A stretch of DNA of 64,000 nt. It comes from Norana najaformis. Lineage: Eukaryota > Annelida > Clitellata > Crassiclitellata > Hormogastridae. Both the position numbers and the translations under genes were made by a program. The stretch lies in NCBI GenBank assembly GCA_964023275.1, contig OZ029929.1:7763937-7827936 (forward strand). Reading direction: 5' to 3'. Shown piece by piece: positions 1 to 64,000 of this stretch (the first letter of the stretch is position 1; the number at the start of each line of letters is the position of its first letter). The notes under the pieces are model-generated. The model was not told where the DNA came from, ran no database searches, and worked only from the letters and a program-made list of their open reading frames with translations.

Positions 1-1084
1 TTTCTGTAATTCACTTGGCAGCGCTAGTTGTACGCACCGATTCCATAGTCAAGCATAAACTCTGTACATCGATACACGCTATCTGTTTTTCTTTTGGAAC
101 ATAAAGACGATTAAGTTTAACGTTTTAGTCGGCCTTACGGTCGCAGTATAAAACCGTGTACATATGCAATTACTGTCGAACGCATAACTGGGTCAATAGG
201 GCCCAACTGTGTCGCCCACTTCCGTCAGTTATTAGTGATTAGACAGTTCTGCAACTGTCACACCGACAATGACTAACGCGTTTGGCAGCTGCGTCGAGGT
301 CATCGCAGGGCAGATGCAGGCCAAAGATATCATGATGTCTATGACGCAGGTCCGTCATATTCGTCTGTTCCAATCTAGTTAGCGCTGGCTTATGACACGG
401 CCTTCTAAATAGGAGGCCGTGGTTATGACCTAGGCCCAGGTCATAGGTTTAATAATACATGTAGTTCTATGCGCTGGGCAAATCTTCGGCGCTGGATATC
501 CTAGGCTAAGCGAACTTCCACATTTGGTGCGACAGGCGCCGGCTGAAGAGTTCCCCGTTTTTGACAGGGTAATCGGGAAAAACGATATTAAAAGCTAAAA
601 GTGAACAGGAACCGAATCCCACCCAACTTTGGGTACTAAAGAATGCATGTTTACACATGTATCACCGCCATTCCGTTGACCCCGAGATTAAATTCACGTG
701 GATTCATGAGAAAAATAAAACAAGGCTTGATTTCAAGTAAAATTCCATTCAGTTAATATGGGTCGCCTCAACAGCACTACTTTAACCACTCACTCGACAG
801 CTGTTCACGGCATATACGTCAAGAACCTTTCCCTGCCTGAACTTTAACCTCGCCCTGCTTCCTAACTCATTATAATCGGTTGGAGAACAAAGTTCTCAAT
901 CCCACTGCATTTCAAGCGGACTGAGCCAGTGGCTTATGATTCTTGATTGCAGTCTCATTTGATGTGACTAGCAACTGATGGATACCTTGGGGGTCGTCCA
1001 TAAAGGACGCCTGCAAAAATACTTTGGGCCCCTCTTTCTCCCTCGTCCACATTTGGATTCCTCTATCGACGTCTGCACTCCTGT

Positions 1085-1250
1085 GTAGTTCTAAGTCCAT
1101 ACACAGAGACCTTAAATGGCATGACACCCATTCAAATGGGCAGCAGTGGTGGAAGATCCCACCCAATAAATCCACTGAAAAAATAAGCAGGATCGAGACC
1201 ATGCAGTTGCTATAGAAAAACGTGTGTATTTACATTTACATCTTAGATTA
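1085..1250 (+). repeat. Family B interspersed repeat, copy 1
   Basis: About 165 bp, alignable by eye with 12165-12325, 29335-29482 and, inverted, 45630-45790 and 62290-62465. Shared blocks include a 'cattcaaatgggcag' block, 'ccactgaaaa' and the 3' end 'tgctatagaaaaacgtg' followed by 'tttacatttaca'. The common 3' end and variable 5' extent suggest a SINE or a short LINE 3' end. No tRNA-like promoter is clear, so the class is unknown. Confidence 0.6.
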
Positions 1251-1470
1251 AGCTAACCCACTGATCTGCGTGGTTAACTGCTATGGGATGGGGTACTCTG
1301 ATACTGCCATGTCCAGGAAAGGTACTCTAATTAGATCCAAAGCCATACAGGCCCTGCTGTACTGAAATTGTATGTACCAAATTTTGATGCAGACGTCCGC
1401 ACTGGGCATAACCCCACTCCCTTATCCGTATTTGGGTGACCCTGTGGCGGATTTCGCTACAGGCGCTGGG

Positions 1471-1640
1471 CGGTTAGTCATCGTAATCGTAATCGTAATC
1501 TCGAGATTTCTACAGCGCTCAACGAAAGCTAAGTCGCGGGAACCAGCTTATTCACAGGCGCTCAGTCAAAACAAAATCGATAGGCAAAGGGTCAAGATCC
1601 AGGAGTCAGGCACTCAGACAGTCATATGCCGGCCACCCTC
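1471..1640 (-). repeat. Family A repeat with (GATTAC)n tail, copy 1
   Basis: Read on the minus strand, this copy ends in ggcgctgtagaaat-type sequence (here agcgctgtagaaat), ctcga and then about three GATTAC units (plus strand 'gtaatcgtaatcgtaatc' near 1482-1500). The block gtgaataagctggttcccg before it is diagnostic. Other copies are at 9206-9335, 11101-11270, 12478-12556, 26747-26815 and 52985-53100 (minus) and 35870-36095 and 52240-52480 (plus). The simple-repeat tail is typical of a non-LTR retroelement or a SINE mobilised by one. Confidence 0.7.
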
Positions 1641-1796
1641 ATACCAGACCTGTGCATGGTGGACTGCCAGAATGTAATGCCCCTCTGGAAATGCCCTTGC
1701 TTCACACAAGCAATCCTGGATCCGCCACTGGGGTAACCTCTCCCTCCACCTCTGTGCAGACATCAACCCCTCTCTTCCCCCTCTGTGCAGACATCA

Positions 1797-1802
1797 TTTA
1801 AT
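1797..1802 (-). terminator. Candidate poly(A) signal of TYW1
   Basis: ATTAAA on the minus strand, about 165 nt downstream of the TYW1 stop codon. This is a common variant of the animal polyadenylation signal at a plausible distance. I found no AATAAA closer on this strand. It is inferred from position only. Confidence 0.35.
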
Positions 1803-1964
1803 GGACGACCGGCCCTTGTGCTTTATGATAATGGTGTCACAGGTACCAATACATGAGATTAATAACCTCTGGCTCCACCTGACTTCTGTTAATAGACTCA
1901 GTGCCGACGCATTCTACAAAGTTATAGCATACAGAATTGCTATTTTTAGACTATCCTAACAGTC

Positions 1965-4900
1965 TTATGTTTCTGGTTCATCCACTTCATTGGTTCCTAC
2001 GTCCTTCCTCTTTTTGCGGAAGAATCGTTTGTCATGGGGGTCAAAGCCCTGCTCCTGAGCACCGAAGACAGCCCAGCTGGGAGTCTGGGCCATGTAGTCG
2101 AGGGCAGTGAAGGAACGGCTGCCGCTGCTGGCCACGTACTCCTCTATTAGTTCGTGGAATCGGTCATAGTTGATCCAAGTCATCCAGACACCCTTTACTT
2201 TGAACTGTAGCACAGGAAAAATCACTTCAGTCATTTTCCAGCGATCCAACATAATCTCTGATCTAATCAAATAATATATCCTAATCTAAGCTAATCTGAT
2301 ATCGCGATATCATAAAATTCAAACAGCACGACAGAAAACAGCTAATGCAAGCACAAATCTGAGTAATTCTGCCAATGCTCGACTGACCCTCATAAGCCCA
2401 TAAGGCAATGTCTGGATACAGCAGACACCAATTTCTCCACAGTGTTCAATCACAGCTTGAATCACAGCCCGGTGGCATACCACAAAACACTTTTGTCTAA
2501 CATCCACAGAACCAAAGCACAGCCAAAGTTGGCTGTATGGCTATTTATATTCTGGTGCTACAGAAATTAGAGTTTAAAAGGCTCATTCCGTTGTATAAGG
2601 ATCAATTGCTATGTCTTATTCATTAATTAATGCACTATAGAAGTTCTGATTAGGTCAAATTAAAAATTTAAGAGTCAAACATTACAATTCTTTCAAACCT
2701 AATAATCCTCCTAATTAATCCCTGTTAGGATTATCTATTTAACAAAAAATTGATAATTACAAAAACAGAATAACATGAAAGGGGGAGAAATCACCTTTTT
2801 GTGGGCAAGAAGGACACAATTGGAGTGAGCATGTTCAGAAGCAATCTCGTATTCTGGCAAGAGGGCAGCCAGTTGTTGCACAAACTCAACAACTTCCTTA
2901 TGCCATGGAACATTCTCCATCGTTAGGTCACTCGCCTTGGAATCGCCACAGTAGGTGACACCCTACATAACACACAATTTTCAACATTGTTCAATATCAT
3001 CAAGACTGTAAACACAATCATCAATGTTCAATCATCATTACCACTAATCACCTTCAACCGTCACCATCGATCATCCCCTTTGATATCACCACTGACCACC
3101 ATCACCCAACATCCTCAACTATCAGAATGTTAAAATGCTTCGATTGAAAGACCGATGAAAGTGAGAACCAAATGAATACAATAACAAGAAGCATGGGTTG
3201 AAGCATCAACCTCATAAAACTGGCAGTAGTGCCACTAAACTTGTGACGTTATCTAACATGAAGGAAATGAAGAAGGACAATGTTATGCACCAACTTCTTA
3301 AAACAGACTACTCACTTTCACTTCAAGAAAATCTGGGGATCCAAGCGCAACAAGATCGGCATAGTTCTGCAAGTCTGTTGTGTTGAAACCCTTGACCAGG
3401 GTCAACCGATAGACAGTTCTCTGGCCCTACATCAGAATTACACAACTTAAACTAACACAATCAGACAATTTATGCAGCACCATCCTATGAAAACTCTTAA
3501 TTACAGTATAGACTGATTAAAGGACAATAAGTGGACCAACATTACTTGCTTCAAACCGACAAAAACAATACACGCCAACAAATACTATTTAACTCCTTTC
3601 CACAAGCTCCGTGTTCAATTTTTTATAAGGCTTGACAACCAGCTAAGCAGGTGAACAAATGTACTAAAATCATTAGAATCAATCATTTGAATAAAGTAAA
3701 CCTTATCTGCAAGTGCACGCAGGCTGGCTAGGAACCTGTCCCAGAAATCTCGAAACAACGGTCGATCTATTTTCTTTAGGCTCTCCTTAGTACTTGCATC
3801 AACACTCACGTACAACTGAGTCACTGGAATGAGATTCCTAAGCACAAACAGTTCAAACAATGTTTTTTATTCTTTGTTGGTGCTCTCAGGAGGAGAATAC
3901 ATAAAGAAAATAAAGAAGAAATTTGGAGACTATTAATGGTATCTTGGGTGTCTAGAGAGAATCTGGTGCCAGCCTTCAGTAAGCCACTGTCTCCTTTCCA
4001 CATCCTCTGCCCACGATGCACATCCCTTCTTCCCTTCCTCCTCTCCCCATCTTGCTCTCTGTGGTGTAAGAAGGGTATCCTGAGGAGCCCATCTTCACTC
4101 GATCACTGCTCCACTTCCATACCCTCTTCCCATGTTGCACTCCCTCTTCCAACCTTCCCTCTTCTACCCTCCTCTTGGTGGTAATGATGCTCTCTGGAGT
4201 CAGTGTTTGCTACACTAAGCAGGAAAGGGAAGATTCAAGCTTAAAAACAAATGATCTAGTGTTACCACTGTACAGGCAAATGGATGCATCTGGACCATAA
4301 TATTAGTTACTATTAAATTTTTATTGCTGTTATTTCTACGATTATCATCGAAATAAAAATTTACCTGATAGCATCTGGAAACTGTGCATTGGTCACAAGA
4401 AAGGTTGAAATTTTTTTCTTGTGAAGAAGTTCCACGAACCTGTTGATCTCTGGATACATAATTGGCTCACCGACGAGCGACAGAGCACAGTGACGAGGGT
4501 TCAAACCCTCCTCAAACCGATCTGCTTTTACGCCTGGAACACCTACATTGGAAAGATAGAACATTGAAAACTTTTGCATTTTATTAAAATAGCCACAGCT
4601 GCATTAATCATAAATTAATCTTCTTATTCTACATTGTCATAAAAGATGATGACCATCAGAATATCATAACTGTCATAATCATTTCCTTTATAATCATCTC
4701 AGTTCTTGCCACCACAATCTTGAACATTATCATCTTAATCATCACCATCACAATACCTTCTTCTATGTTGTCTTCTCACTGTTGAGTCATCCAATTCTCA
4801 CCACAGTTGCTTATCTTAGTTGTGGCGGTAATTCTCGTACTAATCATGATGATAATCAACTGCACAAACACCAAAATCATTGACATCATCATCATCAAGA

Positions 4901-7900
4901 CCATCATTATCTAGTGACCTTTGAACTGCTTGATCAGGTTGACATGGTTGTTGAGCGCTCCTTCGAATATCATCTCCGGATCATCCATCTTCCACTTCCA
5001 CTCTGTTCCAACAGGATTAGTGTGATGCCTGGAACACAGAATAAAAGAATCAAATCCTCCGATACATCTAGTCTTACAACACAGAAAAATTACCATGAAT
5101 TCATATAAATTGTAGCAGCTACATGAATCCCAAATTTAATTCGGCTTTCATAACGTTCATGTAAAGACAGTTTAAAAATCTTACCGCTGGTGCAGATGAC
5201 CTGCATAAAGATTGGAAACGTTTCACTTTTATTATTTGCCATTTTACCTGCATCATTTGTAAAGTACTGCCATTAATACACGTTGCTGTTAACACTCATT
5301 CACTACAGGTGGTGTCTTTACACCCATTTTGGAAGCACGGATCCAGCAGTATGCTGACAACGTACAATTGTACACTGCATGCCATCCCTTTGATGCACTT
5401 GCTTGCTTCTTCTACATTAGAATAACTAGAAATTCAATTCGAAGCACTCTTAAGCAGCCAGATCTGGAGTTCCAACCTCCAGCAGAAGACGCATTTGTTG
5501 GCGCAGGCAAGGCTTGGCGTTGTCTCCATGCAACGGTGGCTGTCAATTCCATAGAACGAGTGCTTGTAGCAGCCGCCACGACCTCTCAACATTGACTAAA
5601 CAATTCACAGATTAAACAATTAATGAGCAAAGAAATGAATAAACAAACAAAAAATAAATAATAAATAGAGCATGTGAAATGATGATCAGAGACTCCATCA
5701 ACTGTTCAAAAGACACAGACAGACAGAAGGCAGACAGAAGACAAAGAGGCAGACAGGCAGACAGACAGGCAGTGCATAAAGGGAAGACAGGAGACAGATG
5801 GAGACAGAGGCAGCAGACAGACAAAAAAGAGACTAGAGATGACTCATCCACTTTTCACTGTCTCTGCTCCCTCTGCAACAGAAAGGGACAGAGGAAACGA
5901 CAAAGAGAAGGACAGCTACCTAGTCATTAAGAGACACAGACACACATGGAGATAAAAAGAATGGAAGCTTAGAAACAGAGAGAGACAAAGAGATAAGACA
6001 AACAGAGACAGACAGACATACAGACAGAAAGAGCAGAAACTGAGAGACAGGGAGAGGGATGAGAGAGACAGAGGAAGACAGAGAACAGAAAGCAAAAGCT
6101 AAGCAGAGACAGATGAAAAACAGAGAACAGACCTTAGTCCACCTGCAGAGCTTAACTCCAGAGTGTGATCCGATCAGCTTGTATCCTTGTTTCTCAAGCG
6201 ACTGACGAATCAGTGGAGTGATCATTTCGCGTTTCTCTCCACTTTTTGGCATATCTTCCTTCTGGTCTGCCTGCAAATTACAAATAATGCATTTCAAGAT
6301 CTATGTCATACAGTTACGTCAATTCTATGAAATCCTGTCCTAGCCAATGAGGTCCAATCCATGTACAAATCTAGCTTATAAGGTCCATTAAATGTGTGTT
6401 ACAGCACTAGACTATGATTCTATTCCACATTCATTCTAGCCTATGAGATCCATTCCATGCATATCCTAACCAGTAATATAAACTCTATGTACTACAGCCC
6501 TGGACTTTGATATCCACTCTATGTACAGTTCCAGCTTATGAGACCAATTCTGTGTTCGTTGCAAGACTATGAGATTTGTTCCGTATGTGGTTTTAGCCTG
6601 TTAAATCCATGACTCAACAAAGAAGACGGGAATACTTGAATCACCAAACGGAAGAGAAATGCACTTGCCCTTTTCAACGAGTTGATGATCTGCCCCAAGT
6701 CCTCTAAGTCAATCAGCTCATCACCAACTTCCTGATCCTTAGGTGAGTCATCTGCTTCCGAATCTGAGCCACACAACTCATCTGCATCTCCACTCTGTCA
6801 AAAGACGCCAGAAGAACCATCAGACAACAGGTCCATGACTGAACTCTCTTAGAGCAGTAGCTGGTGGCAGAACAGTGTGGCACATTTTAGCATATTATTA
6901 TACAGATAAAAGTAGTCAGCTTATAGAAGTAAGGTTCGGTTTTGAAAAGAATCACAAATGGCACAGTTACAGTGACATGACAGCATCATTACAAGACAAG
7001 TAAGTTCATCAAAATCACACGATGACGTGATTGTTTCGGTTATAACAAGACCACAAAACTACAGGTGCAAATTTCTTAAGCCACAACGACAAAGAAACAC
7101 TACAGTAGGTTGTCAGTATTCTGCTGTGTTGCAGTGGTGAATTTCTTTTAATTAAAGAAACCCAGTGGTTTCAATTAAGCCACTTTTAATTATTTAATTG
7201 TCTAATAGGCATATTTTCATTCACTTCATAATATCATTTATTCATCTACAGTGAAGGAGGTTGAACAAACTTGAACACAGATCATCTTGCATATGCTACA
7301 TCATCAAATGCTGGGCTCCAGTTTCAAGTCAAAGAAACACCATCGCCAGGTTCTCAACAGAATTAAAGCAGTACAAGACTCACTGGTACTCTGGCTTTTG
7401 TTTTGTCTTTCTTGCAGTTACATGTGCCATCAGCTGAGTTCTTGCACGATGATTGCTTCGTTACCTCAAGTCCAACACCTTTCTCAACGAAATGCCAAAA
7501 CTGATGCTCCCAGTGAGCAAAGTCTTTCTCTAATCCTGTAAAAAGATGAATGCGAATACAAAAGAGAACTAGAGAAAGGTAAACAGAGTAAAATAACTTA
7601 GAATAAAAAACAGGAAAAGTAAATATCCAAAAAATTAGTAAACTACATCAAAAGAACCAGATGGAAAGAATGAAACTGAAAATTAAAAAAACAGAAAATA
7701 AGCAAAAAAATAAACAAAACAGAAACTGAGAAAATCTGTTAGCAGAAAAGAATATGTCACAAGAAAATAAACAATGGCAACTCCTAAAAAATAATTAAAA
7801 TGGTACTGATATTCTTATTTAGCATAAAATACAGAACAACTGAACAGTAATAGCCATGAGACATTTTCATCCACTCTGCCCAGCTGGGATTTGCAAAATT

Positions 7901-10516
7901 GCAGAAGCAACTAAGTCTTGGTCCTTGTGCTAACCACAAAAAGGACATTTGCAAAAGACATTTGCAAAGGACACTTGCAAAGGACAACAGTGGATTTGCG
8001 CTTACCACCATGCTTGCTGTCTGCCACGTTCTCGTCCAGGAAGCCCAATGGAAGGACTCGATTTGCACCAAGTTCGCTCAACCATCCATCTACATTTTTA
8101 GCTGTCTATAAATACAAGGTCAAAATAACATAAAGTAGGGTAATAAACCCATCACCATCAAATGGCTGGCATCAGGAACTGATGATGATAACAAAAGGTG
8201 AGGTAAAATAAGTAAAGGTACAGTAACTATGTATGAAAATACAGTGACTCTCCAACTGATCTAAACTCGAGTGTACAGGTAATAATAGAATACTGATATA
8301 ATATGGTAATATAATAAGTATTGAAAGATAAGGTAAAGGTAAAGTATGCCAGGGAAAAGTATGCATGGGTAACGTACAACTATTAAACCTATGCTTTGGT
8401 ACACCATGGCAAAGGATAAAAGACTCGTTATATACATACAAACATATGCATACACACATACATACAGTACATATATACATATAAAATGCTGTACACCAGT
8501 GATTTCAATAGCAAGACAATGCAAAGGGGATTCAACATATGTGCACTGGCATCAATTCCTTGTGTATCTGAATAGAAAATTAGCTGTCAAGCCAAGCAAA
8601 TTCATTGGAAAAGGTTGTTGCATTGCTGCAGTTGCCTCAGCCGAAAGATCTGACTGGTTCCACAATAAATGCACCAATATCTTATCTTACTTTAATTTCT
8701 GTATCGTGATCTGAATGGGAAATACAGACCACACAGAAGGTATCTTTGTAGATGGAGTTCCCAAGGCCCAGAACACAGTAGTTCGTCTTCTCCAGGTGAC
8801 GTTTGGATATACGAAAATCAGATGCAGCCTCTTCCATCCAGGAAAAGAACCAGGAACATCCATCTGGAGGTCTTCCAGCAGTGTACGTGGCAACAATGAA
8901 GATAGACACACCTTCTGAATCATCCTATTTTTAAATATAATCAAAAACCATTGTCACAACCTCTTTATGATATCTCACAATCATTTTTCTTAAATTTCTG
9001 GAAATTAAAAAACCATTCAATGTCATCTATTCGTTTGAGAATTTCACAGCAGCACTTCATCACTTAGTGAAGAATAAATATCATCTATGATGCTTTGCAT
9101 TCTACAGCCGGCAAGGGGAGGCACTAGTAATGTAAAATTATAGTAAATCATCTTAATGCTTATTGTGCAAATGGGCACAGTATTGTAATCATAAAATCAA
9201 GATTCCTACAGTGCCCACAGAAAGCTAAGTCGCGGGAACCAGCTTGTTCAAAACAAAATCGATAGGCAAGAACGGTTCAGTTCTAGGTCAAGATCCAAGA
9301 GTCAGGCATGCAGGCAGGCGGTCAAATGTCTATCGTGGGTGGCATTTGGAATTGGATCTGCACTGTCACATAGGATCTGCCTCCCAAGGACCGTGTATAA
9401 ATGGGTCTGCAATGTATGTCATGTCATGTCATGCACCAAAGTCGCTGTGCGACGGTTGGCTACATGAATGGACTAGAGCTCTCCATTGACGCCTACTGCG
9501 TGCAGCGGCGAGAAGACAAGAACCAGAAAGGTTAGTCCAGGAAAGAATATTGTCGATCCAGTTAATTTGCAATGTATAGTCTGATTTAAATGATGATCAT
9601 ACTTCTTTGGCTAAGCGATCTTCTGGATCATAGTCTTTTACATCAACTTGATCAGCAGAAATTCCACGTTCTGTGGCTTCTAATGCCAGTGTTTCAGCAA
9701 AATGCTAAGAAAGACAAAAAACCTTTGGACCCTCACAATAATACAGAAAATGTTCACCAAACCTCCTCACTACCAATACCATCATCATGTTATGATCTAA
9801 TTACAAAGCACATTTATAACATGTTACTGTGTCTTAACCATGGTAATCGTTAATGTTGTCCTCACTGTAGTCATCAGTAGCATCAACACATCACAACCAT
9901 TACCTCACTGATAGGGTTGAAAGATATTTCAGATGAAGCTCAAAGAAGGCAACAGCAGCCTGACAACCTTTCTTTAAGGGGTTGCATAGCTTAACAATAG
10001 ATACTGACGTTGATCATGATCATCAGCCTCATCATTATCTTTATAGTATTTGGCAACTTTATAAAAGTCATCAGTATCACAATAATGCATCAATGCATTT
10101 TAAGTAAGTAAGTAATGCATTTGTTAACACACATTTGTTATTAACATTTATTATTATGAAGATGATTATGATTATTATAATTATCATGCTATTAGAATTT
10201 GTTGTTAACATGCATTTGTTATCACAATCAGTCGTACTGAAAATTTCATCAGTACCTTTGCTGTTCCGGTCTGTGTCGCATAATAAATCTTAAGCTTCTT
10301 GATCTTCTGCTCTTCCTTCTCCTTTTCTGTTTTCTGTCTTACATTTCTCTTTCTGCCCAGAGATTTGCTTGTTGTGATGAAATTTAATTCGGGTTCACCT
10401 CCATCTTCTGTCTTTCTATTCCTCTTACCACTGAAGAAAACCCAAGCAATTGTCAGTCCCACCACGGCCACTGTTACACCGGACAACCGGACATATTGCC
10501 GCACTGTTTCGAGCAT
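1965..10516 (-). CDS. TYW1: TYW1: tRNA-Phe 4-demethylwyosine synthase (flavodoxin + radical SAM)
   Basis: TYW1 condenses N1-methylguanosine-37 of tRNA-Phe with pyruvate carbons to form the tricyclic base of wybutosine. Exons in transcript order: 10256-10516, 9603-9704, 8730-8924, 8006-8105, 7465-7535, 6665-6794, 6133-6266, 5477-5595, 4919-5028, 4365-4542, 3702-3837, 3316-3426, 2795-2962, 1965-2204, giving about 684 aa (human 732). Visible are an N-terminal membrane segment (about 11-30), the FMN-binding ATQTGTAK (80-87), an acidic linker, [13 protein letters not shown], the radical-SAM CX3CX2C (Cys362, 366, 369 in CANKCVFCW), [12 protein letters not shown] and [10 protein letters not shown]. 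The C-terminus is Lys/Arg-rich. The ATG at 10516 is the first in a frame that matches the family. Uncertain junctions are exon 3 to 4 (donor GTCTGT) and exon 6 to 7 (a phase-0 alternative, 6636 to 6270, adds 14 residues to a variable linker). Merlin lies upstream in the same orientation. Confidence 0.95.
3000..3130. repeat. Degenerate ATC-rich simple sequence in TYW1 intron 12
   Basis: Many ATCA/CACC units without a fixed period, between the exon at 2795-2962 and the one at 3316-3426. A similar degenerate ATC-rich stretch occupies 4620-4910 in the intron between 4365-4542 and 4919-5028. Both look like decayed (ATC)n microsatellites, possibly old LINE/SINE tails like those at 18020 and 39480. 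Confidence 0.5.
5690..6125. repeat. GACA/CTGT-rich tract in TYW1 intron 7
   Basis: About 430 bp of degenerate agacagacagaag-type sequence. On the transcribed (minus) strand it is a long CUGU/CUCU pyrimidine-rich tract that starts just after the splice donor of the exon at 6133-6266. It is a decayed microsatellite. Its pyrimidine character beside a donor could recruit polypyrimidine-binding splicing factors, which is inference. Confidence 0.7.
7935..7990. repeat. 14-bp tandem repeat beside TYW1 exon 4
   Basis: Three to four imperfect copies of a 14-bp unit resembling ggacatttgcaaaa. The array lies in the intron about 20 bp from the donor of the exon at 8006-8105. It is a small minisatellite. 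Confidence 0.7.
8146..8195 (+). repeat. Fragment of LINE family D 3' end
   Basis: Contains 'caaatggctggcatcagg' followed by aactgatgatgat. The same terminus is found at 38105-38290 and 39055-39510, where more of the LINE is preserved. This is a short relic in TYW1 intron 3. Confidence 0.6.
9206..9335 (-). repeat. Family A repeat, copy 2
   Basis: Shares 'gctaagtcgcgggaaccag', 'aaaacaaaatcgatagg' and 'caggtcaagatcca'-like blocks with the copies at 1471 and 11101. The related sequence may extend towards 9490. It lies in the TYW1 intron between the exons at 8730-8924 and 9603-9704. Confidence 0.65.
10101..10130 (+). repeat. Short repeat with (GTAA)n and TGCATTTGTTAA
   Basis: The string gtaagtaagtaatgcattt plus 'gttaacac' occurs here, at 33377-33405 (plus) and, inverted, at 15955-15980. 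The flanks do not align. It may be the tail-proximal end of a degraded retroelement with a (GTAA)n tail. Confidence 0.5.
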
Positions 10517-11100
10517 TCTTATGCAGTAGCTTCAGCACTTAATGACACATTTCCCTGAAAAATAATGTAATCATCTGTTGCATTATTAAATCATGTAACA
10601 ATTTCCGCAGGACAGTACTATTTTGCTAATCATTCTTTCAACTTCTAGACATAACCACAAGATTGGCGGCGCATGAACACCACGACACAGCAAACTAAAT
10701 GGATGACATTGATCACCGAGCGCTCATGCGTTAGCTTTTCTCCCCTTGGCTTTCAAGTCAAGGAACGACACTGGAAATTGGCATAACAATGTGAAAATGT
10801 GAAACATCTGGCTACGTTATGATCATAGTATCGTGAAACAGCGAATGGAACTCCAGCCCAATTGGTCAAAGGCGGTGCATGGCAAGGCCAGAAAGGCCAA
10901 TATGCCATTTGGAAAATGCTAAGCCATTTAAATTGGCTAAAGACCAAATAAAGTTACCGTTCTGTTAGCATACATCAATTTTTAAATAGATTTAAGACAG
11001 TAAAAACTATGACATTTTACTCTACAATGGAAAAAATAAATATCGACCATACCAGAGACAGTTAATCATAGAAATATTTATATAGCACTTTCATACAACT

Positions 11101-11270
11101 GGTGGAATCGTAATCGTCGACTCGAGATTTCTACAGCGCCAAACGAAAGCTAACTCGCGGGAATCAGCTTATTCACAGGCGCTCACTCAAAACAAAATCG
11201 ACAGACAAAAGGGTTCGGCTCCAGGTCAAGATCCAGAGGGCAGGAACGCAGACAGATGTTGGCGCAGAAT
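11101..11270 (-). repeat. Family A repeat, copy 3
   Basis: Contains 'ctcgagatttctacagcgcc', 'cttattcacaggcgctca' and 'aaaacaaaatcgacagac', collinear with the copy at 1471-1640. The (GTAATC)n tail is shortened to one or two units. Confidence 0.7.
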
Positions 11271-12164
11271 GACAGGCATCAGCTGATCCTATATCCTAAA
11301 ATAATTGCACTGGCTGAAAATCCACCAACACATTCAATTAAAAATTCTTTTACTTACCTATTACTCTCGGCAGTACTCATAAATAAACTCATCCAACGTT
11401 AGCATCGTAAAACATCGTCTTACCCAATCTTACTGTTACTCAGAGATTCAAAAACCTACTTTTTGAAAAGATAAAATTTAGGCTTTTAGGTTTTTTGATT
11501 TTAGGTTTCATTATTTCGACCAGACAACGTAAGCAGAACTGAGGTTAACGGTCGCTATATAAAACCGTGTATATTTACACATAATATATTTAACTCTGCG
11601 CACTTTCCGTACCATGGTACGTGCAGCGTGCTCTGTTTAAATGCCGCAAAGCACCGATGTTAATTAATTACAATTTGTTTATCCACCAAAAAAGTATAAA
11701 CACAAAACTCATATTTTCTCTTGCCATTTCTACCGAAAATAAAAACCTAATTTTGATCTTTAGTAACGTTGTAGGTTTTTTAAAAACCTGAAATGTACAA
11801 AGCTAGGCCTACTGCTTTCACCATTGCTCTTACCCCAATCTTGCTTCTGCTGCACCTGAAGTTCTATGACCGATCTACGTTACAAACTGGACCTCACTTA
11901 TGAAACGATATTCCGTCTGAATTCCGCGAATTCTCCGTTCTTCCACCCATTATGTCATTCAGCCAACATATTATTTCTCTAAACACTTTCCTTCACTCAG
12001 CAGTTAACAGTTAGCAGTGGTGCTCAAGCTAAGCTATAGATGCCTTGGCGTTTAGTAGGTCGAACATGTATATGCCAGTAAATAAAACACGGTAGTCCTA
12101 GCTTTGCGCATTGTCGGTTCGTAAACCAGTTGTGGCTATATTTCTGAGAACTGAATCTCGGGCT

Positions 12165-12325
12165 AGCACGGACCATGCTGGGGACCTTAACTGGCGTGGA
12201 ATTCATTCCAGTTGGCTGGGGTGGTGAAGAATGTCACCCGACCAATTCATTGAAAACTTAGCAGGGTCAAGGCTATTGGGTCACTATTGAAAGACATGTA
12301 CATTTACATTTATGTACATTACTCT
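12165..12325 (+). repeat. Family B repeat, copy 2
   Basis: Collinear with 1085-1250 and 29335-29482. Shared blocks are 'gaccatgctggggaccttaa', a diverged ggtggtgaag, 'ttgaaaacttagcagggtc' and the end 'tgtacatttacattta'. Confidence 0.6.
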
Positions 12326-12477
12326 TACCAGCTTCCATCATAGCTATATGCGTGTCCATCTTAGATACTGTTTTACATATTTATTGCTAGACCCTCAGCA
12401 CAAACTGACACTTGGACTATCATCATCAAAATTACAATATTAAAACAGTACTTAACAGGACAAGTCTTAAATAGGAT

Positions 12478-12556
12478 CGTATCGTAATCATAACCTCGAG
12501 ATTTCTACAGTGCCCAACGAAAGCTAAGTCGCGGGAACCAGCTTATTCACAGGCTG
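12478..12556 (-). repeat. Family A repeat, copy 4 (3' part)
   Basis: Only the tail-proximal part is present: 'ctcgagatttctacagtgcc' followed by 'gctaagtcgcgggaaccag' and 'cttattcacagg'. It is a 5'-truncated copy when read on the minus strand. Confidence 0.7.
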
Positions 12557-13599
12557 TATTCATAGGAATACAGGACATGACACATCTTCAATAAGACTTG
12601 CATGTACTTCTGACTGTTCTTGTTCGCATCAAAGTACTTTTACTTGCAAGCACTTTGAGTACTTAAAACAAGCCTAAAGCAGACAAAACATTCACATGCA
12701 CTGCTCATAAACCTACTGGCACCATTATCTCCAGATGGGGCAGTAAGTACACCTCTCCTGTATCTCCAGCCATGATGTCCCCAGATTTTCAGAACATGGA
12801 TGTGCCAACGGCCTCCGTTATTGATGCTCATGTCCAGCAATGCAACTTCTCCAATAAGGCCCCAACACCAGGAAACGACCAACAAAGGAACTTTTGTTGG
12901 CTTCCCTGATCAATTGATTGTGCACATGTATTGCACGGTTATTCACTGTGACAGAAGAAATATGATGCTGTATTGACATCCATACCACTAGTCTCACATT
13001 TGGGTCACAGACAAGAAGTTTTGGAAAGTGGTAGACAAACTCTAAAGGGTTTTGTAAGTTCTAAAGTATACTCAAAGTAATCACATCATTTTTGTGCACC
13101 TATTTGTAAAGTTTTAGGCCAAAAAGCGAGCCCTGGATCAAAAGGATCCCTATTCCTCCAGGTTTGGGAGTGAAGCTGCCCCACGTTCCTTTGCCCCACT
13201 TCCAGCCATTTTCACCAGTTATTCACAACATACCTGACCAATCCACTCCTGTGGCTTTTGCCCCTTGTCATGCCTAACTGAAAATTGCTCATTAACTTGA
13301 GCCACACCATTTGTTGGAACAACCATTGGCCCCTAAGACTAGGGCAAATCTCTAATCGCTGTGATACATGCGATACTGACCATCCTGCTGCTCTTACAAT
13401 ATCTCCTACAGCTTTTCACTAAAACTCAAAACTTAAATATTGAAAACAACACTTTTAAAAATCTGTTCTCAAATCTTTTGCCGGTCTCCTGTTACTGCGA
13501 CTCCAAACAAAATCCAGCAAAGCCGTCTCTCATCAGAACTTTTGTGACTTGGAACTGAAACTGACCCAATCAGCCTCACTAATTTCGGTTTGCGTGGGT

Positions 13600-13745
13600 G
13601 ACAAGATAACTTCGTTTTGATTGGGTGCCTGAGTGATTTTATTTCCGTTGGATGTCCTGATAATTTTGTTTTGATTGGGTACCCAAGTGATAATGTTTTC
13701 ATTGGGTGCCTGAGTGACTGTTTTCGTTGGGTGCCAGCGAATAAG
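13600..13745. repeat. 33-bp minisatellite
   Basis: Four to five imperfect units of about 33 bp built around 'ttgggtgcctgagtgat' with variants ('ttggatgtcctgataat', 'ttgggtacccaagtgat'). On the minus strand the array stays open and reads as an 11-residue repeat (SLRHPIKTKLS-like). This probably follows from the period being a multiple of three and does not show a real protein. Confidence 0.75.
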
Positions 13746-13880
13746 CTAGGTTCATCAACTGAGCCTTTTGCATGCCCAAGAAATCTGGAGTTCACAATTA
13801 TAATCAGATAAATGGTACAGAAACTGTCACTGTCAAAATAGAACTTAATGATATAACTTTGGTGTTGCCGGCACGATAAT

Positions 13881-13903
13881 GCACACACACACACACACAC
13901 ACA
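13881..13903. repeat. (CA)n microsatellite
   Basis: About eleven uninterrupted CA units downstream of the 33-bp minisatellite. Confidence 0.9.
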
Positions 13904-14770
13904 TTATCAAAACTACAAATCAAAATCTTCAAAAACTGAACAGAATTCTAAGAACATCTGCTCTGAATATCATAACACTGATAAAGTTCTGTGCACTACA
14001 TAGAGAAAAAGTTAAAGTGCAGGCTGCAATTACAAGTTAGATCATATCTCAAAATCAGTCACCTCCACAATCTCGGGCTTAAAGAAAATATCTCAAGCAA
14101 AATACAAAACAGTTGCACAAAAAACTACTCAAAATGACTAAAAGTTATGTACACTATCAGTGTGTATGCATGTGTTTATACATGCTATTGTATGCAAACG
14201 CATTTCTATGTACATAACTGGAAATTCATCTAGGTACCCTAAAAGAACCGCTACAAGACGCGCAACATGATTTTAGCGTCCCCTTACATAGTGTCCTGTT
14301 AAGAACACTTTACTATCATCAAAATTATATACACGCACTGCGACCATAACAGAAGCTAACAAAACAAGTCGTAGAGAAATCTTAAATACCAGATGTCCAG
14401 TACAAATCTTCAGTGTAGGCTGAAATTACTGTTTTCCTCATCGAAAAAAATAGAAAACTCAAAACAGCTGGGCACTGTAAAGACCAAGGCCATACACAAA
14501 TTCGAATAGCTAACATCTCTATACAGATTTGCTTCACGAATGGGTGATGCAAGTACGATAGGAAAGTGATGGTTGTAATCGTAATTGTAACCTGTACATC
14601 ACTTCAGCAGATGAAAACAAGAGGGCAGGCTTATTTACAGGCAATGTTTCATCAAGGAAAACTTCCTAAGGCAAATTAGGGTCTGGCTCAGCAATGGGTT
14701 GAGATTCGGGCCATCCGCTGTGAAGAAATGCACAGCTTTTGTAGATGGTATTTGGAACAGTAACAGGAAA

Positions 14771-14802
14771 GATTAGATCTAGCATACTGGCTAGATCTAA
14801 TC
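14771..14802. repeat. Perfect 13-bp inverted repeat, 6-nt loop
   Basis: Arms GATTAGATCTAGC and GCTAGATCTAATC separated by ATACTG. A further partial copy of the arm (ctagatcta) follows at 14804-14812. It lies about 900 bp downstream of the merlin stop codon, so it could fall inside the merlin 3' UTR or just beyond it. No function is assigned. Confidence 0.85.
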
Positions 14803-15169
14803 ACTAGATCTAAAAAAATAACTTCTATAGCACCACTGAAATAATGCAAATCAAGCAATGGTGGCCGCTAATAGCGGCAGAAAGCAGAGTATCTGGGGCC
14901 AGCATTAAAAAGGTTTGCCTCCTGAAAATCATCACCGATAGTACAAAAAAAGAAATTGCATTACATGAAGCAGTGCTAACCAACTTCTCTCAAACGACAC
15001 TATATAAAGATTCATCTGTATTACATTACATCTCCAGAAAAAACTGTTTCCAGTAGTGTTTTTAGTGAAAGGCCTCATCCAAGATTGTCACAGCATGCAT
15101 ACAAATGTGCAAATAATGATATAAAACAAGTTCTTATGCAGAGATACTAACTAATGCACAAGATAATAA

Positions 15170-15290
15170 TAATTAGTAACTTCACCTGCTCTGGTGTCTA
15201 ATGCACAAGGCTTCAAACGATGGCGCACCAAAGCCAAGTCAATATCCAGGTCAGCCCACAAGACAAGATGGCACTAGGCAATCAATTATA
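15170..15290 (-). repeat. Family F repeat, copy 1
   Basis: Shares 'taattagtaacttc', 'ggtgtctaatgcac', 'gcaccaaag'-like and 'caagtcaatatccag' with 51246-51350. The AT-rich 'ataataataattag' end suggests a simple-repeat tail when read on the minus strand. Two copies are visible in the window; the class is unknown. Confidence 0.6.
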
Positions 15291-15696
15291 TGCTAAGAAC
15301 TTAATCAAGGTGACTGTTTTAGGCAAGGCTCAAAGTCGCAATATTTGCACTACAAGTCTAGCAGGCCCTAATCAACTAGCAAGTATTTCAACAGAACTGG
15401 TCAAGCACTTCAATCAAATCACAGTTGACCAACAAGAAAATGAGCCATTCTACAAAAGTCTGCAACAGAAGTTGACACTACAGACTATTTGGTTAGAAAA
15501 CGAACAAATCTGAACAACCATCAACTCCATAAGACTTCACACTCAAGGCCTTGACATCAAGCACAAACCCACAACAGTGGCCGACATAGTTGAACACCAG
15601 ACGGCTTTGGCAGATTACGTGACTTGAGAGCTCTGGCTATCAATCCCAGATAACTCAGTTCAGCTGAAATGAAGCTCATTGATCACAAACGATCTT

Positions 15697-18600
15697 CTAC
15701 AGCTCCTCATAAAACTGAACCCTCGCTTTTGCTGACCCCATCTTCACCTACAATTTTAACAGAGCATATTTAACCCTTCACTCTGATTAGTACTATTTGT
15801 AATAAAAATTAATGTTATTAATATTACATCACCATTAGATTAAAATTATAACAATATGATCAATATATACCATATTACTCATACATCCATGTTCAAGTTA
15901 GCCAGAGCTATGCTGTGTGCACTTTGGAGCAAATATCTTGAAGTACTACATAATTTAACAAATGCATTACTTACTTACTAATAAAAGCATACACAATTAT
16001 ATATGAAAATACACTACCACACATATACTATATATATATCAATAATACCACTGTTATTAATAACCGGTGGTCTGATGCTAGAGAACTATTAATAGCTTCA
16101 CAGGTAACAATTTATCTCACAGGTTAAGATTAAAGAGCGTGGTTTCACTTTGAAATGACCATCGACTGACTGACGCTTTGCTTCTTCTAATAATGGTGCT
16201 TAATCCTAGGCGTGAATTACATTAGAATGCTGAGAGAAGGCAGAGAACTACGTAGCAAGATTTGGACCAGCCACCGAAAAATCTCGACCACCAAACACTG
16301 TCCTGATGTGAGGCACAACAAGTGTCCATTAATCAAGCCCAGTATTTCACAAAACATCTAACAATTCATTCTATAATCACACTATTCCAATGGACTTAAT
16401 GATCGATGAAATATTTCCTATGATCCTGAAAACAGAACGAATGATCATACTTTTCCAAGTGTAGAGTACTTGTTTTCTCCTCGGTTGACGTTCTGCTCAT
16501 GAAGGACGTCAAGCAGTGACTGCTTGTCCTCGACCTTAAGGACTTCGATCTCCGACTTGAGCTCCTTGAGTTGATCGTGAAGGTTCTTGCTTTTCTCCAT
16601 GTATTCGATCCTATGTGACGTAACTTAACTTACAAAGATCCCATAGTCATGCAGCTGGCCAGAAGGGCAAAGTATCCATGAATAACAATAGCAGTCAGCA
16701 CAATGGCCACCTGCTACATAAGTATATAAAACTTTATAGACAAAAAATATAATAATTGACTTAGCTGTCATCTTCCAGAGTAAAGAAGTAAACGACTGAA
16801 AAATATAACTTTGCAGCCATCCTCTAGCATTTTCAAACCAAACAATTAAAGGCAAATTATTGATCAGACTTTAACTGAAACTGTATTGTTTTAATGCGTG
16901 GAAATTGTGCATTAGTTTACAGACATTCCTCACTTCTGAGGAATGCCTAAAGATGCCTGCAACAAGTATACTACCTCTCCTTCTCGATCTCCCGTGACAG
17001 AGTATCCATGTCAGTGTTGTCACACATCGCTTCATTGTTGGCTGCAAGTGACAGACTGGACTCAAGTTGAAGGTCGTCGATACCAGAAGACAGACCAGAG
17101 TACGAACTGGCATAAGAAAGACCACCCAAGCCCTAGAAGTAGCAGAAGGGAAATGAACACTCTATCATCATCATTATTTCTGCATTTATCAAGGGCCACT
17201 ACATGATCACTAAGCATCAACCGATGGTGCTGAGCAATCACAACTGAAGGACTTACTCAAGGTTCCTACACAGTAACCATAACTGGGGAGTCTTGAACCT
17301 GTATTTTCTCCGCGTTACTAGCCGAGCACTCCATCCAGTTGGCTACCATGCCCCATTACTTTGAATGCAACTATGTAATTTTTCTAAGTCTAGTAATAGT
17401 GCAAGCTGTCCCAAACACAGCACTTTATGACTTCTGACACACACAACTATTTTAAGTATCAAAATACTTAGCAGCATTACTACAACCGTTAACTAAATGT
17501 ACAATTAATTGGTTGAAAACATGCACTGTAATAGTGTGCAGATTCACTGAGACTGTAACTGTGTAGAGAAAAAGATATGACCCAGAGTAAACACTTGACC
17601 TGTATTACTGATAACTGATATTACTGATAATAATATCAATATCAACGCTAAAATACAACTTCGACCAGTTTTTCCACTTCTTAGTATTTTATTTGTCATA
17701 TCTATCCCCTTTTACCTTTAATTTTTCTTGTTATTCTGACAAATGTTTATTTCCAGTTACAACTTTTCACAAGTTACTGCCTAAGTATTTTCACGCTATA
17801 TACTAATTAATTCCAAAAACAGATATCTATGAAAATGAAAAGCAAGTAAAGACAGTCGTCTGAACCTGATAGACAGATGATCTCAAGATATCCTGGTATT
17901 TTTCACGTGCTGACTTTTCAGCTATTCGGGCCAAAGTCAGCTCTGTCTTCAGTTGCTGAGCCTCCTTTGTTCTGCATCAGAAGACATACAACCTAATCCA
18001 TCCATCCAATCCATTGTAAATCTGATGATGATGATGATGATGATAATGATGAGTTCTCTTGCCCACTTGCTTTATGCCACCCGGGGATGGGATGAGTGAG
18101 GTGGTTTCCCGTTGCCTTCTTCACAGACATTTGTGGGTGAGCAACTTGTCCAAGGTCTCTACGCAATGGCCTGAGGCAGATTCAAACCCATGACCCTCCG
18201 GTTACAAGGCACAGAACATACCGCTACACCACCATGTCTAACCTAACATAAATCTAAGCAATCAATCCATCTTGAAATCTATCCTAATTCAAATTAAATC
18301 AAATACAAATTACTTCAAAGCAAAATTATACTAAAACCGTTCAACAAAGACAACAAGGACTCTGTGGCTAACAATGCTTCAATTCGATGTACATGCTCCA
18401 CATTCAGTTTCCAGCCACTACAATACCACCAGCATTACGATAGCAAGGTGTCAGGCTATTTGTCTTCCACTTTGTGTTTGGGTTTCTAAACATTGTACAT
18501 TCAAAATTGTACATCCAAAATGGTCATCCAGCTGTTGAGATGCTGTTTCATATTTGCGCTTTAATCCCAAGACATGTCTTTGAGAACCACTGCTGAATGA

Positions 18601-21600
18601 GGCATGCAATAAATGGGTATGCAATAAATACCTACCATACCTCACCTACCATCACCATAAATCAGTGAACCAGAACTTCCTCTCACCTGCGCTCACACTC
18701 CTCAACGATCCTCTGGGCAATAAGTTCTGCTTCCTGAGCCCGTCTCTCCATCAGCATCTTCTCCTCTTCTGTCTAAAAAAGAAAATTCTGAAACCATGAC
18801 AAATAAATCCATCGTTGCACTCAATCTTGTGACTTCAGTGGTGCACAGAACTGGCAGAAGAAGAAAGATTGTTGATAGCTACAGTGAGAAGTCACCAGTG
18901 GAAATGAATTGGTCAAACCCTTAAATGGAGGAAACAAAGAAGAAACACCGTCAAAAAAGTCAAATGAAGGAAAGAGAACAAGACGAAGGCTGAGGATGTT
19001 GACTGGATGATGATAAATGGCACTGTGGATAGAATGCTGGCCAGCACAGCAAAGTTAAGCAAAATGGAATTGGTTCGTACTCGGATGGGGAACATCAACA
19101 GAATACCATGCCAACTCAACCCTCCATCCTTCTGGGTCCGTATTTGAGTATCAACATAAATTGGGAGGTAGGTCCCATTTTTGGATAACAGTCGTCATGC
19201 TTGTGCTTCAACTGAAAGATCCTTCAACCCTGGGATTACACGTCTGAGGAGTTTCTACTCAGCCATGTAAAAAAATGCTTGACCATCACCTCGATAAATG
19301 GATCCGGCAAACCACAGCAACAGACGCCACGAAGATTGGCTTCAAGGGAAACTAACGCTCCCCAAGGACAGATGACCTGAAGAAGACAAACCACAGCTAC
19401 CTAACTTGTGCACCAAGGCCTAAGCTGTAGGGTGTGACTTTGGTATGTGGCACCTGTATTAACAGGCACACTGTAAGGCACACTAAAACCTAACTGTGCA
19501 AAGTCTGGAAAATCGGCTTGTTGAGGCTGCACATTTAAGAACGACATCCTGAAAAGAACGTTAAACAAAGTGGAACTGGCCTTAATGGCGGCAATCTGGA
19601 TGCGTTGTTTCTCTGCCTCCGATTCGGTCGCCTTCTGTGACAGCAGAAGAGCCTCCTCCTCTGCTATGCGCACCTTCTCCGCCAGAAGGTCCACCGTCTC
19701 CTCTGATCGCAACTATACAAAACCACACAGAAGCATGCACCACATTTGGTCTTAGCAAGAAACCTGGAAATACAGCAATCATAGTGAACAAATGTGTACA
19801 CAGACAGTACACTGTCAGTGAGAAGATCAGACAGCAAGGGAGATGATTGGCCACCAACCCTATTATACCACGGCTAAGAAAGCACAAGTTGCTAACACCT
19901 CGTACCCTTGTCTGCCTCTTGTTTTTAGCTGAAGGATTTAGCTTCCTCTTCTTGTTTGTACAAACATGTTCAGATCAAAATACTGAACAACTGACTGAAT
20001 AAGGGAAGGGTTACACTTGATTGACTGAGAGAAAATGAACAACTGATAGGACAGCTAGCAGATTGACACAGTGACTGTTAGGATGAGCAGCAGATTAATG
20101 GAAGAATTGACCCAGATGGTTAAGGACCTTGAGCAAAAACTTCACACACAGTTGCACAGCACCACTGACTGATGCTTTGTCATTAGATAGTGATGTTTAA
20201 TAAATACAGAAATAATAATAATAAAATGACAGATGGATTGATTGACTGCTTGATTGTTAGTGACAGGTTGGATAAAAAAACTCTGGCAAACTGGTTTTAA
20301 CTGACCAAATAAACATGGGACTGATTGATGAACTAACTGAATAACTGATAAACCAACTGGCCAACTATTTGACTGATTGATTGATTCTTTAGTGAGTGAA
20401 CATACAAGCGCTTCTTGTGACTGGAGGAATTGTTGCTGAAGCTCATGCAATCGCTTCTGTAGCTCCTCTTTCTCGTGCTGTGCCTCCTCACGTAACTGCT
20501 TCTCCTTCGTAAGCTGCTCTCGTTCTGTCTGGAAATGCAGAAAAACAACTCAAATTCCTAAAAACCAACAGATGGACCAATCCAGCCAGATTTTTCCTAG
20601 GACAGGTCAACCAAACCATGTCACTTTTATGCTTTCATGCTTACAGTAGCTGCTGCTAGTGCACTGCATACAAGCACTGTGTCCCACTGCAATGGATGCC
20701 AAGTCGGCCAGAACCAGCAAACATAGCAAAACTCCACTTCCCAAAAACTACTTCAGGCAGATTTGTAACCAAGACAGGTCATCCCAACCATGTCACTTCC
20801 ATGCTATGGTCCCTTTACTGGCTTCTCCTGCACTGCATACAAACTATGTATCCCTTTGAAATGGACGCCAAGTTGGCCACCACCCATCAAACCTTTTGGC
20901 TGTCAAGATAAGCTCAAAGAAAACCCAACACCAGGAAAACCTTTCCTTTGGCCGAACTGTCCCAATAACCAGCTGTAATCATTTCGGCGATACACTGGGA
21001 TTCAAACACAAAAGACAGCAATTAAGTGTCCAGAGTCAAAGCATTCACAAACTGTTAAAACAGGAATTAAAGGTTGAGATGCATCACAGTTTTTCCACCT
21101 GTTTCCGTGCTCGGTCCTCTCTTGCCTGAGATTTCATTTGCTGGACTTCCATTGTGTCTGGCTTTCGACGTCTCATGAACAGCTCGTGGTTGCCAACGCA
21201 CAGCTCCAGGATCTAAAATCAAATCACTTTCACTTTTCTACTCGTATTCTTTCACAAAACACTCGTACGCTTTGATTTATGATTCAATTTTATTCAACTT
21301 CTCGTCTAAACACAAATTCAAGCACTGAAATGCACCAGTAGCTCTGTTAATAGGTAACATAGACACATAATAGCAAATTAATTACAGCATCCAGAACTAA
21401 TCCTTTCCTTGTAGTCTGAATTGTGCATCATCTCACCATCACTGTGTAGCAACCTTAATGGCTAACACACCACTAACTTATCAGGTAACAGTACAACATT
21501 AATGCAACAAAATAAATAAACATTATATCATATACACTAGAAAACTTATAATTTTGCATTTGAGAGCCATATCCAGAACCACCTTCTAATGAGGTTCTCT

Positions 21601-24600
21601 TACAATGAGGCTGTTTACCACAGCTCAGCTAATTCTGTGATCCATATCCCTGACCACATCTATCAGAATTTGTCTTATATTGAAGCACATTATAAGAAGT
21701 CTCCAAAGCACTTAACCTAACTGATTCCAGTGACATGATACACTTTGTAACCAAGAGATGGTAGGTTTGATGCTCTTCTGAGATGGTCAGTCTGCAGAGA
21801 CACTGAGAACATGCAATAAGATCCAAAATGCATTTTATAATAGGTAGCAGTGCATTTATATTAGATAGCAGTGCATCATAGATACAATAACCTAAAACTT
21901 TAAAAAATTCCCCCTTCTAAATGAATGTCTGCTGTAAAGTTGTCATCATAATAATAGAAACTATTGTGAAACTGAAACTTACGTAAACAGAGTTAAATAA
22001 TATAAGTTACCGTTTTGTTAGTTTTAAGTTTTGGAACAACAAAGATGAAGTCCGTTTTCTTGTCCATCAGCTTTATGACAAACTGCAGGTTAAAAAATAA
22101 CATAAATATTATGGAAAACATTAGACTAATATGAGTAAGTATGTATGTATCTCTCAAAGACACAGATCAATTTAAAACACAGTGCACTGCACGAAACTTA
22201 CAACTCATTATGGAGCCATTTAACCCGCTCTTTGATCACATCCGCAAGCTAGAGACAAAAATCCTTCAAAGACTTCGATCAGCCTTTGAAAGATCTTTCG
22301 GCTTAACCCTTTGCCTGCCAGATATTTTTAGGCCTCGTGACAGATATCTTTAGGGAATTTAATCCCATTTCACCCCTTAAGGGCAAATACACTGCATCTC
22401 AACAACCAATGAAGACAGAACTTCCCAAATCTAAGAAATAATGACATGATTGCTAAACTTACTTCACCTTGTATATACATATGTACCGGTATGAACATAT
22501 ATTCAAGACACTTAATACAGAGCTCTCTGAGTACCCCTCAAAGAGCTGCACATATTACCTTACCCTACCTTAGCGTATATCATTTGTGTAGGGTCACTTG
22601 CCTTCCGGTCTTTGTACGATATGTTCTTGATCTCATTCCAGGGAAAAGTGACCTTAGGCGTCAGTCGGTTGTCGTGTTCATAGATGTGAAGTCCAACACC
22701 AGTCACGCCAAGCCATAGATCCGAATTGCGTTTATTCTAAAATCACCAAAATAGATGCTTGCATCATGACTCCACCACGTTCAGTTCCACGGCACCACCA
22801 ACTGAAAAAGTCAACTACAGCAAAGCAGAACGTAATGTAATGTAAAAATAGCACACAGAGCTCATTTATATCATACACTTAAAAATAAAGTGTTTGGGTC
22901 CAGAGAAGAACACAAGGCAACCAATTCCAGAATAACTACCAGGCACTGCAAGTTAAACTGTTATATACCCTCTATAATTTCTTTTTTAAATTAAAGTGTA
23001 AATTGTGTACTGTGCCACCCTACCAGGTGAGGCCGACAATCCTCTTTGGCTTAAGATCTCAAGGACAAAATGAATTCTAGTTCACAGTCCACTGATGCTC
23101 TCAGAAATCAATAAACAAGACAACCGATATACGTTGAATTTGACAGTCAATAGTCTTCTATGATCTGCAGTTAATGCTTTCTTTGGCAAGCCAGATCAGT
23201 TAATGCTTTACCACCATATTTCACCGACTTTTAAAATAGGGAAAAGATGGTGGACAAAGATACAAGACAGGGAACTAAATCAATTTCAAAATGCTTAGAC
23301 TTCTCTTTACCAAAGAACACAACTTTTTGTACTTACTTTGATTTCAAAGTAATTTATGCCATACATTTCTAAGTCTTGAACAATCTTTAGATACTCCATC
23401 TCAGCCTCATCTCTAGAACAAGACAATCAATGATTAGCAGCAACAGCAACACCTCACCACCACAGATGACCAATGCAACAATAACACCCAACAACAACAG
23501 CAACCTTAGTGGCAGTCCATCTGTTTTTTCAGGATCTAATGGCACTCTAGATAGTGTTTCTTATGGGCTCCACCCCAATCCTATATAGCAGAGGGAAACT
23601 TTTAATGACAAATCAATTAATAATACACAGTATTATTATTATTGTTATTTTTTTGCATTTATTATGCACGTAAGGTCAGTAAATCTGAACTTGAGGCACG
23701 AAGCAATTGTGAATGAAAGACTTGCTCAAGGTTCCTACAAAGTATGCGTGTTAGAGGTTCGAACCCCCTACTCTCAGCGTTACAAACTGAGTTTCTATCC
23801 AATCGGCTACCATGGTTTTGGGCAATGTTTGGTCACATATCAGTCAAGCCTGGCCACTGTTTAGAACTGGTCCATATATAACAGGCAGACTGGATTCCTT
23901 TTGTACTGTGTCAAGCCTGATGCTTACATATGCTGCTGTTGTTCTCAAAGAGGACTGACCCTGCTAAATACCAGTCACTGACAATGTTAAATTCCAAGTG
24001 GGGAATTATCAAAATCTCTAGGATAGCACATGAAACATACAGAAATTCTAGGACCACTGGTTGCTAGACTGTCCAAAAAGCTGGTGACCAAATAATAATA
24101 ATTATCACCGTTAGTACTTTAATTCATATCCTTATAAAGACTTATAATAACTGTAAGGTGTATCAAAATACTGACCATACATGCAATTACAAAACTTCCT
24201 ACAGTCGCAGTACCATCAGAAGCCAGCAGACGCAAGCATTTTAAAAAATGATAGTTATGAAAGTTCCTTCCAACGGACCTTGCCATTCCAAAGCACTTGA
24301 CGTGGTATTCCTTGATCTTCTCGGCCCACATCTCGCGCGTCATCTGATACTGATCGACAACACGCTGGGGAAGAAGCTCCTCCAGGGGCAACACGTCCGG
24401 CTGGAACGTACCTTCTTCATAGTCACCATACTGTGCAAAACCAATTCAACAGTTCCAGAATTTCCACTAGAAAGACTATGCAAACATAAGATGACCGTCC
24501 ATAATATGCGATTCATAAGCAAATCACCCATACATTCTACCGAATATATAAGAAGACAAGCCAATAAGATCACACATTAGATTATAATGGATTTGGTTGA

Positions 24601-27020
24601 ATTAGACCAGATTATAGATTTGATTACTAAATAGAACAGATTGGATTTAATTTGATGAGACTGGATTCCAGAAATCAGATCTGACAGAAGTAGATCAGTG
24701 TGTGAATCATACTTTAGCTTGTAGTGCATAGGAGGCAAGCAGGACGGTGGCTTCTGATGGGCAGTAGACATTCATCATGAGAATGTCGTGCTTTGCCTGA
24801 AGGAAGAAGAGGTGCTGAGTCACTTCCTGGATCAGTTCTTCTGATACATCTTCAGGATAGAACTTCACCATGAAGAGGAAGGAGCGCGGATCCGTCTTGG
24901 CAACATCATGATCTACAATCTACAACAAACGAGCACATTGTAATCTCAAGGGCAACTGTTTGGCCAGTTTTCGGAATAACTAGAGAAATACAAGCAGATG
25001 ACCTGGTTGAATAATGATAGGTCTGGAGAATAAGGATTGATTTTAAGTATTGTGGTTGGCCAGAGTTTGACATTTTATAAACTATAAGCTCCAATTTGAA
25101 AGAAATGCTTTGCTGAACAGGACACCAGCATACGGGCTATATGCTCATATTTGGATGTATCAGTTATGGCTCTAGCCAAAAAGTTCCGAACTCTGGAGTT
25201 TCAGCATGTCTGACTTTGTAATACTGGGAAGAAATGAGTTACAACAAGACTGGAGACTAATGAGTTTGCCAGAGATATCCTTGTTGATGTGCGGACATAA
25301 TGCCTAATTTTGTCTGCAAAATTGTCTCAGCTGCGACAACCACCTACTTGTCTCAATTGATCACTGAATGCAACTCTTCTCCTAAGTTGTTTTGGCAGGC
25401 AAACACGATCTTACGTCATGACAAATGCAATATAATATCTAGTTCTTAATCACAATCTTCCCTTGTCGAGACGTTCTTGAATTTTTTTCTGACAAGAACT
25501 CCGCCTTAAGACTCAACTATTTCAACATCCCCTCATCTGAAAGTCAGTCATATCCTAAATGTCCTACACCAGTTCTTGGTTGCTCACCCCACTAAATACA
25601 TAAGCAAATCTAATAAATAATAAAATAAACAGATGAAATTCAACCTTTTTGTCATGTTTTAGCCAGACAATGTTGCCTTTCGAGTCTTCAAACTGCAGTC
25701 CAAAGTACCACATCTCCCTTAGACCTATCGTTCGACAGATCAGTTCAAACAGATCTTTCCCAGTTGTTTTGTACTACAAAAAAGAAACATTGAGAAGATT
25801 TCAAGAGCAACGCATGATATGTGTGTGTCTGTGGATAGGCACAATTCAGTACAACTGAAATTTGATAATAAGAATGTTACAGAAGTCCGCATTGAAGCCG
25901 GGCAACTGGAAGCATCACCAAACCAACCATAAGCCCAGTGGAAGAGGTAATTCCCATTCAGAGTAAAAGATAGTTTCAGTAAGACTGTCATGAACACAAG
26001 AGGGTGGAGAGTTCCAAATGGTTGGTCCAGCAACCGCGAATGAGTGCCAGCCAAAGACAAGGCATGTGACCAACAACAAACTTTCCAGAAGGTCCAACCC
26101 TGACACTCTAACTGGACATGTAATGTAATGTAAATGGACATTAAAACATATGATTTCCATGATCATGTTTCAGAACAACACTTTTCAGCAGTTTTTTAGA
26201 CCCACCATATGCATGTATGTATGTATGCATCTGGCTGTGCATCTCCTCAAACAAACTCCTTAATACTATTCAGTCAGCTGCATTGGCTTCCTGTAGAATT
26301 CAGGGTAAGATTTAAACTGGCCAGTCTGATCTACTATAAAATTGTTACCACAAGCACTCTTACCTACCATCAGCCATTAGTCTTTCCTTAAATCCCTCCC
26401 CAATGCCTGCAATCTTATGGTATGGGTCTTTTGGCTGTCATGGCCTCTTGTGCATTCCACGTCACTGCCCCCAAGGAATAGAGCCGCTAATCAATGCTTC
26501 ACTGATGCTCAACCTCTTTGCCATCCTCAAAACAGACTATTTCTCACTGGCTTTCAAAGATGCTAGATGTTGTACCTCATACATGAATTATTATTATTAT
26601 TAAATATTATAGTGTAATAGTTCAATCAGTAGTGGCTTATCCACCTCCAGGAGGGTTTAATTCCAGCCACCAGGAGAGAATAGCTCAATTAATAGATGAT
26701 CACAAAGAGATGTATCCCACATTGTTGGGAATGGGTCGACGCCACTTGATCGTAATCTCGAGATTTCTAGCGCCCAACGAATGCTAAGTTGCGGGAACCA
26801 GCTCATTCACAGGATGGTTCACCTTTATTTCGTCGATGTATTGTTACATCTAGCGTACTACAGATGCCTGTGTCAACAATATTAGTGTACAGTTCATGCC
26901 CTTCCCGTTTACCTCTATGTCGTTGAAGTTAAGTTCAGCATCCATGGTCCGGACTTGGACCGGGAAAGATCGCATTTTCGATCTACTCCGCGGTTTTTCC
27001 GATAGATTACTGAACGGCAT
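15697..27020 (-). CDS. NF2: Merlin (NF2 homologue), FERM-domain tumour suppressor
   Basis: Merlin links the cortical membrane to Hippo signalling and restrains growth. Exons in order: 26913-27020, 25645-25773, 24713-24919, 24279-24430, 23337-23412, 22602-22736, 22011-22082, 21099-21212, 20406-20528, 19581-19712, 18687-18772, 17866-17971, 16975-17132, 16451-16610, 15697-15747, giving about 602 aa (human 595). The FERM domain covers roughly 16-330, with the merlin 'blue box' as YQMTREMW (176-183). A coiled coil follows (about 330-515), then a C-terminal domain ending [10 protein letters not shown], the merlin tail (human ARVAFFEEL), without the ERM actin-binding end. That tail separates it from ezrin/radixin/moesin. 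The start ATG at 27020 precedes a short basic extension. Two junctions look like GC donors: AAG|GCAAGT after 22602 and AAG|GCCAGT after 19581. The Ser matching human Ser518 is about Ser526, in DTLS. NLK is divergently transcribed from the other side of the promoter. Confidence 0.95.
15955..15980 (-). repeat. Short repeat with (GTAA)n, inverted copy
   Basis: Inverted match to gtaagtaagtaatgcattt found at 10101 and 33377. It lies in the last merlin intron. Confidence 0.5.
17160..17352 (-). repeat. SINE family E, near full length, tRNA-derived head
   Basis: Read on the minus strand it begins 'catggtagccaactggatgg' (A-box-like), has 'caggttcaagactcc' (B-box-like), then 'gtaggaaccttgagtaagtc', 'tgctcagcaccat' and ends 'ttgataaatgcagaaataat' with a gat-rich tail. 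This is the usual tRNA head, body and simple-tail layout of a SINE. Related copies are at 23615-23816 (minus), 20105-20215 and 35080-35155 (plus). It sits immediately 5' (transcript sense) of merlin exon 13. Confidence 0.75.
18020..18245 (-). repeat. SINE family G, tRNA-derived head with (ATC)n tail
   Basis: On the minus strand: head 'gacatggtggtgtagcggta' (A box), 'catgggtttgaatctgcc' (B box), a body containing 'gaaggcaacgggaaacc', then a tail of several ATC units (plus-strand gat repeats at 18023-18052). It looks like a complete SINE of about 220 bp in merlin intron 11. It is not a tRNA gene: the acceptor and D arms do not pair and the body continues past the tRNA-like part. Confidence 0.75.
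20105..20215 (+). repeat. SINE family E, 5'-truncated copy
   Basis: Matches the body and end of the copy at 17160-17352: 'cagcaccactgactgatgc', 'tagatagtgatgtttaat' and 'aaatacagaaataataat' with an AAT-rich tail. It lies in merlin intron 9. Confidence 0.65.
20585..20925. repeat. Tandem duplication, unit about 172 bp
   Basis: Two diverged copies in direct orientation in merlin intron 8. Paired blocks are 'gacaggtca' at about 20602 and 20774, 'ccatgtcacttt' and 'ccatgtcacttc', 'gcactgcatacaa' in both, and 'aatggatgccaagtcggcca' against 'aatggacgccaagttggcca'. It is probably a local duplication and no coding function is seen. Confidence 0.7.
22312..22385 (+). mobile_element. Possible piggyBac-type terminus fragment
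   Basis: Begins 'ttaaccctttgcctgccaga', which has the TTAA target site plus CCCTTT terminus seen in piggyBac-class elements. A second TTAA follows within about 65 bp ('caccccttaaggg'). It may be a very short internally deleted copy or a chance match. The firmer element of this type is at 56458-57915. Confidence 0.35.
23615..23816 (-). repeat. SINE family E, second near full-length copy
   Basis: On the minus strand: 'catggtagccgattggatag', then 'gggggttcgaacc' (a good B box), 'gtaggaaccttgagcaagtc' and 'ataataaatgcaaaaa' followed by an AAT-rich tail. It aligns along its length with 17160-17352, which confirms the family and its boundaries. It lies in merlin intron 4. Confidence 0.75.
25900..26115 (-). 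mobile_element. LINE 3' coding remnant (reverse transcriptase C-terminal region)
   Basis: A minus-strand frame contains [15 protein letters not shown], which resembles the 'RSFSVAGPxxWNSLP' motif near the C-terminus of many CR1/L2-like non-LTR ORF2 proteins. The frame decays soon after. It is a 5'-truncated, dead LINE in merlin intron 1, beside a second fragment in the opposite orientation (26209-26570). Confidence 0.6.
26209..26575 (+). mobile_element. LINE 3' coding remnant, opposite strand
   Basis: Plus-strand frames read [20 protein letters not shown] near 26280-26340 and later [17 protein letters not shown]. 'LHWLPV..R..FKL....YK' is a familiar CR1/L2-like ORF2 C-terminal signature, and FK..LKT..F is its usual end. 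Stops and frame changes show that it is dead. Confidence 0.6.
26747..26815 (-). repeat. Family A repeat, copy 5 (3' part)
   Basis: 'cgtaatctcgagatttctag', 'cgcccaacgaatgctaag' and 'gcgggaaccagctcattcac' match the tail-proximal part of the other family A copies. It lies about 100 bp downstream of the merlin exon 1 donor. Confidence 0.65.
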
Positions 27021-28659
27021 TTTGTCCGATACAAGTCTGAGATACTTTTATTTACACAGTTAAATTACATGTTTAGAATACATGCACTTTTTAAAATTCA
27101 TTGCTGACACATATTTACTACGCCATTTTAATCTTCTTGGCAATCACTTGTTAATCTGGGATCTTTGGTTGGCTTAAAATCTTTGGTTCTCATGCTTTAC
27201 AAAATACTGCTAAATGTTTAAGAAAATTCAGGTCTTGACAAAAATTACAATAAAAAATGAAAACAATATTTTCGAGGTCTATGATTTCTAAAATACTGCA
27301 AATCTGAATGTCAGTTGTGAGGGTCTATGGGGTGCTAGGAAAATTTTAATTACAGCGCTTACAATAATTATTCTGTCAACCCTGCCAAATTTTTACTTAA
27401 AATGTAAAATATAATCTTTATTTTAAAATTTGTTGGGTGTTGATTCGACGACTTCCAGTAAGTTTTCCCAGAGGTCTTTGAAATGTCATGTTCTGATTGC
27501 ACATACAGTAAATGGCATCAGAGCAATTGTAGAACCCCATTCGGTGGAAATTTTGACACTGGACGGGATTAAAATGTTTTACGATGAATTTAAGCGCAAT
27601 CATTCAGATTTTTGATGAAATAAATTACTTAATGTGTATGATTTGAGTAGACATCATAAAGTGAATGCTTTACCAGTAAGCTAAATTTTTGAAACTACTA
27701 GTTGTGGTAATAGATGATGTCGTCACTTTAGAAGTTAAACCAAAAGTGAATGTCTTCTCTTAAGCATCTGAACCATAAATGCTGCCTCGAACCACTGTGT
27801 TTTTAAAATGTTCTATTTATACACTTAATATATTCGTCTAAGTGTTTTGCTCTATTGCTTTTTAATACTTACCGGGTATTAGATTTTTCTAGGTATACAG
27901 GCTGCAATCGTTTTATCCTCTTTACAGAGTGCCGGCCTTATGCAGACTAAAAATTTCTTCGAATAAATAGCACGCACGATTGATAGATCTTTAGAAATTT
28001 TGCTCGTTTAGTGATTATGTGATGGTGGTGGTTGGTGCGTAGCTTCAGAGCCATCTGTATAGATGGCTCTGCGTAGCTTGTTTTACTTGCGTCATCAAAA
28101 TATGGCACCTCGCTGTAATTTGTCATCCTCTATCTCTCTTTGTGCGTGCATTAGCGCTCTGAGTAGTAATTGCCTCGAGAGGGCGAGGGATGGGGGTTCA
28201 AAGGAATCCGAATTTCTTTGTTCATAATATACGCGAATCCGTACTTAGTATACCATAAAAACCTCAGATACAAAGTTTTATAAGAGTTTGGAAGAAAACT
28301 GAAAGATGACAACAGAACTGTGAATAGTAAATACGTGATTAGAAAAGTTTTATTGTTTCCGATGCCTTCGTCAGTCGGTTTCCTGGAAACTTCATTACGG
28401 GGAATCGGCCTCAGTCGTCCGCTGAATCATCCAGTATTTCCAGTATTTGTTTACGTCGCTAAACATTAATTGTCGAAAACCTGGACTCAGAATAAAGCTA
28501 AAAGTTGGTGTCTACGGAGAATTTGGTCAGAAAAGTTTGTTTGGTTGGACAGAATTGAGCTTTCTGTTGTATAAAGGAGGAGGAAGACGAGCGCTTATTT
28601 GCCGAAGTTCTGGACTAGGACTTAGATTTTTGCGTTTTGCTGCGATTGAAATTTTCCAC
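27021..28659. promoter_or_regulatory. Divergent intergenic region between merlin and NLK
   Basis: About 1.6 kb separates the merlin start codon (27020, minus) from the first in-frame NLK ATG (28660, plus), so both promoters and both 5' UTRs lie here. I see no coding exon. A perfect hairpin with flanking direct repeats is at 28036-28079. The NLK frame is open from 28426 (stop at 28423) but has no ATG before 28660. No TATA box stands out. Confidence 0.6.
28036..28079. repeat. Hairpin flanked by 10-bp direct repeats
   Basis: Arms CAGAGCCATCT (28046-28056) and AGATGGCTCTG (28061-28071) with loop GTAT form a perfect 11-bp stem. TGCGTAGCTT occurs directly on both sides (28036-28045 and 28070-28079). 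This resembles a tiny fold-back insertion with a target duplication, or the footprint of a template-switch event. Confidence 0.85.
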
Positions 28660-41710
<13,051 letters not shown>

Positions 41711-42054
41711 GAGACTCGCAAGTGTTACTGTTGGTTGAACAGAATTTAATGCAATACCTTATGCCTGTAACGTGATTTGATACACCAGCAGTGAGGCTGA
41801 TCAGATTAAAACTAGCTCTTTTGCCAATTCTGGAAATCTGATGCTCATGATCAAAGATATGAATGTTCTTCCAATTTTCTTTGGGCAAGTCAAGAACAGA
41901 GCCTCGTCTTGTTCCAAAGAAGAGCTGCAGTTAAGCATCAAGATTGCTTTTGCTACTGTATTCTTGGTATGTGCATTGTGCAGACAGTATTGAATGCACT
42001 GAGTACAGTATTCAAACAGGCTTTTCTTTCTGTTGCCATGGTAAAAAGCTAGGA

Positions 42055-42480
42055 TTGGGTGCTGGTGTGATGCTTATTGGACTCTGCGGTGTGGTTTGGT
42101 GCTACTGAAGTGGTGCTAAGTGGTGTTCTCATATGAGGAAAATTGCACCAAGTGGTACTGCTTTTTGCAGTACTTTGGTGGTTGAAAAGTTTTACTAAAT
42201 GTTGTTTTGATCTTAAAAGTTGGTACTGAAGTGGTGCTTTCATGCTACCGAGTTGTTATAAAGTGATGCTGTGATGTTATGACAATTGCTCTGAATGGTA
42301 CTGTGATGCTACAAAAGCGTAGGATATTGGTATTGCGATTGGTATTGTTGCGATGTGCCACATAGTACTGTGATGTAGAAGGAGCCAAACAGAAAGCTTG
42401 AACTTGATTCTGGACAATAGAGTAATCATCTTCTGGAGCTGTTCATTAGTATTGAGGTGTTGCCTTACCAAAACTGGTAA
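42055..42480. repeat. Degenerate GGTGCT/ACTG repeat, probable NLK 3' UTR
   Basis: Words such as 'tggtgctactgaagtggtgc', 'gtggtactg' and 'agtgatgctgtgatg' recur irregularly about every 20 to 40 bp. It looks like an old minisatellite that has lost its period. Confidence 0.5.
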
Positions 42481-42802
42481 CAGAGATTAATGGTTTTTGA
42501 AAGAGGTCAAGATGGAGATGAACTCTAGCAGTACAGCATGTTGCTGCAAATCCCAACTTCCATTCCAAATCTACTTTTGCTGCGTAGGTCATTCAGATGG
42601 CTGAGCTAACATCAGACAGGATTTTTAAATACATTGATTGAGCAAAGACAATATTTGTAGGGCTAAGTTATGTGTCAACAACACTTGTTACCCTATTATT
42701 TTTAATTATTATTAGTAGTAGACATAGTACTTTTTAAACAGTGGCGTGTTTGCTGGTTGCCAAGGACTGCAGCCACAGACCGTTGTTTGATGGGGGACAA
42801 AT

Positions 42803-42808
42803 AATAAA
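42803..42808 (+). terminator. Candidate NLK poly(A) signal
   Basis: First AATAAA downstream of the NLK stop codon (about 1.1 kb). A second candidate lies at 43202-43207. Which is used cannot be told from the sequence. Confidence 0.35.
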
Positions 42809-45629
42809 CAAGCAATTACCTCACTTGACTATACAATGCGACTGAGAGGTATAAATTGTAAAACACCTTTTGTAAAAGTATTCAGTTAGTTTCGTCTTTC
42901 ATATACTTAGGGAGAATTCTCGTTTGTCGCTTAGCACTCATGAGCGACAAGTTGACGTTCCAGCTGTTCACCATGCCTTGTTTAAGCGCAGTTTTATGTG
43001 TTCCTGTGTTTCACATGTTTTTGTCGTAGAATTAGTCTATGTTGCACATTTAACTTGCGCTTAAAGTGGTAAAAGTCTGTGTTAACAAACTTGGCCAACT
43101 GCCTGTTGTCATGTTTCGTTTGGAATATCACTGACAGATGTTAGCTCTTAGTAGTGAACAAACTGCTAATAATAGTAGTAATAACATTTGTAAATAGCTG
43201 TAATAAAAGTGTACATATTTTGTATTTACCAAGATGGTAATGCTTCTATGAAACTGTCTTTCCACCTTCCTGGATTTTGAAATTAATAATTTCTAGTTGA
43301 TGATCATTTGGATGCCTCAAGTCTTGCCTGCACTATTACCAAATGCGTTATGCCATATGTGATTTTCAAAGCCAGATAATATATAACAAGTTGTTCTCTG
43401 TTTGCGTTTATATTTTCACGTTGTCACTTGTAAATTTCCCCAAATTCATAACTGAAAAAAACGTGTTATTATGTTTCTTGTAACTTTGGTAACATATTTA
43501 CAGTTACAGTTTGTGTAATATTTACGAACGGTAATGGAGTGTGTTTACGGTTGGATGACGTGGTGTAAATTAGCTTGTTCTTGTAGTTTACATTTAGGAT
43601 ATTTTGTTATCTGTTAAGGGTGCCGTATAGTTATGCATATACTAATGCTTTAAAGTTGCAAAAACAGTTATCGACTTTGTCAAATTTGAGGTCAGGTTTT
43701 GGTCAGATGTATGTGGGTTTGGCAAGGACCAGCAACAACAATCACTTAGGTGGTATGACATAAGAAGTTTAAGGTTTTGAATTACTTTTATTTTATGTAG
43801 CAACAGTCTGCATCGTGGTTTTACTGTGGAGCTGTGTAAATGGTCTTGCTGTTGCAATGGTAGTCCATCGTTTGCATTTGGGGCTCAAGTGTGAAATTGA
43901 CCATTTCATATCAAGCCTCACAATCTGTGGAGAGGTTTTGGGATGATTTCATTGTCCTGTGCTTCAGCTGAAAGATCCTTGAATGCTATCGTTGATAGAT
44001 GCATGTAGTAAGCAATTACCATACTATACATATCTGTGCAGATCTTTGTAATTGTAGATGTACTGAGATTACAGGGTGATTGGTCCTGTAACAAACCAAG
44101 TTGTTCATCAGACGTGATTGATTTTTCTTGATTGACACACCTTATGCAGTAGGAATTCTTTAGATTTTAACAGCTGCCCTTACTGCAAGTGCAAAGACGA
44201 AGTAGGCATGTTTCAGGCATTTATGTAGCTACATTAAAAGAATCTATGCCTGCGTGGATAGCTACAACTTAACTGAAAAGTGTCAACTAAGGTAGGCACA
44301 AAATGTAGCTGAGTTGGGTCAAGTTGTGCCAAGCAGTACATTTGTGCAGTGGAAGATCGTTCAGATAAGATGCAGAAGAAAAGGGAGGGAGGATCCCCGA
44401 AATCCTCTAAGGCAGAAGAGCTTACCAGTTTTCCACTTCGTCATTCTCAGAACGGCATACCAGGTACGGGAATACGTGGAATGGTTATCTGATACAGTGG
44501 CTGATTGGTTGAATGTACACCTCAAAACGGTGATTTGAGGTTCCCTGAGATAGTGTGCAAGCTTTTACCACGCAGCTGTTGGCACCATCGATTGTTGCCT
44601 TGGTATTAATGGCGCAAGGCATTGGACTTTAAAATATGGAGGTATTGCTAGAAGATCCTGCAAATTTTTGGGCCGATTAATGCAGTCAGTAAATGTGCAA
44701 TTCATTTGACTTACATTTAGCCAGTAATATATAGTGATCCGTAAGACAGTAAGCTAAGTAATGACCAGTTTATATTCAAACTGCTGTTAAGCGATTTGAA
44801 GCAATCTTGTTTGAGATTTTGATGTGGACTGCCAAGAATTGTAATTTTTGTGAATTCTGATCAGAATGTGTTTATGACCTCAAAAGCTGCGTTGCTGTAA
44901 ATGCTTTGATACATCTGCTTGATACTGCATTCGTAGCCTGTTTTCTGAGGCCCCTGATAAGAGCATAACAGTTTTATACCTGACAGTTGCAGGTACATTT
45001 CCTGTACAAGTCTATGTGATACTCAGTCATTGACAAGTGTCTGCAACTGTTGTTTGTTGAAAAGAACACAATACAAAGATAGTGTAATGCCTTTGCTACG
45101 GAAGATTAGTTTTCAGCTGCTATACCAATAGCGTAAAATTAGATTTTATTAATAATCGTTGGATAAATTTGAGCTTCAATGGCTTTAAACCTGATGTTAA
45201 TAAATTTACAATTGGCATCTGATTTCTGTCGTTTTGGCAGCTCTGCCAACTCTGCACCTTAAACCAGGAGTTAAGCTACATGTCTTCTCCAAAGGATCAT
45301 AATTTTGATTACCATTTCACTTTAGGCGACTGTCAATTGATACCTTGAGCATTGTGATAATGGTGCTATAGAAGTCCTTAGATTAGTTTATAAATGGCTT
45401 AATATAAACTGATCTTGTGCGGAATGGCAGCAGACTGTCCAAGGTTCAGTTCAATCATTGTGACGTTGTCCAGACTTGAAAATCTGTTGGCTAGAAGACA
45501 AACACCACTGAGTAGTTGTATTCCAGAAGTGCCAATACAAATCTCCAGCAGCAGCCCAATGGCCTTTCGATACAGGTGTTTCAACTACATATTTTCAGTT
45601 GAAGATGCACTAGGATTTGAACCCTAACA

Positions 45630-45790
45630 CAGAGGTAAATGTACACGTTTTTCTATAGCGACCATATGGAGACAGTGCTGCACATTTATCATTGAATTTT
45701 ATCAGGTGAGGTGCTTCACCACAGCTACCCGTTTCATTGGACACCATGCAATTTAAAGTCCCTGTGCACGGTCTGTGCCAGCCCCAGATT
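45630..45790 (-). repeat. Family B repeat, copy 4
   Basis: Inverted relative to the copy at 1085: 'gtaaatgtacacgtttttct' plus atagcgaccatatgg and 'caccatgcaatttaaagtcc'. Confidence 0.65.
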
Positions 45791-47414
45791 CAAATCTCTG
45801 AAATGAGCCACAATCAACATCTTCACCCACAGAGGCGCCTTGACTGACGTACACTTTAATTGACGTAGCTAACAGGGCTAGCGGTGAAAGGCAAACACAC
45901 TAGCAGTCTGCTGTTGTGCCATCCATAAGGAATCTGTGGGATTGCTGCTGTCAACTTTACGTGTCAGATGAAGACCCCATTGCTGTGAAGCGTAGAAGAC
46001 CTTACCTCGTACTGATACTTTACACTGATGACAATTTTCCAGAGATTTTCTTTTTACCCCAACGTAAATTTTATTCCCAAGGGAATATTTCAGCTAGGAA
46101 ACACATAACTTGTTTGATAATTTTAAACACTACTGGTCAATCTATGTTCATACTTAAAACACAAAATGTTAATATCTTGACAATTTAATTTCTGAAAGAA
46201 CGATCCGAGGAACAGCTTGTGATGGTTAATGAACAAATAAATTCATCGCTAATTAGTTCCACAGACAGTTACAATGATCAAAAAAACTGCATTACTGCTA
46301 AAATAAGGCACAGCTTCTGACCTAATTAAAAACTATCTAAATGAACTGCAGGTGCAACGCTTATTATTTGTTAACATTATTATTTTCCTAAGAAGATCAT
46401 TATGGGTTCGTATTTTAATCTAAAAAGAGTGCCAAAGCACATCATTAAGGTACAGCTATTTCACAATGTCTAGGGGTAGCATACAGTCCAACAAAAGCAA
46501 ATAATATTTGCTTAAACGAAAACTACAAATATGCATAAATTCTAAAGTTTATAAATGCTCATCTTCAATCCGAAGGGCAAGGGTCTGTTATTAATCTCTG
46601 ACATCTCAGTATTCTCACAGTACAAGTGAAGGCAAATCAGTAGTTTACCCTTCAACAGTAACAACGCTCCCACAAAAGTAAAACTTTATAAAAAAATTCA
46701 ATTTCAAAACATTGCAAAGCCTAACTTCTGCAAAACCCGCTTAGGTATTTTAAAAAATATGCACAAGCAAATACATGTTTCATGTTTACTGCAATTGCAC
46801 TTTCAGTGAGCACCAATTTCATTCATGATTTAAAGACTAACTAACAAAATATTTAAAAATTGCCAACACTGCGTCGTACAATTAATCAAGCTACGTTTAA
46901 AACCAACTGGTAACACACAAGTACAACCTGTAAGAAAATCTCAAAAACAACAAACCAGGCATATGATGACATCATGTGACCTTAGTACAACAATATGATA
47001 CCAGGCCCTTGACAGCGATTAAAGCAGACATACTAGAGCTCTGCATTTGATAATGCTATTAAACTGATACTAACATAGCTGAGTGAATCATACAAGAACT
47101 CGAAGTCGACATGCAGAAGCAGCTATTAACAGAGTCGCCATATGTAAATAAACGTTAACTCGCCCTATGTGAATAAACATTAACTCGCCAATCCAACCAA
47201 ATCCAAAAATGTAGAAGTGCCAAACACGAAGACATACACAATGGCAAACAAACCTCCGAAACCAACACAGAGATGATGCACCACATATCGGATAATCATG
47301 CAGGGGCTAAGTTTCTGATCCCAAAGACAAGAACATAATAAATTTGTGAGGATGACGACGTCATCTGACTTTTGTGAGCTTTTTTTCGACGACCGTCCCT
47401 TCTGAGCACGGCTT

Positions 47415-49927
47415 CTAAGGGAGGCAGGGGTTTTTCGCAAGGAATTCCTCGCCCTTCTTTATGTTCTTCTGCAGCTCTGGCATCGCAGATTTAATGAGGT
47501 TCACCTCATAGTCGATCATCTTTCCAAGTCCAAGGTTCTTTTCAATTCCATTTTTCTTAAGTAAATAACATCAAGCAATTCTGTGTAATTCAGAGTAAAG
47601 GTAAAATATAAAGGTTGTTAACATGCCTTTACTGTTGCTCTTTAGGCGCATCGTCACAAGGCATAACTATCTTTCAGCTGAGGAACAAACTCAATCGCAG
47701 CACTCCAATGACATCCCAACTTGCTTTGGACTTATTTACGAGCCAGGACAGAATGTAGGGCTGAGTGGGCACCAAATTCCAAAGACAAAACATTCTGCTC
47801 ATTGACCATTTCTCCAATTTACAAAGACTGGCTAGTTAGTCCAAAATTATACACAACTTTTAATCACTCTCAAGGTTATGCCAGGAACTTTTTTATCTTT
47901 TTCATTACTAATAATTTAAATGAAAATAAACATAAATAAGCAATAGCAATAAATAACAGAAACACCCCTGCAATTCATCCATATTCATGACTGACAGATG
48001 GCAAAGAAAAAACTGATTATAGATAATACAATGATAGCTAACAGAAGAATTAGTAAATAACAATGAACACATTACAATAAAACCAATGAGGCAGAAAACT
48101 TACTCCAAGTAGCAACGGTGTGGAAAAGTAGGCAGCCTCCGTTTCATCAGATCTCACAAAAGCACATTCCACGATTCCCCCTTCTCCAGCCAAAGCCTCC
48201 AGAACCGACTTAACAAAACGATTTCCAGCAAATGCCATAGACAAAGTTGCAGAGCCCTGCCAACAATTCATAAACAACAATGGAAAATACGTCAAAACTT
48301 AACATCTTTAAAAGTAAAATTTCAACGCAAAGATACTTTATTTTTGACATCTAGGCACAAGTAATTCTAACTGAAATACGACTGACATTTACTTTTGTAA
48401 TATTATCTGCTCAGTTTACTTATTTTATCATAAAAAAATTACATCTTTTGGTGCTCTTTACATTTTCTCATTTTACACTTTAAAAATTTGAGTACTTTTA
48501 TCTTTTGAAACATGTACTCTTTTATACTCATTTTAAAATTGTAGTCATCTTCCTTATTGTACATTTAAAAAGAATACTCCATTTTCTCAAACATTTTCAC
48601 TTTATTTTTTTCACGATGTCTGAAAAACGAGACACAGCTAAAAGCTTACAGCTCCTGCTTTCGCCTCGACAACCTCTGTCCCAGCATTCTGGATTCGGTT
48701 CGTTAATGCCGCTCGCTCATCCTGAAAACAGTTAATGACAAGTGTGCAACATAAAGCAACCACTTTCAAAAGTTAACAACAACTGTGCAACATAAAGCAA
48801 CCTCTTTCAAACAAGCAATTTCACAATGTAAGAAAATGTTATGAGCAGTTTTCTGTCCAAATACACACATTCAATACTTTGGGCAAGGTTTATGCACGCG
48901 ACTTCCTGAACATTGCCAGACAGAATTTAGTACTGGCATCAGCTCAGAAGTACCCAACAAGTCTTGTAACGTAAAGGTCCCTTGTCCACGTAACAGTTTC
49001 TTATGGCCACTGAAAAGTAGAGCACCTCTTCTTTGGTACAGTCTTAAGAAAGTATCTTAACGCTGAAGTGCAAACATAACAGCATTCCAACAACGGGACA
49101 ATTTGTTCTTGTAAGTTGTGTCATACAAATCTGAACTGCCAGTATCACCTGTTGCACTAAAATTCAAATGGTGAGTGAAACAGTGACAGCCCAATGCAGT
49201 ATGAGCAAACAAGTGCCGAGTATACATAAATTCGACGACCCACCTGAGGAAACGATACAGGTGGTGTGCACTGAGAAATCAGTGGAACAATGGTCACTCC
49301 TGAATGACCACCAACAACGGGACAGTTGACATGATTGACATCAAGACCCTGTATAACAAAAGTTCTGCCATGACATACAGAAATCATAAACCAAATTCTT
49401 TCTTTACATAAGATTTAATGAAAAATATTAATCCAACCTATTCCTCTCACCAACAAAGGATGCTGTGCAACATACCGGCAGGAATTATGTTTGACTACTA
49501 ATAATCAAGCCTTTTTATTTTAAGTGTGATACATGGCTATGTTGAAGTCTATGCCACATGTTCTAACGTTATAGCTAAAGTTAACATATAACGAGTGTTA
49601 CTCATGATGCATGCAGGCAGTGCACGGCAGAGTTTAAAGTGGCAGAGTTTAGAAGATCCACAGAACTGTGCAGCATGCAGTGTACACAAGAGTACAAGAG
49701 CAGTGAATATTAAGTTTTATTAATTCTTTAACATTATATTTGAAAAGAAAACGGCATTCGAGTACCTTGGCCTGGGCGATGAAAGCATTTGCTCGCACTA
49801 TGTCTAGTGTCGTAACTCCAAAGATTCGTTTTTGGTCATAGACACCACGCTGTTTGAAGACCTCACTGGCGATTGGAACAGTTGAGTTTACCTGGAAGTT
49901 TAAGTGGAAAATACATCTTATCATATG

Positions 49928-50024
<97 letters not shown>

Positions 50025-52651
50025 CATACAGTACTTCAGAGGCATATTTATTAAGCACCTTTTACAAAATAAACTACTCTGTGGTGCTTTTTACCATTTA
50101 GCATTTTACCACCTTTTGACACCCTTACACGTAACATGTAAAAAGGTTGTACAGTTGTTGTATTGTTGTTGTCATGTTTGCATTTCAGCTGAGAAGTATT
50201 TCAACCTCAGAACCACACATCGAAGCAACACTGTTAGAACATTTAATGTAACAAACGAGCAGTTACTCTACCTAACTCAACAGAAGTTATATATATCTAC
50301 ATATTCATTCAAGCAAGGTTCTTACTGGGTTCGCAATGATACACAAAATGGCTCCAGGGCAATATTTGGCACAACCATCAGCAAGATCTCTCACTATAGA
50401 TGCATTTGTGTTGAATAGATCATCTCTTGTCATGCCTAAAAGAAAATGAAAAAAGATCAATGTAAATCATAAAATGATACAACCACAGCTGGAATAGCTG
50501 GAATCGCCTTTCCCGAGAGCTCCGGCTAGTATTCCTCAGTTTGTCTCTTCCGCAGTTTCGCAAGCGCCTGAAGTCTGTATTATTTGCCAGTGGTCTCACT
50601 GGTTCGGGTCGGGAGCGCTTCTGATGAGTCTATTCTTGAAGTGGCGCTTTATAAATGTCAAATTACAATTACAATTACAATTACAGACAATAGAAATAAC
50701 TGCAAACAACAAAAACAACTACCATACACAGAAAAAAACAAAAAATAAACAAAACAATAGATTCAAATTTTTATGCCTGGCACGTTAATCTCTTAATATT
50801 CATTCATCTGTTATTCATTCAGACAATTTCAAGCAACAGAGAGAATCAATAAAATCATATAACCAGTATATTGATATGGCAAATAAATATAAATATAAAC
50901 AAATAAATATAAATAAAGAGTAAATTACCTGGCTTTCGGGGAACTCCAGCTGGAAGAACGACTATCTGGCTGCCTTCTAATGCATCTCGTAGCTGCTTTG
51001 AACCAAGATGACCAGTCACTTTGGCTGGGGTTGAACAGTGACTGATGTCTGCAGCCACCCCAGGGGTGTGGACGATATCATACAGGGCAAGGTGCGAAAT
51101 GAGAGGGTTGAGCTTGAGCAGCAGAGACAGTGGCTGACCTATTCCACCACTTGCACCCAGCAAGGCGACTTTCGTCTCTCTCTTTGGTAAAAAAACGCCA
51201 TAAGCAGACGTCATGCATCATTGTAAAATATTATTTATTATCATTATTAATTAGTAACTTCTTACATGCCGGTGTCTAATGCACGATAGTGCACCAGAGA
51301 CAAACCGCAACCAAGTCAATATCCAGAAGGTCAGTTCACGAGACAGAGAGGCAGCTATGGTGGACAAAGTAACATAGCCAGAGTCAAAAGAGCCAAAAAT
51401 TAAGTTGCACATGGTCAAAGTAGAGTCCATATTCTGAAAGGAGACCATGGAGGCATGGGTATTAAGTCAGTATGGGACAAGAGGGTAAGGGCAGAGGGAA
51501 GGGAATAAAGGACAATCATGAGGGTTGTGGAGGCAGAAGATCAGGTAAAAGGGAGGGAATGGAATTAGGCTTCAAAGTAGTGAGACAAGTTTGTACCCAT
51601 TCAGAGAATTAGTAAAAATAACAGCTCGGATCCTTGTGTTTCAGCAAGTCTAAATCACCAATGACATTAACCATCTTCAGCAAATACACTTATTTGCTAG
51701 ATGGTGCAGCAAACTTTTATGCCTATACCTGTACTTTAAGTTTTATCCTTTGTATATCTAAGGCTTTAGTGTTTCCTGTGAGTAACCTACATGGTTACTT
51801 GTGAAACAGTGTCCTGTTGTTGAAATGAGGTTGTCATGTCTTTGCTTTAACCACATATTTTAAAATTTACAAGTACCATCACAACTGTAAATAAATAACG
51901 TGACCTGAAGAAACAAATCTGTTCAACTGTGGCACAAATGATGTCACCACTGTCTTCTACATTTAAACCACTGTTATGTCCTTATATTCAATGCAACACA
52001 TAGACTAATATGGTTACAGTGACTGAAATAGGCTATCCTCTCAAAATAAATTACATCTAATCACGATCGCAACGTGAAATCAAAAAATAACTTCATTGAA
52101 GTTTTCAATTTTCAAACCCGAAGATGCTTTTACTCGTATTACTATACTACATTTAACTAAACTGTCCTTGGTCACCGTTTTCTCAGACGCTCTGCATTTA
52201 CTAAACCATTGGTCAAATAATTCATTCAATGCTGAAAACTCCCTGGACTTTCACAAATCGTATTCTGATTCCTCCTTTTCCCCTCGTCTTTCTCGCCCCT
52301 CCAGTTCGAAACATCATCCACCGTTGCCGTATGTCTGTCTGCCTGACCCTTGGATCTTGATCTGGAAACGAATCTTACCTTACCTGCCTAGAAATTTTGT
52401 TTGAATGAGCGCCTGTGAATAAGCTGGTTCCCTCGACTTAGCTGTCTTTCGGTGCTGTAGAATCTCGAGTTTACGGGTTCGATTTCCTCCCTGGGCCATC
52501 GCCATCAAAATTATGACCTTGGCACAATTATTTTGGCCCGGACAGAGAAAACAACAAAAATCTCGTATTAACTGTCTGCGCGTACCTGAGCTGATACGCT
52601 AAAGTTTCGGGCTAAGCCCCGGATGATCGGCGATTTAAACACGTTGAACAT
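47415..52651 (-). CDS. MDH2: Malate dehydrogenase, mitochondrial
   Basis: It oxidises malate to oxaloacetate with NAD in the matrix (TCA cycle, malate-aspartate shuttle). Exons in order: 52586-52651, 50929-51181, 50326-50435, 49766-49891, 49244-49348, 48650-48721, 48104-48256, 47415-47555, giving 341 aa (human 338). An amphipathic, basic presequence ([19 protein letters not shown]) marks mitochondrial import. Seen: the Rossmann GASGGIGQP (31-39), substrate-binding Arg104 and Arg110 (VPRKPGMTRDDL), Asp173 and Arg176 (LDIVRAN), catalytic His200 (VVGGHSG) and YFSTPLLLG. All catalytic residues are present and no frame is broken. Exon 2 may start at 51181 or two codons later; both acceptors keep phase 0. 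The C-terminus adds NPCLP beyond the usual end. NIPSNAP is divergently transcribed 1.1 kb upstream. Confidence 0.97.
49932..50020. repeat. (TA)n microsatellite in MDH2 intron 3
   Basis: About 44 uninterrupted TA units, ending in catacatacata. It lies about 40 bp upstream (transcript sense) of the acceptor of the exon at 49766-49891. The open frames it creates are artefacts of the repeat. Confidence 0.95.
50500..50690 (+). mobile_element. LINE 3' end with (AATTAC)n tail
   Basis: 'tttcgcaagcgcctgaagtc' plus tgtatta reads [10 protein letters not shown], a common LINE ORF2 ending. Then follow 'gaagtggcgctttataaatg' and about four AATTAC units. A second copy without the tail is at 56290-56450. 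The last 40 bp resemble the end of family A. It is inside MDH2 intron 2. Confidence 0.7.
51246..51350 (-). repeat. Family F repeat, copy 2
   Basis: Collinear with 15170-15290 through 'taattagtaacttc', 'ggtgtctaatgcac' and 'caagtcaatatccag'. It lies in MDH2 intron 1. Confidence 0.6.
52240..52480 (+). mobile_element. Family A element, longer copy in MDH2 intron 1
   Basis: 'gaatgagcgcctgtgaataa' plus gctggttccctcgac, 'ggtgctgtagaatctcgag' and upstream C/T-rich sequence with words shared with 35870-36020 ('gattcctcctttt', 'tgtctgcctg'). The GATTAC tail is replaced by 'tttacgggttcgatttcc'. It ends about 100 bp from the MDH2 exon 1 donor. Confidence 0.55.
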
Positions 52652-53750
52652 TTTGAAGACACTTTTGATAAACTTTTGCCGAAAACTTTTTACGGTAAGC
52701 ACACGACCCCTCTCGTACAAGGTATGGGCTGTCAGTTAATAGAAATACGGCCAAGCAATTGTTCAGCTTATCTAGCGTCTTTTGTGAAGCAAAGTAAGTT
52801 CAAATTTTATAATCTCTCTTCGGTGGCGAACTCAACTGAGTAGCTGTGTCCACAATGTGACGCTACGCTGTTCTCTTCTGGGCCTTCTTCCATGCTGTAT
52901 GAAGGCCGAAATTCAAGTTCACGATATCCTTCTCCACGCCTCTAGTCCACGTATTCCTGTATCGACCACGTAGTCTTCTCCAACCGTAAACGTAACCGTA
53001 ACCGAAATTCAAAAGCGCTACTTTAAAGCTAAGCGCATGGAACCAGCTTATACACGAGCGCTGCGTCAAGTCAGAGAAGTGGTCTACAGCTGCCATAAAA
53101 ACAACAAAGTCAGGTTGCCAGATGGCTAGAAAGAGAAGGGTACAGAGGAGCTGTTACTGTGGGTTGTGTCTAGATTGAGAGAAATGGGAGGGCGGCGTAT
53201 TGGATGGATCAGGGTAAGATTTCTTGAAAAGGTGAGACCAGTTTTGAATGGAATGCCTGAGGAGTAATAATTGGGGTGGGGGGGGGGGCTTGAGAAAGAT
53301 GATGGTGGGTGAACGACAGAACGTCACAGAAGGGGTATAGGAACGGAAAATTTGCGTAATTCAGGAGGGAGATCGTTCTAGAGTCGGCAGTGTGGTGTAT
53401 GGAACGGTTAGAGAATGTAAGATTGACGGGCAAGAGTGAGGTAAGAGGATAAAAATGTACAGCGGAGTGATTGGATGGTAACGAGTTTATGGGATAAGTA
53501 GGCCTAGGTTGGGAGTATTGCAGAGACTTGTAGGCTAAAGAACTTGTAAATGAACGCGTTCGGGGATTTTTAGTTATAATCCTCACATAAAATATGTAGT
53601 TACAGTCTCCGGTTGACTTTCTCAGCTTTTACGCTGGGAATTTTAAAGATTCGCGATTCTCACATCAAGTGTCCTGACCTATATTTGATTCTATAAATAA
53701 CAGCAGACCCTCGGACATTTGTTTGGATCTTCGTGTTTGCGAAGTTGATA
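52652..53750. promoter_or_regulatory. Divergent intergenic region between MDH2 and NIPSNAP
   Basis: 1,099 bp between the two start codons, holding both promoters and 5' UTRs. A family A copy sits at 52985-53100 and a purine-rich stretch with a 10-G run at 53130-53590 may be more of a repeat. That leaves about 330 bp next to MDH2 and about 160 bp next to NIPSNAP as likely core promoter. No TATA box stands out. Confidence 0.55.
52985..53100 (-). repeat. Family A repeat, copy 8
   Basis: 'cgtaaccgtaaccgaaattc', 'agctaagcgcatggaaccag' and 'cttatacacgagcgctg' align with the other copies, more diverged. The tail reads (GTTACG)-like. Confidence 0.55.
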
Positions 53751-56700
53751 ATGGCGGTGGTTAAACGCTTGGGATGTGGGGTTTTTGCAAATTTTGCAAA
53801 AAGTAGGACCTTCTTGCGGCTTTTGAATGAAAGGCAAGTAAGACGACCTTCTGCTGTTTGACTCTGGTAGGCTATCTTGGGTTGTCAAGTTTTATTTATT
53901 CAGTGATTCCTATCGACCCTTAGTTGGACTCTTCGCATGTTCGAAGTAGTGCCATTTTGAACAAAGGATGCGACTGGAATATGGACAAAGGAAAGTAACT
54001 CTCGCGGTTTTGAAAGTTTTGGTTTTGGCGAATTTAAGTGACCAGTGCTTGTCATTTTGCGACAATCGAAATTATCTTCCGAGGCAGGAAGAGCTTAACC
54101 TGTCCTTTCCTTACGAGTCCCGTGGTTTCAAGAATGCATTGGAATATTACTCTTATAATGACCTCGGTAAACCTAGCGTCAGAAACGTTTCCGTTTTCCG
54201 ACTTTTCGTATTGGTATCAAGCGAAATGCACATGAATTATTGTAACTGTAGCTTCTATTGCTGGAAAGTGATGTGAATGTTCATGAATTCATCTGTGCAT
54301 GATCATTAAAAGCATGACCATTAAACAACACAACTTGCATAAAAAGCATATTTGATTCGAATAGAGAAACAATTTTGGATGCAACATGTTTTCTGCCATT
54401 TTGTGATGTACTTACAATGCGATGTATTAAGTGTTTTAATAAAAAATATATAAATATTACACATAAACATGAAAGTTTTAAAAATATAAAAGTCTTTAAA
54501 AACTTATTAAAATTTCATACTATGCATGAGGCATTTTTATGGTTACTGTTTAAATTTTGGCACTAGGAATGTTTCTTTGGGTTTGGCACTTCGCTGTGCT
54601 TCAACGTCAGCTGCAGATGTGAATCCATCACAGCCAGCAACAGATGCACCCTCGAAGGATGAAAACAAGAAAGAGAGTTGGCTGTCAAAGCTGCTGGTCC
54701 GGAAAATTGAGACTGGGTCAGAGTCGCACTCGTCAATGCTGGCGGACAAAGAGACGGTTTATGAACTTCAGAGTGAGTTGGATCAAAATCTGAAGAACTA
54801 AACTCGGACATCAACTGATGGTTGCTGCTAAGCAAAAAACTAATCTACCTGAAACTATTGCTTTCTCAAATTCTTTATAAGTTCAATAAAAAGCAAATCT
54901 TATAATTACTGTTGATTATTTTCACACAGGCAGTTGCTTTTTACCAACTAGCCAAATGTTGCTAGAGCTGAAGTTTTCACTTGGTAGTTATGGCAATTTT
55001 AACAAACAAACTTACTGATAAGTGCCAGCGCGTACATACATATTCTTAACTGCATACTGGTGCATATATGCATGTTCACAAATTGTGCATTTCACGTGAT
55101 ACACTTGGAATTGGATCCCAGATGCAGTAGTAGCAGGATTTCTCATCGTTGTTTATCTGTTTAGTTCTACATTAAAAAAATTATTTTCCTGTTAGTAATT
55201 AATCTATAAATTTTTATTTCATTTCAGTTCACTCAGTGAAACCCGAGTACATGGAGACGTACTTGAAAGAGTTGTAAGTGATTTCAGTGAATTCTTATCT
55301 TTTAGGATTGAAGTTCAAAGCAGTTTTATGTTCTTAATGCAACTAGCCCTCACGACTGTCTGTTTCGCGAGGCCATTGTGGCTCTTCGCTCAGCCCACCT
55401 GTCTGTTTGCCCAGCCATCATGGCTGTTAAGCCATCGTGGCTGTTAAGCCATCGTAGCTGTTTGCTCAGCCATCATGGCTGTTGCCACTGATTGTTTTAA
55501 TGGTGGTTTGTCAATGGCTTCACTCAAAATGCATGGCCTTTCTGCTGTGCTTTTGAAGTCGAGCTATAAAGACAGGACTTGTCTCTGCAAATTCTTGTCA
55601 GTACAGGAATTAGAGGCACCTTCAGTACAGGAATTAGAGGCATCTCCTTTGCTAGTCTGTCCTCGGCTTGAAGACGGTTAAAGACTAGACCTTTGCTAGG
55701 TGTGGTATGACAGTATAGTGGTTAGCTTGCAGGATTATCAATCTAGAGGTCAGGGTTCACATTCTTGTCAGGACAGAACAGTATTTCTACCTGTCTGTTG
55801 TCAATTGGAGGAGGATCAGATGGTGAGTGGAAGTATTGGCCGGACAGCCTTATTTGCCAGGGCAAAGAAAATGCAGGGTTCTGTTAATGCTTCATAGCTA
55901 AAGCTGCCTTTTAGGGTTTGCTTTCAGGACTGATTGTTATCTACATTTGTAGCCTTGCTTGCTTGCCTTGCCTCTACTTGCCTCTTCTAACGTTTGTGTA
56001 CAAGTTTCTAACTGTATATAAATTACAATAGTAACTTGTGCTCTGTCCAGACCTTTGCTGCCTATGTTTGAAAGTTCTTAACAGGAAAGATCAAAGCAGT
56101 GCTTGTTTACATGCCCCTATACAAACTCCTGAGAAATGTGGTCCCAGGGTTTGAAGGACATCTACAGCCACCCAAGTGATGATGTTCAAACCACCCATAG
56201 CAGTACTACACAGATGCAGATTGACCACTGCAATCCAACCCTCTCAACTTGCATTGGTGATTGTATAATAAGCCCAAAAAGATGGAGGCCAAATTGCATC
56301 TATCCTTGTGGTACCTCCTCTCTCTTCCTCTCTCAGGGTTTCACAGGCACCTGAAGACTGTACTGTTTAACAGTGATTTTACTTGTTTGGGTCGAGAGCC
56401 CCCCTGTTGAGTTCATTCTCTAAGAGGCGCTTTATAAATCTTAAGTATAGATGTCTGTTAACCCTTTAACGACCGCAGAAATTTTTTCACCTACCCCATC
56501 ACGACCGCACATTTTTGGCAAAAATGGCCAAAAAATAAAACAATTGAACTTGTTTTATCTCTGTCAGTTTTTTACCTGTAGACATAAGGTAAGCACCATT
56601 CTTTAGCATTTTATCTCCTCTTCCCAATCATCTGTCATGTTTTTTTGGGAAAAGAAATTTTTGGGTACCCCAAGTTGCCCCAAACTATATCCCCCAAAAA

Positions 56701-59700
56701 ATTTGCTATATTTTTATCTTCAAGACAGTCTACAAAACATTTTGAACGACAACATATATAAATTGAGCACAAAAATGTGCAGAAATTGTTGCCAGATAGA
56801 ACCAAACAGGAATTTTAAAAATATTTTCATAACTGAAAGAGATACAATTTTTTAGTATTTAGACCGTTGTCATAAAACTGAAGAAAATTACAGGAAAAAG
56901 GATAAAAGTAAAACAAATTGAACTTATGATATCTCTGTTGGTTTTTGATGTGTAGGCATAAGGTAAGTACCATTCTTTAGCATTTTATCTCCTCTCCCCA
57001 TTCATCTGTCAAGTATTTTGGGGAAAATTTGTTTAGGGATATCCAAAGTTGCTCCCAACTGTACCCCAAAAATTTGTTATATGTTTACCTTCAAGACAGT
57101 CTACATAAAAATTGTAAGTGACAACATATGGTAGTTAGGCACAAGAAATCTGCAGAAATTGTTGCCAGATAGAACCAAACAGAAATTTTAAAAATATTTT
57201 CAAAAATGAAAGATATACAATTTTTTTAGTATTTAGACCGTTGGGTAAAAACTGAAGAAAATTACAGGAAAAGCCTAAAAGCAAAACTAACTGAACTTGT
57301 GATATCTGTGTCAGTGTTTGACATATATACATAAGGTAAACACCATTCTTTATCATTTTATCTTCTCTTCTTTTCCAACCTGTAATTATATTTCTCAGCA
57401 CAACGTTTTCTGGGTGACTGAAAACTGACCCACAATCGCTGCAGGCATATAGCGGATGCCATTGTCATCAAACTCCATATCAGTGTGCCACTTGTTCACT
57501 TCGTATTGCCAACAGTCTCGTGTGATCCATCTGACACGTTTTATTCATCAGTAGAATCACAACTTTCGTTAATATACGGCCATTCGTCGATCGATTGGCG
57601 AATTTCTTCCTCCGGTAAACAACGCTTCGCCATTTTGGGACATTTAAATATCCATTTTTAGCTGCACGCTGGCCGATTTAAATGCCCATTTTGATTGGTT
57701 GGTTTTTATATTCTGAGGTGTTTTCCAGGGATTCTGCTGATGTAATATGGATTAAAATTATACATATTTGCCTAAATGACGTAGAATTCTAAAATTATAA
57801 GGATTACAAATAAACAAAAGGTTACGATATGACTAGCCCCACCTACTACCGATTAGTACCGTGCGGTTGGCTGACGTTACTACCGATTGGTACCGTGCGG
57901 TCAGTAATGAGTTAAGTACATTGTTTTGATAACTGTGTAGCCGTACCTTCATCAGCATGATATCAAGTTCGAGCACTGGAGCAGAGCTGGCAGGCAGTTG
58001 GACCGTGGAAGTGGGGGACCTTGATGAAGCAGGTAAATTTTTTCCATAGCTAGAAATCTGTCAAGAAAACAGACTAGGAAAGGAACCTCCTGGAAAAATT
58101 TACTGGGAAAATTCCTGAGAAGAGTTGCAATGAGAAACTTGAGATGCATCTTTTAAAATTTCTTTAGAAAAATCTCTAAAGGAAATCTGTAGGGCAATAT
58201 TCTGGAAAATGTCTTGGGATCAAATCTAGGAAAATGTTCCACAATATATTAATAAGCAGTTGTAATGTGACATTGATCGTTTGCGTACCACATGCTGTAT
58301 TGTCTTATAGATTTGACTAGCGTGACCTGTGTGAAATGATTTGTGATGCCAAATTTAACATACTGATACATTGATGGAGTTTTTGTAGTTTGATCAACTG
58401 ACTGATCAGTTATTGTTAATTGATTGGGTCATAGATGACTTTTATTTTAAGTTTCCAGGTGTGATTGTTGTTATTCAGTTGCATGATTCATAAGTTTTTG
58501 CATTCTTCCCGTTTGATTAAATTTTCTTTTACTGTTTTGTTGTAGTTCATCTTTGGAAGTTCGAAAGCGGTTATCCTGCTCTTAATCGACACAAAGTTTT
58601 ACTCAGGACAAACCAGGTAAGTGGTGTTGGTTAACAGTGCTGGAAGCAAGACTGCAAAGGCTTTATCTTGGCTTTTAATTGTAACTGTTAGGAAGTTTTA
58701 AATTGACTTCAGAAAGACTTGCAGGGTTTGTAAAATCTTATATAACCTGCAGGATATATGCGTGAAAATACGATAGTCATCACTTTATTGTTCTTGTTTA
58801 CATTTTTTATTCTTGTAATGATCTCCTCATGTTCTCATTTTTCCTATTTTAAGTGTTTTCGTTTGCCCTTTCACTTGCCAGTTTTTCTTGTTCTTTTCAC
58901 CTATTTTGACCTAGATGTTGACATAATCTTAAGCAACTGTATCGTTTAGTAGTTGTTAAACATACTTTCATAACGGTTGAATTATGGCAAATTGTCAATT
59001 TTAAATGTGCTGGGATTTGGAATCCAAGCTGCAAAAATGAAGGGTGGTGACTATGATTTTGAAATAAGAGTCGGGTAATATTGTTTGCCAGGAGTTCATT
59101 AATTTCAAGAAACGTCGAAATACTATGCTACGATCGCGCAAAAACCAGATCCTGCTGGCATTCAGCTTCTGGCCAGACATACAGCCACGACCCGGGAGCA
59201 ACATTTATGAACTGAGGAGCTACGTTCTGAAGGTACAGGATTTTAAGCTGATGCAAGGATTGTCTTGATGGTAAACTGTCAGTTCTAAAGTTGCATTTTA
59301 AATTTGCTATTTATATGCAGATATTCAGATTTATTATATGTTCAGATTTATTATACGTTCAGATTAAGCTGAATACAATTTTTGAATTCTTGCTGGTTGC
59401 CGGTTACTGGCCAAATGTATTACGTGGACCAGATGAATGTGATGCCTTGGAGGACATTTTACAACCTTCACATGTGGTTTTGCAACATGGGGCATGGAAA
59501 CCTTGTTTTGGCCGTCTGAATGTAGTAGGAAAATATGCCAGCAGCTGTAACAATGAGCTAAATTTATATTTTAATTTAAATTAATGCTCAAAACATTTGT
59601 GTGCTAGCAGAAAATGGTTGTGCACATTATCCTCAAAAGTCATGCACGGGCACGCACGTGCATGCAGCTTAGTGGGAACATTGTTCTGAAGTACATTCTA

Positions 59701-62700
59701 AACTCGTTTGTTTTCCTGTAAAATCTTTTGAAGTTCTTTTGATAAAATTTCTCAAGTCCTTCAGAGCAAAACTTGAAATATTGTGTAATATATATGTATT
59801 CAAATGTGAAAGCTTCTCTTAGATAAGATTTCATTTCTGGTTTATAGTATGGTTTCTTATTTTTCGTTTATTGTTTAGTTTCTTTGTTTTGCAGCCTGGT
59901 ACGATGATTGAATGGGGAAACAACTGGTGAGTTCAGAATGGAACTTCTTTTCATGTCGGGTTCTTCATTCGCGCAGGTGGTATACTGTTTTTTCTTGGAA
60001 GCAGTTGATGCCTGTGAACACCAGATGCGAATATGGCTAGAAAATCACAGACAGTCTGGCAATAGGGAATACTGATTTTGCATTGAGGCCTACAGCCAGA
60101 CAGTGGAGAGGTTCTAACAAGGTGCTGTATACAGTGTGCAGATGGTGAGTGTTGGTTGGTGAGCATAACCGTGTGTTACGAATGCTTCATTTGGCTGTCT
60201 TCATACATCACCCTGAATTCAGTATAACCAGGAACTTTGAATACGTTGTCAGCTGTCAAACTGGAGAGGATCTATTGGGCTTGTACGTGTCTGCAAGAGC
60301 CTGCCAGCGGAGACGGCTGTTTGAGCATCATTTATGTGCAAAGAATATCATTTCTAGTGAACTCTAAACATTTGGCTGGTAGGGAGAGATATTTACTTGG
60401 CGCAATGTAAATGCCTAGTTGCATTCCGTTGCATTTAGGGTGCGCTTACCTTAAAGTAACCTCTTTGCAAGGTCACCTTGGTTACCTGGTTGCACAGGTT
60501 AAGAAATGTGTTGGATTGGTTCGAGTGGTTAAATGTATATCTAGAAGTTTGGTTTCCCTCAGGATGCAAATAGTGCAGATTTCTTCGTGCTGAACCAGCT
60601 GGTCATTCGTATCTTGATTTGACAGAACAGTTTGAGTTCCAAGATAAAGGAATACTTTGCATGATGCACAGCTAACAACTGTTGAACTGCTGGGTAAATA
60701 CGTACACTAACAGCATATTGGTTCGTTATGGCAAAACATTAAAAATGCATCGGACAGAGAGAGAATGTACTGAAAATATGAACGGTTAGTGCGATATGAT
60801 CACCTGAGCTGCATTTGGAGTCATCCCTTGGAGAAACTTAAGTCACAAATACCAATAGTTTACAACTGTATGTTCAGAAAGTTGTGCAACACGTACTAGA
60901 GCCATCTCTTTCCAGGTCGGCAGGTCTAAAATTTCGAAATGGCCAGAATGAGGCTGTTAGTGGGTTTTTCTCCCAAGTAGGGGAGCTCTGTGCTGTTCAT
61001 CATCTGTTGGGTGAGTTGTGTTTGGGTGGTTGGTGACCTTCTGTGCAGCTTTTGGTTTCCGATGTTCTTAAAAGTTCTGTTGCAGTTGTTCAGTGTTCAC
61101 TTGTAAGCATTTCAGTGTTCATTATAAGTTTTGTTTCTATTTCTCTTTGACTTTCGTTTTGTTGAACTGTTAACAAGTCATTTTAGTTGTGGGATGGAAG
61201 TCGTCAGTAGATCTGATGAACTTCCGTAACTTGAATCAAACTTAATTGCCTTCTGTCATTGGAAGCATCTTTGATGTTTTTTGAGGAGAGGTGTGGCCAT
61301 CAATGTATCTCCTGTTCAGAGTGCAACACAAGAGTTTGATTATTGTATAAGTTAAATTTACTTGGCATGCTGATAAAATTCTGTGACTTCTAGTTTTATA
61401 AGCTACTCTCTGCATAAAAGTTGGAGAAATATTTGGCCTATACATTTGAGGTTTCTAAAGGTGCTATATAAATATCCAGATGAAATTTTCCAACATAAAC
61501 TGCTTATAGAGTTGTGGACGAACGGTTTGGCCACTCCAGTCATTTCAAACTGGCTCAGACTTTTCTTTTCCAGGGCACGCGGTTTAAAATACCGGCAGGC
61601 AAACAACGAACCGGTTGCTGGCTATTTTTCCCACATTGGGGAGCTGTATACTGTTCACCATATTTGGGGTAAGTTGCTGGTTCATCAGTTCCCCATGACT
61701 GCTCTTATTTTTGAGACTTAGATTGGTTTAAAATTTGCATGTTTGTGCTATTTTGAAGTGCTTCAAATGTCTTGTGCTTTCAATTTGTAGTTGAATCTGT
61801 GCATGCAGAATGCTTTCAATGTGTAGTTGAGTTTGAAATGTTCTGTTTTTTATATGATTTTACATACTTTGTGTTATGTTCACCTGCCATGGTTGGTTTT
61901 ATTAAAAAGTCACAATTTAAGTTTTCTATTGTATGAAAATTAATTAGCCATTACTTTAGCTGTAAAATTTTTCTCACAAACATTTGTCAATTTAAAATTT
62001 TTTTCACATAGATGATTACAATTTTTATATTACTGGTAAAGTTTCTGAAAAAATTGGTACTTTTGAGATTTTCCACAGAAAATTGAAATACTTATTATGT
62101 TTGATTCAATATATTTGTTAAATTTAGCCAAAGTATTTTACAAAGCATCTAAAAATGAACATAGGCTGTAATTTCCATGCATTTTAATTTCCATGCATCG
62201 ATGGGTTGGTGTTCATTCAAGTAGTTAGCTTGGTTGTAGTAGCATTTTGCATGTGCTTTTTACTGATTTGGTTTGTTAACTTTCACCGTAAGGGTGCGGG
62301 GCCTGATGTTCTGATGTGCCGCCATTGAAGCAGGCAGAGGGCTGTTCACAAACTTGGGCGAGCTCTATAACATCCAGTTATAGAGTAAATGTAAATGTAC
62401 ATGTCTTTCTATAGCAACCATATGCACTCGACCCTGCTTATTTTTCAGTGAATTAATCAGGTGAGAGCAAGTGAAGAGTAAAGCATATATCCTAGAATGG
62501 GAGACTGAAACAGGACTTTAAATTTTCAGGTCATAAACTTATGAAAATTGCAGTAGGTTTACCCTGTGAAATAATGAAAAGAATTTTTTAATTTAAATTT
62601 TTTCTTAAACTGGTCCTCTAGTGCTTATCTTGTGTTAATAATTTAAATTTGAAACTGGTCCTCTAGTCCTTGTGTAACAGTGAAACCTGTTCTAAAATTG

Positions 62701-64000
62701 CTTATCTTGTGTAATGTAATGGTGTAATTCATTTGTCCTAATTGTACACTAATATTTATTACAAAACTGTGACTGATATATTGGTTTCCACTTATTATTG
62801 AAATGCAGACAGTATATAATTTATTTGCTTTATTTCATTCTTTTCCTTGGCATTGAATAATGTGTCTAAAAATTTATTTTGAGCTGCCCGTCATTAAGGT
62901 CATGCTTGGGGTTTCATTTTGTAGCTGTGGCTATCCCAGTTTTTCTCACTTGCTTTTAGTTTGTTCTGGATTTCCTCCATTTCTTACACAAACTTGATCA
63001 TAATGCATTAACAATGAGAATGAATTTTTATGATCTTATCTTGTGATACTCTGTATTTGACTTTTCATTATCATGTTTAATAAATGCCTGATGCACGATT
63101 ATGCTGATTTAACAGTTGAGAACACGACTGTAGCAGGTTTCATAATTGCTTGACAAATATACTCAGCTGGGCTTGTGGTAATTTGTTAATTTTATGTGTC
63201 TGTAATTGTTATACCTAATTCAATAATTTCACATTACTACAGTATATTTCATAGTGTGATACTGATTTGATAATTTTGCGCAGGTAACTGCAACTGTAGT
63301 CATATGATAGTTTCACATAACTGAATCTGATCTGGATAATTTTTTTAAAAATCTTATGTCGTCATTTGATATTTGCCACGTAGCTGTTGATATTACCTCA
63401 TGAATGCAATTGTTTGATAACTATTCACTTGTAACAATGATTGTGGTAATCAGATACAGAGTGAATCATGCTAAAGAGCACAAGCTATACTGCAGCAACT
63501 GTGCAGCGTAAAATGACTTGCTTTAGTCTTGCCATTAAATAAACTTCTGCAACAGTGTATATGCTATGATTCATGGAAATTGAGTTGGTGGTGATCATAT
63601 GGTGTTGATGGACATAATACTTAGTACAGACAGATAATGTGACCATTTAACTGTGATTAGATACTGTGGTGATCTTGTGCTGTTAAGTGCTTGGCCGTGA
63701 TGCTGGTTACATTAAACTGTATGGCTGGTGGTATTTTATTCAACAGCCTATGAGAGTCTTCAGAGTCGTAAGGACGTTCGCGAAGCAGCCTGGAGCAGGC
63801 CTGGTTGGGATGAATGCGTTGCCCATACAGGTAAAAAAAAATGGAAACATCTGCACCATAAGCAGTACATCATAGGCTCTACTGTATTGTGGAATGGACC
63901 TTATTCTCTTTCAAAGCCCTGAACCTGTTAAAAGGAAACTATAAAATTAATCGTGTTCTCCTTTCCAGGAATTTGCCTGTTGTTGGTTCAAGGGATCGTG
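53751..64000 (+). CDS. NIPSNAP1/2-type mitochondrial protein (partial, runs off the right edge)
   Basis: NIPSNAP proteins are mitochondrial and, in mammals, collect on the surface of depolarised mitochondria to recruit autophagy receptors. Exons: 53751-53833, 54567-54772, 55228-55273, 57941-58032, 58546-58616, 59092-59232, 59895-59926, then 60916-61010 or 61574-61668, then 63747-63830, with a possible further exon from 63969. About 283 codons are in the window. Family signatures: [76 protein letters not shown] and PGWDECV. The N-terminus ([19 protein letters not shown]) is basic and fits a mitochondrial presequence. Intron 1 needs a GC donor (AAAG|GCAAGT); the GT four bases on breaks the frame. 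The last exon(s), expected to carry an SRIM-like end, lie beyond or at the edge. NIPSNAP1 and 2 cannot be told apart here. Confidence 0.92.
55362..55485. repeat. Palindromic AGCCAT minisatellite in NIPSNAP intron 3
   Basis: Four to six units of about 17 to 21 bp such as 'agccatcatggctgtta' and 'agccatcgtggctgtta'. Each unit contains AGCCAT..ATGGCT, an inverted repeat. A separate 21-bp doublet (agtacaggaattagaggca) is at about 55602-55645. Confidence 0.75.
55696..55770 (+). repeat. Possible tRNA-headed SINE fragment
   Basis: 'agtatagtggttagcttgc' is A-box-like and 'aggtcagggttcacattc' B-box-like, about 35 bp apart. It does not fold as an intact tRNA. It lies in NIPSNAP intron 3. Confidence 0.45.
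56290..56450 (+). mobile_element. LINE 3' end, second copy
   Basis: 'tttcacaggcacctgaagac' reads [11 protein letters not shown], then 'gggtcgagagcccccctg' and 'aagaggcgctttataaatc', collinear with 50560-50660. It directly abuts the piggyBac-like element at 56458. Confidence 0.7.
56500..57400. repeat. ~373-bp tandem repeat inside the piggyBac-like element
   Basis: About 2.3 to 2.5 diverged units. The landmark 'cataaggtaagcaccattct' (with variants) starts at 56583, 56958 and 57330, giving spacings of 375 and 372 bp. Other paired words are 'gcagaaattgttgccagata' and 'tttagaccgttg'. Confidence 0.8.
57541..57633 (-). pseudogene. Remnant of a piggyBac-type transposase N-terminus
   Basis: A 30-codon minus-strand frame starting [15 protein letters not shown] and rich in acidic residues towards its end. 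It looks like the acidic start of PGBD transposases ('LTxEEIxxxL' followed by D/E-rich sequence). It ends at a stop. Beyond it, in other frames, [20 protein letters not shown] can be read, so the coding remnant probably continued further. Assignment rests on this short motif plus the TTAA termini around it. Confidence 0.45.
60916..61010 (+). CDS. NIPSNAP alternative exon 8a
   Basis: 95-bp exon with acceptor tttccag and donor G|GTGAGT, entering in phase 2 and leaving in phase 1. It encodes [19 protein letters not shown] followed by [13 protein letters not shown]. The frame is open and the family core GFFSQ.GEL..VHH is intact, so it looks functional. It differs from 8b mostly at the start and at the last residue (Leu in place of the usual Trp before the next exon). 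Including both 8a and 8b would break the reading frame. Confidence 0.8.
61574..61668 (+). CDS. NIPSNAP alternative exon 8b
   Basis: 95-bp exon with acceptor ttccag and donor G|GTAAGT, in the same phases as 8a. It encodes [19 protein letters not shown] followed by [13 protein letters not shown]. It shares 16 of 31 residues with 8a by my count and is closer to vertebrate NIPSNAPs in keeping AR..KYR and the final Trp. It is probably the ancestral form. Confidence 0.85.
62290..62465 (-). repeat. Family B repeat, copy 5
   Basis: Inverted: 'gtaaatgtaaatgtacatgt', then 'tttctatagcaaccatatgc' and 'ctcgaccctgcttatttttc', as in the other copies. It lies in the NIPSNAP intron before exon 9. The rest of that intron (62470-63740) is AT-rich with no recognisable feature. 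Confidence 0.65.

Follow-up and report, generated by a model that had tools for sequence, protein, structure and literature searches.

Does a NIPSNAP gene of the annelid Norana najaformis choose between two versions of a single exon, or is one of the two the relic of a duplication? The gene lies in the window, i.e., the whole 64,000-nucleotide stretch of genomic DNA that was analyzed; features are on the + strand and coordinates are window positions. In our assessment it is likely that the two versions, exons A (7a) and B (7b), are mutually exclusive alternatives for exon 7 of a functional NIPSNAP gene, with B probably serving as the default and A being used conditionally.

Gene structure and the two versions of exon 7

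The gene model begins with the first recognized coding exon at 54568-54772, whose 5′ border is provisional (the exon with the start codon was not found), and continues with constitutive exons 2 (55228-55273), 3 (57956-58032), 4 (58546-58616), 5 (59092-59232), 6 (59895-59926), and 8 (63747-63830); the last exon, exon 9, is located just past the window end (64510-64574 in window numbering). Exon 5 was recognized by homology to two paralogues and has no Pfam match of its own, while exon 6 ends in a split W codon and is followed by the donor GTGAGT. Exons A and B are flanked by common neighbors, exon 6 upstream of A and exon 8 downstream of B. Exon A (60916-61010) has moderate splice sites, and exon B (61574-61668) has strong ones and represents the canonical version; each comprises 95 bp and 31 residues, and 563 bp (61011-61573) separate them. 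A tandem repeat of about 374 bp lies at 56521-57370, in the intron after exon 2; within it, one 102-nt piece occurs three times (80-81% identical to the first) and five other pieces occur twice (71-94%).

Both A and B possess an AG acceptor and a GT donor, an entry phase of 2, an exit phase of 1, an open frame, and the core G.F.S..GEL..VHH. They are identical at 61 of 95 nucleotides and 16 of 31 amino acids, and their global alignment scores 93, compared with a best score of 15 among 3,160 unrelated AG...GT segments. The segments of this null were 89 to 101 bp long and came from both window strands, the + strand of the 10 kb past the window, and the gene strand of two paralogue loci (n = 3,180, of which 3,160 are without overlap to any exon 7 copy). 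Coordinates and alignment thus bear out an earlier note on this DNA, which had described two homologous 95-bp exons 563 bp apart between the same neighbors; its statements on splice dinucleotides, shared phase, and open frames held on recheck, and the family core that it had called conserved was found in both exons. Mutually exclusive exons have been characterized as homologous exons between the same neighbors, alike in length and compatible in their splice sites and frame (Pillmann et al. 2011, PMC3228551). In homology, length, and neighbors, and likewise in compatible splice sites and frame without an in-frame stop, A and B resemble the pairs in the available parts of that article, with the difference that A and B are known from DNA alone.

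Two trivial origins of the pair were rejected. A duplication introduced by the assembly does not fit exons that are only 64% identical, and exon A, searched as DNA, matched a single genomic position. A partial tandem duplication of the gene would have left copies of other exons, and none of exons 4, 5, 6, 8, and 9 had a clear copy in the three introns searched (best score 33, on the minus strand, in a search made without a shuffled control).

The spliced 70-residue stretch matched the Pfam NIPSNAP family (PF07978) with 82.7 bits when it contained B and 66.0 bits when it contained A, at a cut-off of 22.3 bits. As single exons, B exceeded the cut-off (27.0 bits), whereas A remained below it (14.1 bits). 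The match places the pair in a NIPSNAP domain; that this domain is the second of two, as stated in the earlier note, is our assumption from its C-terminal position.

Consequences of exon choice for the reading frame

When joined in a script, the exon orders 6-A-8-9 and 6-B-8-9 were both open to the same end. With A and B both included, the codons after the A/B junction read G-H-A-V-stop, and the stop falls 165 nt short of the last exon junction; skipping of both (6-8) gave C-L-stop, 77 nt short of that junction. The frameshift predicted by the earlier note for both exons or neither is confirmed, with stops after four or two codons, so that either event is unproductive. By the usual rule of nonsense-mediated decay, the relevant limit for a stop is 50-55 nt before the last junction. 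The stops of A+B, of neither exon, and of a third copy, exon C, included alone (at codon seven of C, 154 nt before the last junction) all lie beyond this limit, making all three predicted decay targets. Read from the gene anatomy, an either/or logic for A and B is supported, and the gene can probably make two protein versions by choosing A or B. Exclusivity would be enforced at least on the output side, since transcripts with A+B or with neither exon would run into an early stop and be degraded.

A decayed third copy

The peptides of both exons, used as queries against the window, located a further copy of exon 7 in the intron after B. This exon C (62293-62384, + strand) comprises 92 bp, has flush AG/GT ends, is one codon shorter than A and B, and contains two in-frame stops. 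Locally, exon C scores 49, whereas 1,500 dinucleotide shuffles of the intron never exceeded 44; its global alignment score was 36, compared with a best of 15 among the 3,160 unrelated AG...GT segments. A profile HMM applied to C alone yielded an unconvincing 0.3 bits, so the case for C is carried by the shuffles and the splice-flush test. The lengths of 92 and 95 bp leave the same frame. The acceptor of C, at -0.2, is poorer than any of the 21 reference acceptors (minimum 1.5), and its donor scores 6.3. With one gap placed by hand, C retains 5 of the 10 columns that are invariant across the four intact exons, i.e., A, B, and the exons 7 of two paralogues, C1 and C10. Its substitutions relative to A lean toward synonymous ones (ratio bound 0.18-0.19; 0.43-0.47 relative to C10), which hints that C was once in use.

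Exon C is new here and represents a dead, perhaps a poison, member of an exon array. In the introns before A and between A and B no further copy was detected, the best scores there (28 and 25) being equal to the mean of 300 shuffles each. The locus probably was a three-exon array formerly: an old tandem exon duplication would have given rise to A, B, and the third copy, which was broken later. The interpretation in the earlier note, the either/or logic of which is backed by the anatomy, was incomplete in that it missed this copy. A search modeled on PMC3228551 would, judging from the available passages, reject a copy like C for its in-frame stops, whereas the description of the NIPSNAP locus given here includes it.

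Exon 7 in two paralogues

A Pfam search of the genome, covering 608 Mb in 17 contigs, found at least six NIPSNAP exon matches in three places, i.e., the present gene (C17), C1, and C10; the number is a lower bound, as exon A is not among the six matches. C1 and C10 have the same exon plan as the present gene over the compared exons and one 95-bp exon 7 each, and no second copy of exon 7 was seen in the 20 kb around each of them. The nucleotide and amino acid identities among the exons 7 (out of 95 and 31, respectively) were 61 and 16 for A-B, 60 and 19 for A-C1, 54 and 14 for A-C10, 61 and 18 for B-C1, 57 and 18 for B-C10, and 60 and 19 for C1-C10. Because these values are similar, the distance between A and B is about equal to that between the exons of the different genes. 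The order in which A, B, C1, and C10 split from one another is beyond the reach of 31 codons.

Constraint on exon A and strength of its splice sites

The gene itself is alive, as indicated by the low dN/dS over the 127 codons of exons 4 to 6, 8, and 9 (0.07, 0.12, and <0.10 between the three genes). For exon 7, the sample is 31 codons with synonymous sites near saturation. The ratio of the A-B pair, calculated by the method of Nei and Gojobori, was about 0.25 (dS 1.41, dN 0.35), which argues against decay. For A-C1 and B-C1, dN/dS was <0.09, with saturated synonymous sites. At positions on which the other three intact copies agree, the shared residue is present in A at 10 of 14, in B at 10 of 13, in C1 at 10 of 11, and in C10 at 10 of 13. 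With C1 as the outgroup, A shows five unique changes and B six. Compared without gaps, the intron flanks of A and B agree at 28% of positions over 40 nt and at 37% over 60 nt, and this divergence marks the exon pair as old.

In neutral simulations (20,000 simulations, starting from B or C1), the probability that A keeps as much without a stop was 0.22, 0.06, 0.014, 0.002, and 0.0003 for 0.2, 0.3, 0.4, 0.5, and 0.7 changes per site, respectively. Half of the A-B dS corresponds to 0.7 per site, a value poorly estimated from 23 synonymous sites; for an A branch as short as 0.2 to 0.3 per site, neutrality is not rejected. With its conserved residues kept nearly as well as in the canonical copies, its intron flanks diverged, and a dN/dS of about 0.25, A does not resemble a duplicate left to decay, and the sequence comparison disfavors the view that it is dead.

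Splice sites were scored against a leave-one-out reference from the three genes, in which 21 acceptors ranged from 1.5 to 14.9 and 18 donors from 3.1 to 10.9; not every exon border is included. Acceptor and donor scored 12.1 and 9.5 for B, 4.0 and 5.9 for A, and -0.2 and 6.3 for C. The sites of A thus are inside the family ranges, yet weaker than those of B. From its strong splice sites and family-typical sequence, B probably is the default form, and from its weaker ones A is probably used conditionally, depending on tissue, stage, or stress.

Exon A also differs in a position on which the earlier note was silent: its last full codon encodes Leu, whereas Trp is found in all six other aligned copies, i.e., in B, in the exons of C1 and C10, and in three structurally solved bacterial chains. 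Trp where strand 3 ends, a criterion set by this analysis and not a published one, is accordingly present in those six and absent from A. Further departures of A from B concern R2 and Y25. This Leu, together with a Pfam score in the spliced stretch 17 bits under that of B, would also fit an exon A that was functional for most of its history but was recently silenced, one step behind C, leaving only B to be spliced. The weaker acceptor and donor point in the same direction, as does an excess of unique changes when C10 is the outgroup (seven in A, three in B), and the decayed sister copy C demonstrates that copies do die at this locus. We nevertheless regard such a silencing as unlikely, because the splice sites, the frame, and the exact length of A are all intact, its acceptor and donor are within the range of the family's other exons, and it has preserved the conserved columns to much the same extent as B. 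Our preferred reading therefore remains that A is a living alternative to B.

How one exon could be chosen

Several possible causes of exclusivity were rejected. The splice sites are of the GT-AG type with U2-type donors (GTGAGT and GTAAGT), which argues against a U2/U12 mismatch; the 563-nt length of the A-B intron makes a steric block by a short intron unlikely; and the AG-free stretch before A and B measures just 12-13 nt, which speaks against a distant branch point. That A and B are not strictly exclusive, with A being a decoy that is included or skipped and lowers gene output through decay of A+B transcripts without any A protein being made, would agree with the early stop of A+B and with an intron that should be long enough for normal U2-type GT-AG splicing, where nothing steric or of the U2/U12 kind is seen to forbid A+B, but we consider it highly improbable, since a decoy needs neither a frame nor conserved residues and A keeps both, in the frame of exons 6 and 8.

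If A and B are mutually exclusive, as we favor, the spliceosome would be likely to make the choice by means of trans-acting factors or intronic RNA pairing. For the latter, which occurs in only part of the known clusters of mutually exclusive exons, a 5′ docking model was equaled by 46 of 60 shuffles. A 3′ docking model, the second of the two tried, was matched by 1 of 60 shuffles and, in another null, by 6 of 392; its candidate docking stretch at 63469-63508 (+) is predicted to pair with 61076-61117 or 62193-62245 and constitutes a weak lead. An equally weak lead is provided by two TGCATG elements, presumably RBFOX-type motifs, at 61736-61741 and 61800-61805 (+), 68 and 132 nt downstream of exon B. 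Two or more TGCATG occur in 1.3% of the 300-nt stretches of the window, and eight motifs in four regions were inspected. A further TGCATG lies at 62248, 45 nt before exon C. A 21-nt inverted match (81%) between exon B (61585-61605) and the region before the exon 8 acceptor (63718-63738) may be due to chance.

Relation to known exon pairs

Vertebrate NIPSNAP1/2 belong to the same family as the present gene (PF07978), and we know of no such exon pair in their genes. Among the open-licence papers searched, assessed by title and the start of the abstract, none was found to report a mutually exclusive or duplicated exon pair in NIPSNAP. Hence, mutually exclusive exons are a known kind, and the NIPSNAP instance appears to be new within the searchable literature. 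The words "nipsnap" and "CG9212" are absent from the main text of PMC3228551. Kassiopeia (PMC3923563), as described in the passages available, covers 12 Drosophila species, Arabidopsis, C. elegans, and human. NIPSNAP1 has been described in mitophagy (PMC12842286), in passages that name no region of NIPSNAP1.

The nearest functional likeness to the A/B pair is found in coq-2, the product of which is mitochondrial. Its mutually exclusive exons 6a and 6e occur in helminths, annelids, and molluscs, and inclusion of one of them remodels the enzyme core (PMC7434440, from the passages available). Like the proposed A/B pair, they are mutually exclusive homologous exons of a nuclear gene for a mitochondrial protein. 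In contrast, coq-2 is unrelated to NIPSNAP, and its splicing, distribution, and function have been demonstrated according to those passages, whereas the NIPSNAP pair is known at the DNA level.

Predicted effect on the protein

The fold of a bacterial NIPSNAP protein was modeled from 27 sequences with a mean pLDDT of 92.8. The model features a strand (residues 2-9), a helix (14-33), two strands (36-44 and 47-55), two helices (59-71 and 73-83), and a final strand (86-94). It matches solved NIPSNAP structures and, more weakly, ABM-type proteins such as LsrG, SnoaB, and olivetolic acid cyclase (among the best 50 of 62 matches, E <=0.001). The bacterial set is biased, comprising the best 80 of 113 loci, with identities to the query of 78-97%, and stemming in part from a search pattern that contained the Trp; 27 of the 80 sequences were aligned for the fold, and invariance of the Trp is not claimed from them. 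By alignment, exon 7 corresponds approximately to residues 22-54 of the model, i.e., helix 1 from about its middle onward plus the second and third strands; the shared Trp sits near the end of strand three.

By homology, a switch between A and B would exchange the second half of the first helix, together with strands 2 and 3, in the C-terminal NIPSNAP domain. An altered binding surface or cavity of the ABM-type fold would thus probably distinguish the two isoforms; many ABM-type proteins bind small molecules. What NIPSNAP proteins do at the molecular level is, to our knowledge, not settled; a swapped 31-residue segment without the widely shared Trp would mark a variable part of the domain, and A and B offer a ready isoform pair for comparison. 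A more far-reaching idea, possible but on balance doubtful, is that the A isoform constitutes a second functional class of NIPSNAP, in which replacement of half of the first helix and of the two strands after it, with loss of the Trp, alters binding, so that splicing would switch a mitochondrial binding or signaling property in the way that quinone synthesis is switched in coq-2; three choices would once have been on offer in the array. The living pair, the decayed exon C, and the two paralogues without a detected duplicate offer a compact example of how exons are gained and lost.

Apart from the NIPSNAP gene, Pfam matches in the window revealed pieces of a protein kinase gene at 39640-40098 (+) and of a lactate/malate dehydrogenase gene at 50858-51217 (-).
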